Part shown: one piece after another, positions 1 through 64,000 of the stretch
How positions within the stretch are numbered: the stretch's first letter is position 1
How the letters are laid out: each line of letters opens with the position of its first letter
Source: Parvibaculum sp.
Lineage (GTDB): Bacteria; Pseudomonadota; Alphaproteobacteria; Parvibaculales; Parvibaculaceae
DNA: 64,000 nucleotides
Assembly: GCA_030645235.1 (NCBI GenBank)
Contig: JAUSMV010000030.1
Location: 1-64,000, forward strand
Reading direction: 5' to 3'
Notes under the pieces: generated by a model
Seen by the model: the letters and a program-made list of their open reading frames with translations, nothing else
What the model was told of the DNA's origin: nothing
Databases searched by the model: none
Made by a program: the position numbers and the translations under genes

Positions 1-97
1 GATCGCAAGATCGAGCGCCGGGCTATCCCTACTCTAAGTGAAGTTTGACACACCCTGCGATGACGCAGGGTGGGACCTCATGATCTAAGGAGACACC
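1..97 (+). promoter_or_regulatory. Structured 5' leader of first cold-shock gene
   Basis: The leader begins with GATCGCAAGATCGAGC (1-16), which recurs exactly at 503-518 before the second cold-shock gene. A perfect 9-bp hairpin follows at 51-59/64-72 (loop ATGA), then a Shine-Dalgarno AAGGAG just upstream of the ATG at 98. Sharing of sequence and hairpin with the second leader suggests a functional untranslated leader, as is typical of cold-shock mRNAs. The promoter itself may lie left of the window. Confidence 0.5.
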
Positions 98-304
98 ATG
101 TCCAACAAGGGCGCGGTAAAGTGGTTTAACAGCCAAAAAGGCTATGGCTTCATTCAGCCGGACAATGGTGGTGCGGACGTGTTCGTCCACATTTCAGCCG
201 TTGAACGTGCGGGCCTTTCCAACCTCAACGAAGGCCAGAAGCTTTCGTATGAACTGGTGACTGAAAAGGGCAAGACATCAGCCGCCAATCTTCAGGTTCT
301 CTAA
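98..304 (+). CDS. Cold-shock protein, CspA family (copy 1)
   Basis: This 68-residue protein is a single cold-shock domain of the usual length. It has the RNP1-like KGYGFIQPD and RNP2-like DVFVHIS motifs that bind single-stranded nucleic acid. Family members act as RNA chaperones in the cytoplasm, melting secondary structure in the cold or in stationary phase. The ATG has a good Shine-Dalgarno (AAGGAGACACC). The gene ends at a strong terminator and is followed about 300 bp later by a near-identical paralogue that differs at only a few positions (Y/F in RNP1, the N-terminus and the end). Which stress induces it cannot be told from sequence. Confidence 0.95.
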   Translation: MSNKGAVKWFNSQKGYGFIQPDNGGADVFVHISAVERAGLSNLNEGQKLSYELVTEKGKTSAANLQVL

Positions 305-340
305 ACCTGAACTTGGGCTGACATAGCCTCGACAAGTTGA

Positions 341-374
341 AACCCGGTACAGAGTGCTCTGTACCGGGTTTTTC
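341..374 (+). terminator. Rho-independent terminator of first csp gene
   Basis: Perfect inverted repeat 341-354/357-370, starting AACCCGGTAC and ending GTACCGGGTT, followed by a T run. It lies 37 bp after the first cold-shock stop codon. Confidence 0.85.
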
Positions 375-502
375 ATTGGCAAAAGCTCAGGTTTTCCGCC
401 CGCATTAACACAATGTATATTTCCCGCTTGCAATTTGACCCGTCTGCCCCCCATATGGCAGCGTCATTTCGTTTCGGTTCGGCATGCTCTCTCCGCTCTA
501 AA

Positions 503-601
503 GATCGCAAGATCGAGCTCTGGGCCCATCCCCTTCTCTAAGTGTTTGTGACTCTCCTAGCGATGTCGCAGGACGATATTAATATCTAAAGGAATATCTC
601 T
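503..601 (+). promoter_or_regulatory. Structured 5' leader of second cold-shock gene
   Basis: Repeats GATCGCAAGATCGAGC from the first leader, then CTCTAAGTG, then a hairpin TCCT-A-GCG / CGCAGGA (555-562/567-573, loop ATGT) at the same place as the first leader's hairpin. The Shine-Dalgarno is AAAGGA near 588-593. The stem sequence differs between the leaders but the pairing is kept, which argues for a structural role. Confidence 0.5.
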
Positions 602-808
602 ATGGCCAACAATGGCGCAGTAAAATGGTTCAACAGCCAAAAGGGCTTCGGCTTCATTCAGCCGGATAACGGCGGCGCGGACGTTTTCGTCCACATCTCA
701 GCCGTTGAACGCGCTGGTCTGTCGAACCTCAACGAAGGCCAGAAGCTTTCGTATGAACTCGTCACAGAAAAAGGCAAGACATCAGCCGCCAATCTCCAGA
801 TCCTTTGA
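602..808 (+). CDS. Cold-shock protein, CspA family (copy 2)
   Basis: This 68-residue single cold-shock domain protein is a tandem paralogue of the protein at 98-304. RNP1 is KGFGFIQPD and RNP2 is DVFVHIS. Almost all residues match copy 1, including the distinctive stretch [20 protein letters not shown], while many third codon positions differ, so the duplication is not recent. It has its own leader and terminator and is therefore probably transcribed independently. The expected role is RNA chaperone/antitermination; functional divergence from copy 1 cannot be judged from sequence. Confidence 0.95.
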
Positions 809-841
809 TCTGATTTTGGGCTGACTTAGCCTATTCAAGTT

Positions 842-878
842 AAATCCGGCGCGGATCACTCCGCGCCGGATTTTTCTT
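842..878 (+). terminator. Rho-independent terminator of second csp gene
   Basis: Perfect 14-bp stem 842-855/860-873 around loop TCAC, followed by TTTCTTTT. Confidence 0.85.
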
Positions 879-881
879 TTC

Positions 882-925
882 TAGTCCTCTCCCTCTGGGA
901 GAGGGTTGGGTGAGGGTCTTACTTC
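882..925 (+). repeat. Dispersed palindromic repeat, 'CTCTCCC..GGGAGAG' family
   Basis: Contains GTCCTCTCCCTCTGGGAGAG followed by GGTTGGGTGAGGGTCTTA. Related copies occur at 5169-5225 and, inverted, at 32237-32279. Shorter hairpins of similar composition lie near 1243-1300 and at 29612-29646. It is an intergenic repeat with no coding potential. Confidence 0.7.
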
Positions 926-934
926 CTCACGCCC

Positions 935-1171
935 TCAATCAAATCTTGCATCCTTCGTGCTCGCGACACTCGCCAGCGCCTCGGCATAGCCCGCCGCCCA
1001 GCGCGCAAATTCCGCGCCGTCAGCATCGGCATAAGGGTTCACCGCCCCCGCTTCACTATCTGAAAAATTCTTCTTCGCCGCCGTCCAGCCGCCCGCATAA
1101 GCGCGGCTCAGTTCATAAGCCCCAACGGCTTCAATCGACCCAACGGCTTCAATAGAATTGTCATCGGCCAT
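935..1171 (-). CDS. Small Rmf/CrpP-like protein (tentative)
   Basis: This 78-residue protein starts at ATG 1171 with a convincing Shine-Dalgarno (AGAGGAG). The middle resembles the ribosome modulation factor family: an aromatic/Gly pattern AYAGGW, then NPY, then ARWAAGYAEAL, comparable to RGYQAG, CPY and WLGGWREAM in E. coli Rmf. Rmf dimerises 70S ribosomes in stationary phase; alphaproteobacterial relatives are mostly uncharacterised. The N-terminus carries a tandem duplication SIEAVG-SIEAVG encoded by a direct repeat near 1120-1152. It stands alone between repeats. Assignment rests on a weak motif match, so a plain hypothetical protein is the alternative. Confidence 0.5.
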   Translation of the reverse strand: MADDNSIEAVGSIEAVGAYELSRAYAGGWTAAKKNFSDSEAGAVNPYADADGAEFARWAAGYAEALASVASTKDARFD

Positions 1172-1397
1172 GGAGCGGCTCCTCTTAAAGGGGGGGGTGG
1201 TCTATATGTGGTGATGGTTGGGATGAATTACAACGCACATCCTTAGTCCTCTCCCCCTCCTTCCTGTTCGCGCCTACGCGCGATGTGAGGGGGAGGTAAG
1301 GGAGCGGGGTGAACCGCGAGTTCGGAACGTGAGGCATGTCCTTTCCTTAACCTCCCCCTTGTGGGGAGGTGAAGGTGAAGGGTCTTGCTTACTCTAC
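1172..1397. other. Intergenic region rich in short G/C-biased palindromes
   Basis: No gene seen. The stretch holds degenerate palindromes, including CCTCCCCCTTGTGGGGAGG near 1350-1368, and a partial copy of the dispersed CTCTCCC repeat from about 1243. The oligo-G run near 1190-1198 lies just upstream of the Rmf-like gene on the other strand. Confidence 0.5.
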
Positions 1398-1548
1398 AAC
1401 CCTCCCCTTGAGGGAGGGTCAAAAAATCATCTTTGATTTTTTGGGGCGGGGGAACGAAAGCCACCGCAAGCTCAGAACCAGACGAGAGACCGCGCCCCCG
1501 CCCCAAACGGCGAAGTCGCCGTTTGACCCTCCCACAAGGGGAGGGTTC
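1398..1548 (+). repeat. ~150-bp palindromic repeat, left flank of type IIG gene
   Basis: Boundaries are CCCTCCCCTTGAGGGAGGGT on the left and the related CCCTCCCACAAGGGGAGGG on the right. Inside are two hairpins: AAAAAATCA-TC-TTTGATTTTTT type at 1420-1442 and AAACGGCGAAGTCGCCGTTT at 1505-1524. A copy in the opposite orientation lies at 5232-5383, with the two hairpins in reversed order, on the other side of the restriction-modification gene. No ORF or transposase is present; it resembles a REP/MITE-like element. Confidence 0.8.
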
Positions 1549-1637
1549 TAAAACTAGGAGGCCCCCCTCCCCTTGACCTATCGCCCTATCTCGTCATGCT
1601 CTGCACAAAGCCATTCTGGTTAAAAAACGGGGGACGC

Positions 1638-4600
1638 GTGAGCGAGGGCGGAGACAAGAGCGGCAAGGCGGTCGAAGCCTTCATCGCGAAGTGGGAAAAG
1701 TCCGGCGGCTCGGAACGCGCCAATTATCAGCTTTTCCTGACCGAACTCTGCGATCTCATCGGCGTCAGCAAGCCCGACCCCGCGCAAGACTCCAATCAGC
1801 ACAATGACTATGTCTTCGAACGCTCCGTCATGTTCAAACATGACGATGGCACAACCACGACCGGCTTTGCCGATCTCTACAAACGCAACAGTTTCGTCCT
1901 CGAAGCCAAGCAGAGCAGCAAGCGCGATGCCTTGCGCAAAACAAATGCCGATCAGCTCGCTCTCATTCCCGAAGACAAACAACAGGTCAAATCCGGCACA
2001 GCCAAACGCGGCACCGGCGGCTGGGACACGTCCATGCTCAAGGCGCGTCGTCAGGCCGAAAGCTATGCCAAAGCTTTGCCCAAAGAGCATGGCTGGCCGC
2101 CCTTCCTCGTCGTCGTCGATGTCGGCCATTGCATCGAGCTTTATGCCGACTTCGCCCGTCAGGGCAAAAACTACGCACAGTTCCCCGACAGGCGCGGCTA
2201 CCGCATCATGCTCGACGATCTGCGCGATGCGGACATTCGCGCCCGCCTCGCCCTCGTCTGGTCCGACCCGCTCGCACTCGATCCGGCCAAAAAATCCGCC
2301 GAGGTCACACGCGACATTGCCGAGCGCCTCGCCAGAATTGCCAAAGCGCTCGAAGCGCGCGGCCATGACGCGGGCAAGGTCGCAGAGTTTCTGATGCGCT
2401 GCCTTTTCACCATGTTCGCCGAAGACGTGAAGCTGCTCCCCGAAGGCTCCTTCACCAAACTGCTCGAACTGATGAAGGACACACCGGCCAAATTCCGCTT
2501 TGCGCTCGAAGACTTGTGGAAGGCAATGAATGCAGGCGGCTATACCGGCACGATCAATGATGTCGTCAAGCGCTTCAACGGTGGCCTCTTTGCAGACCCG
2601 CAAGCGATTGCACTTGAACCCGACGAAATCCACGAACTCTTCGTTGCCGCACGCCGCGACTGGCGCGATGTCGAACCCGCGATTTTCGGCACCCTGCTCG
2701 AACGTGCGCTCGACGCCCGCGACCGCCACAAGCTCGGCGCGCATTACACGCCGCGCGCCTATGTCGAGCGCCTCGTCGTGCCCACCATCATCGAGCCGCT
2801 GACGGACGATTGGAAAATCGTGCAGGCCGAAGCCGAGCAACTGATGAACACCGGCAAGCAAGCCGAAGCCCGCGCCGCTGTGCGCAAGTTTCATCAACAA
2901 CTCTGCGCCACCCGCGTGCTTGATCCTGCCTGCGGCACCGGCAACTTCTTGTACGTCGCCATGGAGCTGATGAAGCGCCTCGAAGGCGAGGTGCTGGACT
3001 ATCTGAGCGACCTTGGCGAAGAGCAATATGTGCTCGAAATGTCTGACCACACGGTCGATCCGCACCAGTTTTTGGGACTTGAAATCAATCCGCGTGCGGT
3101 GCAAATCGCAGACCTCGTGCTCTGGATCGGCTTCATCAAATGGCAGATCAGAACCGGCGGCCAAAACGCCATTTCCGAACCCATCCTCCGCGCGTTCGGC
3201 AATATCAAAGAACAAGATGCTGTGCTGGCCTACGACAAGCGCGAATTGCAGCGTGACGAGCACGGCAAGCCCGTCACGCGCTGGGACGGCTTCACAATGA
3301 AGAAGCATCCGGTCACAGGCGAAGACGTGCCGGACGATACGGCGCGCACCGAGCTTTACACCTATTCAAAACCCCGCGCCGCGACTTGGCCGCGGGCGGA
3401 GTTCATCGTCGGCAACCCGCCTTTTATTGGCAATAAGCGGATGCGCGAATTGTTGGGTGATGGTTATGTTGAAGCAGTGCGTGAAAGCCTTCCAAAGGTG
3501 GCAGGTTCGATTGATTTTGTGATGTATTGGTGGGATCACGCGGCCAAATTGTTACGCTCCAAAAAAATACGTCAGTTTGGCTTTATCACCACGAATACAA
3601 TAACGCAGACATTCAACCGCACCGTGACGGAAGAATATATAACTGCTGCTAAAGACCGAATTTCACTGAAGTTTGCCATTCCAGACCACCCTTGGGTGGA
3701 CTCCAGCAATGGCGCGGCGGTACGGATTAGCGTGAGCGTCGCAGCTAATGGAGAGCATGTTGGAGTCTTGAATCTCATCAAGAATGAAACGTGGTCGGAT
3801 GAAACCGACGGTGCCCATGTAGATTTCGTTTCGTCCGTCGGAAAGATCGACTCCTCATTCCGTATCGGAGTCGATTTAAGTTCGGTGAGCGGGCTATTCG
3901 CTAATGAAGATTTGTGTTGGCAGGGCTGCAAGCTTGTAGGAAAGAATTTTCAAATATCGCCAAAACTTCACTCCGAGTTTGTGGCCGGAGATCCCGACAG
4001 CAAAAAAATTATGCCGAGATACTGGGCAGGAAGCGATCTCACACAAAATTCAAATGAAAGATATGTTATCGATTTTACGGGGCTTGAAGAATCAAGCGCG
4101 AGAGAAGCACATCCGCATCTTTATCAGCACCTCTTCGATTATGTGCGGCCGGAACGATTGCAAAATAACGATCGAGGTTTTCGTGAAAACTGGTGGTTGT
4201 TCGGTCGCAGACGACCCGATATGCGAACGGCGTTGAACGGGTTGGACCGATACTTGGCAACAAGTGAAGTATCAAAGCATCGTTTTTTTAGTTTTTTGTC
4301 TTGGCCATCAGACTTAGTTGATGGTTCGGTAGTTGTTATTGCGCATTCAGACGCTTGGGTTTTGTCCGTAGCTTCCTCAAAGATTCATATTAAATGGACC
4401 TTGGCGGCAGCAGGGACACTCGAAGACAGGCCGCGATACCAAAACCAAATGTCGTTCGATCCCTTCCCCTTCCCCGTTCCCACTGACGCGTTGAAATCCG
4501 AACTCCGCGCGCTCGGCGAACGTCTCGACGCCTTCCGCAAAGAGCGTCAAGCCGAGCATCCCAATCTCACCATGACCGGCATGTATAATGTGCTCGAACG

Positions 4601-5144
4601 CCTGCGCGAGTTGGATGCCAATCCTGATGCTGCTCCGCTCACGGACAAAGAACGCCTGATCCATGAGCACGGGCTTGTCTCCGTGCTGCGCCAAATCCAT
4701 GATGAGATCGACGCCAAGGTCTTTGAGGCCTATGGCTGGCCCGCTGATCTTAGTGACGAGCAAATCCTTGAGTACCTCGTTGCCCTCAACAAGACCCGCG
4801 CCGAAGAAGAAAAACGCGGCCTCGTGCGCTGGCTCCGTCCCGATTATCAGATCCCGCGTTTCGCCAAAGGTGTTGTGGCCGAAGAACAAGTCGAAGCCGA
4901 CCTCGAAGCGCCCGTGCTCGCGGCCAAGGCACCGAAATGGCCCGACAAGCTTATCGACCAGATCAAAGCCGTGCGCGACGAATTGCATCGCGCCTCGGGA
5001 CCGCTTTCCTCTTCCGACCTGTCACGCAGTTTCAAAGGCGGCAAAAAACGCGAAGAGAAAGTCGCCGAGCTTCTGGAAATCCTCGCCTCCAACGGCCTCG
5101 TCCAAACGGATCAGGGCCGCTACTTCATGGCCGATAAGGGGTAG
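1638..5144 (+). CDS. MmeI-like type IIG restriction-modification enzyme
   Basis: A single polypeptide combining endonuclease, adenine methyltransferase and target recognition. From the GTG start chosen here (1168 residues) the order is: N-terminal PD-(D/E)XK nuclease with D79-x9-E89-A-K91 (motif GFADL...VLEAK, spaced as in MmeI), helical spacer, N6-adenine methyltransferase with motif I DPACGTGNF (about 429-437) and motif IV NPPF (about 593-596), a target-recognition region (about 610-940) and a C-terminal extension ending in a winged-helix-like stretch. An upstream ATG (1596) lacks a ribosome site; the GTG has GGGGGA close upstream. It has no partner genes. Bases about 3420-4440, covering the recognition region, are clearly more AT-rich than the rest. 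Homology to BREX PglX is limited to the methyltransferase. Confidence 0.85.
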   Translation: MSEGGDKSGKAVEAFIAKWEKSGGSERANYQLFLTELCDLIGVSKPDPAQDSNQHNDYVFERSVMFKHDDGTTTTGFADLYKRNSFVLEAKQSSKRDALRKTNADQLALIPEDKQQVKSGTAKRGTGGWDTSMLKARRQAESYAKALPKEHGWPPFLVVVDVGHCIELYADFARQGKNYAQFPDRRGYRIMLDDLRDADIRARLALVWSDPLALDPAKKSAEVTRDIAERLARIAKALEARGHDAGKVAEFLMRCLFTMFAEDVKLLPEGSFTKLLELMKDTPAKFRFALEDLWKAMNAGGYTGTINDVVKRFNGGLFADPQAIALEPDEIHELFVAARRDWRDVEPAIFGTLLERALDARDRHKLGAHYTPRAYVERLVVPTIIEPLTDDWKIVQAEAEQLMNTGKQAEARAAVRKFHQQLCATRVLDPACGTGNFLYVAMELMKRLEGEVLDYLSDLGEEQYVLEMSDHTVDPHQFLGLEINPRAVQIADLVLWIGFIKWQIRTGGQNAISEPILRAFGNIKEQDAVLAYDKRELQRDEHGKPVTRWDGFTMKKHPVTGEDVPDDTARTELYTYSKPRAATWPRAEFIVGNPPFIGNKRMRELLGDGYVEAVRESLPKVAGSIDFVMYWWDHAAKLLRSKKIRQFGFITTNTITQTFNRTVTEEYITAAKDRISLKFAIPDHPWVDSSNGAAVRISVSVAANGEHVGVLNLIKNETWSDETDGAHVDFVSSVGKIDSSFRIGVDLSSVSGLFANEDLCWQGCKLVGKNFQISPKLHSEFVAGDPDSKKIMPRYWAGSDLTQNSNERYVIDFTGLEESSAREAHPHLYQHLFDYVRPERLQNNDRGFRENWWLFGRRRPDMRTALNGLDRYLATSEVSKHRFFSFLSWPSDLVDGSVVVIAHSDAWVLSVASSKIHIKWTLAAAGTLEDRPRYQNQMSFDPFPFPVPTDALKSELRALGERLDAFRKERQAEHPNLTMTGMYNVLERLRELDANPDAAPLTDKERLIHEHGLVSVLRQIHDEIDAKVFEAYGWPADLSDEQILEYLVALNKTRAEEEKRGLVRWLRPDYQIPRFAKGVVAEEQVEADLEAPVLAAKAPKWPDKLIDQIKAVRDELHRASGPLSSSDLSRSFKGGKKREEKVAELLEILASNGLVQTDQGRYFMADKG

Positions 5145-5168
5145 GCGGATGAATTTTCAACCCTGAAA

Positions 5169-5225
5169 GTCCTCTCCCGCTTGCGGGGTCGCTCTTGGGC
5201 GACGGTTGGGTGAGGGTCTTACTTT
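5169..5225 (+). repeat. Dispersed palindromic repeat, 'CTCTCCC' family
   Basis: Begins GTCCTCTCCCGCTTGCGGGG and ends GGTTGGGTGAGGGTCTTACT, the same ending as the copy at 882-925. It lies just after the restriction-modification gene. Confidence 0.65.
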
Positions 5226-5231
5226 TTCTTA

Positions 5232-5383
5232 GAACCCTCCCCTTGAGGGAGGGTCAAACGGCGTCTTCGCCGTTTGGGGAGGGGGAACGAAGGTCAATGC
5301 AAGGCCGTGCTTTGACGTCAGACCGCGACCCCGCCCCAAAAAATCAAAGATGATTTTTTGACCCTCCCTCAAGGGGAGGGTTC
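5232..5383 (-). repeat. ~150-bp palindromic repeat, right flank of type IIG gene
   Basis: Reverse-oriented copy of the element at 1398-1548. The AAACGGCGTCTTCGCCGTTT hairpin is now on the left (about 5255-5275) and the AAAAAATCAAAGATGATTTTTT-type hairpin on the right (about 5338-5359), both bounded by CCCTCCCCTTGAGGGAGGGT-type ends. The spacing from the gene's stop (87 bp) is similar to the spacing of the left copy from the GTG start (89 bp). Confidence 0.8.
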
Positions 5384-5412
5384 GGGTTCAAGTGGGGAAA
5401 TAAAATTTTTTC

Positions 5413-5568
5413 GCCTCTATCCCCGCCCGGGAATTATATTTATTTTCACCTCACGCGACACTCATCGAGCAAGACACCAATCTCTGCATGGAAACCTCGA
5501 ATCTCTTGCAAGAAATGCAGACTGCGTCGAGCTTCATGTCGAGCCAAAACCCCTGCTTATCCCCGCCC
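5413..5568 (+). repeat. Diverged ~150-bp element (copy A), shared with 50696-50848
   Basis: Layout: CTCTATCCCC at about 5414, then ATGGAAACCTCGAATCTCTT at 5488 (identity with the other copy runs 28 bp from this ATG, ending TGCAAGAA), then TTATCCCCGC near 5556. The tract spacings are about 70 bp on each side. Copy B keeps all three blocks at nearly the same spacing. No function is recognised; the rest of the 5145-5594 intergenic region holds the repeats listed separately. Confidence 0.6.
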
Positions 5569-5594
5569 TGCACGACTCGTGTTAGGACCGGAAC

Positions 5595-7205
5595 TCAGAG
5601 CGAAAACACCGCACCGCTCCGTGTACTGAGTATCACTTTTGCGCCCTCGCGCACCACCTCGCCGACCGACACATCCGTCGCATGGGCGGACGCCGGCAAG
5701 GCGCATGTCACCTCCTCGCGGCTCAGATTGAAAAGGCAAAGCAATGTCTCACCACCACCGACGCGCCGGAAGGCCAGCACCTTCTCATCAACACCATCGA
5801 CAAATTCAATCTCGCCCGTCACCAGCGCGGGATGACGTTTGCGTGTCGCGATGATGTGTTTGGCATGGACCAGCACCGATGCGCCGTCATGCTCCTGCGC
5901 GTCCGCTGTGCGATTGCGATGATAGTCCGGGATCGGCAGCCACGGATCGCCGCTCGTGAAACCCGCCTCATGTGCATCCGGTTTCCACGGCATCGGTGTG
6001 CGGCAGCCGTCGCGTCCTTTGCCGTATGGAAAATACAAATCGCCGACAGGGTCTTTGAGCCACTTGCGTTCAATGTCCACGTCGGGCAGTCCGAGTTCTT
6101 CGCCCTGATACATCAGCGCCGTGCCCTTCAGTGTAAGGAGCAGCGTGAGGGCGAGCTTTGCGAGCGCGTCGTCGCCTTGTCTGCCGCCCCAGCGTGTGAC
6201 GGGTCGCACGATGTCGTGATTGGAAAAGGTGACGCAGGGCCAAAGCTCGGTGAGCGGCTTCAATAATTCTTCATAGTATTTTCTGAACACAGCGGGTTTG
6301 AAAGAGCGGTCCTCCAAAAAGTCAAACGTATAGCCCGTATGCAGACGTTCCTTGCCGCCCGCATAAAGACCAAACATCGACGGCTCTTCCGAGAACTCAC
6401 CAAAGGCAAGGCGGTCTTCATATTCATCCATCACCTTGCGCACGCGCTTCATCGACCATTCGTTTTCCGGCGTGTTCGCATCATGGATATGTTGTTGCAA
6501 ACGCGGCGCGTGGCTCCAGTGCAGCGCCGTGCGTTCCGCCATCGGCACCGGCGGATTGTCGGTGAGTTTGGGGTCATGCACATAGGAGTTTGCCACGTCC
6601 AAACGGAACCCATCGACGCCGCGGTCGAGCCAGAAACGCAGTACGTCCATGCAGGCATCGACGACTTGCGGGTTGTGAAAGTTCAGCTTTGGTTGGCTTT
6701 TCAGGAACTTGTGAAAGTAATATTGCCGCCGCACCGGATGCCATGACCAGGCCGCGCCGCCAAAGGCCGCGAGCCAGTTGTTCGGCGGCGTACCGTCCTC
6801 GCGCGCGTCCTGCCAGACATACCAATCGGCTTTCGGATTTGTTTTTGAGAGCAGGCTTTCCTGAAACCATTTGTGCTGATCCGACGAATGGCTCAGCACC
6901 TGATCCATGATGACCTTCAACCCGCGCTGATGCGCTTGCTTCAGCATATGATCGAAGTCCGCCATCGTTCCCATTTCAGGTCCGATGTCGCAATAGTCCG
7001 AGACGTCATAGCCGAAGTCGCGATTGGGTGAGGGGTACACGGGCGACAACCAGATCGCATCGACGCCGAGCGCCGCGATGTAATCGAGTTTCTGTTCAAT
7101 GCCTTTCAGGTCGCCGATGCCGTCGCCGTTGCTGTCGCGGAAGCTGCGCGGATAGATTTGATAGACGACCGCGCCTTGCCACCAGGGCGTTGATTTTTCG
7201 GACAC
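5595..7205 (-). CDS. Alpha-glucosidase, GH13 family
   Basis: This 536-residue cytoplasmic hydrolase (no signal peptide) should release glucose from the non-reducing end of alpha-glucosides. The N-terminal (beta/alpha)8 barrel starts WWQGAVVYQIYPRSF. Catalytic residues are visible: nucleophile D203 in DGFRLDVAN, acid/base E270 in AFGEFSEEP and D331 in FSNHD. The length and the long B domain fit the oligo-alpha-glucosidase branch rather than amylases. GTG start at 7205 with AAGGGAG upstream. It lies 29 bp downstream of the Sir2 gene on the same strand, so the two may be co-transcribed, although no metabolic link is obvious. Trehalose synthase or sucrose-type hydrolases are alternatives within GH13. 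Confidence 0.9.
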   Translation of the reverse strand: MSEKSTPWWQGAVVYQIYPRSFRDSNGDGIGDLKGIEQKLDYIAALGVDAIWLSPVYPSPNRDFGYDVSDYCDIGPEMGTMADFDHMLKQAHQRGLKVIMDQVLSHSSDQHKWFQESLLSKTNPKADWYVWQDAREDGTPPNNWLAAFGGAAWSWHPVRRQYYFHKFLKSQPKLNFHNPQVVDACMDVLRFWLDRGVDGFRLDVANSYVHDPKLTDNPPVPMAERTALHWSHAPRLQQHIHDANTPENEWSMKRVRKVMDEYEDRLAFGEFSEEPSMFGLYAGGKERLHTGYTFDFLEDRSFKPAVFRKYYEELLKPLTELWPCVTFSNHDIVRPVTRWGGRQGDDALAKLALTLLLTLKGTALMYQGEELGLPDVDIERKWLKDPVGDLYFPYGKGRDGCRTPMPWKPDAHEAGFTSGDPWLPIPDYHRNRTADAQEHDGASVLVHAKHIIATRKRHPALVTGEIEFVDGVDEKVLAFRRVGGGETLLCLFNLSREEVTCALPASAHATDVSVGEVVREGAKVILSTRSGAVFSL

Positions 7206-7234
7206 TGTGATACTCCCTTTGGTCTTCTTCTTTG

Positions 7235-7963
7235 TTAGTTCAGCATCGCGATGCGGGCGAGCGTCGCGCCGATTTCGGCATTGATCACGAGGTCCGCTAT
7301 GGCGTCGAGTTCGGTTGGTTCGCGGTTCAGGATGACGAGCTTCGCGCCGTTACGCTTGGCGACGATGGGGAAGCCCGCGGCGGGATAGACCTGCAGCGAT
7401 GAGCCGATGGCGATGAACAGATCACAGGCCAGCGTCGCCTCCTGCGCCCGTTGCATCTCGGCTTCCGGCATCGACTGTCCGAAGGAGACGGTCGCCGACT
7501 TCACCATGCCGTTGCACCATTTGCAGGTGGGGGGTCCGTCCTGCGCGTCGAACATGGCTCTCACTTCGGCGAGTTCATGGCGCGTGCCGCAGTCGAGGCA
7601 TTTGGCGAAGGTGCCGTTGCCGTGGAGTTCAATCACCCTGTCGGCCGGCACGCCGGAATTCTGATGCAGGTTGTCGATGTTCTGGGTGATGACATGGGTG
7701 ATCTTGCCGGTGTCCACCAGCCTGGCGATGGCCATGTGCCCTTTGTTGGGGTCGGCACCGATCAGCGTCTTGTCGATCTCAAACTTCCGCCGCCACGCCT
7801 CGCGCCGCATTTCCGGCGACCTCAGGAACTCATCAAAATTGATCGGCGACATCTTGGTCCACAAGCCGCCGGGCGAGCGGAAATCAGGGATCCCGGACTC
7901 GGTACTTATGCCCGCGCCCGTGAAAACGACTACTCTTGTCGCTCGCCCGATCTCTTGCTCCAA
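7235..7963 (-). CDS. cobB: NAD-dependent protein deacylase, Sir2 family
   Basis: This 242-residue sirtuin removes acyl groups from protein lysines using NAD+. Visible signatures: GAGIS with nearby PDFRS (NAD binding), TQNIDNLH, catalytic H114 in LHGN, zinc ligands C122-x2-C125 and C147-x2-C150, and GSSLQVYPAAG. The start is TTG at 7963; no upstream in-frame ATG or GTG was found within a reasonable distance, and the Shine-Dalgarno is weak. It is divergent from the glyoxalase gene and upstream of the alpha-glucosidase. The residues that distinguish deacetylase from desuccinylase activity were not assessed. Confidence 0.9.
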   Translation of the reverse strand: MEQEIGRATRVVVFTGAGISTESGIPDFRSPGGLWTKMSPINFDEFLRSPEMRREAWRRKFEIDKTLIGADPNKGHMAIARLVDTGKITHVITQNIDNLHQNSGVPADRVIELHGNGTFAKCLDCGTRHELAEVRAMFDAQDGPPTCKWCNGMVKSATVSFGQSMPEAEMQRAQEATLACDLFIAIGSSLQVYPAAGFPIVAKRNGAKLVILNREPTELDAIADLVINAEIGATLARIAMLN

Positions 7964-8056
7964 GGTGTTCGAAATGATCCGCTCTCCCGATAGAAAAGCT
8001 CGCTTTGACGAGCCTGCTCGTTTGGACGATCATGCCCCAAATCACATGAGGCGAAT

Positions 8057-8476
8057 ATGAAATATCTGCACACTATGGTCCGCGTCAACGACCTCGCCAA
8101 GTCTCTGGACTTCTACTGCGATAAGTTGGGACTTCAAAAACTGAGCCAGATCGATGTTGAGGCCGGCCGTTTCTCGCTCGTCTTTCTGGCCCCTCCCGGC
8201 CAAACCGACGCGCAGGTCGAACTGACCCATAACTGGGATCCCGAAGAGCTCGGCGAAGGTCGCAACTTCGGGCACCTCGCCTATGAGGTTGACGACATCT
8301 ATGCCTTTTGTGATCGCCTTATGAAGGGTGGCGTCACCATCAACCGCCCGCCGCGCGACGGTCGCATGGCCTTTGTCCGCTCGCCCGACAATGTGTCGAT
8401 TGAGCTTTTGCAAAAAGGGGCTGCCCTGCCCGCTCAGGAACCATGGGCGTCGATGCCCAATATCGGACATTGGTGA
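8057..8476 (+). CDS. gloA: Lactoylglutathione lyase (glyoxalase I)
   Basis: This 139-residue vicinal-oxygen-chelate protein isomerises the methylglyoxal-glutathione hemithioacetal to S-lactoylglutathione, detoxifying methylglyoxal. The metal ligands H5, E55, H73 and E115 fall where they do in E. coli GloA. Two beta-alpha-beta-beta-beta modules are seen. The ATG is preceded by GAGGCGAAT. The corA-like gene follows after 6 bp and may be co-transcribed; the Sir2 gene is divergent. Confidence 0.92.
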
Positions 8477-8482
8477 GAGCAC

Positions 8483-9478
8483 GTGATTTTTTTTCGCGAC
8501 AGAGGTAATCCGGATGATGACGCGGTCACGGATCTTTCCGCAACGGAATTTCCGGCGCATGTCATCTGGGTTGACATGTTCAATCCGACGCCTGACGAGG
8601 TGCAATTCATCGAGCGTCTGACATCGCTCCATTTGCCCAATCATGAAGACCTGAAAGAGATCGAGTCTTCAAGTCGCCTTTATACAGAGAGCGGCGCACT
8701 ATTCATGAGCTCACCGCTTGTCGCAAATGCCGGAACCAGTTCGCCGGAAGTCTCTCCCGTCGGTTTCATTCTGACGCGCAAAGTGCTCGTCACTATTCGC
8801 TATGCAGAGTTTTCATCCTTCGCAACCTTCGTTCAAACGCTCGCCAAAGATGATGTCTGCCACTATTCAAGCGTCGGCGCGGTTGCCGGTTTGCTGGACG
8901 CTATCATTGATCGTATGGCCGACGTTCTCGAAAATGTCGGCGAAGATCTCGCCGTACTTTCGCGCCGTACGTTTCGCGGCGATCATTTGTCCGCGACAAA
9001 ATCGCGGGGCACCTCCAGAGAGAACGCCGACATGCGCGTCATCCTTCGTCGCATCGGACGCGCGGGTGATCTGCTTTCAACCATCCGCGACAGCCTTCTC
9101 GGTGTTAGTCGCATGATCGGTTATGTCGGCGGGCTTGCGGAAGAGTGGACACCAACCGATGTCAAACCTTATATCAAGTCATTGCGCGAGGATGCCGTTT
9201 CGCTCAATGACTATGTCGGTCACCTGAACAACAAAGTGCAACTCCTGCTCGACGCAACGCTCGGCCTCATTAACATCGAACAAAACAACATCTTCCGCAT
9301 TTTGACGATTGTGTCTGTGGTCGGCATACCGCCCACCCTCGTCGCCAGCATGTACGGGATGAACTTCAAGTTCATGCCGGAGCTCGATTGGGCGTGGGGT
9401 TATCCGTGGGGACTTGGGCTCATCGCCATCAGCGCAATCATTCCGCTCGTTTGGTTCAAACTACGCGGCTGGAGTTGA
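8483..9478 (+). CDS. corA: CorA family divalent cation transporter
   Basis: This 331-residue inner-membrane protein has the CorA plan: a large cytoplasmic alpha/beta and helical domain, then two C-terminal membrane helices, with YGMN (the pore signature) at the end of the first. It should carry Mg2+ (or Co2+/Ni2+) as a pentamer. The GTG start follows gloA by 6 bp. Its last 18 bases overlap the end of the convergent ratA gene, leaving no room for a separate terminator. ZntB-like export is possible, since the family is not separable by eye. Confidence 0.9.
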   Translation: MIFFRDRGNPDDDAVTDLSATEFPAHVIWVDMFNPTPDEVQFIERLTSLHLPNHEDLKEIESSSRLYTESGALFMSSPLVANAGTSSPEVSPVGFILTRKVLVTIRYAEFSSFATFVQTLAKDDVCHYSSVGAVAGLLDAIIDRMADVLENVGEDLAVLSRRTFRGDHLSATKSRGTSRENADMRVILRRIGRAGDLLSTIRDSLLGVSRMIGYVGGLAEEWTPTDVKPYIKSLREDAVSLNDYVGHLNNKVQLLLDATLGLINIEQNNIFRILTIVSVVGIPPTLVASMYGMNFKFMPELDWAWGYPWGLGLIAISAIIPLVWFKLRGWS

Positions 9479-9925
9479 TGTCACAAAACGCTTTTCGGCT
9501 TCGTCAATGAAGGCTTGCATCATGCGCGAAAAGGCCTTGGCAAATACACCGTTCATCATCTTCTGAAGCATCAATGAGCGGAATTCAAAATCAATATAGA
9601 AGTGAATACGACATCCACCATCGGGCAACTCTTCGAACTGCCACTTGTTGGCAAGATACTTGAACGGTCCCTCAACATAATGAACATCAACCAGGCGTTC
9701 GGGTTTATTCAACGACACACGGCTCGTAAATTGCTCGCGGAACATTTTGTAAGCGACGATCATATCGGCGGTCAGCACTTCGTTCCCGCCTTCGACCTCG
9801 CGTTTGCGAATGCGGCAAGCGGCACACCACGGCAAAAATTCAGGGTAATGCTCAATACCCGCCACGAGCGAAAACATATCGTCAGCCGTGAAAGGCACGT
9901 CGCGCGTTTGTTGAGTGGCCGCCAT
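9461..9925 (-). CDS. RatA/COQ10-type START-domain protein
   Basis: This 154-residue protein of the polyketide-cyclase/START superfamily resembles RatA and mitochondrial Coq10, with the family start RDVPFTADDMFSLVAGIEHYPEFLPWC. Members bind ubiquinone or related lipids; E. coli RatA was described as a ribosome-association toxin, while the alphaproteobacterial and mitochondrial proteins are linked to coenzyme Q function. Its ATG lies 2 bp after the lipA stop, so it is probably translated from the lipA mRNA. The 3' end overlaps corA on the opposite strand. Confidence 0.85.
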   Translation of the reverse strand: MAATQQTRDVPFTADDMFSLVAGIEHYPEFLPWCAACRIRKREVEGGNEVLTADMIVAYKMFREQFTSRVSLNKPERLVDVHYVEGPFKYLANKWQFEELPDGGCRIHFYIDFEFRSLMLQKMMNGVFAKAFSRMMQAFIDEAEKRFVTSTPAA

Positions 9926-9927
9926 GA

Positions 9928-10884
9928 TCAGCCGCGTGCGAGTTGCGCATTGCGCGCGTCGCGCAGCTTCGCAAAGTCTTCGTCCGCATGATAGGACGAG
10001 CGCGTCAGCGGGCTTGATGAGACAAGGAGAAAGCCCTTAGTGCGTGCGACGGTTTCGTAAGATTTGAATTCGTCAGGCGGTACAAAGCGATCAACGGCGG
10101 CATGTTTGCGCGAGGGTTGCAGATATTGGCCGATGGTGAGGAAGTCGATATGAGCCGAGCGCATATCATCCATCACCTGCAACACTTCTTCGCGTGCTTC
10201 ACCGAGGCCGACCATGATGCCCGACTTTGTGAAGATCGTCGGGTCGAGTTCCTTCACCCGTTGAAGCAAGCGCAGCGAATGGAAATAGCGCGCGCCGGGG
10301 CGGATGTTGAGATAGAGACGCGGAACGGTTTCAAGATTGTGATTGAACACATCAGGACGCGCCGCCACGACCATCTCCAATGCGCCTTCTTTGCGCAGGA
10401 AATCCGGCGTCAGAATTTCAATTGTCGTGCCGGGCGACAGGCGACGGATGGCCTGGATCACTTCAACGAAATGCTGCGCTCCGCCATCGGCAAGATCGTC
10501 GCGATCCACTGAGGTAATGACGACATGGCGCAAACCGAGTTTGGCAATCGCCTGCCCCACGTTCTCGGGCTCATACGGATCGAGCGCACCGGGCAGTCCG
10601 GTTTTGACATTGCAGAACGAGCAGGCACGCGTGCAGGTGTCACCCATGATCATCATGGTCGCGTGCTTCTTCGACCAGCATTCGCCAATGTTGGGGCAGC
10701 CCGCCTCCTCGCAGACGGTCACGAGATTATTGTCGCGGACGATCTTTTTGGTTTCGGTATAGATGGGCGAGCCCGGCGCTTTGACACGGATCCATTCGGG
10801 CTTGCGCAAAATCGGCGTATCAGGCCGATGCGCTTTTTCTGGATGGCGCGGCTTCGCGCTCAGTGTGTCGATAATCGTGGCCAT
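9928..10884 (-). CDS. lipA: Lipoyl synthase
   Basis: Radical-SAM enzyme that inserts two sulfurs into protein-bound octanoyl groups to form lipoyl cofactors for PDH and related complexes. The auxiliary cluster motif C-x4-C-x5-C ([12 protein letters not shown]) is followed by the radical-SAM motif CTRACSFC. From the ATG at 10884 it has 318 residues, the normal length; the upstream in-frame extension lacks similarity to LipA. It lies downstream of the PDH genes whose E2 and E1-beta lipoyl domains are its substrates, and is followed by ratA. Confidence 0.96.
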
Positions 10885-10985
10885 AGGTCTCTCGCCCGCG
10901 CCTCTTTTGCTCAGTGATACATGGATAAACTGTCCATGCGATTCAAGCAAATACAGGCACCTTTCCGGCCGTGCGGCCAATAGTT

Positions 10986-11486
10986 TCAGGCCGTTTCCGC
11001 CATATCGTACAACCCGCCGAGCATCTGAAAACCGCCGTCATCGCTACGGACAGGCAGATAGCTAGCTTCGAATTTGACATATTCGAGGTCAATACCGAGA
11101 AGCCGTCCGCTAAGAAAAGCAGGTATGTTCGTCGCAAACACGCGGTTATGAAAAGCGATCTGTTCTGCGGCCATGTCGGCTGAGTAACATTCGGTGAAGC
11201 GACGTCCCATAAAGCGCATACCAAGCCGGCGTTCGTTTTGCGAACCGACAAGACGATAAAGAAGATCGCGCCCGTCATCGACCGGCTCAACAATAAAGAA
11301 CCCACCAAGAACGGGTTTCAGTTTTGCCGGATTAATGTCACGTCGCCAGACAAGGCCGGCAGCGTCCATATTGCTTTTCCAATATGCAAGCAACATCTGG
11401 TTATTCGGGTGCGACGGTGCCGAGGCTTCCGTCACATCATAGTCAACCTCGCTCGCGGTCTCCTGCGGTCCAAGATCTGTCAACAT
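10986..11486 (-). CDS. PAS domain protein (PAS_5 type)
   Basis: This 166-residue protein is mostly one PAS-like fold of the PAS_5/DUF1488-style group common in Alphaproteobacteria, recognised from [20 protein letters not shown] and the later [19 protein letters not shown]. There is no kinase, cyclase or DNA-binding domain, so it may be a stand-alone sensor or ligand-binding protein. It is monocistronic between terC and lipA, about 100 bp upstream of lipA on the same strand. The ligand is unknown. Confidence 0.75.
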
Positions 11487-11555
11487 GTGCCCTCCACATG
11501 CTCAAATATGATGCATACAGAGTTAAGAAAATCTTACTCGTATGAAATTTTCATT

Positions 11556-12278
11556 TTACGTTTTCCGTGCTTTAGCCCAAAGGTTGAGCGATTCCACACC
11601 GATTGAAAAAGCCACGGCGAAGTAAAGGTAGGCCTTGGGGATATGGAAATGCATCGCATCGGCGACGAGCGAAACACCAATAAGAATGAGAAAGCTCAAT
11701 GCGAGCATCTTCACGGTCGGGTGTTTTTCAACGAAGGCCGCAATAGGCTCTGCTGCGAAGATCATAACGACCACAGCGGCCAGCACCGCAAAAGCCATAA
11801 TCTCGAAGTGATCCGACATGCCGACCGCCGTCATCACGGTGTCGAGCGAGAATACGATATCGATAATCGCGATCTGCATGACGACCATCCAAAGCGATGC
11901 TTTGGCAATACTGATATCTTCGTCGTGTCCGTTGCCTTCGACTTCGTTGTGAATCTCAAGCGTCGATTTGGCGATAAGGAACAAGCCGCCGACGAGAAGC
12001 ATGATATCGCGCCATGAAATTCCGAGGCCCGCGATTGTGATAATCGGCTCGCTCAGCGAAATAATCCATGCGACTGAAAAGAGCAATGCAAGTCGCGTAA
12101 CCAATGCCGCCAGGAGGCCCAATCGACGTCCGAGCTTTTGCTTATCCTTAGGCAGCCGCGCCGCCAGAATAGCGAGGAAGATGATGTTATCGACGCCGAG
12201 AACGATCTCGAGGACTGTAAGTGTGATAAGGCTGGCCAAATTTTCTGGGCTGGTCAGCAGAGAGATCAGGTCAAGCAT
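11556..12278 (-). CDS. TerC family integral membrane protein
   Basis: This 240-residue protein has about seven hydrophobic helices and the family's conserved acidic segment LEIVLGVDNIIFLAILAA near the N-terminus, with the matching IIDIVFSLDTVMTAVGM in the second half. TerC/Alx proteins move Mn2+ or other metals or support metal loading of exported proteins; the link to tellurite resistance is historical. It lies 13 bp after the lpdA stop on the same strand, so it may share the PDH transcript. No tellurite-resistance cluster is nearby. Confidence 0.88.
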   Translation of the reverse strand: MLDLISLLTSPENLASLITLTVLEIVLGVDNIIFLAILAARLPKDKQKLGRRLGLLAALVTRLALLFSVAWIISLSEPIITIAGLGISWRDIMLLVGGLFLIAKSTLEIHNEVEGNGHDEDISIAKASLWMVVMQIAIIDIVFSLDTVMTAVGMSDHFEIMAFAVLAAVVVMIFAAEPIAAFVEKHPTVKMLALSFLILIGVSLVADAMHFHIPKAYLYFAVAFSIGVESLNLWAKARKT

Positions 12279-12291
12279 TGATGGCTAATTT

Positions 12292-13692
12292 CTAAATGTG
12301 AAGCGCACGACCATAGGCGGCCAGCACAGATTCATGCATCGTCTCGGACAAGGTCGGGTGCGGGAAAATCGTGTGCATCAGTTCAGCTTCAGTCGACTCC
12401 AAAGAACGCGCGACCGTATAGCCTTGTATGAGTTCTGTCACCTCCGTACCGATCATATGAGCTCCCAAAAGTTCACCCGTCCTAGCATCGAAAATGGTCT
12501 TCACCATGCCGTCCGGCTCGCCCAGCGCAATGGCTTTGCCATTGCCGATAAAGGGAAAGCGCCCGATTTTCAGCTCATAACCCGCTTCTCGCGCCTTGGC
12601 TTCTGTGAGGCCCACACTCGCAATCTGAGGCGAAGAATAAGTGCATCCCGGCACTTTTGTCGCATCCAGCGGGTGCAGTCCTTTGATACCAGCAATGCGC
12701 TCCACGGCAATGACGCCCTCATGGCTTGCCTTATGCGCCAACCACGGTGCGCCGACGAGATCGCCGATGGCATAAACGCCCCTCACACCGGTCTCCAACC
12801 ACTCATTGACGACGACATGGCCGCGGTCAATTTTGATACCCGCTTCCTCAAGGCCAAGATTTTCGACATTGCCCGTGATACCGACGGCGGAAATCACCCG
12901 ATCTACAGTTAGCTTTTCTGTTTTTCCGTCTTTGAGGACGATAGTGGCCGTCACGTTGTCGGTGCCCTTGTCGAGCTTTTCGACTTTGGCCGATGTCAGA
13001 AGTTTCATGCCGAGCTTCTTGAAAGCCTTAGCCGCGAACTCTGAAATCTCAGCATCTTCGACAGGCAAGATACGGTCCATCACCTCAACGACTGTCACAT
13101 CAACACCAAAGGCGCGATAAAAACTCGCGAACTCAATACCGATGGCACCGGAGCCGATAACGAGCAGCGACTTTGGCATCTCTGTCGGCACCATGGCCTC
13201 ACGGTAAGTCCAGATGAGTTTGCCGTCCGGCTCAATGCCCGGCAGCGTACGGGCGCGCGCGCCTGTGGCGAGGATGATGTTCTTGGCAGCGTATTCCGCG
13301 ACCCCGGATTTTCCCTCAACGGAAATGCGTCCGGCCCCTTTGAGCTTTGCAGCCCCTTCGATCACATCGACTTTGTTTTTCTTCATCAAAAACTTCACGC
13401 CGACCGAAAGTTGACCCGCAACCTTGCGGCTACGCTTGACGACGGCGCTGGCATCAAAACGAATATTATCCGCCGCAAGGCCAAACTCTTCGAGGCGATG
13501 CAACGTGTGATAAATTTCGGCGGAGCGGAGCAATGCCTTGGTCGGGATGCAACCCCAGTTGAGACAGATGCCGCCCAGCTCATCGCGCTCGACAATGGCC
13601 GTCTTGAGACCAAGTTGACTCGCGCGGATCGCGGCGACATAACCGCCGGGACCAGAACCTATAATGATGAGATCATATCCTGTTTCTGCCAT
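12292..13692 (-). CDS. lpdA: Dihydrolipoyl dehydrogenase (E3)
   Basis: FAD enzyme that reoxidises dihydrolipoyl groups of the PDH complex and passes electrons to NAD+. From ATG 13692 (Shine-Dalgarno GGGAGGGC) it has 466 residues. Features: FAD motif GSGPGGYVAA, redox-active disulfide in GGICLNWGCIP, NAD motif GSGAIGIEFASFY and C-terminal catalytic HPHPTLSE. It is the last PDH gene, 11 bp after pdhC. An upstream GTG in frame (13707) would overlap pdhC and is less likely. Confidence 0.96.
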   Translation of the reverse strand: MAETGYDLIIIGSGPGGYVAAIRASQLGLKTAIVERDELGGICLNWGCIPTKALLRSAEIYHTLHRLEEFGLAADNIRFDASAVVKRSRKVAGQLSVGVKFLMKKNKVDVIEGAAKLKGAGRISVEGKSGVAEYAAKNIILATGARARTLPGIEPDGKLIWTYREAMVPTEMPKSLLVIGSGAIGIEFASFYRAFGVDVTVVEVMDRILPVEDAEISEFAAKAFKKLGMKLLTSAKVEKLDKGTDNVTATIVLKDGKTEKLTVDRVISAVGITGNVENLGLEEAGIKIDRGHVVVNEWLETGVRGVYAIGDLVGAPWLAHKASHEGVIAVERIAGIKGLHPLDATKVPGCTYSSPQIASVGLTEAKAREAGYELKIGRFPFIGNGKAIALGEPDGMVKTIFDARTGELLGAHMIGTEVTELIQGYTVARSLESTEAELMHTIFPHPTLSETMHESVLAAYGRALHI

Positions 13693-13703
13693 GATGCCCT
13701 CCC

Positions 13704-14981
13704 TCACAGCAACATCGAGGGCGGATACTCGACGTAAGTCTTAAACGCCTGCAGGAACGTCGCGCCGAGCGCACCGTCAATTGCGCGGTGATCACAGGAC
13801 ATGGTCACAGTCATCATCGTGGCGACTTCCAATTTACCGGCCTTCACCACAGCGCGTTCAACACCACGCCCGACGGCGAGGATCGCCGCTTGCGGCGGGT
13901 TGATGACAGCTGTGAAATTATCGATACCGAACATGCCGAGATTGGAGATCGAAAAGCTGCCGCCTTCAAACTCTTGCGGCTTCAGCTTCTTCGTGCGTGC
14001 GCGCTCGGCGAGCGATTTTGCTTCGGCGGAGATTTCAGCCAGACCTTTGCTTTCAGCATGACGGATGATCGGCGTGATAAGCCCACCTTCAATCGCGACA
14101 GCGATACCGACATCGGAATGCTTGTGCTTCAGCAGCGCATTGCCTGCGAAGCTCACATTAGCATCCGGCACTTTGGCGAGCGCCAACGCGGCGGCGCGGA
14201 TAAGGAAGTCATTGACGGAGAGTTTGACGCCGTCTTTGGCTTGCTCGTTCAGCACTTTGCGCACTTTGATAAGTTCATCGAGTTCGCAATCAATACTGAG
14301 ATAGAAATGCGGGATCTCCTGCATCGCCTGCGTCAGACGGCGTGCGATAGTCTTGCGCATATTATCGAGCGGCACCTCGTCATAACTACCCGCTTCATAA
14401 AACGCGCGCGGATCGATGGCAGGACCCGAGGCAACCGGCGCTGCCGATACGCCTATGGGTTTCGCTCCGGCTTTTGCGCCTTCGACGTCTGCTTTAACAA
14501 TGCGTCCATGCGGACCGCTGCCGGTGATGCTTGCGAGATCGACGCCTTTGCCTTTGGCGATGCGGCGTGCGAGCGGAGTCGCGAAGAGACGAACGTCGTC
14601 ACCGTTTTTCCCCTCAACCTTTGTTGGTGCCATCGGCGTGGCGAGCGCCGGGCTTGCGGCCTTCTTCACAGGTTCGGCAACCGGAACCGCCGTCTCTTTT
14701 TTTGCTTGTGGTGCAGGCACAGAAGCGCTCGCGTTCTCACCCTCTTCCGCGATGATTGCGATGACAGCATTGACCTTCACGTTCTCGCTGCCTTCCGCGA
14801 CAACGATCCTTATGACTTTGCCTTCGTCCACCGCTTCGACTTCCATCGTCGCCTTGTCGGTCTCAATCTCGGCAATCACGTCGCCGGAGCGCACCTCATC
14901 ACCTTCTTTGATGAGCCATTTGGTCAGCGTGCCTTCTTCCATTGTCGGCGAGAGCGCGGGCATCAATATGTTTGTCGGCAT
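13704..14981 (-). CDS. pdhC: PDH E2, dihydrolipoamide acetyltransferase
   Basis: 425-residue core of the pyruvate dehydrogenase complex. One N-terminal lipoyl domain with the lipoylated lysine in [10 protein letters not shown], an Ala/Pro/Lys-rich linker, a peripheral-subunit binding domain (ATPLARRIAKGKGVDL to GRIVKADV) and a catalytic domain ending in SCDHRAIDGALGA, where the His and Asp are catalytic. It transfers acetyl groups to CoA. It sits 13 bp downstream of pdhB in the pdhA-pdhB-pdhC-lpdA order. Its lipoyl domain is nearly identical to that of PdhB. Confidence 0.95.
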   Translation of the reverse strand: MPTNILMPALSPTMEEGTLTKWLIKEGDEVRSGDVIAEIETDKATMEVEAVDEGKVIRIVVAEGSENVKVNAVIAIIAEEGENASASVPAPQAKKETAVPVAEPVKKAASPALATPMAPTKVEGKNGDDVRLFATPLARRIAKGKGVDLASITGSGPHGRIVKADVEGAKAGAKPIGVSAAPVASGPAIDPRAFYEAGSYDEVPLDNMRKTIARRLTQAMQEIPHFYLSIDCELDELIKVRKVLNEQAKDGVKLSVNDFLIRAAALALAKVPDANVSFAGNALLKHKHSDVGIAVAIEGGLITPIIRHAESKGLAEISAEAKSLAERARTKKLKPQEFEGGSFSISNLGMFGIDNFTAVINPPQAAILAVGRGVERAVVKAGKLEVATMMTVTMSCDHRAIDGALGATFLQAFKTYVEYPPSMLL

Positions 14982-14994
14982 GTCCTTGCTCCCC

Positions 14995-16353
14995 TTAGCG
15001 GTAGCAGACGGCTTTCACCGCCTCTACGACATCTGCGGCGCTCGGCAGCGCGAGTTTTTCGAGATTTGCCGCATAAGGCATCGGCACGTCTTTTTGCGTG
15101 ACGCGCAAGATCGGCGCGTCAAGATAGTCAAATGCCTTGGCTTGGACGGAGGCAGCAATCTCCGCACCAATGCCGCAGACCGGCCATGTCTCTTCAACGG
15201 TGACAAGACGGTTTGTCTTTTTAACGGAGGCGACAATCGTATCGATGTCGAGCGGACGCAATGTGCGCAGGTCGATGATCTCGGCATCGATGCCTTCAGC
15301 CGCCAGTTGCTCAGCGGCCTCAAGACAATAGACGAGCCCGTGGCTGTGTGAAACGAGCGTCACGTCACGGCCTTCTTTCAACACGCGCGCTTTGCCGATG
15401 GGAAGTACGTGATCGTCAATCTCCGGCACATCAAATGTTTTGCCGTAGAGGATTTCGTTTTCAAGAAAGATCACAGGGTTCGGATCGCGGATCGCGGCTT
15501 TGAGCAGACCCTTCGCATCTGCCGCTGAATAAGGCGCGATGACGATGAGGCCGGGAATATGCGCATACCATGACGCGTAGTCCTGGCTGTGTTGCGCGCC
15601 GACGCGCGAGGCCGGACCATTGGGACCACGAAACACGATGGGCGATGCCATTTGTCCACCCGACATATAGCGTGTCTTGGCGGCGGAATTTATGATGTGA
15701 TCAATCGCCTGCATGGCGAAGTTGAACGTCATGAATTCGATGATGGGCCGTAGACCCGCGAAGGCTGCACCGACGCCGAGACCAGCAAAACCGTGCTCTG
15801 TAATGGGCGTGTCTACAACGCGGCGCGGACCGAACTCTTCAAGCAGTCCTTGTGTGACTTTGTAAGCGCCCTGATATTCGGCCACCTCTTCGCCCATGAC
15901 GAAGACAGTATCATCTCGGCGCATTTCTTCGGCCATCGCGTCACGCAAGGCTTCTCGCACCGATTGTGATTTGAATGTGGTACCTGCAGGAAAGTCGGGA
16001 TCAGCAGCGACCACAACTTGCGACGTTTCAACCTTGGTCACTTTCTCGGTTACGATAGGTTTCTCTATCGCAGGCGCGGCCACCTCCGGTGCAGAAACAG
16101 TTTCGCTTTCGCCCTCACCCGCGATCACCGCAATCACTTCATTGACCTTGACGTTTTCGGTGCCTGCGGCCACGACGAGCTTCACGATCTTGCCCTCGTC
16201 CACTGCTTCGACTTCCATCGTCGCTTTATCGGTTTCAATTTCGGCAATGACATCGCCTGAGCGCACGTCATCGCCTTCTTTGACGAGCCATTTGGTCAGC
16301 GTGCCCTCTTCCATTGTCGGTGAGAGCGCGGGCATCAGAATATTTGTCGCCAT
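14995..16353 (-). CDS. pdhB: PDH E1 component beta subunit with lipoyl domain
   Basis: 452 residues from ATG 16353. An N-terminal lipoyl domain (about 1-80, lysine in [10 protein letters not shown]) is fused by an Ala-rich linker to the E1-beta transketolase-like domain (from [14 protein letters not shown]). This lipoyl-E1-beta fusion is characteristic of alphaproteobacterial PDH. With PdhA it decarboxylates pyruvate using thiamine diphosphate and acetylates E2. The start codon lies 2 bp after the pdhA stop; an upstream in-frame start would overlap pdhA. Confidence 0.95.
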
Positions 16354-16355
16354 GA

Positions 16356-17429
16356 TCAAGCCCCCGCAACAGAAAGAGGCGCAATCACATCGGTCCATAA
16401 TTCCGACGGATCAGGCTCAGGGCTTGATTGAGCGAACTCGGCGGCCTCGGCCACAATCGCACGGATATCTTTGTCGATGGTTTTCAATTCGTCTTCTGTA
16501 ACGCCGGCATCCAACAAGCGCACACGCACCTGTTCAATGGGATCGTGCTCCTGGCGCATCTTGGTTACTTCTTCTTTGGCGCGGTATTTCGCCGGATCGG
16601 ACATGGAGTGACCGCGATAGCGGTAAGTTTCCATTTCAAGGATGTACGGTCCCTTGCCCGCACGGCACCATTCCATCGCCTTGGCACCGGCAGCGCGCAC
16701 GGCACGCACGTCCATGCCGTCAACCTGTTCGCCGGGAATGTTGAAGCTCACACCGCGCTTGGAGAGATTGGTTTGCGCTGAGGCGCGAGCGACGGATGTG
16801 CCCATCGCATATTGATTGTTCTCAATCACATAGATGACCGGAAGGCTCCAAAGCTCTGCCATGTTGAAGCTCTCATAGACCTGCCCCTGATTGGCCGCGC
16901 CGTCGCCGAAGAAGGCGAGCGCCACATTTTCGTTGCCGCGATATTTGTTGGCGAAACCAAGACCCGTGCCGATCGGCACCTGCGCACCGACAATGCCATG
17001 ACCGCCATAGAAGGTTTTTTCTATGCTAAACATATGCATCGAGCCACCCTTGCCCTTGGAGTAGCCGCCCGCACGTCCTGTGAGTTCCGCCATCACGCCT
17101 TTGGCGTCCATGCCGCACGCGAGCATATGACCGTGGTCGCGGTAACCGGTGACGATCTGGTCGCCCTTCCGTGCCGCACCCATCAGGCCGACGATGATCG
17201 CTTCCTGACCGATATAGAGATGACAGAAGCCACCGATGAGGCCCATGCCATACATCTGGCCCGCCTTCTCTTCGAAGCGACGAATGAGCAGCATCTCGCG
17301 ATAAGCGCTCTTGTCGTCGTCCAACGTGAAACTACCCGGCGCGTCAGCTTTAACGGGCTTTCGTTTCAGAATTGATTTTGTTTCGGAGGCTTTAGAAGGA
17401 GATTTTTTAGTTGGTTTCTTCGGCGCCAT
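16356..17429 (-). CDS. pdhA: PDH E1 component alpha subunit
   Basis: 357-residue thiamine-diphosphate-binding subunit of pyruvate dehydrogenase. The ThDP motif is [17 protein letters not shown] and the phosphorylation-loop-like segment is [16 protein letters not shown] lysine-rich N-terminal extension (about 35 residues) precedes the domain. The ATG at 17429 is preferred; the longer frame would start at a TTG (17462). It is the first gene of the PDH operon, with a 130-bp gap to ftsB that could hold a promoter, although ftsB is on the same strand and read-through is possible. Confidence 0.95.
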
Positions 17430-17592
17430 GTTGTGTTCCGCTTGAAGCCGGACGACCGGCAAAGATGCAAGAGGTCACGCGATACGCACGCGACGCCTAA
17501 GACACCCTAGAACACTAGCGTAAACGCTTGATTTATAAAACAAAAACAAGATTTAACTGAATTTCGGTTAATCACCTCGCAACGCCAAAGGC

Positions 17593-17940
17593 TTAGGGTT
17601 GGTTCGGCGAGGCGTCACGACCCTTGAAAATTACGATTTCATTGGGATCGGCAAGGCCGAGCGTGGCGCGGGCGCGTTCGTCGAGCAGGTCGGGATCAAG
17701 ACTCCCGGCACGCATCAGAGAAACCTGCTGATCGAGTGACCGACGCGTCTCCTGCACTTCAGCGAGTTGTTGCTCGAGTGTGTCAACGGTGTTCTGAAGG
17801 CTCAGCCAGGCGATGAAACCGTGACGACCATAGACGGCGTGATAGGCGAAGTAAGAAAGCACGATCACGCAGACGAGCGGGATCAGCGCGTGACGCAGAC
17901 GCAAAGGTTCTTGTGATCGAATCAAACCGAAATCTTCCAT
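17593..17940 (-). CDS. FtsB/DivIC-type septum formation initiator
   Basis: 115-residue bitopic membrane protein: one membrane helix (about 18-38, ALIPLVCVIVLSYFAYHAVYG region) followed by a coiled coil (about 43-75) and a short periplasmic tail. FtsB-type proteins form the FtsQLB complex that activates septal peptidoglycan synthesis. Its place between eno and pdhA is the standard alphaproteobacterial location, which supports the call. The ATG has AGGAG-like sequence weakly upstream. Confidence 0.88.
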   Translation of the reverse strand: MEDFGLIRSQEPLRLRHALIPLVCVIVLSYFAYHAVYGRHGFIAWLSLQNTVDTLEQQLAEVQETRRSLDQQVSLMRAGSLDPDLLDERARATLGLADPNEIVIFKGRDASPNQP

Positions 17941-18050
17941 AGGAGACAGAGAATCACAGGTCGATTCCTCCCGTCAACTGTTCTTCCTAGACATTCCGTA
18001 TACACACTTGCGGCACCCGGAAATCGCGACAGGAACAGGTGCACACGAGT

Positions 18051-18089
18051 CAAAAAGAGGGCTGCGAAACCTTATCGGTCTCGCAGCCC
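18051..18089 (-). terminator. Rho-independent terminator of DUF1329 gene
   Basis: Inverted repeat 18059-18071/18077-18089 (GGGCTGCGA core, one A-C mismatch), followed on the minus strand by TCTTTTTG. It lies about 50 bp beyond the DUF1329 stop codon. Confidence 0.8.
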
Positions 18090-18135
18090 AGTCTAACGGT
18101 AATTACCTTGTGGAGGGAACTTACCGTGAAATTTA

Positions 18136-19488
18136 TTAGCGCACGCCCATCTGACGGATGGAGTTCGGCGTGTAGCGGCTCGGATCGAGTTCGTCGGCGA
18201 AGTAGTTCACCGGCGGCTCTTCGTTCTGGAGACCCAGAGCGAGGTAACGACCTGCCTGCACGTCGTACACAACTTCCGCGCTCGAACCGCAGAGCGGCAC
18301 GTTGTAACGCTGAATCTGCTGCATTTCCTGAATGCGCCAGAGCTGGCCACGACCGTCGTAGAGTTCGGCCACAGACACCTGCCATGCGTCTTCGTCGTTG
18401 TGATAGACGCGACGAGCATAGACGTGACGTGTGTTGGCTTTGAGCTTGGCTTCAAAGTTCCAGGTACGGTGAGCTTCGTAACGCACGTTGTCCTGATTCA
18501 GGTGAAGCGGCTTGATGTAGTCTTTGTACTTGGTGTTCTCGGCTTTGTAGTTGTTCGCCGGAATGAGCTTCACCGACTTGTCGATGACCGCCCAGTCGTA
18601 ACGATCGAGAGCGCCATTGAAACCGTCGAAGGCGTCAGAGGTCGAAAGACCGTCTGAGTTCGTGCCGGGATTGTCGTACGAGATATTCGGCGCACGACGC
18701 ACGCGACGCGTGCCGGGGCTGTACTGCCAAGCCTGACGGCCGCCGTTAAGCGTGGCGTTCAAAGCTTCGAGCACGAGGACCACGTTGCCAGCTTCACGCG
18801 CGGGGGCGATTGTATTGGCGATGTAGTACAGCGAGATGTTGTTCAGGTCTTCAGCCGTCTTCTTTGCCGGATCTGACCAGTTCAGGATGGCTTCGTCCTG
18901 AACGATTGTGAGCGTGTAGTCGCCGCCACGTGTCACAGGCGCTGCTGCGAACTGACGAACGGCTTTGAACGAACGGTAACGAAGTGTGTGGTTCCACATG
19001 ATTTCGTTGGCGTTGTTCGGCACGGGGAACGGGAAGCCCATGATGGCTCCGCCAACACCCGAACCGGCACCGTTGAGCACGCCGACTTTGGCGTTGTTCT
19101 TGGTGGCCTGATAAACGCGATCAGGGTAAGCGCATGAACGGCGCGTCTGATAGACGTTCATCTTGTAATCCGGATAGGCCTTCAGCATGGCCTTGTGGCC
19201 TTCTGTCAGCACGGCGTCGTACTGAGCGGCATTTGCCGGGGTGATCGTGAATTTAACAGCATCGCTGGCAAACGGATCGGCAAGGTGATCGCCGGGCTTG
19301 TAAGAGACATTGCTCGGCACGGTCTGAAGACCGCCGGTCCAAGCCGGAACGTCGCCTTCGCCTGCCTTTTCAGCACCGATCGGTGTCAGATCGCCGCCGA
19401 GGCGGTTCATCTGTGCGTCAGGCACTTGTGCCTGAGCGGCCATCGGTGCAACCAAAGCGAATGCGATGGCCAATTTAGAAATCTTCAT
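18136..19488 (-). CDS. DUF1329 protein, exported (LolA-like fold)
   Basis: 450 residues with a clear signal peptide (cleavage after AQA, about residue 20), so it is periplasmic or outer-membrane associated. DUF1329 proteins are related to the outer-membrane lipoprotein-sorting fold and usually occur with DUF1302 outer-membrane proteins in bacteria that use hydrophobic substrates; the function is not established. Here it is inserted between eno and ftsB, with its own terminator and a promoter region containing a motif shared with the DUF1302 gene 2.4 kb away. It could serve lipid or hydrocarbon traffic, but this is inference. Confidence 0.85.
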   Translation of the reverse strand: MKISKLAIAFALVAPMAAQAQVPDAQMNRLGGDLTPIGAEKAGEGDVPAWTGGLQTVPSNVSYKPGDHLADPFASDAVKFTITPANAAQYDAVLTEGHKAMLKAYPDYKMNVYQTRRSCAYPDRVYQATKNNAKVGVLNGAGSGVGGAIMGFPFPVPNNANEIMWNHTLRYRSFKAVRQFAAAPVTRGGDYTLTIVQDEAILNWSDPAKKTAEDLNNISLYYIANTIAPAREAGNVVLVLEALNATLNGGRQAWQYSPGTRRVRRAPNISYDNPGTNSDGLSTSDAFDGFNGALDRYDWAVIDKSVKLIPANNYKAENTKYKDYIKPLHLNQDNVRYEAHRTWNFEAKLKANTRHVYARRVYHNDEDAWQVSVAELYDGRGQLWRIQEMQQIQRYNVPLCGSSAEVVYDVQAGRYLALGLQNEEPPVNYFADELDPSRYTPNSIRQMGVR

Positions 19489-19730
19489 GGTCCGAAACCT
19501 CCCAATGTCCCAGGTTTCCTTAGCCGGAAACTCAAACTGTTGTCCCTATATCAAAATTTTATAGGACTGATAATTCTATTTTACATAGGCCTATAAGAAT
19601 GATTTTTTGTCAAACAAGTTTGCAACACTTCTAGACTGACGCTGGCAAAATCACATTATTGTGCACCGCACCAAAAGATGCCTGACGCTGCGGAAGGTGT
19701 GCAAATAGGCCATCTCCCACTCTTCCGACA
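19489..19730. other. Upstream region of DUF1329 gene
   Basis: No gene seen. An AT-rich tract (19540-19620) holds the palindromes described for the candidate operator. The rest shows no further recognised element. Confidence 0.5.
19546..19594 (-). promoter_or_regulatory. Candidate PadR operator upstream of DUF1329 gene
   Basis: CTATATCAAAATTTTATAGG (19546-19565; CTATA/TATAG arms) is followed by the perfect palindrome ATAGGCCTAT at 19585-19594. A closely similar CTATATCAATTTTGCAAATA-GG occurs in the padR-DUF1302 intergenic region, again followed by ATAGG/CCTAT arms. The arrangement suggests a shared regulator, most simply the PadR protein. Confidence 0.45.
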
Positions 19731-19770
19731 AAAATAAAAAACGCCGCCGAGATTGCTCTCAGCGGCGTTT
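19731..19770 (-). terminator. Rho-independent terminator of eno
   Basis: AACGCCGC (19740-19747) pairs with GCGGCGTT (19762-19769), with an inner GAG/CTC pairing. On the minus strand it is followed by TTTTATTTT. It lies about 50 bp after the eno stop. Confidence 0.8.
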
Positions 19771-19820
19771 AATAATGGCTCTATCGAATCCATTTCATCC
19801 GTTAACGGACGGACTAGACA

Positions 19821-21179
<1,359 letters not shown>

Positions 21180-21188
21180 TCAGCAGAA

Positions 21189-21800
21189 CTAGACCAACTT
21201 GATGTTAACCTTGCCTTTGACCTTGGCTTTGGGTTCCGCCTTTGTAATGCGGCTCAAATCAATGTCTTCGGGCAACTGCCTCAACAAGTTTTCACGATGC
21301 TGAAGGATATAGTTGCGTTCCGCTTCGACCAGCACCCGCCCAAGCCCAATACAAAAATTCTGTCCCGGCGAAAGGCGGCCTGTAATCGGTGAGCCGTCGA
21401 CTTCTAACTCGTTCAGTGATCGATGCACAACTTTGCTGTCAGCCATGCGCTGATTGAGCAATTCGGCCACGCGCGCGCGCGGCAAATACGGCGCATAGCT
21501 CAGCATATACATGAAATCAGAGCGCAAACGCTGGCGCGCGTCGCAGGTCATCATCACTTCAAGACAGACAGCACGGCCTTCTTCGGTGAGTTCATAAACC
21601 TTCTTGTTCGGGCGGCCTTCTTGTTCGACGCGTTCGTATCTAACGAGGCCTTCTTCGGCCAATTCGTTCAATGCCGGATAGATGTTGCTAACTGTCACAT
21701 CCACAATTTCCGACACCTCCTGCTCCAGTATTTTTTTGATGTCGTAACCCGTCGCCGGGCCGGTCATCAGCACGCTGAGCAGCAATTCTTTCGTATTCAA
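21189..21800 (-). CDS. PadR family transcriptional regulator
   Basis: 203 residues: an N-terminal winged helix (1-85; GPATGYDIKKILE, VSNIYPALNELAEEGLV, KKVYELTEEGR) and a C-terminal helical domain of about 110 residues, the long form related to Vir-type PadR repressors. The start is TTG at 21800 with a strong GGGGGAGGA upstream. It is divergent from the DUF1302 gene; the 259-bp space between them contains an ATAGGT-N7-ACCTAT inverted repeat that also resembles the DUF1329 upstream region. It probably represses these genes in response to a small hydrophobic ligand, which is inference. Confidence 0.88.
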   Translation of the reverse strand: MNTKELLLSVLMTGPATGYDIKKILEQEVSEIVDVTVSNIYPALNELAEEGLVRYERVEQEGRPNKKVYELTEEGRAVCLEVMMTCDARQRLRSDFMYMLSYAPYLPRARVAELLNQRMADSKVVHRSLNELEVDGSPITGRLSPGQNFCIGLGRVLVEAERNYILQHRENLLRQLPEDIDLSRITKAEPKAKVKGKVNIKLV

Positions 21801-21858
21801 ATCCGTGTCCTCCCCCGAGCACCAGATTGAAGTCCTTGATCTAGACTCCGTAAATCGA

Positions 21859-21894
21859 CTATATCAATTTTGCAAATAGGTTATTTGTACCTAT
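21859..21894 (+). promoter_or_regulatory. Candidate PadR operator between padR and DUF1302 gene
   Basis: CTATATCAATTTT..AAATAGG (21859-21880) overlaps ATAGGT-tatttgt-ACCTAT (21876-21894), a 6-bp inverted repeat with a 7-bp spacer. The first block is nearly the same as the one at 19546-19565 before the DUF1329 gene. Confidence 0.5.
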
Positions 21895-21961
21895 AATTAA
21901 TAATTATAACACTGTTCTAGATGTAATTGGCAGTCGCATCTTGACCAGTATCCCTCACTTA

Positions 21962-22033
21962 AGTGCTCAAACTCATTCACGTTTTTGTGTCTGAGCACTC
22001 CTCCCCAGAAAAAAGGCGGCAATACGCGCCGCC
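21962..22033 (+). promoter_or_regulatory. Two hairpins in the DUF1302 leader
   Basis: AGTGCTCA (21962-21969) pairs with TGAGCACT (21992-21999), and GGCGGC (22015-22020) pairs with GCCGCC (22028-22033), ending 26 bp before the DUF1302 start. They may be a regulated leader, or simply the remnant of an upstream terminator. Confidence 0.35.
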
Positions 22034-22059
22034 GAATCCAAGCGAGAGAATAAGTCAAA

Positions 22060-24021
22060 ATGAGAGTATCGGCGGGAACGGCACCTGTCACGGGTGAACA
22101 AAGCAAATCGCGTTTTAAGGCACGGTTTTTTGTTGGAGCACTGGCTGCGGCCATGATCATGGGTGGCTCTGCCCATGCAGAAGCCTACAAATTCGGCAAG
22201 GTGGAGGTGTCGGTTGATACCACCATTTCAGCGGGTCTGAGCATGCGCACGAGCGGGCGCGATTGTGAACGTGTGTCGTTGGCCAACGGTGGCTGCGCAC
22301 AAGCGGACGGTCGTGTGACGGGTGTGAACTCAGACAACGGCAACCTGAACTTCGACCAGTGGGACTTCACGGACGCCATCGTGCGCACCACGGTTGACGT
22401 GCAGGCCACATGGGAAAACTACGGCGTCTTCGTGCGCCCGACAGCTTTCTACAATCAGGTCTATGCAAATAACAATCTGCGCTTCCGCGATCTCGACCAC
22501 GACGGTCAGGATCAGGTGGACTATGACGTCGATGTACTCGACGCTTTCGTCTATGCCGATTATGACATCGGTGGTCATGCCACAACGATCCGTCTCGGCA
22601 AGCAGGTTCTGAACTGGGGTGAAAGCCTCTTCATTCAGGGCGGTGTCAACCAGTTCCAGGCCATCGACGTGACGGCCATCCGTACACCGGGTGCGGAACT
22701 GAAAGACGCACTGACGCCGATGCCGATGCTCTATGCATCCTTTGCAGCAACCGACGCACTGACGCTCGAAGCTTTCTGGCAGTTCGCCTATGAACGTACG
22801 GAACTTGATCCGGCCGGTTCGTTCTTCTCCAATAATGACATCGTCGGCAAAGGTTCGCTCGCAGCCCTCTCCGGCGTTGTACCGGGCTTCGACAATCCCG
22901 ACCTTGCCGTTCCGAATGGTGACATTCTCACCCTTCTGTTCGGCGCCAATCAGGTTCCGATTGCTCTGAACCGCACGGCAGATCAGGGCGCCAATGAAAC
23001 CGACCAGTTCGGCGTTGCGGCTCACTATTATGCTGAAGAAGTCGGCACGGGCACGGATTTCGGCCTGTACTTTGTACGTTACTCAAGCCGTCTTCCGTTC
23101 CTTGGTTTCACCAATGGCGGCAAAACACAAGCTGCTGCCTGCGCCGATATCGCAGCGGCAACAGGCGGCTTCCTTGATTGCACCACTTCCACGGGCATCG
23201 AAGCAGCTTTCGCTTATGCTGCCAACCAGTCCACCTACTTCTATGACTTCCCGACAGTGAATACGCTGGGCGCAAGCTTCAGCACCACTGTTGAGGGCAC
23301 TGCCCTTTCGGGTGAAGTAACGTTCTCGCCGAAAATGCCATTCGGCATTTCCGACATGGAACTTAACGCTTCGCAGATCGACGGCCTCGGCGGCACAATC
23401 CTCCTGTCCGGCGGCGCTTGCATTCCTGCTCTGGGTTGCACATTCAGCGAGCTTCCTTTTGCTCCCGGCATCTTCCAGTCCACTCTGACGCATATCGATC
23501 TTGATGCTTATCAGGGCCAGTTCGGCACGATCACATCGTTCACGACATCGGACAGGATTCCGTCGTTCCTTCGTGCCGACAGCGCGGCCTTCGTGTTCAA
23601 CGCAGGCTTCGTTTACGTGCCGGACGCGGGTGCCTATCCGCTCGCCCGTTCGGGTCGCATCGGCGCGATCAGCAATCCTTATGCTGCCGGTATTCTCGGT
23701 GGTGCAACAGATCCGCAATACGCAACGAGCTTCTCGGCTGGTTACGTGGCACTGATGCAGGCTGATTACAATAACGCCTTCGGCACATCGGTCACGCTGA
23801 GCCCCTATGTCGCTTTCGCTCATGACGTTCTCGGCTACGCGCCCGGACCGATCACGGCGAACTACGAAAAGGGCGTGAAGACCGTCTCGGTCGGTACGTC
23901 TGCTGACTACCAGCAGCGCATCAAAGTGACGCTCGACTGGACGACGACATTCGGCGACGGCTGGTCGAATGCACGTTCTGACCGTGACTTTGTCACGGCC
24001 GGTGTGAAGTACTCTTTCTAA
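22060..24021 (+). CDS. DUF1302 outer-membrane beta-barrel protein
   Basis: 653 residues with a signal peptide (long basic N-region, hydrophobic core ARFFVGALAAAMIMGGSAHA) and a C-terminal VTAGVKYSF whose final aromatic residue fits an outer-membrane barrel. The body contains DTTISAGLSMRTSGRD, LGKQVLNWGESLFIQGGVN and other DUF1302 landmarks. Family members accompany DUF1329 proteins and RND/MMPL exporters in hydrocarbon or steroid users, and are thought to serve uptake of hydrophobic compounds; this is unproven. Here it is divergent from padR and followed by a terminator. No MMPL gene lies in the window. Confidence 0.88.
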   Translation: MRVSAGTAPVTGEQSKSRFKARFFVGALAAAMIMGGSAHAEAYKFGKVEVSVDTTISAGLSMRTSGRDCERVSLANGGCAQADGRVTGVNSDNGNLNFDQWDFTDAIVRTTVDVQATWENYGVFVRPTAFYNQVYANNNLRFRDLDHDGQDQVDYDVDVLDAFVYADYDIGGHATTIRLGKQVLNWGESLFIQGGVNQFQAIDVTAIRTPGAELKDALTPMPMLYASFAATDALTLEAFWQFAYERTELDPAGSFFSNNDIVGKGSLAALSGVVPGFDNPDLAVPNGDILTLLFGANQVPIALNRTADQGANETDQFGVAAHYYAEEVGTGTDFGLYFVRYSSRLPFLGFTNGGKTQAAACADIAAATGGFLDCTTSTGIEAAFAYAANQSTYFYDFPTVNTLGASFSTTVEGTALSGEVTFSPKMPFGISDMELNASQIDGLGGTILLSGGACIPALGCTFSELPFAPGIFQSTLTHIDLDAYQGQFGTITSFTTSDRIPSFLRADSAAFVFNAGFVYVPDAGAYPLARSGRIGAISNPYAAGILGGATDPQYATSFSAGYVALMQADYNNAFGTSVTLSPYVAFAHDVLGYAPGPITANYEKGVKTVSVGTSADYQQRIKVTLDWTTTFGDGWSNARSDRDFVTAGVKYSF

Positions 24022-24092
24022 ATCTGGAAGGACTTAACAGTCCTTTCAACGAAGTCGAGACCCTCTCCCTCCCGGGGTTGGGCATTCGGCAG

Positions 24093-24129
24093 AACCGCCT
24101 CGAAGCGCCCCCCGCTTCGGGGCGGTTTT
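24093..24129 (+). terminator. Rho-independent terminator of DUF1302 gene
   Basis: AACCGCC-T-CGAAGCG (from 24093) pairs with CGCTTCG-G-GGCGGTT (to 24127), followed by a T run. It separates the DUF1302 gene from the queuosine operon. Confidence 0.85.
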
Positions 24130-24242
24130 CGTTTGAAACGGCCTATACTTGACGGGCTTTAACGCTGTGACGACATGAGGCTTGACGCAAGGGCGCGGCT
24201 CCTGTTCAACACCGCATTCAAGAGCCTTACGGACACGCCAAA

Positions 24243-24950
24243 ATGACGCAGAGCAAAGCACTGGTGCTTTTTTCAGGAGGACAGGACTCGACCGTCTGTC
24301 TCGCCTCTGCTTTGTCGCGTTTTGATGAAGTGGAAACCGTGGGCTTTGACTATGGCCAAACCCATAGTGTTGAACTCACCTGCCGCTTCCGTGTTCTCGA
24401 CGAGATCAAGGCAAAATTTCCACAATGGGGCGCAAAGCTCGGCCCCGATCATATGCTCAACCTGCGCGAGCTCGCCCAGATCAGCGACACGGCTCTAACG
24501 CGCGACATGGCGATTGAGATGGATGAAAGCGGGTTGCCCAATACATTCGTGCCCGGACGAAACCTTTTGTTCTTCGTCTATGCATCCGCTCTCGGTTATC
24601 GCCGTGGCGCGACGACGCTGGTCGGCGGCATGTGCGAGACGGACTATTCGGGTTATCCCGACTGCCGCAACGATACAATCCAGACACTCGCTCAGTCCGT
24701 GAGCCTCGGCATGGCGCGGGACTTCACATTTGAAACACCGCTGATGTATATCGACAAAGCGCAGACATGGGCGCTCGCGAGAGAACTGGGCGGCGATGCG
24801 CTTGTTGATCTCATCATTGAACATACGCATACATGCTATCGCGGTGACCGCACACAACGGCACGACTGGGGCTATGGCTGCAACACCTGCCCTGCCTGCG
24901 AGTTGCGCGCCAACGGCTTCGCCAAATGGCAGAGCGCGAGCGGAGCGTGA
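24243..24950 (+). CDS. queC: 7-cyano-7-deazaguanine synthase
   Basis: 235 residues. ATP-dependent conversion of 7-carboxy-7-deazaguanine to preQ0 in queuosine synthesis. N-terminal PP-loop [16 protein letters not shown] binds ATP; the C-terminal zinc site is formed by C in HTCYRGD and CNTCPAC. First gene of queC-queE-queD-queF. No preQ1 riboswitch was recognised in the 220 bp upstream, which mainly holds the DUF1302 terminator. Confidence 0.95.
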
Positions 24951-24955
24951 ACAGA

Positions 24956-25588
24956 ATGTATTCCGTCAAAGAAATTTTCTATACGTTGCAGGGCGAAGGC
25001 GCCAACGCCGGACGGTCATCGGTCTTCTGTCGCTTTGCCGGATGTAATTTATGGACCGGCCGCGAGCAGGATCGCATGAGCGCTGTCTGCACATTTTGTG
25101 ACACTGATTTTGTCGGCACGGACGGCGAAGGCGGCGGGAAGTTTAAAGACGCCACAGCGCTTGCTGACGCGATTGAGGCAACATGGGCGAGCGGGACAAG
25201 AGAAAATCGCTTTGTGGTTTGCACAGGCGGCGAGCCACTGCTGCAAGTGGACGGGCCGTTGATTGTCGCATTACATGATCGCGGCTTTGAAATCGCTGTT
25301 GAAACCAACGGTACTGTGGAAGCACCGGAAGGTCTCGACTGGATCTGTGTAAGCCCGAAAGCGGATTCTGAACTGAAGATTACGGCGGGTGATGAGCTGA
25401 AGCTCGTCTATCCGCAAGTCAAGGCCATGCCCGAACGGTTCGAGAATTTGGCCTTTAAAAATCACTTCCTGCAAGCGATGGACGGTCCGTCAACGGATGA
25501 AAATATCAAGGCGGCAACGGCCTATTGTCTGGCGCATCCCAAATGGAAATTGTCGCTTCAGACACACAAAATGATCGGTATTCCGTGA
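24956..25588 (+). CDS. queE: 7-carboxy-7-deazaguanine synthase
   Basis: 210 residues from ATG 24956 (GGAGCG upstream). Radical-SAM enzyme with the QueE-specific C-x14-C-x2-C cluster motif beginning CNLWTG and ending CTFCDT, and TGGEPLLQ for SAM binding. It converts 6-carboxy-tetrahydropterin to CDG. It begins 5 bp after the queC stop and its stop TGA overlaps the queD ATG (TGATG). A longer in-frame start at 24926 would overlap queC and lacks similarity. Confidence 0.94.
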   Translation: MYSVKEIFYTLQGEGANAGRSSVFCRFAGCNLWTGREQDRMSAVCTFCDTDFVGTDGEGGGKFKDATALADAIEATWASGTRENRFVVCTGGEPLLQVDGPLIVALHDRGFEIAVETNGTVEAPEGLDWICVSPKADSELKITAGDELKLVYPQVKAMPERFENLAFKNHFLQAMDGPSTDENIKAATAYCLAHPKWKLSLQTHKMIGIP

Positions 25589-25953
25589 TGAGAATCTATA
25601 AAGAATTTCACTTCGACGCGGCCCATTTTCTGCCCACGGCACCGGAGGGGCACCCCAACCGGCGCGTGCACGGACACTCATTCAGGGTTGTACTCTGGCT
25701 CGAAGGTCAGATCGATAAAGACACGGGATTGCTCATGCATTTCGAGCGTTTCTTGCAAGAGATCGAGTGTTTCCGAGTAGAGATCGATCATCGCCTGTTG
25801 AATGAAATTGAGGGTCTCGAAAACCCGACGTTGGAACTTATCACCATGTGGTTATGGGATCGATTGAAGCCCACCCTGCCCATGCTCGACCGCATCGAAG
25901 TGCATCGGGCGTCGTGCAATGAAGGTTGCGTCTATGACGGTCCGGACGCGTAA
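25588..25953 (+). CDS. queD: QueD-like 6-carboxytetrahydropterin synthase, atypical active site
   Basis: 121 residues, PTPS/QueD fold. Zinc ligands H13 (DAAHFL) and H28, H30 (VHGHSF) are present. The usual catalytic Cys of the C-x3-HGH motif is Asn24 (PNRRVHGH), confirmed in the DNA as codon AAC. The Glu preceding the C-terminal T-C motif in E. coli QueD (KETC) also appears replaced (RASC). Position in the que operon, with start overlapping the queE stop, argues that it still takes part in converting dihydroneopterin triphosphate to CPH4, but activity by the classical mechanism is doubtful. It could be a distinct clade or rely on another residue. Confidence 0.85.
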   Translation: MRIYKEFHFDAAHFLPTAPEGHPNRRVHGHSFRVVLWLEGQIDKDTGLLMHFERFLQEIECFRVEIDHRLLNEIEGLENPTLELITMWLWDRLKPTLPMLDRIEVHRASCNEGCVYDGPDA

Positions 25954-25973
25954 TCCGATAAATAAGGGGATAG

Positions 25974-26444
25974 ATGATGGCGAAAAAAGCGGGGACAGAA
26001 AAACTGACCCAATTGGGAAAAAATATCGCTATCCCCGCTTCTCCGGAAGAAGCGGTTTTGGAGCGTGTACCCAATCCGCAATCGGAAACGAATTATCTGG
26101 CGCGATTCACCATCCCCGAATTTACATCCCTCTGCCCTGTGACCGGCCAGCCTGACTTTGCGCATCTCGTCATTGACTATGCGCCTGATAAATGGCTGGT
26201 CGAGTCAAAGTCGCTCAAACTTTATATGCAGAGCTTTCGCAATCACGGTGCGTTCCATGAAGACTGCACTGTCGCCATCGGCAAACGTCTGGTGAAACTC
26301 CTCGCGCCAAAATGGTTTCGTATCGGCGGCTATTGGTATCCGCGTGGCGGCATTCCAATTGACGTGTTCTGGCAAAGCGGAAAAGTGCCGAGCGGACTAT
26401 GGGTACCGGATCAAAATGTGCCTAATTACCGAGGTCGTGGTTAA
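25974..26444 (+). CDS. queF: NADPH-dependent 7-cyano-7-deazaguanine reductase
   Basis: 156 residues, the short unimodular QueF type. Reduces preQ0 to preQ1. Catalytic C54 ([11 protein letters not shown]), D61, E77 in LVESKSLK and H95 in NHGAFHEDC are visible. ATG at 25974 (a second ATG follows directly), 20 bp after queD. Last gene of the que operon. With queC, queE and a QueD-like protein present, the preQ1 branch in this window is complete except for GTP cyclohydrolase. Confidence 0.95.
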
Positions 26445-26548
26445 CGCAACAGCCGACAATTTTAAGGTCCGCATTAAGAAATCAAACCTACTGTCATAAC
26501 CGCGACCTCCTTCACTTGGCAGTGCAGGAGAAACAGGAGCGGCGGCAG

Positions 26549-27937
26549 GTGGAAATCAGCGCCAATATTAGGTCGAACACCATCAATCAACCCCAGTCCG
26601 ATAGCGTCGGAGCGGAGCTGGATGCGATCGTTTTGGAGTCGGCCCTTCCGGTCTCAATTTTCCTATTTTGCGCGTATGCCGTCTTTTCCTTGCTGCATAC
26701 TGCCATTCTTGAGCCGTCAGTTGCCGTGATCATGACGCCGTTGGCGGCGGTCAGTTCGATCTTCTACCTTGTTCTTGCGCTTGCAATTCGTTCGCGAAGA
26801 ATCTCATCCCGCTATGCCTATATAGTCGCCCATTCCATTTTTCTTGTCGGGCTCGCAAATTCTGCGGCCCATATGTGGTTGACTGGTGACATTGACCAGT
26901 CATCAAATTTTGCTCTCATATTCGTAGGCGTCGGTTTGTTCTTTCTTGCATCCAGACATCTCGCCCTTGCCTATGTAATTACTCTGGCGACGTGGTTCGT
27001 GATCGCAACAAACATCACAGATACTGAGCATGAATTCGCACATTTCTTTCTACTGAATTTTCAAGCTCTGGGCATCAGCTATCTGGCACATTTTCTGCGC
27101 CTGCGCGTGAACCGGCGTCTCATAGCAATGAGATCGGAGGCACTTGTGCGCGAAGAAGAACTCGCGAATGCGCTGGAAAAGGCGCGTCTTTATGCAGCTG
27201 CAGAGCAGGAAAACAAAGCAAAGACCGAATTCCTTGCCAATATGAGTCACGAATTGCGAACGCCGCTGAATGCCATTCTCGGATTTTCCGAGATCATGAC
27301 GACAGAAGCATTCGGACCGCATTCAGTTCCGAAATATCTCGAATATTCTGAGGATATTCATACCGCGGGTGACCATCTTCTTTCGCTGGTGAATGACATC
27401 CTGGATTTGTCCAGCATTCAGCTTAATGAACACACTCTTCATGTTCAGCCGATCAATCTGAAGCGCGTTTGTGAAAACTGCATCACTATTGTTCGCCACC
27501 ATGCAGAGCGTGGCGATGTCGCCGTTGTATTTCGGGCTCCTGAGATGATGCCGTCGCTGCAAACCGATGAAAGACGCCTCAAACAAATTCTGACCAACCT
27601 GTTGAATAACGCGGTCAAATTTACGCCCGCCGGTGGTCAGGTGAGTTTGGAAATCGAGTCAACGCCACATGGCAACGTTTTACTCCGTATACGCGATACC
27701 GGTATTGGCATGAGCGAAGAAGAGCTGAAAAACGCAACCACACCATTTTGGCAGGCCAATGCCGGACTGGATCGCAGCTTTGAGGGTACCGGACTTGGCC
27801 TCGCGTTGGTGGCTGAATTGCTCAAGCTCATGAAAGGCAAGCTGACGCTTGAAAGCCAGCCCCAACAAGGCACTGTCGTCACGGTCTATTTGCCGTCCTC
27901 CACCGGTAAGGCCAAAGAACAAACCGAAGCAGCCTGA
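26549..27937 (+). CDS. Membrane sensor histidine kinase (orphan)
   Basis: About 462 residues. The GTG at 26549 is chosen because AGGAG lies 9 bp upstream; TTG 26516 is an alternative. About five or six membrane helices (about 30-185), a linker coiled coil (about 195-225), a HisKA domain with phospho-acceptor in FLANMSHELRTPLNAILGFS (His about 234) and an ATPase domain with N box NLLNNAVKF, G1 DTGIGM and G2 GTGLGLAL. The H-box context resembles the alphaproteobacterial PleC/DivJ group. No response regulator is adjacent, so its partner and signal are unknown. The membrane part is not a recognised sensor type. Confidence 0.88.
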   Translation: MEISANIRSNTINQPQSDSVGAELDAIVLESALPVSIFLFCAYAVFSLLHTAILEPSVAVIMTPLAAVSSIFYLVLALAIRSRRISSRYAYIVAHSIFLVGLANSAAHMWLTGDIDQSSNFALIFVGVGLFFLASRHLALAYVITLATWFVIATNITDTEHEFAHFFLLNFQALGISYLAHFLRLRVNRRLIAMRSEALVREEELANALEKARLYAAAEQENKAKTEFLANMSHELRTPLNAILGFSEIMTTEAFGPHSVPKYLEYSEDIHTAGDHLLSLVNDILDLSSIQLNEHTLHVQPINLKRVCENCITIVRHHAERGDVAVVFRAPEMMPSLQTDERRLKQILTNLLNNAVKFTPAGGQVSLEIESTPHGNVLLRIRDTGIGMSEEELKNATTPFWQANAGLDRSFEGTGLGLALVAELLKLMKGKLTLESQPQQGTVVTVYLPSSTGKAKEQTEAA

Positions 27938-28020
27938 TGCGTCGGCGATTATTTTCCGGCTTTGAGCGGCGCGGACGTTAACACTCAGTCTGAATCCCGA
28001 ACATCAAATCTCTCCTCTTT

Positions 28021-28040
28021 GATTTCGACATTTCGAAATC
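28021..28040 (+). promoter_or_regulatory. Inverted repeat upstream of tetR gene
   Basis: GATTTCGA-CATT-TCGAAATC, a perfect 8-bp inverted repeat 48 bp before the start at 28089. It could be the TetR operator; it is also placed to end the histidine kinase transcript but lacks a T run directly after it. Confidence 0.45.
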
Positions 28041-28088
28041 TTCAATTTTGAGGTTGCGTCGCCCTACTTTTTTTATATAATCACCGTT

Positions 28089-28682
28089 ATGCCAAAAATA
28101 ATTGACCACAAAGCCCGTCGCCACGACATCGCCAAAGCCGCCGTCTCTGTGATCGGCGAAATCGGCATTGAGAATACGCGCCTTATCGATGTGGCGCGCG
28201 AAGCCAAGGCAACGACCGGCACGATTACCCATTACTTTGAAGGCAAGGACGCACTGTTGCTTGCGGCACTCGATCATGTGGCGCAAAGGATTTTGCGGTT
28301 GATGCATAAGTCGAGCACAACCCGAAATCGTGATGACCTGATCGACACCGCAAGCCTGACTTTGCCGGTTGACGATGAGGGAAAACGCGACTGGCGCGTG
28401 TGGCTTGCCTTTTTCAGCCGCGCGGTGGGCGACCCCGCTCTCGCGCGGATCAACAATGCCTATTACGACGAAATCAAACAGGGAATCTCCAAGATCATCC
28501 GTACACTGCAGAAAAGCGGCGAGATTTGCATGAGCGTTGATCCTGATGAGGCGGCCGACTCTGTTATTACAGTTGCTGACGGCCTTGGTGTGCGTGCGTC
28601 GCTTGATCCTGAAAACTGGCCTGCCGAGAAAATAAAACGACAAATGAGCGCGATGCTCCGCCCTCTCCTGCCGAAACCCTGA
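28089..28682 (+). CDS. TetR family regulator (BetI-like)
   Basis: 197 residues. N-terminal TetR helix-turn-helix (RRHDIAKAAVSVIGEIGIENT to TGTITHYFEGKDALLLAAL) and a C-terminal ligand domain whose pattern (WRVWLAFFSRAVGDPALA) resembles BetI/AcrR-type regulators. It lies 17 bp upstream of the PhyH dioxygenase gene on the same strand and is probably co-transcribed; control of that gene is a reasonable inference. There are no betaine genes nearby, so the name betI is not justified. Confidence 0.85.
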   Translation: MPKIIDHKARRHDIAKAAVSVIGEIGIENTRLIDVAREAKATTGTITHYFEGKDALLLAALDHVAQRILRLMHKSSTTRNRDDLIDTASLTLPVDDEGKRDWRVWLAFFSRAVGDPALARINNAYYDEIKQGISKIIRTLQKSGEICMSVDPDEAADSVITVADGLGVRASLDPENWPAEKIKRQMSAMLRPLLPKP

Positions 28683-28699
28683 TGTAAGAGGACCTTACA

Positions 28700-29611
28700 A
28701 TGCCAAAACTTGACATGCTGCCTGCGGGATCATCGACAGATGAGATTCTGGCTGTTTTGAAACGCGACGGGGCGCTGATCCTGACCGGCGTTTTGAGTGA
28801 AGACGATCTCCGCCAAGTGCGCAGCGAGATCATGCCCTATGTGGATGCGACGCCGAACGGCGCAGATCAATTTGTCGGCGCCAATACGACACGCACCGGT
28901 GCCCTAGTGGCGCGGTCTGAGGCTTGCCGGGCGCTGGTGATGAACAAGACCATCATTGATGCGGCGAATGTTTTTCTCAAACCGTTTTGCGAAAAGATAC
29001 AGCTGCATCTGACACAGGTGATCCGCATTAAGCCGGGTCAGACGGCGCAGGCGATCCATCGCGACCGCTGGGCCTGGGGCACGCATCTCAAATTCCTTGA
29101 GCCGCAATTCAATACGATCTGGGCGATTTCAGAATTCACCAAAGCCAACGGCGCGACGCAGGTTTGCCCCGGCAGTCTTGATTGGGAAGACAATCACGAA
29201 GTCCTGCCGGAAGAAATCGGCTATGCGGAAATGCCTGCGGGATCGGTGCTGATTTATTCGGGCGGTGTGTTCCATGGCGGCGGCGCGAATGTGTCAAACG
29301 GCGACCGCGTGGGTATCAACATCACCTATACGCTCGGTTGGCTCAGGCAGGAAGAAAACCAATATCTCTCCTGTCCGCCGGAGATTGCCAAAACTCTGCC
29401 GCGCGAGATCCAGGAACTGATCGGCTATTCGCTCGGCGGTTATGCGCTGGGCTATTACACGCCGCCGCTACCGGCCGGCGAAGGACCGGAAAGCGTGCCG
29501 CCGGAATATGCGCTGGGACATACGGAGACGGCGATCTCGACTTTGGGATCAGCGGATTTGCTGGCGAGTATTTCAAGCGAGATCCGCGGCGAGAAGGTGG
29601 CGATGCTTTGA
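28700..29611 (+). CDS. Phytanoyl-CoA dioxygenase (PhyH) family protein
   Basis: 303 residues, Fe(II)/2-oxoglutarate oxygenase. The iron ligands are probably H-x-D in AIHRDRWAWG and the distal His in YSGGVFHGGGANVS, with 2-oxoglutarate held by Arg in NGDRVGIN. PhyH relatives hydroxylate diverse lipids and small molecules, so the substrate cannot be named. AGAGGACC precedes the ATG. It follows the TetR gene by 17 bp and ends next to a palindromic repeat that separates it from convergent pyrG. Confidence 0.85.
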   Translation: MPKLDMLPAGSSTDEILAVLKRDGALILTGVLSEDDLRQVRSEIMPYVDATPNGADQFVGANTTRTGALVARSEACRALVMNKTIIDAANVFLKPFCEKIQLHLTQVIRIKPGQTAQAIHRDRWAWGTHLKFLEPQFNTIWAISEFTKANGATQVCPGSLDWEDNHEVLPEEIGYAEMPAGSVLIYSGGVFHGGGANVSNGDRVGINITYTLGWLRQEENQYLSCPPEIAKTLPREIQELIGYSLGGYALGYYTPPLPAGEGPESVPPEYALGHTETAISTLGSADLLASISSEIRGEKVAML

Positions 29612-29646
29612 GGGTCTCTCCCCCTCTCCCAGAGGGAGAGGGCTAA
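29612..29646. repeat. Palindromic repeat, 'CTCTCCC..GGGAGAG' type
   Basis: Perfect 9-bp stem CCCTCTCCC (29622-29630) / GGGAGAGGG (29634-29642) directly after the PhyH stop codon, related to the repeats at 882-925 and 32237-32279. Confidence 0.6.
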
Positions 29647-29656
29647 GACTCGGCGG

Positions 29657-29681
29657 GAAATTGGTCCACCGGACCAATTTC
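29657..29681. terminator. Bidirectional hairpin between PhyH gene and pyrG
   Basis: Perfect 11-bp inverted repeat GAAATTGGTCC / GGACCAATTTC with 3-bp loop. It has no long T run but sits between two convergent genes, so it could act as a transcription barrier or be another dispersed palindrome. Confidence 0.45.
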
Positions 29682-29690
29682 TGATCCGCC

Positions 29691-31325
<1,635 letters not shown>

Positions 31326-31426
31326 CTAGATTACAGCAATGAAAATGATTCGGACCGCCAAACGACGCTCCTTAAAAAATAACTGTGGATGACAACCGGC
31401 ACGGGCCGATCGGGTCTTATTTCAAA

Positions 31427-31834
31427 TTACTGAGCGCGCGGAACGGAGGGTTCGGCGGGCGCTGCGGGAGCGGTGGGTGCTGCGGGCGCGACGGCTTTCG
31501 GCGTATCGAGGCCGGAGCCCAGGGGAGCCGGAACCTGAGCCGGTGCGGGCGCATTGATGCCTGCGGGCGCGGGGGCGACATTATCAAGCAGCGAACCGCC
31601 CGACGTGCTGCGTGTTGCGAGGATAACGAGGGCGAGGCTGGTAACAAAGAAGATCGCGCCGACAATGCCTGTGGCGCGCGTGAGCACGTTGCCCGCGCCG
31701 CGACCTGACATGAGGCCACCACCGCCGCCACCACCGCCAATGCCCAAAGCACCGCCTTCAGAGCGCTGCAACAGGACCAGCGCCACAAGCACGAGGGCGA
31801 CCATCAAATGGATAATCAACAGGATGGTTGTCAT
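31427..31834 (-). CDS. secG: Protein-export membrane protein SecG
   Basis: 135 residues: two membrane helices (about 1-22 and 53-73) joined by a loop with QRSEGGALG, eight glycines in a row and MSGRGAGNVLTRAT, typical of SecG. It assists SecYEG translocation. The C-terminal 55 residues are an Ala/Pro-rich extension (repeated APA/PAAP) longer than in enteric SecG, common in Alphaproteobacteria and probably disordered. Between tpiA and pyrG on the same strand. Confidence 0.93.
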   Translation of the reverse strand: MTTILLIIHLMVALVLVALVLLQRSEGGALGIGGGGGGGGLMSGRGAGNVLTRATGIVGAIFFVTSLALVILATRSTSGGSLLDNVAPAPAGINAPAPAQVPAPLGSGLDTPKAVAPAAPTAPAAPAEPSVPRAQ

Positions 31835-31973
31835 GGCGCTTGGGGTCCGTCTTTACAGGCTGAGGGGCCGACCGGCGCAAACCGGACGGGTAACGGGGCG
31901 GTTTGTACCCCATGCGCGGGCAGGTTTCCAGCCCCTGTAAAGCCTGAGGGACAAAAGGTCTTTTAGGGCAGGT

Positions 31974-32200
31974 TCAGGCGGCTGTCTGGCGATAGACCGA
32001 GGGGGGCATGGCCAGAGACCGCCGGAACTCACGGGAAAAGTGGGGACTATCGGAAAAACCGCACCAATAGCCGATTTCAGTAAGAGACAGGTCGCTGGAG
32101 CCGAGCAAATGGCAGGCCTCGCGGATGCGGAGCGCCCGGATTATGGCGGAATGGCTGGTGTTTTCGTCCTTCAGGCGACGCTGGAGGCTACGGCGATGGT
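31974..32200 (-). pseudogene. Truncated AraC-family regulator (C-terminal part only)
   Basis: About 75 residues in one frame (RRSLQRRLKDENTS, ALRIREACHLLGSSDLSLTE, FSDSPHFSREFRRSLAMPPS) match the second half of an AraC/XylS DNA-binding domain: the end of the first helix-turn-helix and the whole second one. The N-terminal ligand domain and the start of the first helix-turn-helix are missing; the frame continues upstream into unrelated sequence and then a palindromic repeat (32237-32279). It lies between tpiA and secG, where no regulator normally sits. This is best read as a remnant cut by a repeat-associated deletion. Confidence 0.75.
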
Positions 32201-32236
32201 TTGGCCAGTGGTGATGGGGTGAGGAAGTAAGTAAGA

Positions 32237-32279
32237 AAGACCCTCGCCCAACCCTCTCCCAGATAGGGGGAGAGGACTT
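32237..32279 (-). repeat. Dispersed palindromic repeat abutting tpiA
   Basis: Reverse complement of the family at 882-925: on the minus strand GTCCTCTCCCCCTATCTGGG and GAGAGGGTTGGGCGAGGGTC. It touches the tpiA stop codon and marks the break of the AraC-family remnant. Confidence 0.7.
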
Positions 32280-33045
32280 AGCGGTAAGCGGCGATGATGC
32301 CTTCGAAGTCGGTGGCTTTGAGGCTGGCGCCGCCGACAAGGGCGCCGTTGACGTTCGCGACAGCCATGAGTTCGGCGGCGTTCGAGGCCTTCACCGAACC
32401 GCCATAGAGGAGACGCATGGCCTCGCCTTCGGCTTTGAAACGCTTCTTGAGATTGGCGCGGATCGCGGCATGGACTTTGGCGACGTCTTCGGCAGTCGGT
32501 GTGCGGCCTGTGCCGATGGCCCAGACGGGCTCATAAGCAACAACGGTGTTTTTGGCGGTGATGCCATTGGGCAAAGACGCGGCAAGTTGGTCGGCAATGA
32601 CGTTCAGCGTCTCACCGGCATCGCGCTGACTTTCCGTTTCGCCGACGCAGACGATGGCAACGAGACCGGCGCGGTGGGCGGCTTCGGCTTTGGCGCGAAC
32701 CAGGTCAGATGTTTCGCCGTGATCGGCCCGACGTTCGGAATGACCGACGATGACATAGGTTGCGCCTGCGTCTTTCAGCATTTCAGCGGAGATGTCGCCG
32801 GTATGCGCGCCCGACACGTTGGCGTGGCAGTCCTGACCACCGATGGCGATTTTGGAGCCTTTGGCGGCGTCCTTGAGAGCGGAAACGAGCGTGGCGGGCG
32901 GGCAGACAAGAACGTCACATTTGGCTTTTTTGGTGGCTTTGGCGATGAGCTTGGCCAGCGCCTTTACCTCTTTGGACGAGGCCTTGAGGCCGTTCATCTT
33001 CCAGTTGCCTGCTACCAACGCCTTAATCTTCACCGTCGCCGCCAT
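32278..33045 (-). CDS. tpiA: Triosephosphate isomerase
   Basis: 255 residues from ATG 33045 (GGAGAAGG upstream; the longer frame from 33078 is not needed). Interconverts dihydroxyacetone phosphate and glyceraldehyde 3-phosphate. Motifs: VAGNWKMNG (Lys), GHSERR (catalytic His), [11 protein letters not shown] (catalytic Glu) and [10 protein letters not shown]. First gene of tpiA-secG-pyrG and divergent from the PpiD-like gene. Confidence 0.96.
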
Positions 33046-33315
33046 TTGCCTTCTCCGCATTTCACACGCCCCCGCCATGAGGACTTAAAGTCTTGGGCGG
33101 GGATTTAGCAGAGGACGGGCGTGCCGCCAACCAGCGAGGGTGTTTTTTGCTGGAAAATCAAGCGCCAAGCAGCCAAAAGAAGGAGACCCGCAGACTTGCG
33201 GGCTCAAGGCCTCACACCTATCATGCGGCGCTTCTGCATGACCTTGCAGAATCCGCATACCAGATCAGTAAATCAGGGGCCGATGAACGGCCTCCGCGCA
33301 CCGAAAGACGATGTA

Positions 33316-35217
33316 ATGCTCAATTCGCTTCGAGAAGGCTCCAAAGGCTGGGTTGCCAAAGGTTTGATGGGCCTTTTGGTGTTGAGCTTTGCCGTCTGGG
33401 GCGTCAACGACGTGTTTACCGGCTATTCGGCGACGGCTGTGGCCGAAGTGGGCGGCGAACCGATTACCGTGGAACGTTATCAGCTGGCGCTCGACCAGAA
33501 ATTGCAGGACCTGTCGCAGCGCACGGGCCAACCGCTGTCGCGTGCCGATGCCCGCAAATATGGCATCGACGTGCAGACGCTGTCGGAACTCGTGGGCCTC
33601 ACTGCCTTTGACATGGGTGCGAAGACGGAAGGGCTGACGGTCAGCGACACCGTCGTCGGCCAAAACATCACCAGCGACCAGACCTTTACCGGCACGTTCG
33701 GCAAGTTTGACCGTCAGGGGTTTGACCTTGCTTTGCAGCGTATGGGCATCACGGAAAAGAAGTTCATTGATGACCGCCGCAAATATATGATCCGGATGCA
33801 GCTGAACAGCGCGATGGAAGCAGGCGTGGCTGTGCCGAACTCAATGATGAATGCGATTTCCGCCTATCAGGGCGAGACACGCACGGCGACTTATTTCGTT
33901 TTGCCACCTGCTTCTGTCGGCGAGATTGCCGCGCCGGATGAAGCAACCATTGAGGCCTACTACAAAAAGGCCGCGATCCGCTTCACCGAACCTGAGACGC
34001 GTGACTTCTCGGTGATGATGCTGACGCCGGATGATCTGTCCGCGAGCATCACGGTGAGCGATGAAGATCTCAAAGCAGCTTACGAAGCACGTCGCGCGGA
34101 ATTCGACATTCCGGAGCGCCGCGTCGTGGAGCAGATCCCCTTCGCGACCGAAGAAGCGGCTATGGCCGCTGATGCGCGTCTGCGCAAAGGCGAAGCCGTC
34201 TCGACCATCGTCAAGGAACTCGGACTTGAGATGAGCGACATTCAACTTGGCAATGTGACACGCGCCGACATGCTGTCCCCTGCGCTTGCCGACGCCGCCT
34301 TCTCACTCAAGGCGGGTGAATTCAGCGCGCCGGTCAAAGGACCGCTTGGCTATGCAACTTTGCACGTGACCACAATCACATCGGCGGCACCGAGCACGTT
34401 TGAGAATTCGAAAGACAAGCTCAAGCAAATGATCGCGAGCGAGAAGGCACATAATGACATTTACGATGTGCAGAACGCGATTGAAGACGCACGCGCAGGT
34501 GGCGCGACGTTGCAGGACGCGGCAGAGAAGAACAATCTCAAGGTTACGAAATTCACCGGCATTTCAGCGGCGGGTCTCAACCTTGAAGGTGACAGGCCTG
34601 CGGGTCTGCCCCCTTACAAGGATTTGCTGAAGTCCGTTTATGAAAACCAGCTCGGTGATCAGATTCCGCCCGGTGACACGGGCGAAGGCGGCTACTACTG
34701 GGTGCAAATCGACAATGTAACCGCACCGAAGCTGAAGCCGTTTGCCGACGTCAAAGCCGAAGTTGTTAAGCTATGGACGGACGAAACACGCAAAGCCAAG
34801 CTCGCCGAACTGGCGCAAAGCTATGTGGAACGCGGCAATAAAGGCGAGACCATTGATGCGCTGGCGACCGCCGCAGGTCGCTCGGCGCTGATCTCACCGC
34901 TTATCGAACGCTCAGGCCAGAGCGAAACATTCTCGCGCCTCGCTGTAACGCGCGTATTCGCTGTGCCGCAGGGCGGCTTCACCTTCGGCCCCGTGGGCTT
35001 TGGTGACAGTATGCTTGTGATGCAGGTGACGCGTATCGACTTGCCGGAGCCGGACAAGACGACGGACGAGTATGAGGCGATGGACAAGACGCTGACCGAT
35101 GCGCTGACGACCGATTTGCTGACCACAATGGTTGCGGGCTATGAGCGCACACTCGGCACCGAGATCAATACGCAGTTGCTGAATAATCTGGCCGCTGCTG
35201 AAAGCGGACAGCAATGA
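33316..35217 (+). CDS. PpiD/SurA-type peptidylprolyl isomerase
   Basis: About 633 residues starting at the ATG of MLNSLREGSKGWVAKGLMG. One N-terminal membrane anchor (about 14-36; GLMGLLVLSFAVWGVNDVF) with a large periplasmic part: SurA_N-like helical region, a parvulin-type domain around residues 190-330 and a C-terminal region. It should assist folding of exported outer-membrane proteins. Starts further upstream (33283, 33121) add sequence without similarity. It is located directly before trpE, the common alphaproteobacterial context, with tpiA divergent. Confidence 0.88.
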   Translation: MLNSLREGSKGWVAKGLMGLLVLSFAVWGVNDVFTGYSATAVAEVGGEPITVERYQLALDQKLQDLSQRTGQPLSRADARKYGIDVQTLSELVGLTAFDMGAKTEGLTVSDTVVGQNITSDQTFTGTFGKFDRQGFDLALQRMGITEKKFIDDRRKYMIRMQLNSAMEAGVAVPNSMMNAISAYQGETRTATYFVLPPASVGEIAAPDEATIEAYYKKAAIRFTEPETRDFSVMMLTPDDLSASITVSDEDLKAAYEARRAEFDIPERRVVEQIPFATEEAAMAADARLRKGEAVSTIVKELGLEMSDIQLGNVTRADMLSPALADAAFSLKAGEFSAPVKGPLGYATLHVTTITSAAPSTFENSKDKLKQMIASEKAHNDIYDVQNAIEDARAGGATLQDAAEKNNLKVTKFTGISAAGLNLEGDRPAGLPPYKDLLKSVYENQLGDQIPPGDTGEGGYYWVQIDNVTAPKLKPFADVKAEVVKLWTDETRKAKLAELAQSYVERGNKGETIDALATAAGRSALISPLIERSGQSETFSRLAVTRVFAVPQGGFTFGPVGFGDSMLVMQVTRIDLPEPDKTTDEYEAMDKTLTDALTTDLLTTMVAGYERTLGTEINTQLLNNLAAAESGQQ

Positions 35218-35251
35218 CCCTTCACGACTCCGCAATTAAGGCGGGCTGACT

Positions 35252-36763
35252 ATGATTGAGCCAAGTTTTGAGACCTTTGAGCGTGCTTATAAAGCAGGCG
35301 AGCCTCAGGTCGTATGGACGCGCATGGTCGCCGATCTTGAAACGCCTGTGTCAGCGATGCTGAAGATTGCCGACGGCAAACCGAACAGCTTTTTGCTGGA
35401 ATCAGTGGAAGGCGGGGATACGCGCGGGCGTTATTCGATCATCGGATTGAAACCCGACGTGATCTGGCGCTGCATGGGCGACAAGGCAGAGATCAACCGT
35501 AAAGCACGGAGCAACCCGAAAGCGTTTGAAGCGGAGACGCTTGGCACACTCGCATCGTTGCGCGCCCTCATCGAAGCCTCGCGTATTACGCTGCCCGAAG
35601 ACCTGCCACCGATGGCGGCAGGCGTATTCGGCTATATGGGCTATGACACGGTGCGGCTTGTCGAGCATCTGCCTGACATCAATGGTGGCGGGCTGGGATT
35701 GCCCGACGGGATTTTTCTGCGCCCGACGATTATTGCGATTTTTGACAGCGTCAAAGACGAAGTAACCATCGTGACGCCGGTGCGTGCGGAAAGCGGCGTT
35801 GATGCGCGCGCGGCCTATGCCCGCGCAAGCGAACGCCTGAGCGATGTTGTCGCTGATTTTGACCGCTCTCTACCTCACACCGAACAGGTGGACGCGGTCG
35901 CCGATATGCCGCCGCCTACGTCAAATACATCGCCGGACGCCTATTATGAAATGGTGCGGAAGGCGAAAGAATATATCAAGGCCGGTGATATTTTTCAGGT
36001 CGTGCTGTCGCAGCGCTTTGAAGCACCGTTCACCCTGCCGCCCTTCTCTCTCTACCGTGCGCTGCGCCGCATCAACCCGTCGCCATTCCTCTATTTCCTC
36101 AACTTTGAAGATTTTGCGATTGTGGGTTCCAGTCCTGAAATTCTCGTGCGTGTACGGAACAATCGCGTGACGATCCGCCCGATTGCGGGCACGCGGCACC
36201 GCGGAAAATCTGCGACCGAGGACCTTGAGATCGGTAAGGAATTGCTGGCAGACCCCAAAGAACGGGCGGAACATCTGATGCTGCTTGATCTGGGGCGCAA
36301 TGATGTTGGGCGCGTCTCAAAGATCGGCTCGGTGGAGGTGACCGAGCAATTTGCGTTGCAGCTCACCTCGCATCTCATTCATATCGTCTCAAACGTCGAG
36401 GGCGACCTCGACCCCTCCTATGATGCGATTGAGGCGCTGATCGCCGGCTTTCCGGCAGGCACGGTTTCGGGGGCGCCGAAGGTACGCGCTATGGAGATCA
36501 TCGACGAGCTTGAGCTGGAAAAGCGCGGGTCTTACGCGGGTTGCGTAGGTTACTTCTCAGCGGCTGGCGAAATGGACACCTGCATCATCCTGCGCACCGC
36601 CGTTGTCAAAGACGGCAAGATGTTTGTGCAAGCCGGCGGTGGCGTTGTGGCGGATTCGAGCCCCGAAGGCGAGCACATGGAAAGCGTGAACAAGGCCAAG
36701 GCACTGTTCCGCGCGGCGGAAGAAGCCGTACGCTATGCGGCGCGGGGCGGGCGGCGGCAGTAA
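35252..36763 (+). CDS. trpE: Anthranilate synthase component I
   Basis: 503 residues. Converts chorismate and ammonia (from TrpG) to anthranilate. The feedback-site segment near the N-terminus is FLLESVEGGDTRGRYSIIG, where LLES binds tryptophan. The catalytic region includes QRFEAPF, RRINPSPFLYFL, PIAGTRHRGK and DLGRNDVGRVSK. It lies 34 bp after the PpiD-like gene. No leader peptide or attenuator fits in this short gap. Confidence 0.96.
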   Translation: MIEPSFETFERAYKAGEPQVVWTRMVADLETPVSAMLKIADGKPNSFLLESVEGGDTRGRYSIIGLKPDVIWRCMGDKAEINRKARSNPKAFEAETLGTLASLRALIEASRITLPEDLPPMAAGVFGYMGYDTVRLVEHLPDINGGGLGLPDGIFLRPTIIAIFDSVKDEVTIVTPVRAESGVDARAAYARASERLSDVVADFDRSLPHTEQVDAVADMPPPTSNTSPDAYYEMVRKAKEYIKAGDIFQVVLSQRFEAPFTLPPFSLYRALRRINPSPFLYFLNFEDFAIVGSSPEILVRVRNNRVTIRPIAGTRHRGKSATEDLEIGKELLADPKERAEHLMLLDLGRNDVGRVSKIGSVEVTEQFALQLTSHLIHIVSNVEGDLDPSYDAIEALIAGFPAGTVSGAPKVRAMEIIDELELEKRGSYAGCVGYFSAAGEMDTCIILRTAVVKDGKMFVQAGGGVVADSSPEGEHMESVNKAKALFRAAEEAVRYAARGGRRQ

Positions 36764-36832
36764 GTCTGGAAAGCGCTCACCTGTCTCTCTATATAGTAAG
36801 AAGCATCAAGCTACCGACTGAAGGCGTCACCC

Positions 36833-37420
36833 ATGTTGTTGCTCATCGATAATTACGACAGCTTTACCTACAACCTCGTTCAGTTTCTGGGCGATCTTGG
36901 GGCGAAGGCGGACGTGTGGCGCAATGACAAGCTGACTGTCGCTGAGGCGATGGCCCAAAAGCCCAAAGCGATTGTGATTTCGCCCGGACCCTGCGATCCG
37001 GATAAGGCGGGCATTTGCCTTGATCTCATCAAGGCAGCGGCGGAAACAAAGACGCCACTGTTTGGCGTGTGCCTCGGTCATCAGGCCATTGGTCAGGCGT
37101 TCGGCGGCAAGATCGTGCGGGCGCCGCAACTGATGCATGGCAAAGTCGATCAGATGTTTCACAACGGCAAGGGCGTCTTCCGCAATTTGCAAAGCCCGCT
37201 CAACGCGACGCGCTATCATTCGCTGACGATTGCACCGGAGACTTTCCCCGACGTGCTGGAAATCACCGCGAAGACGGCGGACGGAACCATCATGGGATTG
37301 CAGCACAAGACGCTGCCCATTCACGGTGTGCAGTTTCACCCTGAAAGCATTGCGACCGAACACGGGCACGACATACTGCGCAACTTCCTCGAAATCACGG
37401 GCGTGATGGCGGCGGCATGA
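36833..37420 (+). CDS. trpG: Anthranilate synthase component II (glutamine amidotransferase)
   Basis: 195 residues, class I amidotransferase. Nucleophile C80 in FGVCLGHQ, with H169 and E171 in [13 protein letters not shown]. Supplies ammonia to TrpE. It could also serve p-aminobenzoate synthesis, as in some bacteria, but no pabB is in the window. A 69-bp gap separates it from trpE; its stop overlaps the trpD start (ATGA). Confidence 0.95.
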
Positions 37421-38445
37421 GCGACTTCAAATCTTATCTCGCCACCATCGCCGACGGCGGCACGCTGTCGGCTGAAGATGCGACGGGCGCGTTTGAGCTC
37501 ATCATGTCGGGTGAGGCCACGCCCGCGCAGATGGCCGCGTTCCTGATGGGATTGCGGATGCGCGGCGTGACAGTGGCTGAACTCACGGCGGGCGCGAGCG
37601 TAATGCGGGCGAAAGCCAGGGTCGTGCATGCGCCGGAGGGTGCCATCGACATTGTCGGTACAGGCGGCGACGGGGCACACACCTATAATATCTCGACGGC
37701 GGCGGTTCTTGTGGTCGCAGGTTGTGGCGTGACGATTGCTAAACACGGCAATCGTGCGGCGTCATCGAAGTCGGGCACAGCGGATGCCTTGTCGGTGCTG
37801 GGTCTCAAGCTCGACAATACGCCGGAAGAGATTGAACGCTGCATCAACGAGGCGGGCGTCGGCTTTATGTTTGCGCCCGCGCATCACACGGCGATGAAAC
37901 ACGTCGGGCCAGTGCGCACGGAACTCGGCATCCGCACGATTTTCAATTTGCTGGGGCCATTGTCGAACCCGGCTTTCGTCAAGCGCCAGACGATCGGCGT
38001 CTTTGCCAAGCGCTGGGTGGAACCCTTTGCCGAAGTGTTGCGCAATCTCGGATCGGATCATGCCTGGGTTGTGCACGGTTCTGACGGGCTTGATGAACTG
38101 ACCACAACAGGTCCGACATTCGTGGCGGAACTGAAAGACGGCAAGATCAACACGTTTGAAGTGACGCCTGAAGATGCCGGACTGAAACGTTCAACGCTCG
38201 CTGATTTGCGCGGCGGTGATCCTGCACATAATGCGGCGGCGATTACGCGACTGCTGGAAGGCGAGCAAGGTGCCTACCGCGATGTGGTGTTGCTGAACTC
38301 CGCGGCGGCGCTGATTGTGGCGGGACGCGTGACGAATTTGAAAGACGGCGTAGCGCTGGCTGCGCATGCAATTGACAGCGGCGCGGCGAAAGCGACGCTC
38401 GCCAAGTTGATTGCTGTTTCTAACGGGCTAAAAGTTGATGTCTGA
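37417..38445 (+). CDS. trpD: Anthranilate phosphoribosyltransferase
   Basis: 342 residues. Transfers phosphoribose from PRPP to anthranilate. The PRPP-binding motif is [15 protein letters not shown], with [17 protein letters not shown] following and a conserved [16 protein letters not shown]-type segment. The ATG overlaps trpG by 4 bp and the end overlaps trpC by 8 bp, indicating coupled translation. Confidence 0.96.
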
Positions 38446-39226
38446 TATTCTGACCAAAATCGGTGAGTACAAGCTTGTCGAGATTGCGGCGGCAAAGGCT
38501 GCCCGGCCTCTCGCCAGTGTTGAAGCGGACGCCAAGGTCGCATCACCGGTGCGCGGATTTTATCGCGCACTGAAAGCCAAAGTGGATGCGGGCAAATATG
38601 CGCTGATTGCCGAGATCAAGAAGGCGAGCCCGTCCAAAGGTTTGATCCGCGCAGATTTTAATCCGCCGTTGCTGGCAGGCGCATATGAGCGCGGTGGCGC
38701 AGCGTGCCTGTCGGTGCTGACGGACGGGCCTTCGTTTCAGGGCAGTGCAGAATTTTTGATTGCAGCACGCGCGGCGGTCACCCTGCCCGTCATCCGCAAA
38801 GATTTCATGTATGACACATACCAAGTGGCGGAAGCACGCGCGATGGGTGCCGATTGTATTCTGATTATCATGGCGTCGGTGTCGGATGCGCAGGCCAATG
38901 AGCTTGAAGCGGCTGCGACCCATTGGGATATGGATGTGATTGTCGAAGTGCATGATGAGGATGAACTCACACGTGGGCTGAAATTGAAAAGCCCGATGCT
39001 GGGGATCAACAACCGCAACCTGAAAACATTCGAGACGACGCTGGCCACAACTGAACGCCTTGCGCCGATGGTACCTGCTGGCAAAATGATTATCGGTGAG
39101 AGCGGCATCAATACGCCGGCCGATCTCGCGCGGCTTGCCAGGGTCAATGCCCATACGTTTCTCGTCGGTGAGAGCCTGATGCGGCAAGATGATGTGGAAG
39201 CCGCAACACGTAAACTGCTCGCCTGA
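38438..39226 (+). CDS. trpC: Indole-3-glycerol-phosphate synthase
   Basis: 262 residues, TIM barrel, monofunctional (no TrpF domain). Motifs: [13 protein letters not shown] with catalytic Lys, [39 protein letters not shown] and IGESGIN. ATG at 38438, inside the trpD end, is preferred over the TTG one codon earlier. kdsA follows after 29 bp; in most relatives moaC follows instead. Confidence 0.95.
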
Positions 39227-39255
39227 TTTAATTTTTGACCAAAAGGTGTTCTGCC

Positions 39256-40104
39256 ATGACCGTTGTTACTCTTAAAAAATGGAACATCAAAATGGGCGAC
39301 GGGCAGCCGCTCGTTGTTATTGCCGGTTTGAATGTGCTGGAAAATCTCAATCTGGCACTGGAAGTTGGCGCGCATCTAAAAGAGGTCACGACAGAACTCG
39401 GCCTGCCTTACATTTTCAAGGCGAGCTTTGACAAAGCAAACCGCTCGTCGATCAAAAGCTATCGCGGACCGGGGCTAAAAGACGGGTTGGCGATGCTTGC
39501 CGAAGTGAAAGCCAAACTGAATGTGCCGATTGCAACGGACATTCACGAGATCGATCAGGCCGATGCTATCGCCGCTGTGGCTGACGTGGTGCAGATCCCT
39601 GCTTTCCTCTGCCGCCAAACGGACCTTGTGGTGGCCGCCGCGCGGGCGACACATAAAGCAGGCGGATTGCTGCATGTGAAGAAGGGCCAATTTCTCGCAC
39701 CTTGGGACTGTAAGAACATTGTGGACAAGGTGGCAGAAGCCACAGGCTCTCGCGAAGGCACTGTGCTGTGCGAGCGTGGCACGTCGTTTGGCTATAATAA
39801 TCTCATCGTCGATATGCTTGCCTTTGCCGAAATGAAGAAGCTCGGTGTGCCCGTCACCATCGACGCGACACATGCCGTGCAACTGCCCGGTGCGGACCCG
39901 CGCACAGCGGGAGCATCGACCGGTGGACGGCGCGATGGCGTGGCGACGATTGCGCGCTCGGCGATTGCTGCGGGTGCGGACGGCGTATTCCTCGAATTTC
40001 ATCCGCGTCCGGACGACGCGCTTTGCGATCCGCTCTGCTGCCTTGCACTCAGCGACGCCAAAGGTTTGCTGACGAGTCTCAAGATCATTCGGAGCGCAAT
40101 CTGA
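39256..40104 (+). CDS. kdsA: 3-deoxy-8-phosphooctulonate (Kdo-8-P) synthase
   Basis: 282 residues from ATG 39256 (AAAAGG upstream). Condenses phosphoenolpyruvate and arabinose 5-phosphate for Kdo, the inner lipopolysaccharide sugar. Clear signatures: FKASFDKANRSS, SYRGPGLKDG, ITD-like ATDIHEIDQA, PAFLCRQTDL, ERGTSFGYNNL and GASTGGRRDGV. The position that holds the metal-binding Cys in metal-dependent KdsA is Asn (GLNVLE, like GMNVLE in E. coli), so it is probably the metal-independent type. The location at the end of the trp operon, rather than near pyrG/eno, is unusual. Confidence 0.95.
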   Translation: MTVVTLKKWNIKMGDGQPLVVIAGLNVLENLNLALEVGAHLKEVTTELGLPYIFKASFDKANRSSIKSYRGPGLKDGLAMLAEVKAKLNVPIATDIHEIDQADAIAAVADVVQIPAFLCRQTDLVVAAARATHKAGGLLHVKKGQFLAPWDCKNIVDKVAEATGSREGTVLCERGTSFGYNNLIVDMLAFAEMKKLGVPVTIDATHAVQLPGADPRTAGASTGGRRDGVATIARSAIAAGADGVFLEFHPRPDDALCDPLCCLALSDAKGLLTSLKIIRSAI

Positions 40105-40353
40105 ATTTCACCCCGAAGGTGGACGAACGGGACATGATTTTCTCAAAAATGGATATCATTAAAGGAATCAGTCTCATTACGAGTTGATGGATTCGTCCGT
40201 TTCATACCCAGCATTGCGATGCATGAGTGACTCCGGCACTCCACCCTTTGCGGCCAAGGCGGGTTCTGTTGCTCCAACGGTAAAAATGGCGACGTGTTTG
40301 CCTAACGGCCCGAATTGCCACATTCTGACGGCCTCAATTGCAGACCGCAGAAA
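40105..40353. other. Intergenic region between kdsA and GNAT gene
   Basis: No gene seen. Short frames (for example from ATG 40149) have no recognisable product. The base composition is less GC-rich than the neighbours. The GNAT start may extend into its right end. Confidence 0.4.
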
Positions 40354-40908
40354 GTGCCATCCTTGCCAAAAGCTGAAAAAAAATCATCCCAGACAAATGC
40401 TTATGTGATCCGTCATGCCCGTTTGACGGAGCTTGATCTGTTGCCGCCGATAGAAGTGAAGTCCGGTGCACTATTCGCCGAAGCCGGATTGCAGGACGTG
40501 GCCGATCACGAACCGGGCGACGTGGAGTACATCGCGGCATTTATGCGCGCAGGTGCCGTTCACATTGCCGCAGACGCGCATGACACACCGGTCGGATTTT
40601 CGCTGACGGGATTACTCGACGGGGTAGCGCATCTTTATGAACTTGCGGTTGATCCTGCGCATGGACGACGCGGGCTCGGCGGCCGTCTGGTCGGCGCCGG
40701 CATCGGCTATGGACAAAGCAAAGGCTGCCGCGCAATCACGCTTTCGACGTTTCGTGATCTCGCCTGGAACGGTCCCTTTTACGCCTCCCTTGGGTTCCGT
40801 TATTTGACCCGCGCTGAATGGACTCCAGGCATGCATCTGCTGCATTTACGCGAATTGGAAATCGGACTACCGGTGGAGCGGCGCGGTTTTATGCGTAAGG
40901 AAATCTGA
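40354..40908 (+). CDS. GNAT family N-acetyltransferase
   Basis: A GNAT fold: the domain begins at about [11 protein letters not shown], beta-4 is [20 protein letters not shown] with the acetyl-CoA pyrophosphate loop (RRGLGG), and the C-terminal beta-bulge region is [14 protein letters not shown]. The substrate is unknown. The start is uncertain: GTG 40354 is used here, GTG 40405 right at the domain is possible, and neither has a good Shine-Dalgarno. The stop TGA overlaps the moaC ATG (TGATG), so the two are translationally coupled, although no role in molybdopterin synthesis is known for such proteins. Confidence 0.8.
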
Positions 40909-41393
40909 TGGCAGCGAAAAAGAAACTGACGCATCTCGACGACAAGGGTGCAGCGCAGATGGTGGATGTCTCCGACAAACCCGTCACGGCGCGAAGCGCA
41001 ACAGCGAAGGGGCGCATCACGATGGAACCTGCGACGCTCAAACTCATCACGGGCGGGAAACTCAAAAAAGGCAATGCGCTGGAAGTCGCCAGGCTCGCCG
41101 GCATTATGGCGGCAAAGAAAACGAGCGATCTTATTCCGCTCTGTCATCCGCTGATGATTTCCAAAGTGTCGGTGGAGTTCAAACCGAATGTGAAGGCGAG
41201 CGCGATTGATGTGGAAGCGACCGTGAAACTCTCCGGCCAGACAGGCGTTGAAATGGAGGCGCTGATGGCAGTGAGCGTCGCCTGTCTCACGCTCTACGAT
41301 ATGGCGAAGGCCGTCGATCGCGGCATGACAATCGGCGATATACGTCTGACACATAAAGATGGCGGCAAATCGGGTCTGTATAAAGCGAAGTGA
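40908..41393 (+). CDS. moaC: Cyclic pyranopterin monophosphate synthase
   Basis: 161 residues. Second half of the first step of molybdenum cofactor synthesis, forming cPMP from the MoaA product. Motifs: [18 protein letters not shown] at the N-terminus, [14 protein letters not shown] and [18 protein letters not shown] with the catalytic Lys/Asp region near KAVDRG. It overlaps the GNAT stop by one base and precedes moeA by 22 bp. Confidence 0.96.
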
Positions 41394-41415
41394 GACCGAA
41401 GTAACGACGGACGAA

Positions 41416-42627
41416 ATGATGGGCGATATTCCTTTGATGCCGGTGAGTGATGCGCGGGCGCGCATTCTGGAAGCGATCACGCCGATGGTGCCGGAACGTG
41501 TGCCGCTGGCAAAAGCGCTGGGCCGTGTGCTCGCAGGCAATGTCGTCGCCACGCGGTCGCAGCCACCTGCGGATCTTTCGGCGATGGACGGATATGCGGT
41601 GCGGGCGGACGATGTTCAGACCGTGCCTGCCCGTCTCAGCGTTGTCGGCGAGGCGGCGGCGGGGAGCAGCTATGACAAGCCGCTCAAGGCAGGCGAGGCG
41701 GTGCGCATCTTCACAGGTGCGCCGTTGCCGGCAGGTGCAGACTCAATCGTCATTCAGGAAAACACCGAGCGCTACGGCGACTATGTGATCGCGCGCGAAA
41801 AGGCAAAGTCCGGCGCGCATATCCGGCGTGCGGGGCTGGACTTTAAAGAAGGTGATGTGGGCTTAAGCGTGGGGCGCAAGTTGTCGCCCGCCGATATTGC
41901 TTATGCAGCCGCGATGAATGTGCCGGTGGTGATTGCACATAAGCGTCCGAAGATCGGGTTTTTCTCGACCGGCAATGAGTTGGTGTTACCCGGCGCGACG
42001 CCCGGCCCGCATCAGATTGTCTCATCGAATAATGACGGGCTGTCGGCGCTCATTGAAAGCGCGGGCGGCGAGCCTTTTGATCTCGGCATTATTGCCGACG
42101 ATATCGTTGCCATTCAGTCGGCGGGACGGCATGCGCGCGATTGCGACATGCTGGTGACGCTGGGCGGCGCATCCGTCGGCGATCATGATCTCGTGCAGTC
42201 GGCGCTGACGGCAGACGGGCTCACAGTTGATTTCTGGCGCATCGCGATGCGGCCCGGCAAGCCCTTAATGTTTGGCCGCTATCGCGATATTCCGATGCTG
42301 GGCCTGCCGGGCAATCCGGTGTCGGCCATGGTCTGCGCGCATTTGTTTTTACTTCCCGCGATTGCGGCGATGCAGGGGCTTCATGCGCCATTGGTTTTGA
42401 CGCGCGCAAGGCTTGGTGCGGCACTGGCTGCGAATGACAAGCGCGAGGATTATCTGCGCGGCACATTGGTTGAACGCGATAACGCGCTGCCGGTGGCAAC
42501 CGCGTTTGAACGGCAGGACAGCTCGATGCTGTCGGCCATGTCAGCGGCAGATTGCCTGATCGTGCGTGCGCCGAATGCAGCAGCGGCAGCGGCGGGGGAT
42601 ATGGTGAGCGTGCTGAGATTGCGGTGA
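41416..42627 (+). CDS. moeA: Molybdopterin molybdenumtransferase
   Basis: 403 residues from ATG 41416. Inserts molybdate into adenylated molybdopterin. Domains: N-terminal with SAMDGYAVRADD, MoaB/MogA-like central domain with FFSTGNELV and GGASVGDHDLV, then PGKPLMFG and LPGNPVSAMVCAHLF, and a C-terminal beta domain. Longer frames begin inside moaC. It lies at the end of the trp-kdsA-GNAT-moaC run and is followed by the TetR promoter region. Confidence 0.95.
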   Translation: MMGDIPLMPVSDARARILEAITPMVPERVPLAKALGRVLAGNVVATRSQPPADLSAMDGYAVRADDVQTVPARLSVVGEAAAGSSYDKPLKAGEAVRIFTGAPLPAGADSIVIQENTERYGDYVIAREKAKSGAHIRRAGLDFKEGDVGLSVGRKLSPADIAYAAAMNVPVVIAHKRPKIGFFSTGNELVLPGATPGPHQIVSSNNDGLSALIESAGGEPFDLGIIADDIVAIQSAGRHARDCDMLVTLGGASVGDHDLVQSALTADGLTVDFWRIAMRPGKPLMFGRYRDIPMLGLPGNPVSAMVCAHLFLLPAIAAMQGLHAPLVLTRARLGAALAANDKREDYLRGTLVERDNALPVATAFERQDSSMLSAMSAADCLIVRAPNAAAAAAGDMVSVLRLR

Positions 42628-42635
42628 AGCTTTAA

Positions 42636-42692
42636 GTTGTCATTGACAACATCGCGCCTCAAGACTAGATTTAATGTTGTCATCGTCAACAT
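42636..42692 (+). promoter_or_regulatory. Promoter and two TetR operators of the desaturase operon
   Basis: A sigma-70-type promoter, TTGACA (42643-42648), 17-bp spacer, TAGATT (42666-42671), sits between moeA and tetR. Operator 1 is the perfect palindrome GTTGTCATTGACAAC (42636-42650), covering the -35 box. Operator 2, ATGTTGTCATCGTCAACAT (42674-42692), repeats the same half-sites about 40 bp further on, over the likely transcription start. This is the classic layout for autorepression by the TetR protein encoded next. Confidence 0.75.
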
Positions 42693-42704
42693 GAAGGCCG
42701 TCCC

Positions 42705-43331
42705 TTGACCTATCATCACGGAAATCTGCGGAAAAGCCTGTTGGATCGGGCGGCGCATGTGATTGCGGAACAGGGGATCGAGAGCCTGAGCCTCAGGGCG
42801 CTCGCCCGCGATCTTGGCGTATCCCATGCCGCCCCGGCGCGCCATTTTGCCGATAAGGCGGAGCTGTTGCGGGCGCTGGCCACCGAGGGCAATGACCGGT
42901 TCATTGCCTATATTCTCGAAGCGGCTGACGCGACGGGGAGTGATCCGCTGGTGCGCTATGCCGCGATGGGCAAGGCCTTTATCCGCTTCTCGCTCCTCTA
43001 CCCTGCTTATTATCGCACCATCACACATCCTGACGTTGCCACACATGCTGACGCGGACCTGAAAGCCAGCGCGGAACGACGCAATCTTGTCGTTCTTGAT
43101 GCGGCGCGCGCGGCGCAGGCGGCGGGTTGGCTCACCAATGAAAAGACGGAAGACGTGGTGCTGTTTTCCATCGCCACGGTGCGCGGGGTGTCCGCAATCC
43201 TGTCCGATCCTTTGACCCCCTATCGCGACGAAGACGCCGACGCGCTCATCGAACGCATGGTCGATCTCATTATTGATCCGAAGAATCCGCAGAGAAACTC
43301 ACTGTCAAAACGAAAAGGGGCAGCACAATGA
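42705..43331 (+). CDS. TetR family regulator, WHG-type C-terminal domain
   Basis: 208 residues. Starts at TTG (MTYHHGNLRKSLLDRAAHVIA is the typical beginning of this subgroup; the nearby ATG at 42691 is out of frame). Helix-turn-helix LRALARDLGVSHAAPARHFADK. C-terminal domain with FSLLYPAYYRTITHPDVATH resembles the WHG domain. Two matching palindromes in its promoter suggest autorepression. The stop overlaps the next gene's ATG (ATGA), tying it to the small membrane protein and desaturase. Confidence 0.88.
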   Translation: MTYHHGNLRKSLLDRAAHVIAEQGIESLSLRALARDLGVSHAAPARHFADKAELLRALATEGNDRFIAYILEAADATGSDPLVRYAAMGKAFIRFSLLYPAYYRTITHPDVATHADADLKASAERRNLVVLDAARAAQAAGWLTNEKTEDVVLFSIATVRGVSAILSDPLTPYRDEDADALIERMVDLIIDPKNPQRNSLSKRKGAAQ

Positions 43332-43525
43332 TGCGTACCGTTATGACAACACTCGGACCCTGGGGGCCGGTGTTTTTCGGCGTCGGGTTTCTTGCGCCGC
43401 TGCTTTCCACGCTGATGGTTGAAGCAGGCATCACGCCGCCGCTGGGTCTCAGCACCATTCAGGCCGGTCTCATCATCGGATTCATTGTGGGCCTTCAGGC
43501 CAAACTGCGGGGACGCTGGCTATGA
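43328..43525 (+). CDS. Small membrane protein between tetR and desaturase
   Basis: 65 residues with two hydrophobic segments (GPVFFGVGFLAPLLSTLM and IQAGLIIGFIVGLQ). It overlaps the TetR stop and the desaturase start by 4 bp each (both ATGA), so it is translated as part of the operon and is unlikely to be spurious. No family is recognised. It might assist the desaturase in the membrane, which is inference from context only. Confidence 0.75.
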   Translation: MMRTVMTTLGPWGPVFFGVGFLAPLLSTLMVEAGITPPLGLSTIQAGLIIGFIVGLQAKLRGRWL

Positions 43526-44415
43526 ATGTCAATGTGACGCCGCCGCAGGCCTATGCGAACATGTCTGACAAGGAACTCGCGCGCGAAGAGATGACCATTG
43601 CGCGCAAGTATCTCAATCGTTTTTCGTGGTTCATGGTGTTTTGGTGCTTTGCCAATCTCGCCTGCTGGTTCGCGCTCTGGCCTCTCACCATCATGGGCAT
43701 TCTGCCGCTTTGGGCCGCCTTCCCTATCGCGACGCTCAACGTCATTCTTTGTTATTTGCCGAGCCATGATGCCCAGCATTCCAATTACGCGAAGAACGGC
43801 AGCCTGCGCTGGTTCAATGAACTCATCGGTTATATCTCGACCATTCCGCTGGTGCTGCCTTTCAAAGTCGCACGCATCACGCATATGGAACATCATACGC
43901 ATACGAATGATCCCGAGCTTGATCCCGATTACGGCGTGAAGGCCGATAACTGGTGGCAGGCGATCATCACCGGCATCAAACGCCGTCAACCCGGACAACC
44001 GAATTCTTACGGCGCGACGTTGCAACGCCTCGGTGATGATCCGGTCGTCAAGCGCGCGGGGCTTGAAGGGCTCGCTCAGACCCTCTCGTTCTGGGGCATC
44101 ATTTCGGCGCTCGCCTGGAGCGGTTATGCGCTCGAAGCCGCGCTCATCTGGTGGCTGCCGCGCTATATCGGCTCGATTTATATTTCGCTGATGTTGAGCT
44201 GGGCGCCGCATTTTCCCAATCCCGAGCGCGGGCGCTATCGCAATACGCGCCACTTCGAAAGCCCGCTCGGCAATATTCTGGTCATGGGCATGGAGCATCA
44301 TATCGTCCATCACCTGCATCCGGGCATTCCGCTCACCTGGAACGCGGCCGCCTATCGCGAGATGAAGCCCGTGCTGGATGCGCGCGGCTGCCGGTCAGAG
44401 CGCCTTCACGGATAG
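43522..44415 (+). CDS. Membrane fatty acid desaturase family protein
   Basis: 297 residues with about four membrane helices and the three His boxes of integral-membrane di-iron oxygenases: SHDAQH (82-86), HMEHHTHT (121-127) and MEHHIVHHLHP (259-264). These enzymes desaturate or hydroxylate lipids using O2. Electron donor and substrate are unknown; carotenoid or sphingolipid hydroxylase-like activity is possible. Last gene of the TetR-controlled operon, which suggests regulation of membrane lipid composition in response to a lipid-like ligand. Confidence 0.85.
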   Translation: MNVNVTPPQAYANMSDKELAREEMTIARKYLNRFSWFMVFWCFANLACWFALWPLTIMGILPLWAAFPIATLNVILCYLPSHDAQHSNYAKNGSLRWFNELIGYISTIPLVLPFKVARITHMEHHTHTNDPELDPDYGVKADNWWQAIITGIKRRQPGQPNSYGATLQRLGDDPVVKRAGLEGLAQTLSFWGIISALAWSGYALEAALIWWLPRYIGSIYISLMLSWAPHFPNPERGRYRNTRHFESPLGNILVMGMEHHIVHHLHPGIPLTWNAAAYREMKPVLDARGCRSERLHG

Positions 44416-44439
44416 GTCAAATTTTTATCCACAGGACTC

Positions 44440-44468
44440 TTGACGGATTCAGAGAACCAAACTAGAAC
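44440..44468 (+). promoter_or_regulatory. lexA promoter with SOS box
   Basis: GAAC-CAAACTA-GAAC (44454-44468) is an exact alphaproteobacterial SOS box (GAAC-N7-GAAC). It overlaps the -10 element TAGAAC (44463-44468) of a promoter with TTGACG (44440-44445) and a 17-bp spacer. A further TTGTTCTA at about 44487 forms a distant inverted match to TAGAACAA. LexA binding here would repress its own gene. Confidence 0.8.
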
Positions 44469-44513
44469 AAGTGGACAGGTTTATGATTTGTTCTATATTT
44501 TGGGGCCGGACGC

Positions 44514-45218
44514 ATGCTTACGAAGAAACAGCACGAACTCCTGATGTTCATCAATGAGCGGATCAAGGAAGGCGGCGTTTCGCCCAGTTTTGACGAAATG
44601 AAGGAAGCGCTGGACCTGCGCTCCAAGTCGGGCATTCACCGGCTCATTACGGCGCTTGAGGAACGCGGTTTCATCCGCCGCCTTGCCCATCGTGCCCGCG
44701 CTCTCGAAATTATCAAATTGCCGGAAAGCGCTTCGCCGAGCCTCGCGCGCAACAAGGGCTTCTCGCCCAGCGTGATCGAAGGCAGCCGCGGCAAGGCTCT
44801 GAGCCGCGAGCTTCAACCCGCATCGCAATCACCTGACACGATGACACTCTCGGTCATGGGCCGCATCGCGGCGGGTACGCCCATTGAGGCGCTGCAGGAA
44901 GAAAGCCATCAGGTCAGTGTCCCGATCACCATGCTTGGCAAGGGCGAACATTACGCGCTCGAAGTCAAAGGCGACTCGATGATCGATGCCGGTATTCTCG
45001 ACGGCGACACGGTGCTGATCCAGCGTTGCGACGACGCGGCAAGCGGCGACATTGTTGTGGCCCTTGTTGATGATCTCGAAGCGACGCTGAAACGCCTGCG
45101 CCGCAAGGGTGACTCAATTGCGCTGGAAGCCGCGAACCCCGCATATGAGACACGGATTTTCGGGCCTGACCGCGTGAAGGTTCAGGGCAAGCTCGTGGGA
45201 TTGATGCGCCGCTACTGA
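44514..45218 (+). CDS. lexA: LexA repressor
   Basis: 234 residues. Winged-helix DNA-binding domain (1-70; [41 protein letters not shown]) and a self-cleaving peptidase domain: cleavage site A120-G121 (GRIAAGTP), catalytic S155 (GDSMIDAG) and K193 (EATLKRL). RecA-stimulated autoproteolysis releases the SOS regulon. An SOS box lies 46-60 bp upstream. The last 7 bases overlap the end of the convergent comEC gene. Confidence 0.97.
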
Positions 45219-47368
45219 GGCGGGGCTTCGGTTTCGGCAGGTTTTGTGCGCGGCGTTGGTTGGCGCACGCTCTTTCCCGTAAGAACCCATGGACGGTCGC
45301 CACGCTCATTGCGGGCGGTATGACGTATCCAGTTTTCAGAATTTGAGATTTCGCCTTGCGGGATCGTGAAGGACATCGCACCGTTTCGCCAGAGGTCGAA
45401 GCGGTCAATGACCAATGGCGCTTTGCAGGTTTTGCGAAGACGACGCGGCAGACCAAAGTTAGCGATGATTATGTCAGCCTTTGCGCAATCATCACTTACA
45501 GCCGCGAGTGATTTTGGCATGGCGATGACGGGACGGTTTGGAATGATCCAGACACAGCCCAAGGCATCACAGGTTTTTAACCCCGTATTTGCAGCGTCTT
45601 TTGGCGTGCGCATGTCGCCGTCGCGGCGCAGCCATGTTTCCGCCGTGTAGGCGGGGCGCGCGGAGGTGAGCGTGAGGAGACCGTCGCTGCCGCGCATCGC
45701 GGCGAGTTTGCCGTCACGGTCGATCAGAATGTCGGGCCGCGTGCCTGCATCCCAGAAGAAAAATCCGAGCGCGACGGGCAGCAGACCAAGCCAGCGCCAT
45801 GAGGTTTGCCAAAGCGCGAGCCAGAGACCGCCGAAGGTGACGGCGATGAGTGCCGCCATGGGTGCTGCGGCGATCATACGGTCGGCCCCTTCCCAGGAGG
45901 CGACTTCATGGGCAACGGCGAGCATGACATCAATCCCCTGCCCCATGACCCACAGGGCCGGATCATCAAGACCAAATGGCATGAGGATCAATGCGATCAA
46001 AGCGGCAGGCATGATGACGACACTGACGACAGGGAGCGCACCGAGATTTCCGGCCATGCTGTAGAGCGCAACACGATCAAAATGGAAAGCGGCGTAAGCG
46101 CCGGTGGCGATACCGGCAACAGTCGTGGTGAGCATTATGCCCGCGATATGGCGGCCGACAAAACGGATAGGCACGAGAAAGAGGAGTCCGTCTTTGGGCG
46201 CTTCGCCGTTCATCAGGCGTTGAATGAGCGGGCTTTCATAAAAACCGATCAGCGCGACGACTGCGGCAAAGGACATGTGAAAGCTGGCGCTCAATAAGGT
46301 TTCGGGTTGCCAGAGCAGGACAATCAATGCGGCGAGCGCGACATTCCGCATGCTGATAGCCGGACGATCAAAGAGGATCGAGAGAAACATCAGGCCGATC
46401 ATAATATAGGAACGATTGGTGGCGACGCCGAAGCCGGAGATGCAGAGATAGAATGTGGTGCCGAGGATCGCGACGACGGCGGCCCATTTTTTGATCGGAT
46501 AATAGAGGGCCAAACGCGGGATGAGCGCGAGGACGGCGCGCGCAAGCCAAAACAACGTGCCGCCGAAAAGCGCCATATGGAGGCCTGAAATAGAGAGCAC
46601 ATGGGTGAGACCCGCAATGCGCAGGTCTTCGACCGTGTCGGCCGGAATGGCGCGTTGTTCGCCGGTGATGAGGGCAGCGGCGACGGCACCTTTCGGTCCG
46701 CCGATTGTGTCGCGGACATGCGTTGTGATGGCGCTGCGCAAGCGGGCGAGCCCCGAGAAAATATCGTCAGGTGGCGGTGCAATGCGTTCGGGCACGGTAT
46801 AGGCAAAGCCGACAGCGCCGATGCTTTGGAACCAGATCTGGCGGGCATAGTCGAAGCCGCCGGGCTCAACAGGATCTGGCGGCGGCAGGAGGCTCGCGCG
46901 CAGACGCACTGTCTCGCCGGGTTGTAGCTCCACACCTTTGAGACGGACGGAGAGACGGACCCGCACGGGCATGGCGGCGGGGTCGAGGCGCTGCATCGCG
47001 GTGGGCGCGATGGTGACGGAGAGACCGCCTTTGGCGCTTAACTCGGCGAAAACAACGCGGCCGGTCAGGGTACCCGACCATTTGCTTTGCAGGACGGGCG
47101 CAGCAACGAGCGCGGCGCGGACCGACGATGCGGCGAGGCCGAGGGCCACACAAAAGAGGATGGCAGCCGGAAGCGCAAGAAGACTGAGGCGATAACGCGC
47201 GACGGCAAACAGAGCGGAGGCGAGCGCCAGCGCGGCGAGGGACAGAGTGAGATACGGCTCAACAGGCAGCGCAAAATAAAGCGCAACGCCTACGCCGACA
47301 AAGACCGGCGACCAGAGAAACCAGCGGTTGGATTCAGCGAAGAATGAAGTTCGCAGATAGGCGGCCAT
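45212..47368 (-). CDS. comEC: ComEC/Rec2 family DNA uptake protein
   Basis: 718 residues, many membrane helices. An N-terminal DUF4131-like region with an extracytoplasmic OB-like domain (about 95-200), then the Competence domain ([37 protein letters not shown]). The metallo-beta-lactamase domain of Bacillus ComEC is absent; only a short C-terminal soluble part remains, as in many alphaproteobacteria. Should form the channel for single-stranded DNA entry during transformation. Other competence genes are not in the window. Divergent from gltX. Confidence 0.9.
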
Positions 47369-47739
47369 GCGAGCGACGCCGGAGGGGGTCGCATCAGGTT
47401 CTTCAGCGAAGGTGATCTCAGTAATGCCACGCCCTCCCCGTTCCGCCCCATTGAGAGTTGATTGGGCCGATCAACCTAAAAAAGCAGTCAAACTTGGCTT
47501 TTTTGGCTGCGAAGCAAGCAAATTCAACGCTCAAAAATGCTCAGAAGCGGCCTCGCGGGGTTACGCTGCAATGCCGCAATGTGCTAGAAAAACAAGCCCC
47601 GCCGCGATGCGGAACGCGCCGCCCGCCTCCGGCGCATCCCCCATCAAAGCTTGCCAATAAAAATTCGTGTTGCCTACCCGTTTGGGTTCTCATTTGGAGC
47701 CCTTTTGCTTGGCCGGAACACGGCCAAAACCGGAATACC
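47369..47739. other. comEC-gltX divergent intergenic region
   Basis: No gene seen in this 371-bp stretch. It should contain both promoters. It includes a 7-bp hairpin TTGGCCG-GAACA-CGGCCAA at 47709-47727, 12 bp before the gltX ATG, close enough to influence translation initiation. An in-frame extension of gltX to 47458 exists but has no similarity. Confidence 0.5.
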
Positions 47740-49152
47740 ATGGCCGATAAAAAACAGATCGTGACGCGCTTTGCGCCCTCGCCCACCGGCTACCTGCATA
47801 TTGGCGGCGGGCGCACGGCGCTGTTCAGCTGGCTCTATGCGCGGCGTCATAACGGCAAGTTCCTGCTCCGCATCGAAGACACGGATCGCGAACGCTCCAC
47901 CGAGCCTGCCATTCAGGCGATCTTTGAAGGCCTGCGCTGGCTCGGTCTTGAATGGGACGGCGATGTGACGATGCAGTTTGCGCGACAGGCGCGGCATCGC
48001 GAAGTGGCCGAGCAGTTGCTCGCATCGGGCAATGCCTACCATTGCTATGCCAGCCCCGAAGAGCTCGATGAAATGCGCGCCAAGGCAAAGGCCGAGGGCG
48101 GGCCGATGAAATATGACGGGCGCTGGCGCGACCGGCCTGCTTCCGATGCACCGCCCGGCATCAAGCCTGTGATCCGTTTCAAATCGCCAAACGAAGGCGA
48201 AACGATTGTGCGCGACCACGTGATGGGCGATGTGCGTTTTGCCAATGAGCAGCTCGATGATCTCATCATTGTCAGGAGCGACGGCACGCCGACTTACAAT
48301 CTTTCCGTCGTCGTGGATGATCACGATATGGGCGTGACGCATATCATTCGCGGTGACGACCATCTGACCAATGCCGGACGGCAAAGCCAGATCTATACCG
48401 CGATGGGATGGGACGTGCCGGAATTTGCGCATGTGCCGCTCATTCACGGGCCGGACGGCGCGAAGCTCTCAAAGCGCCACGGCGCGCTCGGTGTCGAAGC
48501 CTATCGCGACATGGGCTATCTGCCCGAAGCGATGCGCAACTATCTCGCGCGGCTCGGCTGGAGCCATGGCGATGATGAAATCTTCTCGACCGAGCAGGCA
48601 GTTCAATGGTTTGACCTTGAGCATATCGGTCGTTCACCGTCGCGTTTCGATTTCGTCAAACTTGAAAACACGAACGGTCACTATATCCGCGAGGCCGACG
48701 ACACACGGCTTGCCGACGATACGATTGAGCTGATGACGCGCCTGCATGGCTGGAACGTCGATGCTGATTTCCGCGCGAAATTTATCGCCTCCATGCCCGG
48801 CATCAAGGAACGCGCGAAGACGTTGCTTGAAGTTGCCAAGGGGGCGGACTTTCTGCGCGCTGTGCGTCCTCTGCCCGTGGACGAGAAAGCTGCGAAGATT
48901 CTCGACGGCGAGACAAAGTCATTGCTCGGACGATTGCTGCCGCTTCTTGAGGCGCGCAACGAATGGACCGCTGAAGGCATTGAGGGCGACGTGCGCGCCT
49001 TTGCCGAAGCAGAAGGACAGAAACTCGGCAAGATTGCTCAGCCCCTGCGGGCGGCCGCAACGGGGCAAACGATATCACCCCCGATTTTCGACGTTTTAGC
49101 GACGCTGGGACGGGACGAAGCGCTGGCGCGTATCAGAGATCAGGTGGCGTAA
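47740..49152 (+). CDS. gltX: Glutamate-tRNA ligase
   Basis: 470 residues from ATG 47740. Class I aminoacyl-tRNA synthetase: HIGH-type motif [16 protein letters not shown]-type motif AKLSKRHG, and the anticodon-binding domain at the C-terminus (ending [21 protein letters not shown]). Charges tRNA-Glu. In Alphaproteobacteria it is often non-discriminating with GatCAB; this cannot be settled here. It precedes gltA, in the conserved order. Confidence 0.96.
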
Positions 49153-49226
49153 AATTACGTTTTAATAAGGTCGTTCGTGTACTCTGGAAACGCGACGGAC
49201 ACAGACGAGAAGGACAGGTAGGCAGC

Positions 49227-50546
49227 ATGACGAATAATATCGGAACAAAGGCGGGTGCGAAAAGCACCTCCACGCTCACACTCGGTGGCAAAAATTTTGA
49301 CCTGCCTGTCTATGGTGGCTCAATCGGCCCGAACGTCGTGGACGTCTCGAAGCTCTACGGGCAGACGGGCCATTTCACTTATGACCCCGGCTTTACATCA
49401 ACAGCCAGCTGCGAAAGCCAGATCACCTATATTGACGGTGATGAAGGCGTGTTGCTCTATCGTGGTTATCCGATCGAACAGATCGCGGAGCGCGGTAACT
49501 TTCTCGAAACTTGCTTTCTGCTGCTGAACGGCGAATTGCCGAAGGCTGCCGAATTCAAAGAATTCGACAAGGCCATCACGAACCACACAATGGTTCACGA
49601 ACAGATGCAGTTCTTCCTGCGTGGCTTCCGTCGCGACGCGCATCCCATGGCCATTATGTGCGGCATGGTCGGCGCATTGTCTGCTTTCTATCATGACAGC
49701 ACGGACATCAACGATCCGGTGCAACGCATGATTGCGAGCCGTCGTCTGATCGCCAAGATCCCGACGATTGCCGCCATGGCCTATAAATACTCGGTCGGTC
49801 AGCCGGTTGTTTATCCGCGTAACGATCTCGGCTATGCCGAGAACTTCCTGCATATGTGCTTTGCGGTTCCCGCCGAAGAATACAAAGTTGATCCGATCCT
49901 CGCCCGTGCGATGGACCGCATCTTCATTCTGCATGCGGATCATGAACAGAATGCCTCGACATCGACAGTGCGTCTGGCAGGCTCTTCGGGCGCCAACCCG
50001 TTTGCCTGCATCGCGGCGGGCATTGCTTGCCTCTGGGGTCCGGCGCATGGCGGCGCCAATGAAGCGGCGCTGGAAATGCTCGCTGAAATCGGCACCGTTG
50101 ACCGTATTCCTGAATATGTGAAGAAGGCCAAAGACAAGAACGATCCGTTCCGTCTGATGGGCTTTGGTCATCGCGTTTACAAAAACTACGATCCGCGTGC
50201 CCGCGTGATGCAGCAGACCTGCCATGAAGTGCTCAAAGTTATGGGCATCAAGGACGATCCGCTTCTCGACGTCGCGATTGAACTTGAACGCATCGCGCTG
50301 TCGGATGATTACTTCATCGAGAAGAAGCTCTATCCGAATATCGATTTCTATTCGGGCATCACGCTCAAGGCGATGGGCTTTCCGACAACGATGTTTACGG
50401 TTCTCTTCGCGCTTGCCCGCACCGTGGGTTGGGTCGCGCAGTGGAACGAAATGATCGAAGATCCGGACCAGCGCATCGGCCGTCCGCGCCAGCTCTATAC
50501 GGGCGCACCGCGTCGCGATTATGTGTCGGTTGACAAGCGGAAGTGA
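49227..50546 (+). CDS. gltA: Citrate synthase
   Basis: 439 residues, type II (hexameric, Gram-negative) form. Condenses acetyl-CoA and oxaloacetate. Motifs: [34 protein letters not shown] with catalytic His, [15 protein letters not shown] (His) and [13 protein letters not shown] (Asp/Arg region). AGGACAGGTAGGC precedes the ATG. It ends at a strong terminator. Together with the PDH genes in this window it forms the entry to the TCA cycle. Confidence 0.97.
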
Positions 50547-50572
50547 TTTGATCCGTTATCGGATTAAACGAG

Positions 50573-50601
50573 AAAGGCGCTCCGGTTGGGGCGCCTTTTT
50601 T
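50573..50601 (+). terminator. Rho-independent terminator of gltA
   Basis: AAAGGCGC (50573-50580) pairs with GCGCCTTT (50591-50598), followed by more T. Confidence 0.85.
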
Positions 50602-50695
50602 CATTCGGTAAGGGAAGGCGAAATATCCTCACCCGGCCATCTCCCAACGGGAGAAGCAAAGGAAGAAGGAGGGAGAGACATAAAATGGAACAAAA

Positions 50696-50848
50696 TCTCT
50701 ATCCCCACCTGAGTATTTCGCATTTTTTCGCACCCTCGGAAGCAACCAACGAAAAACCAATGATCTCGACATGGAAACCTCGAATCTCTTGCAAGAAACA
50801 CACGAAATCCGAGCCTCAATGTTGATGGATAAAGTGCCTATCCCCGCT
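50696..50848 (+). repeat. Diverged ~150-bp element (copy B), shared with 5413-5568
   Basis: CTCTATCCCC (about 50696), ATGGAAACCTCGAATCTCTT (50771, identical to copy A for 28 bp) and CCTATCCCCGC (about 50837) lie about 70 bp apart, as in copy A. A 27-codon frame runs from the ATG to TAG, but the downstream sequence is not conserved in frame with copy A. The rest of 50547-50874 is intergenic with a degenerate CTCCCAACGGGAG palindrome near 50640; it holds no gene. Confidence 0.6.
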
Positions 50849-50874
50849 TTTTAGAGACCTCCAAAAGTCCCGTC

Positions 50875-52044
50875 TCAAAGCATTTCGAGGACGGCTCTTG
50901 CGGCGCGGAGGCTGGGGCGCGGGCCGCCGACGCCCATCAGGGTGCGGAGTTCTTCAAGATCGGATTTGGCGCGGGCCCGTTCAGGCGTGTCCGAGAGCAA
51001 AGGCCGCAAGGCCTCTGTAAGTTTGGGAGCGGTGGCGTCGAGTTGCAAAAATTCGCGCACGGAGGGCCGGTCGAGGATGAGGTTCACCACCACGACGGAG
51101 GGCACTTTCAGAAGGCGCGAGACGACGTAAGCGGCAGCGAGATCAATCTTGTAGGCGATGACCATGGGCACGCGGGCAAGACCGAGTTCGAGTGCCACTG
51201 TGCCGGATGCCGCAAGCGCGGCGGTGGCGGCATCGAAGGCCGCGCGTTTTTCCATTTCTTCGTGAACCAAAATAACGGGTACGGACCATTTGGCGATGGC
51301 GGTCTCGACCAGATGACGCACATGGGGCACGGTGGGAATGACGACGGTGAGGTTTGGGGTGTCGGCAGCGAGGCGCTGAGCGACGTCTCCGAAAATATGG
51401 ATGAGGCGTTTCACTTCATTGGTGCGGCTGCCGGGCAGGACGAGGAGCAGCGGCGTATCAGCGGCGAGATTGTGAAGTGCGCGGAAGCGGCCCCCCTCGC
51501 CTTCGGCGGGCACGCGCTCAATCGCGGGATGGCCGACATAGATGCAATCGAGATGCGCCTGCGCGCGGAAAAAATCCGGTTCGAACGGAAGCAGCGCCAG
51601 CACACGGTCAATATATTTGGCCATGCTTTTTGCACGACCCTGACGCCATGCCCAGACACTCGGCGAAACATAGTTGGCGATCTTGATATCGGGCGCGCGT
51701 TTGGCGACGCGTTTGGCAACGCGATGGGTGAAGTCAGGACTGTCGATGATGACCAGCACGTCGGGCTTTTGCGCGATGGCAAAGTCAGCGGCTTCGCGCA
51801 CACGACGCAGGATCAGGGGCAGTCGCGGGATGACTTCGCGCGGGCCCATGACGGATGTGTCCGACATGGGATAGATGGACGACAAGCCGTGAGCGATCAT
51901 ATGCGGGCCGCCGACGCCGGAGATGCGGATATTGCCGCCTGTCTCGCTCATCAGGGCTTCCATCAGCTCGCCGCCGAGCACGTCGCCGGAGGGTTCACCG
52001 GCCACCAGCATGATGTGGGGGATGCGCAGCGCGAGTTCACTCAT
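50875..52044 (-). CDS. lpxB: Lipid-A-disaccharide synthase
   Basis: 389 residues from ATG 52044, which overlaps the lpxI stop (ATGA). GT19 glycosyltransferase joining lipid X and UDP-2,3-diacylglucosamine. Motifs: VAGEPSGDVLGGELM at the N-terminus, VSPSVWAWRQGRAK and LPGSRTNEVKRL, with ASGTVALELGLARVPMV near the C-terminus. Last gene of the lipid A operon and convergent with gltA. Confidence 0.95.
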   Translation of the reverse strand: MSELALRIPHIMLVAGEPSGDVLGGELMEALMSETGGNIRISGVGGPHMIAHGLSSIYPMSDTSVMGPREVIPRLPLILRRVREAADFAIAQKPDVLVIIDSPDFTHRVAKRVAKRAPDIKIANYVSPSVWAWRQGRAKSMAKYIDRVLALLPFEPDFFRAQAHLDCIYVGHPAIERVPAEGEGGRFRALHNLAADTPLLLVLPGSRTNEVKRLIHIFGDVAQRLAADTPNLTVVIPTVPHVRHLVETAIAKWSVPVILVHEEMEKRAAFDAATAALAASGTVALELGLARVPMVIAYKIDLAAAYVVSRLLKVPSVVVVNLILDRPSVREFLQLDATAPKLTEALRPLLSDTPERARAKSDLEELRTLMGVGGPRPSLRAARAVLEML

Positions 52045-52907
52045 GGGGTGAGACTGTCGAGACGGGACGGCGGAAAACAAAGAACGAAGAGACCAAGACG
52101 GTCGGCGGCGGCTCTGATCTCATCGGTATCAGCAATGATCGCCCCGCCCGCTTCAACCGCGATGCCCGCAAGGCCTGCCATGGCGGCGCGCTCAACAGTG
52201 CGGCTGCCGATGGTGGGCAGATCGACGCGGCGATCCTGTGCGGGTTTGGGAAGTTTGACGAGAACACCGGAGCGGCCGTTTTTGCCATCGGGAAATTCAG
52301 CCGCGACACGGAAGAGCATATTGTCAGTGCCCTTCACATCTTCCAGCGCGATGACCTTGCCGTTACGCACGACGACGCCCTGCCCGATATCACGCGAGCC
52401 GATGTCGAGTGCGGCGCTGATGCCCAAATCAATATCGGCCTGATGGGCAGCGTCAGGCACTGCATTGGAGAGCAGACCTTCCTGCGCCAGCAAAGTGGTG
52501 AGGATCGATTCAGCGGGCACGATTTTCATGCCGTTGCGTTCGAGAAACTCAACAACGCCGCGCAGCAGCGCATCGTCACCGATCTTCAGACGGCGGATAA
52601 AATCGGGCAGAAGGATAAGACCGGTCCAGTCCGGCACGATGTCACGCAGGCGCGGCCTTGTGATCGGGCCGATGAAAACGATGTCTTCACAGCCTGCCTG
52701 TTTGACGAGGCGGAGAAATTTTCCTGCGCCGCCGATGCGAATCCAGCCATGCGGCCATGCCTCAATAGACGGGCCTGCTGCACCCTGAATGCCGACGATG
52801 AAGACGTCACGGCCTTGCGCACGGGCAGCTTCGGCGAGCTTGATCGGCAAGGGTCCGCTACCAGCGATAATACCGAGTGTGCGAGGGCGTGGTGTTGGGT
52901 CTGACAT
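52041..52907 (-). CDS. lpxI: UDP-2,3-diacylglucosamine pyrophosphatase LpxI
   Basis: 288 residues, DUF1009 family, which replaces LpxH in most Alphaproteobacteria. Hydrolyses UDP-2,3-diacylglucosamine to lipid X. Recognised by LGIIAGSGPLPIKLAEAAR, the central GRDIGQG-like segment SRDIGQGVVV and the conserved C-terminal VDLPTIGSRTVERAAMAGL. Between lpxA and lpxB, with lpxB overlapping by 4 bp. Confidence 0.94.
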   Translation of the reverse strand: MSDPTPRPRTLGIIAGSGPLPIKLAEAARAQGRDVFIVGIQGAAGPSIEAWPHGWIRIGGAGKFLRLVKQAGCEDIVFIGPITRPRLRDIVPDWTGLILLPDFIRRLKIGDDALLRGVVEFLERNGMKIVPAESILTTLLAQEGLLSNAVPDAAHQADIDLGISAALDIGSRDIGQGVVVRNGKVIALEDVKGTDNMLFRVAAEFPDGKNGRSGVLVKLPKPAQDRRVDLPTIGSRTVERAAMAGLAGIAVEAGGAIIADTDEIRAAADRLGLFVLCFPPSRLDSLTP

Positions 52908-52919
52908 TGAGCTTGGGGC

Positions 52920-53708
52920 TCAACGCGCGGGCATGCAGAGCGGGCGCTCCGACGCGGCCTGGATGAAGTTCACCACTTCCATCACGTCAGCGTTACCGGC
53001 GCTCGATGCGGCAACAGCGGCGACGCGATCACGCAATGCGCCTTCGCCTTCAAATATCTGACCATAGGCGGCCCGCAGCGCGAAGATGCGCTCACGCTCG
53101 AAACCATGACGCTTCAGGCCGACGAGATTGAGACCGACGAGCGTTGCGCGATTGCCGATGACCAGACCGAAAGGAATGACATCGCCTTCGACCGCTGTGG
53201 CACCGCCGATAAAGGCATTGCGACCGACACGGGCGAATTGATGGATCGAGGAGCCGCCGCCGAAGATCACATGATCGGCGATGCGGCAATGGCCTGCGAG
53301 CAAGGTGGCGCTCGAAATGATAATGCCATCGCCAAGGATGCAATCGTGGCCGATATGGACGCTTGAGAGGCCGACGAATTTGTCACCGATTTTGGTGAGC
53401 ATGCCACCGCCTTCGGTGCCTGCATTCATGGTCACGTATTCGCGGATCATCGCGTCGGCGCCGACTTCGAGGCGGCTGTCTTCGCCGTGATATTTCAAAT
53501 CCTGCGGCTGTTGGCCGAGGCAGGCGAAGGGAAATATTTTGGCGCGCGGGCCGATGGTCGTGTTGCCGTCGATGACAACATGGCTCATCAGCTCACAATC
53601 ATCACCGAGCGAAACTTTTGCACCGATGATGCAATAGGGTCCGATTTTGACGTTCGCCCCGATCTGCGCGTCTTTGTGAACAATGGCGCTGGGGTGAATG
53701 TTGGTCAT
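52920..53708 (-). CDS. lpxA: UDP-N-acetylglucosamine acyltransferase
   Basis: 262 residues from ATG 53708, overlapping the fabZ stop (ATGA). Left-handed beta-helix of hexapeptide repeats ([20 protein letters not shown] and onward), with catalytic His region [13 protein letters not shown] and a C-terminal helical domain. Transfers the first acyl chain of lipid A from acyl-ACP. A longer frame to 53795 lies within fabZ. Confidence 0.95.
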
Positions 53709-54184
53709 GCGTCTGCCTGATCGATAATCATGGCGGCGAAATCTGCTTCGGCGACAATCGCGCCGTTTACTTTCGCCTGCCCGTTGAACTTCCATACGGG
53801 GCCGCGGCTTTGCAGCTTCTGTACATGGACATGCATCACATCACCCGGCACGACGGGCTTGCGGAATTTGGCTTTGTCGATCGACATGAAGTAAACGACT
53901 TTGTTGTCGGCCCCCTGCCCCAGACCATTGAGCACCAGCGCTCCGGCGGTCTGCGCCATGGCTTCGACAATCAGCACGCCAGGCATGACAGGCATGCCCG
54001 GAAAGTGGCCCTGAAAATGCGGCTCGTTATAGGAAACATTTTTGATGCCGATGGCGCTCTGTGTGCCGCGCATTTCCTTGATGCCGTCAATCATCAGCAA
54101 AGGATAGCGATGCGGCAATAATTGCATCACACGTTTAATGTCAGCCTCATCGACCTTTTCTGCAGACGTTACCGTCTCCGTCAT
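53705..54184 (-). CDS. fabZ: 3-hydroxyacyl-ACP dehydratase FabZ
   Basis: 159 residues, hot-dog fold. Dehydrates 3-hydroxyacyl-ACP in fatty acid elongation and competes with LpxA/LpxD for substrate, which fits its place between them. Motifs: [13 protein letters not shown] and [20 protein letters not shown] with catalytic His and Glu. 40 bp after lpxD. Confidence 0.95.
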
Positions 54185-54224
54185 GCTCGCGTCCTCAAGT
54201 TCGGTTTATCAAAATTGCGTTCGT

Positions 54225-55298
54225 TTATTCTTCTGTGTCGGCTTTACGCCGACGGCCAAGATTGCGCACGCTGGCCAGTTCGCGTGCCCATTCTTTTACA
54301 GGGCGGGCGGGTGCGCCGCCATAGCGTTGACCGGCAGGCACATCATGCGTGACACCGCTGCGGGCGGCGAGCTGTGCGCCGGAATTGATGGTGAGATGTC
54401 CCGCGACGCCGACCTGTGCTGCCAGAACAACGAAATCACCCAAATGCGCGCTGCCCGCAATGCCGGTTTGGGACACGATCACACAATGGCGACCGATGGT
54501 GACGTTGTGGCCGATCTGTACGAGATTGTCGATCTTCGTACCTTCGCCAATGACCGTATCGGGACCGGCACCGCGATCAACCGTGGTGTTGGCACCGATC
54601 TCAACGTCATCCTGAATGATGACGCGGCCAAGCTGCGGCACCTTCTCATGGCGCGGCAGGCCCATGGCAAAGCCGAAGCCGTCCTGACCGATGGCGACGC
54701 CGTGATGGAGGATGACGCGATCACCGATATGGGCGTGACTCACCGACACATTGGGACCGATGAAACATTTGCGACCGATGGTACAGCCGCGCGAGATCAC
54801 GGCATTGACACCGATGACGCTGCCCTCGCCGATTTCGCAATTTTCGGAAATGGTGGCTCCCGGCTCAACCGTGACGCCTGCGCCGAGTTTAGCAGAGGGA
54901 TGCACACGAGCCTGCGCATGAACGCCGCTTCCTTTGGATTCAAAGGTGGCGGCTTCATAAGTCGGCGCGCCATGGACTTCCTGCGGATAGAAAAACTGGC
55001 TCGCCTTTGCATAGGCACGATAGGGGTCGTTGCTCAGGAGCAAGGCCATGCCTGCGGGCGCGCGGTCGGCCTGACGCGGATGCACGATGCAGGCACCGGC
55101 TTTGGTCGCCACAAAGGCGGCAACATATTTGGGATTGTCGAGGAAACTCAAGTCGTCCGCACCGGCGCTGTCGAGCGGCGCGATGTCATGGACGAGCTGC
55201 GCGGGGTCTGCACCCGCAGCCAGTTCAGCGCCCACGCGCCGGGCGATATCGCCCAGCGCATGGGGACCGGTATTTGCGAAAAAACGAGGATCAGCCAT
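54225..55298 (-). CDS. lpxD: UDP-3-O-acylglucosamine N-acyltransferase
   Basis: 357 residues. N-terminal LpxD-specific domain (to about 105), then a long hexapeptide-repeat beta-helix with catalytic His region ([14 protein letters not shown]) and a short C-terminal helix. Adds the N-linked hydroxyacyl chain to the lipid A precursor. Lies between the OmpH/Skp gene and fabZ, as expected. Confidence 0.95.
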
Positions 55299-55345
55299 TG
55301 CTGTTTAGTCGCAGCAGGCTAGCCAACCTGTCCGCTCTTCCTATG

Positions 55346-55927
55346 TTATTGCTGCGCTGCTTTTTGCAGCTCAGCCGATGTCATTGACTTGAGCGTCACA
55401 GTTGTCATCTTGCCGTCGAGGGCCGTGACGAGATCTGCGGTCACATCCTTGCCGCCGTAAATCACGGCTGACTTGTCCATCAGGATGCCGCCGCCATTGG
55501 CTTTCACGACATCGGCGACGAGGGGTACGATGGCTTTCTGAATCTGGAAACGGGCAAAGTTCACGCCGTTCTGAAGGTTCTGTTCCTTCTCGGCGAACTT
55601 ACGCTGTGTGTCCTGTTCCTTCTGCTGGAAGGCGCGGGCCTTAGCTGCAAAATCTTCTTCTTTGAGAAGGCCGCGCTGTTCGCCAAGCTTTTTGGCTTCG
55701 GCACGCAGGCCATCGCCCGCCTTCTGACCATCGGCTTGCAATTTTTTGCCGGAAGTCTCGATCTGCGACTTCAGGTTCTTGCCAACCTTGGACAGCGCGA
55801 AGACCTGCTCGGTGTTGACAGTCATGATGTTGACGTCGGCTGTGGCGGCCGACAGCGGCGCTGCAATGACGAGCGAGGCCATGGCCAATGCGCCCATGAG
55901 ACGCGCAGCGATACGATTGAACTTCAT
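55346..55927 (-). CDS. OmpH/Skp family periplasmic chaperone
   Basis: 193 residues with a signal peptide (cleavage after about residue 28, LSAATA) and a long, charged helical region (about 60-130; many KKL/EEDF/KEQ repeats), as in Skp, which holds unfolded outer-membrane proteins for BamA. It lies between bamA and lpxD, the usual site. Confidence 0.88.
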   Translation of the reverse strand: MKFNRIAARLMGALAMASLVIAAPLSAATADVNIMTVNTEQVFALSKVGKNLKSQIETSGKKLQADGQKAGDGLRAEAKKLGEQRGLLKEEDFAAKARAFQQKEQDTQRKFAEKEQNLQNGVNFARFQIQKAIVPLVADVVKANGGGILMDKSAVIYGGKDVTADLVTALDGKMTTVTLKSMTSAELQKAAQQ

Positions 55928-55993
55928 AGTAGCGGTATCCCCTTTAACTCTTTGAACTGATTAACTGCGATGTGTCTTAGAAGCTCGATTTTC

Positions 55994-58333
55994 TTAGAAG
56001 CTTGTGCCCGCGCTGAAGCGGAAGGATTCTTCTTTGTCGTAATCTTCGGATGTCAGCACTTTGGCAAAATCGAGACGCACAGGACCAAACGGTGATTTCC
56101 AATTGACGCTGATGCCTGTCGAGAGTCGTGGCGCAAAATCATCCTTGATGTTGGTGCCGGCGGGCTGGTCTTCCGCCTTACCAATCAGACCATAATCAAA
56201 AAAGACGCTTGTGCGGATGCCCAGGGCATCCGGAATGCCGTTGGGGAATGTCATTTCAGTGGTACCGAAGAGATAGGCTTCAGCGCCGACAGCGTCACCG
56301 GTGAGAAGATCGCGCGGACCGATGCCGCCCGATTCAAAGCCACGGAAGTCTGAGCCGCCTTTGAAGAAACGGTCATTCAGGCGGATATCTTCGCCGATGC
56401 CAAAAATGTAACCCATATCGAAACTCTGGGTCAGGATCCAATCCTCGGCAATACCGTAGTAACCGTGGACGAGCAATTCCTGAGACAAGTAATTCACCGT
56501 GCCGCCGATGCCCGCGTAATCCTGGCTCAGCAAGAAGTCCCAGCCGCCGGTCGGATCCACCGGATCGTTACGAAAGTCGAGATAGTAGTCATAGCCGATG
56601 ATCGAACGGGTTTCCTGACCTTCAGCCGCTTTCACAGCGGCGGAGGCCGTTGCCGCGACATTGGTTATTTCTTCGCGACGCAACTGGTAACGCGCAAGGA
56701 AACGGCTGTTGTCGGACAGCGGGAAGCCGAAACGGAAGCCGAAGCCCTGTGTACGGCTGTCGAACGAGGCTTCGTCCTGATAGTCGGTTTCGGTGACGAA
56801 CAAATCGACGCCGCCAACCAGATCACGATCAAGGAAGAAGGGATCGGTGTACTGGAACTGGATCAGCTGCTGACGCGCCGAAACGGACACGCTGGTGCCC
56901 AACTGCAAGCCACGACCAAGGAAGTTACGTTCGTTCAACGACACGCCGAGAATGGCGCTGTCAACCGATGAGAAGCCGAAGCTGAGAGACAGAGAACCTG
57001 TTGACTGCTCCTGCACCGCGACGTTGATGTTCGTGCGGTCTTCAGCTGTGCCCGGCGACTGCGTGACTTCGACCTTGCTGAAGTATTGCAGGGCACGAAT
57101 GTCTTTTTCGGATTTATCGAGCAGCACTTTGTTGAAGGCATCGCCTTCGACAAGTTTCATCTGACGACGGATCACACGGTCGAGCGTGCGCACGTTGCCT
57201 GTGATGTTGATGCGATCCACATAGACGCGCGGGCCTTCTGCGATGACGTAGCTGATGTCAACGACATGCTTCTCACGATCACGCTTGGCACGCGGACGAA
57301 CTTGCGCAAAGGCATAGCCCTGTGTACCGGCGGCATAGGTCAGCGCGTCGGTTGTTTTGTCGATGAGCTGCGCGTTGTAAGTCTCGCCTTCAACCGTCAC
57401 GATCTTCTCTTCAAGCTCACCCTGCTTGAGATTTTTCAGATTGGACTTGAGCGTGATTTTACCGAAGTTGTAGATCGGCCCCTCTTCCACCGTGAAGGTG
57501 ATGTTGAAGGCGCTGTTGTCCCGATTAAGATCCGCAACACCGGAGACGACACGGAAGTCGGCATAGCCATGCGAAAGATAAAAGCGACGGAGCAATTCGC
57601 GGTCATAGGTCAGACGATCGGGATCGTAGCTGTCGGACGAAGACAGAAACTTCCACCAAGCGCTTTCGCCCGTTGAAATGATTTCGCGCAATTTGCCATC
57701 GCTGAAGGCTGTGTTGCCCAGGAAGCTGATGGACGCAATTTTGGTTTTCGGACCTTCGTTGATTTCAAACACGAGGTCGATACGGTTTTGCGGCAGACGA
57801 ATGACTTTGGGTTCAACGGTGGCAGCGAAACGGCCACCGCGGCGATAAAGCTCAATGATGCGCGTGACGTCGGCCTGGACTTTGGCGCGCGTATAGATGG
57901 TGCGCGGCTTCAACTGAACTTCGTTGTTCAGGTCTTCCTCTTTGATGGCGCTGGTGCCTTCATAAGCGACACGATTGATGATCGGGTTTTCGACGACCGT
58001 GACGATCAGCGTGCCATCGTCAAAGCGCATGGCAATGTCAGCAAACAGGCCTGTGGCGAACAGACGTTTGAGGCTTTCATCGACCCGGGCACCTTCATAG
58101 ACCATGCCTTCAGAGATTGTCATATAGGTGAGGACGGTCTCGCGCTCGATGCGCTGATTGCCCTCAACTTCGATCTTCCTGACCATGTCGCCGTTAGCAG
58201 CAAAGGCGGCAGAACCGCCAAGCAGCGGAGAGACCGCAGGCACCTGTGACAAAAGAGCGAGGGCTGCGAACATCAACGCAACTTTACCGCCAAAAGTCGA
58301 AACTCTGGTCAAATAGCCGGCCAGTCGTATCAT
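55994..58333 (-). CDS. bamA: Outer membrane assembly factor BamA
   Basis: About 779 residues from ATG 58333 (a GTG two codons earlier is also possible). Signal peptide, then five POTRA domains (from MVRKIEVEGNQRIERETV) and a 16-strand barrel ending in FRFSAGTSF with the terminal Phe. Inserts beta-barrel proteins into the outer membrane, a client list that would include the DUF1302 protein in this window. The conserved loop-6 region GGSDFRGFESGGIGPRD is present. Downstream of rseP and upstream of skp. Confidence 0.95.
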   Translation of the reverse strand: MIRLAGYLTRVSTFGGKVALMFAALALLSQVPAVSPLLGGSAAFAANGDMVRKIEVEGNQRIERETVLTYMTISEGMVYEGARVDESLKRLFATGLFADIAMRFDDGTLIVTVVENPIINRVAYEGTSAIKEEDLNNEVQLKPRTIYTRAKVQADVTRIIELYRRGGRFAATVEPKVIRLPQNRIDLVFEINEGPKTKIASISFLGNTAFSDGKLREIISTGESAWWKFLSSSDSYDPDRLTYDRELLRRFYLSHGYADFRVVSGVADLNRDNSAFNITFTVEEGPIYNFGKITLKSNLKNLKQGELEEKIVTVEGETYNAQLIDKTTDALTYAAGTQGYAFAQVRPRAKRDREKHVVDISYVIAEGPRVYVDRINITGNVRTLDRVIRRQMKLVEGDAFNKVLLDKSEKDIRALQYFSKVEVTQSPGTAEDRTNINVAVQEQSTGSLSLSFGFSSVDSAILGVSLNERNFLGRGLQLGTSVSVSARQQLIQFQYTDPFFLDRDLVGGVDLFVTETDYQDEASFDSRTQGFGFRFGFPLSDNSRFLARYQLRREEITNVAATASAAVKAAEGQETRSIIGYDYYLDFRNDPVDPTGGWDFLLSQDYAGIGGTVNYLSQELLVHGYYGIAEDWILTQSFDMGYIFGIGEDIRLNDRFFKGGSDFRGFESGGIGPRDLLTGDAVGAEAYLFGTTEMTFPNGIPDALGIRTSVFFDYGLIGKAEDQPAGTNIKDDFAPRLSTGISVNWKSPFGPVRLDFAKVLTSEDYDKEESFRFSAGTSF

Positions 58334-58442
58334 CCCCACACCATCCTCAACCGCGCAGCATCAACGCAATGCCGCATAATTCGCCACCCCCCCGAAGGGA
58401 GAACTTGTGCCCCTGACGGGGAATTCAAAACGCCCGAAACGA

Positions 58443-59585
58443 TCAGGTGAACAAACGCACCAGATCGTTCCATGTCGCAAAGACCATCAGCATCATTACC
58501 AAGGCAAGTCCGATGCGAAAGCCAAATTCCTGTGCTTTCTCACCCAGAGGTTTGCCCTTCGCCCCCTCAATCGCATAGTACAGAAGATGCCCGCCATCCA
58601 GCATGGGCACCGGAAACAAATTAAGCAGACCAATGCTCACAGACAAAACAGCCGTCAGATTGAGGAGTGCGACAAAGCCAAGTGTTGCCACCTGACCTGA
58701 CACTTCGGCAATCCGGAGCGGTCCGCCAAGTTGGCTTGAGTCTTCACGTCCTGCAAGCATGCCGCCCAAAAAGCTGAATGTGCGCGACACGATGAACCAT
58801 GTTTCCCCGGCGCCCTTCACGACGCTCGTAAAGGGGTCGGTTTTGACGATCTTGTCGGTGCCCGGACCGGACTTGCGCGAAAGGCCGAGCTGGCCGATGC
58901 GCTGCACATTGTCGAAGCCGTCTTTGATTTCGACAAGGCGCGGGGTGCCGATCAGAGTGATCTCGGTATCGGCGCGGACAACGCCGAAGGTGAGCGGAAC
59001 TTCGGGGCTGATCGAGACGATACGCTGCATGTCTTCAAAGCCGCCGATGGCGCTGCCATTGATGGAGACGATCCGGTCATCAGACTTGAAGCCGGCGGCT
59101 TCGGCGGCGCTGCCTGCCTGTACGCTATCAACGACGGCAAGCGCGGTGCGCTGACCGACGAGGGAGAAAATGGCGGCGAAGATGACGATGGAAAGAAGGA
59201 AATTGGCAAAGGGGCCAGCGGCGACAACGGCGGCGCGCTGATGCAACGGCTTGAAGAAGAAGAGACCGGCGCGCTGATTTTCGGGAACGCCGGCCATGGC
59301 TTTAGCGTCAGGCATGGAAGCGGCGTTTTCATCGCCTGCGAATTTCACGTAACCACCGAGAGGAATCCAACTCAGTTTCCAGCGCGTGCCATGCTTATCC
59401 GTGCGGCCGAAGATTTCGCGGCCAAAGCCGATGGAGAAAACATCGACCTTCACGCCGCACCAACGCGCGACAAGGAAATGGCCGAGCTCGTGAAAAAACA
59501 CGACGACCGTAAGGACAAACAGGAAGGGAATAATGTAGCCCACGGCGCTCGTGCCGAAATTCCCCATACCGGTTAGCAGATCCAT
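58443..59585 (-). CDS. rseP: RIP site-2 metalloprotease RseP
   Basis: 380 residues, inner membrane. Zinc motif FFHELGHFLVARWCGV (HELGH at about 32-36), one periplasmic PDZ domain (about 130-210), and the second motif LNLFPVPMLDGGHLLYY. Cuts membrane-spanning anti-sigma factors or signal-peptide remnants. Standard position between dxr and bamA. One PDZ domain is recognised; E. coli RseP has two. Confidence 0.93.
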   Translation of the reverse strand: MDLLTGMGNFGTSAVGYIIPFLFVLTVVVFFHELGHFLVARWCGVKVDVFSIGFGREIFGRTDKHGTRWKLSWIPLGGYVKFAGDENAASMPDAKAMAGVPENQRAGLFFFKPLHQRAAVVAAGPFANFLLSIVIFAAIFSLVGQRTALAVVDSVQAGSAAEAAGFKSDDRIVSINGSAIGGFEDMQRIVSISPEVPLTFGVVRADTEITLIGTPRLVEIKDGFDNVQRIGQLGLSRKSGPGTDKIVKTDPFTSVVKGAGETWFIVSRTFSFLGGMLAGREDSSQLGGPLRIAEVSGQVATLGFVALLNLTAVLSVSIGLLNLFPVPMLDGGHLLYYAIEGAKGKPLGEKAQEFGFRIGLALVMMLMVFATWNDLVRLFT

Positions 59586-59705
59586 CTACTCAACATCCCA
59601 ATTCGCGACGCGCGGCGCGCATAATAGTCATATTCCATAGTCCGGCCACACGAAGCCCCCGCGCGAACCCATGAAGGTTCCGCCCGCCTTGGCGGCGAGA
59701 TTACG

Positions 59706-60929
59706 TCAGCGGCTGGAGATTTGCACGAAATCCTCAGCCTTCAGCCTCGCAATTCGGTCGATTTCGTAAATTTCATCGAGGTTTGCGGGGGGCAGGCCGT
59801 TATCCAGGCCCAGATCGAGCACTTTTTCGACAATTCCGGCAATGCCGAGGAAGCCGATATGGCCGCCAAGGAAGGCGGCAACGGCGATTTCATTGGCGGC
59901 ATTGAGGATGGTGGGGACCGCGCCGCCCGCTTTCAGGGCCTGGCGTGCAAGGCGCAAAGCGGGGAAGCGCACGGGATCAGGCTCGGAAAAGGTGAGTGCG
60001 CCGATCTCGGCAAGATTGAGACGGGCGCAAGGCGTCTGCATCCGTTCGGGCCAGCCCAGCGCATAGGAGATGGGCGTGCGCATGTCCGGCGCGCCAAGCT
60101 GGGCAAGCACCGAGCCATCCACATAGGCGACCATGGAATGGATGATCGATTCCGGGTGGATGATGATTTCGATGCGGTCTTCGCCGACAGGGAAGAGATA
60201 GGCCGCTTCAATGAGTTCGAGGCCTTTGTTGAAGAGCGTGGCGCTATCGACGGAAATTTTCGCGCCCATGTCCCAACGCGGATGAGCGACGGCCTGAGCG
60301 GGCGTTGCCTTCGCCATGTCATCGAGCGATGTCAGGCGGAAGGGACCACCCGATGCGGTGAGAATGATCTTGTCCACGGCATGGAGGCGGTCGGCTTCGA
60401 GCACCTGAAAGATGGCGTTGTGTTCGCTGTCCACGGGCAGAAGCGTTGAACCGGATTTCGCGACTTCGGCGAGAAATAGCGGACCGGCTGAAACGAGACA
60501 TTCTTTATTGGCGAGCGCCACTGCTGCACCACGGCGCACGGCGGCGAGCGTGGGTGCGAGGCCTGCTGTGCCGACGATACCGGCCATGACCCAATCGGCC
60601 GGACGGAGTGCGGCTTCGATCACCGCATTGCGCCCTGCCCCGATTTCAATGCCGGTACCTTCGAGACCTGCTTTCAATTCATCGTAAAGCAGCATGTCGC
60701 CGATGACGGCGAATTGCGGGCGCAACGCCCTCGCCTGTTCGATCAGACGTTTCACGTTTTTGTGGGCGGTGATGGCAACGAGGTCGAAGCGGTCGGGTTC
60801 ACGCGCGATGAGATCGAGCGTCGAGACGCCGACAGAGCCGGTGGAACCCAGCACCGAGACGGTACGACGGGACGCGGCACTGGCGGTCGCGGCGCGTTGA
60901 GCCTGAGTTCGGGTTGCGGTTACGGCCAA
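59706..60929 (-). CDS. dxr: 1-deoxy-D-xylulose 5-phosphate reductoisomerase
   Basis: 407 residues. Converts DXP to MEP with NADPH in the isoprenoid pathway. Motifs: VLGSTGSVGVSTLDL (nucleotide binding), LANKECLVSAG, PVDSEHNAIFQ (metal ligands) and TASGGPFR. TTG start at 60929 with AGGAG 9 bp upstream, overlapping the cdsA end by 10 bp. Together with uppS it provides the lipid carrier branch of this cluster. Confidence 0.95.
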   Translation of the reverse strand: MAVTATRTQAQRAATASAASRRTVSVLGSTGSVGVSTLDLIAREPDRFDLVAITAHKNVKRLIEQARALRPQFAVIGDMLLYDELKAGLEGTGIEIGAGRNAVIEAALRPADWVMAGIVGTAGLAPTLAAVRRGAAVALANKECLVSAGPLFLAEVAKSGSTLLPVDSEHNAIFQVLEADRLHAVDKIILTASGGPFRLTSLDDMAKATPAQAVAHPRWDMGAKISVDSATLFNKGLELIEAAYLFPVGEDRIEIIIHPESIIHSMVAYVDGSVLAQLGAPDMRTPISYALGWPERMQTPCARLNLAEIGALTFSEPDPVRFPALRLARQALKAGGAVPTILNAANEIAVAAFLGGHIGFLGIAGIVEKVLDLGLDNGLPPANLDEIYEIDRIARLKAEDFVQISSR

Positions 60930-61783
60930 ATCAAAACTCCTGCGGCGGGGCTTGCCCCGGCATGGAGGACACCGATCACGCCTGCCGCGACGGCGGCTGT
61001 GACCAATCCGTCCACGCGGTCGAGGATACCACCATGGCCCGGAATGAGCTTGCCGGAATCCTTGACGCCTGCGCGGCGCTTCAGCGCGCTTTCAAGAATG
61101 TCGCCGCCTTGTGCCACGACGGCGAGGACGGCGCTGACGAGACCAAGCTGTGCGGGTGAGCCGAGATCGAACCAGAGGGCGGTCACAATGCCGACCAGGG
61201 CCGCCCCGACCATGCCGCCGATAAGACCCGCCCATGTTTTGTTGGGCGACACGCTCGGCGCGAGTTTGGGACCGCCAAAACCGCGCCCGGAAAAATAGGC
61301 AAATGTGTCGGTGGCCCAAACAACGAAGAGAAGCCAGAAGACGCAGATGAGACCGTAGGCATCGTCCAGACGGAGCCAGACCAGAGCAACGGCAGGCAGC
61401 ACAATGTAGGGAAAGGCGAAAGCGAGCGAGGGGATCACGGCGCTGGCGCCGGTAAAGGCTGCAATCAACATGGCAAAGGTCAAGCAGGTTAAGGTCACGA
61501 TGATCGCGACGAAGGGGCCACCCAAGGCCGTAAGGACCACCGCTCCGAAGACCGTGCTGGCAAGAAGCATCCGCAAAGTGGGCGACAGGCCCGGCAGCAG
61601 ATTTGTTAGTTCAAACGACATTGCAATGGCGGCCAACGCGATGAGCGCCGCAAAGGGCCAGCTGCCTGCCCATGTCAGGCCCAAAACCACAGGTGCAAGG
61701 ACAAGTGCGGAGAGGACACGGGTGCGCAACTCGGCGGACTTGTTGGATGAGGCATCGGGCATAAGGGATTGGTTTTCTGTCAT
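60920..61783 (-). CDS. cdsA: Phosphatidate cytidylyltransferase
   Basis: 287 residues, about eight membrane helices. Makes CDP-diacylglycerol from phosphatidate and CTP. The family signature is seen as SPNKTWAGLIGG and, at the C-terminus, KDSGKLIPGHGGILDRVDGL. Between uppS and dxr; dxr starts within its last codons. Confidence 0.94.
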   Translation of the reverse strand: MTENQSLMPDASSNKSAELRTRVLSALVLAPVVLGLTWAGSWPFAALIALAAIAMSFELTNLLPGLSPTLRMLLASTVFGAVVLTALGGPFVAIIVTLTCLTFAMLIAAFTGASAVIPSLAFAFPYIVLPAVALVWLRLDDAYGLICVFWLLFVVWATDTFAYFSGRGFGGPKLAPSVSPNKTWAGLIGGMVGAALVGIVTALWFDLGSPAQLGLVSAVLAVVAQGGDILESALKRRAGVKDSGKLIPGHGGILDRVDGLVTAAVAAGVIGVLHAGASPAAGVLIWP

Positions 61784-61800
61784 AATGAGTTGGCGCGGCG

Positions 61801-62559
61801 TCAGGATTTGACAGGCGCGGCCACGGCACCGAAGCGGCGGTCGCGGCGGTTAAATTCAGCGATGGATTCCTTGAGACGCTCCGGCGAGAAGTCCGGCCAG
61901 AAGACGTCACTGAAAACGAGTTCGGCATAGGCGCTCTGCCACAGAAGGAAGTTAGACAGACGCTTCTCGCCGCTGGTGCGAATGATGAGATCAGGATCTG
62001 GAATACCCGCTGTATCCAGATGGTTAGCCACTGTTTCCTGAGTGATCGCTTCAGGGTCGATGCGGCCGGCCTTCACCTCGCGTGCGATGCGGCGCACGGC
62101 AGAGGTGATCTCGTTTTGACCGCCGTAGTTAAAGGCAATAATGAGCTTGAGATTGCTATTATTGCGCGTGAGGGCCTCGGCCTCTTCGATCAACGCCACA
62201 ATATCGGCTTCCAGATGCTCGCGATCGCCGATGATACGGACCTGAACGCCGTTCTGATGAAGCTCAGCTAAGTCTCTACGAATAAACAATTTTAGCAAGC
62301 CCATGAGGTCACTGACTTCATCGGCGGGGCGGTTCCAATTTTCGGAGCTGAAGCCATAAAGCGTCAGATACTCGATGCCCATTTCACCGGCAGCACGCGT
62401 GATGACGCGCACGGCCTCAACACCCTGTCGGTGGCCAACCTGACGCGGCAGGTGGCGGCGCGCAGCCCAGCGACGGTTGCCATCCATGATGATGGCAACG
62501 TGGCGCGGCACGGGAACCGCGTCCGTCTCACTGGCCGGGGCGTCTTGCCTCCCCATCAT
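61801..62559 (-). CDS. uppS: Undecaprenyl diphosphate synthase
   Basis: About 252 residues from ATG 62559 (GGAG upstream); a TTG seven codons earlier is possible. Cis-prenyltransferase: [14 protein letters not shown] with catalytic Asp, [38 protein letters not shown] and VFWPDF. Builds the carrier lipid for peptidoglycan and lipopolysaccharide. Between frr and cdsA. Confidence 0.95.
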
Positions 62560-62627
62560 CGTTGGACTTTCTCCAGTCAAAACACAGCGTTAGAATACAA
62601 ACATTATCAGGCACGAGAGCCTAGTAC

Positions 62628-63194
62628 TTATACCTGCATAATTTCCGCTTCTTTGTGCGACAGCGCACCGTCGATCTCGCCGATGATCGCATCGGTGAGT
62701 TTCTGGACTTTTTCCGACCAGGACTTGTGGTCGTCTTCGCTCATGTGACCGCCCTTTTCGAGCGTCTTCAATTCGTCCATCGCGTCGCGGCGGACGTTGC
62801 GCACGGCGATGCGGGCATGCTCGGTATATTTCGAGGCGATTTTGGTGAGTTCCTTGCGGCGCTCTTCGTTCAGTTCCGGAATAGGCAGGCGGATGAGTGT
62901 GCCGTCCACATTGGGGTTGAGGCCGAGACCCGACGAGCGGATGGCTTTGTCCACCGCGCTCACCATGCCACGATCCCATACCTGCACCGTGATGAGGCGC
63001 GATTCCGGCGCATTGACCGTGCCGACCTGATTGATGGGCATCATCTGGCCATAGGCATCGACCATGATCGGGTCGAGCAATGCAGCAGAGGCACGGCCTG
63101 TACGCAGGCCTGCAAACTCCTGTTTCAGCGCCAACAGAGCGCCGCGCATGCGCCGTTCAACGTCGCCGATATCGAGTGTTTTGGGTTCAGCCAT
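62628..63194 (-). CDS. frr: Ribosome recycling factor
   Basis: 188 residues, the normal length. Releases ribosomes after termination together with EF-G. Motifs: [35 protein letters not shown] and the three-helix domain with [19 protein letters not shown]. Separated from pyrH by rpiB, unlike the usual direct pyrH-frr pair. Confidence 0.96.
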
Positions 63195-63271
63195 GGTCTT
63201 TATCCTTCAGGGTCTTTTTTTAGGTGATCGGGTAGTGTCTGTCGCAGACGTGACACGATAAAAGATACGCA

Positions 63272-63703
63272 TCATCCCAGTTTCTCCACGCGCGCTTCAT
63301 GACGACCGCCTTCAAATTCGGTGGTGAGAAAGGTGTTGAGAATTTCAATCGCATCGGCCTCGCTGATGAGGCGCTGGCCGAGTGCGAGAATATTCGCATC
63401 GTTATGCTTGCGGCCAAGGGCGGCGACTTCGGTGGAATAGCCCAGCACGCAGCGCGCACCGGCGACGCGGTTTGCCGCCATGGAGATACCAACGCCGGAG
63501 CCGCAGATGGCAATACCATATTGCGCCGCGCCGCGAGCGACGGTTTCGCCAACCTGCCTGCCGTAATCAGGGTAATCGACCGAATCGTTACTGTCGGTGC
63601 CGAGATTGAGGACTTCATAACCGGCGGCGCGCGCGACAGGGATCAACGCCTGCTTAAGCGTCACGCCGGCGTGATCGTTTGCAATAGCAATCACTCGTCC
63701 CAT
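63272..63703 (-). CDS. rpiB: Ribose-5-phosphate isomerase B (RpiB/LacA family)
   Basis: 143 residues from ATG 63703 (AAGGA six bases upstream; an ATG at 63718 is possible). Interconverts ribose and ribulose 5-phosphate. Motifs: IANDHAGVTLK, NLGTDSNDSVDYPDYG, catalytic Cys in AICGSGVGISMAANR, and RKHNDANILALGQR. It lies 30 bp after pyrH and 77 bp before frr on the same strand, an unusual insertion into a conserved pair. Confidence 0.93.
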   Translation of the reverse strand: MGRVIAIANDHAGVTLKQALIPVARAAGYEVLNLGTDSNDSVDYPDYGRQVGETVARGAAQYGIAICGSGVGISMAANRVAGARCVLGYSTEVAALGRKHNDANILALGQRLISEADAIEILNTFLTTEFEGGRHEARVEKLG

Positions 63704-63733
63704 CGATTCCTTGCCCATGTTGCCCGCGCCTTG

Positions 63734-64000
63734 TCAGGACGCCTGGGAGCTGATGATAGTGCAGCGCCCCTCGCCTGTCAGAACATTGACGAAGCCGCCA
63801 TCGTCGTGAATAGAGAAGACGATGATGGGGATATCATTCTCACGCGCCAGCGCAATGGCCGACGTGTCCATGACCTGCAGATCGCGGGTCAGTACATCCA
63901 TGAAGGTGAGCCGGTCGTAGCGCGTCGCGTCTTTGACCTTCTTGGGGTCGGCGGAATAGACACCGTCCACTTGCGTTCCCTTCAGCAGCGCATCGCAGCC
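63734..64000 (-). CDS. pyrH: UMP kinase, C-terminal part (cut by window end)
   Basis: The last 88 residues of PyrH; the reading frame continues past base 64000 and the N-terminus is outside the window. Recognised from [40 protein letters not shown] and the end GEGRCTII. Phosphorylates UMP in pyrimidine synthesis. First gene seen of the minus-strand envelope cluster. Confidence 0.93.

Follow-up and report, generated by a model that had tools for sequence, protein, structure and literature searches.

REPINs and BIMEs, which are linked to RAYT, consist of two hairpin units inverted around a spacer and occur in many intergenic copies. Correia elements of Neisseria are described, in an excerpt of PMC3898611, as dispersed sequences of 100-155 bp with 26-bp inverted repeats and without a transposase. 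The CIR repeats of Caulobacter and Brucella are intergenic sequences of ~110 bp composed of two inverted-repeat arms and a linker (Chen and Shapiro 2003, as given in an excerpt of PMC2229807). Restriction-modification genes flanked by IS copies have been proposed, in the passages seen of PMC3031569, to move as a composite.

The locus analyzed here lies in a window of 64,000 nucleotides (the whole stretch of DNA that was analyzed) from a 3.83-Mb Parvibaculum genome. It resembles the last of these systems in that a restriction-modification gene lies between repeats; the repeats here, however, lack the length for a transposase gene, and they are unequal copies from a dispersed family. This family is like the Correia elements in size, inverted repeats and dispersal, as compared by description, and like REPINs and BIMEs in its inverted hairpin units around a spacer and its many intergenic copies. 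CIRs have two arms, whereas three are predicted here. CIRs also carry a GANTC methylation site, which was present in 6 of 32 entries of our elements (31 distinct), near the 18% found in random 150-nt stretches of the window, and identity with CIRs was rejected because GANTC is at background level. Among the titles listed in literature searches, none concerned this repeat; the parts seen of the P. lavamentivorans genome paper mention CRISPR and no such repeat, and searching PMC3733652 by term gave 0 places.

The MmeI-like gene and its two flanking elements

The first-pass annotation had reported two elements of about 150 bp bracketing one long ORF, and both are present. The features are as follows, where G020 is the nearest relative.

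1249..1373, no strand assigned: third palindromic repeat, a ACCTCCCC-type variant, left of element A; found by eye, matching repeats of the G020 gap over 49 nt and 24 nt
1398..1547, plus strand: element A, a palindromic repeat of 150 bp; its predicted fold is a cloverleaf with the AT-rich inner hairpin left and the GC-rich inner hairpin right
1596..5144, plus strand: gene for an MmeI-like type IIG restriction-modification protein of 1182 aa; GTG 1638 may be the start instead
5167..5222, plus strand: short palindromic repeat directly left of element B; found by eye, part of an inverted pair
5233..5382, minus strand: element B, of A's family but of another subgroup; its arms are inverted with respect to those of A, and its core runs the way A's does
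5384..5440, no strand assigned: short repeat directly right of B; found by eye

A sequence similar to the 5384..5440 repeat is present at C55:814290 of G000 (L028), and a shorter match lies in the 3' flank of the MmeI-like gene of another genome, G016.

The ORF at 1596-5144 carries N-terminal, helical, methylase and target-recognition domains in a single chain (Pfam MmeI_N, MmeI_hel, MmeI_Mtase and MmeI_TRD). All four are common to MmeI (5hr4), which the ORF matched at E 1.5e-40 (phmmer), and the gene was assigned to the MmeI-like type IIG class from sequence alone. The gene is accessory. Among 27 genomes of the genus, it was found near full-length in three, this one included (in one of the three it is split), and two further genomes gave weaker matches. 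In G020 the neighbouring genes are in order without the MmeI-like gene, so that the empty site sought in a relative does exist. The gap at this site holds related palindromic repeats, one of which matches 57 nt of A at 81% and also matches a variant present at other places in G020.

Elements A and B, which are similar at E 2.7e-32, had been described as the same sequence in opposite orientation and at nearly equal distances from the gene (about 89 and 87 bp). The first statement holds for the outer arms, which are inverted (54 nt fully complementary, 57 nt 95% complementary). The 44-nt cores, unlike the arms, are in direct orientation: with the arms aligned, identity of core B to core A was 0.34 as is and 0.64 when reverse-complemented. 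The inverted-core identity is modest, 0.57-0.68 against a highest value of 0.56 among shuffled cores (n=300). The mutual identity of A and B is 81%, and both have closer relatives elsewhere, A in a copy 1.2 Mb away (95%) and B in another genomic copy (99%). As for the distances, the gene ends 88 bp from B, and its start is 90 bp from A if GTG 1638, the in-frame codon on which the earlier 5' distance seems to be based, is taken; from ATG 1596 it is 48 bp.

A dispersed family with a predicted cloverleaf fold

Merged matches of A and B placed the family at 45 or more places in the genome, a lower bound, since scoring covered 40 of 62 candidates in one search and 40 of 68 in the other. Eleven gaps between neighbouring copies were shorter than 5 kb, versus 3.1 expected, a number reached in 0 of 2000 simulations. 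The copies are clustered, and because of this excess we concluded that element pairs are not randomly placed, which counts against the reading preferred below. The elements are ~150-200 nt long and end in ~20-25-bp inverted repeats (AACCCTCCCC...GGGAGGGT), each of which is itself a hairpin. Across 24 aligned copies the flanks look unique by eye, except for a short CTTC/GAAG tendency at the ends.

A closed three-armed cloverleaf was predicted for all 31 distinct parsed copies from three species, compared with 93 of 310 interior-shuffled controls that had three arms. The parsed set comprised 18 of 24 loci of this genome (17 distinct, as L013 and L015 overlap; truncated or variant copies were left out), eight G016 loci with two hairpins (7 of 18 small stretches, and L153), and six G002 copies from three stretches. 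In this genome the predicted arms are an AT hairpin, a core stem and a GC hairpin, and the fold is predicted to be very stable (z about -10). The whole window gave 0 Rfam matches at the gathering score and contained 0 tRNA genes.

The elements share with MITEs their shortness (~150 bp), their dispersal over the 45 places, ~20-25 paired terminal positions and empty gaps at a core locus. Target-site duplication, which is expected of MITEs and which Correia elements show at their TA target, was found in 0 of 17 distinct copies when lengths of 2-9 directly at the ends were searched. Some mobilising enzymes leave no target-site duplication. The one class of mobilising enzyme that was looked for, Y1/RAYT, gave no Y1_Tnp match in this genome, which sets the family apart from REPINs; among the 27 genomes of the genus it was found in one, which has no element match, and a RAYT partner was rejected. 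Because neither a target-site duplication nor a mobilising enzyme was found, the argument for mobility of the elements is one from distribution and empty sites.

Pairs around ordinary genes and readings of the bracket

The contents of the ten other gaps shorter than 5 kb between neighbouring copies were examined. Eight hold what we take to be ordinary genes of metabolism or housekeeping, one holds a mixed set that presumably includes RelA/SpoT-like and ParA-like genes (labelled from the sequences in both cases), and one has no clear gene. The queA-tgt genes are one case of genes between two copies. In G020 they sit at the same place without elements, with gaps of 59 and 88 bp, whereas the corresponding gaps here are 296 and 303 bp and hold the elements; the two genomes are too diverged for the exact insertion junctions to be placed in the alignments. 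As judged from these alignments, the pair formed around genes that stayed put. By this control, bracketing as a general mark of accessory genes is ruled out. Two points of the interpretation in the first-pass annotation hold up, the empty site in G020 and the bracketing of an MmeI-like gene of G016 described below. The kind of dispersal named in that annotation as speaking against its interpretation is largely what was observed, with 45 or more scattered places and apparently ordinary content in eight of the ten other short gaps.

The best reading, to which we give a probability of about 0.72, is that a non-coding, non-autonomous MITE-like family of Parvibaculum surrounds an acquired gene. We found no evidence that the bracket is a dedicated gene cassette or switch, and it most likely is neither, because A and B belong to a common, scattered family. 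A true mobile cassette, with A and B as the termini of one composite that an external transposase moves, could draw on the accessory gene, the empty site, the short distances and brackets in two species. It would, however, predict two near-identical ends that are each other's closest relatives, whereas A and B fall into different subgroups and are closer to copies elsewhere than to each other; moreover, the G016 gene has only a 21-nt hairpin on its 3' side, another pair brackets unmoved core genes, and no transposase was identified in the Y1 class. We consider such a cassette very improbable. An invertible switch, in which recombination between the inverted arms would flip the gene and alter its expression, is the least credible of the readings, even though the 54-nt perfectly complementary arms are in principle long enough for homologous recombination. 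The gene's 5' leader is part of the segment that would turn around, and a scan for promoters of the consensus type found none in 1150-1700; similar arms also occur at tens of other places, and no inverted form was seen in the genomes searched, all of other species. That the elements are kept here to end transcripts or to stabilise the mRNA of the restriction gene would accord with the very stable predicted fold, but A lies upstream of the gene, 1150-1700 (the side of A) gave no intrinsic-terminator match, and the family is genome-wide, and we regard this role as quite unlikely.

For the MITE-like family, the course of events would be as follows. The gene would have arrived in a gap that gathers palindromic repeats, and A and B, from two subgroups, would be two separate insertions that either preceded or followed the gene. 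A trans-acting enzyme probably spread the elements, and secondary roles are conceivable, in ending transcripts or in providing homology for recombination. A genome-wide repeat family can in this way produce a conspicuous bracket around a defence gene, and the analysis describes in outline an element of Parvibaculum whose predicted cloverleaf fold is conserved.

MmeI-like genes elsewhere

In G016, a second Parvibaculum, an MmeI-like gene at a different locus is bracketed by repeats of the same family, with a full element on the 5' side and the 21-nt hairpin on the other. For a wider comparison, 71 of 80 MmeI-like loci were usable; the nine excluded loci had less than 300 bp of flank on one side (in eight cases because the contig ends there, and in L041 because of a partial gene at the contig's end). 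The controls were 312 single ORFs called by length only. Bracketing repeats scoring above 80 were found at 4/71 MmeI-like loci and 2/312 control genes (p = 0.012), with the threshold set post hoc, after the scores had been seen. At scores above 40 the difference was not significant (4/67 versus 7/312, p = 0.11), and p was 0.045 when G016, which had been seen before the test, was left out. The four loci belong to Parvibaculum G016, Caulobacter sp. 32-67-35, Mycoplana azooxidifex and an Acidobacteriaceae genome, in the last of which the repeat is an 81-bp duplicate of the upstream gene's end. The repeats of Caulobacter and Mycoplana are found again within the respective genome, at 51 and 40 matches (counting both strands as well as the query itself).

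The strongest competitor of the MITE-like reading, possible but clearly less probable, is that the elements offer portable homology or a favoured landing site, with single-gene restriction systems being acquired through recombination of a host repeat with incoming DNA. The bracket would then be meaningful without being a cassette. This is consistent with the bracketed G016 gene, whose 5' element resembles another G016 element by eye, with the related repeats in the G020 gap, and with the flank repeats at the four loci, two of them having repeats that recur in their genomes. Against it stand the post hoc threshold and the p values above, the highest score of all (227), which came from a control gene (L108), and G001, which has the gene and no match to the element at E 1e-5; the elements could equally have accumulated after the arrival. 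More doubtful still is the generalization that host-specific miniature palindromic elements are docking places for type IIG genes in unrelated alphaproteobacteria, offering general-purpose homology for the acquisition of defence genes. If the weak excess around MmeI-like genes holds in a proper survey, small palindromic elements would be an entry route for single-gene defence systems.

G013 and G014 have more distant MmeI-like genes, at which a scan with six short motifs found no two-sided bracket. The stretch of the G013 gene held one half-hairpin motif; downstream of the G014 match lay three motifs that may together be one variant hairpin.

Elements A and B and their repeat family

The window covers the first 64 kb of a contig 1.79 Mb long, in a genome of 3.83 Mb and 86 contigs. 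Two palindromic elements flank a type IIG restriction-modification gene, the sole long ORF between them.

1398-1547, element A, ~150 bp
1596-5144, + strand, MmeI-like gene, 1182 aa
5233-5382, element B, ~150 bp

The 1182-aa protein contained four MmeI Pfam domains and matched MmeI 5hr4. Its two relatives of highest identity (66% and 70%, the latter partial) were both from Parvibaculum records, on which basis the genome was assigned to this genus.

In element A, a 44-nt core bounded by GGGGCGGGG and CCCCGCCCC separates two inner hairpins, AT-rich on the left and GC-rich on the right. An outer hairpin (AACCCTCCCC TTGA GGGAGGGT) precedes the AT-rich one and recurs in reverse after the GC-rich one; the two outer hairpins of A are not exact reverse complements. 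A and B had been described in the first-pass annotation as copies of one sequence in opposite orientation. This was correct for the arms, which are mutually inverted (complementarity of 54 nt at 100% and 57 nt at 95%; E 2.7e-32), but not for the cores, which share one direction. When the arms were aligned, identity of the B core to the A core was 0.34 unchanged and 0.64 once reverse-complemented, against a maximum of 0.56 among 300 shuffled cores. A and B were 81% identical to each other, but copies on contig C58 were 95% identical to A (C58:1213653) and 99% identical to B (C58:957065).

Parsing of 24 loci in the genome of the window (G000) succeeded for 18 and gave 17 distinct copies, L013 and L015 yielding one and the same. 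Eight cores were A-like, eight were B-like (identity 0.57-0.68, some scarcely over the shuffled maximum), and one was unclear. The copies therefore form two subgroups, and A and B belong to different ones; they were probably inserted separately. In several copies (window 1250-1300, L007, L008, L018, L021, and L023), inspection by eye revealed another modular form, in which the loop of one outer hairpin is replaced by a longer insert holding GCGCCTACGCGC or a near-identical sequence.

As single strands, A and B each had a predicted energy about 10 standard deviations below those of shuffles. A closed three-armed fold was predicted for all 31 distinct parsed elements (17 from G000, 8 from G016, and 6 from G002, the latter two being other genomes of the genus), and for 93 of 310 sequences with shuffled interiors; outer ends were a requirement of the parse, whereas arms were not. 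The outer hairpins were exact reverse complements in 23 of the 31 (24 of 32 entries).

Merged matches to A and B, full and partial, were scattered over at least 45 places in G000; with 40 candidates scored out of 62 and 40 out of 68, this is a lower bound. Counts of the outer hairpin pattern were 46 in G000, 48 in G016, 81 in G002, 1 in G020, and 0 in G001, and its backward control was absent from all five. A DNA search at E 1e-5 matched A in 21 of 27 genus genomes, G000 counted; among the matches listed, those outside G000 covered mainly the arms of ~50 nt. The G016 elements follow the same plan with different inner hairpins and cores. In G020, ACCCTCCC hairpins were nearly absent (1) and a ACCTCCCC-type variant was present at at least 17 places, as if related species amplified different subfamilies.

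Genes between other element pairs

The element places in G000 were clustered: 11 neighbouring gaps were shorter than 5 kb against 3.1 expected, a number reached in 0 of 2000 simulations. By tentative labels, eight of the ten such gaps besides A-B held ordinary genes. Two gaps contained short-chain dehydrogenases, single or double, and two contained enoyl-CoA hydratase accompanied by a sulfatase or a decarboxylase-like gene. The other four contained methionine aminopeptidase plus an ABC transporter, a DsbA-like gene plus a dehydrogenase, acyl-CoA dehydrogenase, and queA-tgt. In two stretches of G002, too, elements lie between apparently ordinary genes. The ninth gap appeared to hold RelA/SpoT-like, ParA-like, hydrolase, and CysE-like genes, and the tenth no clear gene. 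At L160:8592-10396 (C55:768591-770395), the RelA/SpoT-like and ParA-like genes overlap by 4 bases, and two further genes lie between the same element copies. The two are perhaps an accessory, defence-related pair.

Each gap flanking queA-tgt in G000 has one element, the right-hand one being a ACCTCCCC-type variant. The gaps are 296 and 303 bp in G000 versus 59 and 88 bp in G020, where gene order is identical, and the elements appeared as extra sequence in the alignment. Since queA-tgt is in place in G020 without elements, brackets in G000 form around genes that have not moved. The A/B bracket is mostly explained by the scattered repeat family.

Empty site in a relative

The MmeI-like protein was matched in five of the 27 genomes at E 1e-30: G000, G016 (66% identity, equal length), G013 and G014 (partial, 33-40%), and G001, in which the gene is split across two contig ends, by insertion or an assembly break. 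The ends, L154:1-150 (C2) and L155:1-150 (C4), share a 14-nt motif, AATCAATCCACTAG, directly ahead of the stretch that aligns with the target-recognition domain.

Judged by the glucosidase, whose gene is present in 21 of the 27 genomes, G020 was the nearest relative (87%). G020 lacks the MmeI-like gene and keeps the neighbour order, which we take to be corA-like, glyoxalase-like, sirtuin-like, glucosidase, csp, csp (labels tentative except for the cold-shock domain). The tandem cold-shock genes (window 98-304 and 602-808), 87% identical over 203 nt, are retained there. The first-pass annotation, which proposed a mobile cassette or an invertible switch, had raised the comparison with an empty site, and G020 provides one: gene end to gene end, its gap is 518 bp versus 4.8 kb in G000 and contains related palindromic repeats, one of them a ACCTCCCC-type copy. 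A 57-nt part matched A at 81%, and shorter pieces matched window 1249-1373. By eye, a pair of outer hairpins lies back to back, flanked on the outside by inner hairpins. The MmeI-like gene is thus accessory, either gained in G000 or lost in G020, in a repeat-bearing gap; the repeats possibly aided its arrival. Inversion of the gene block is unsupported: the invertible block takes in the gene's own leader, and no orientation variant was seen among the relatives compared, all from other species.

No target duplication was found at the 17 distinct parsed copies, and no Y1 transposase was matched in G000. In size, ends, and dispersal the family agrees with MITEs, though not in target duplication. 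The elements were probably spread by an enzyme acting in trans. The nearest known systems are Correia elements (PMC3898611), CIR repeats (PMC2229807), REPINs, and restriction-modification genes flanked by IS copies (PMC3031569). For the terms sought, the P. lavamentivorans genome paper mentions a CRISPR and no such palindromic repeat.

Bracketing of MmeI-like genes elsewhere

The MmeI-like gene of G016, at a different locus, is bracketed as well.

1905-2071, full element
2157-5705, MmeI-like gene
5792-5812, lone 21-nt outer hairpin

The 21-nt hairpin and the 5' element have ~27 nt of left flank in common. By eye, the core of this element resembles that of another G016 element, L176, so the bracket was seemingly not moved between species as a single piece.

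We compared the 500 bp upstream with the 500 bp downstream at other MmeI-like loci, 71 of 80 having enough flank. Four of the 71 scored over 80, and mismatched upstream/downstream pairs scored 32 or less.

Flank scores over 80 at MmeI-like loci
Mycoplana L099, 165
Acidobacteriaceae L046, 147
Caulobacter L068, 114
G016/L030, 86

Of control genes in the same loci, 2/312 scored over 80 and 7/312 over 40, and the top score overall, 227, was a control gene in L108. The difference at 80, a threshold picked post hoc with scores already known, gave Fisher p = 0.012, or p = 0.045 leaving out L030, which was known before the test; at threshold 40 it was not significant (p = 0.11, 67 MmeI-like loci). These scores hint, without demonstrating it, that repeats are commoner around MmeI-like genes than around controls, a question worth a survey.

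The L099 repeats lie farther from the gene than in G000 (146 bp before, ~400 bp behind). The Caulobacter and Mycoplana repeats had 51 and 40 matches in their own genomes (both strands, query itself counted). Unlike the other three cases, L046 has an 81-bp direct repeat (5806-5886 and 9445-9525). There, the final ~70 bases of the upstream gene reappear behind the MmeI-like gene, as if this had been inserted at the gene end with a long duplication.

Other repeats were present in the window. A 274-nt direct repeat, 81% identical, lies at 14720-14993 and 16092-16365, 1372 nt apart. A 36-39-nt sequence has three copies (5480-5515, 25746-25784, and 50763-50798), one inverted and less alike, and is a candidate for a further dispersed repeat or a binding site.
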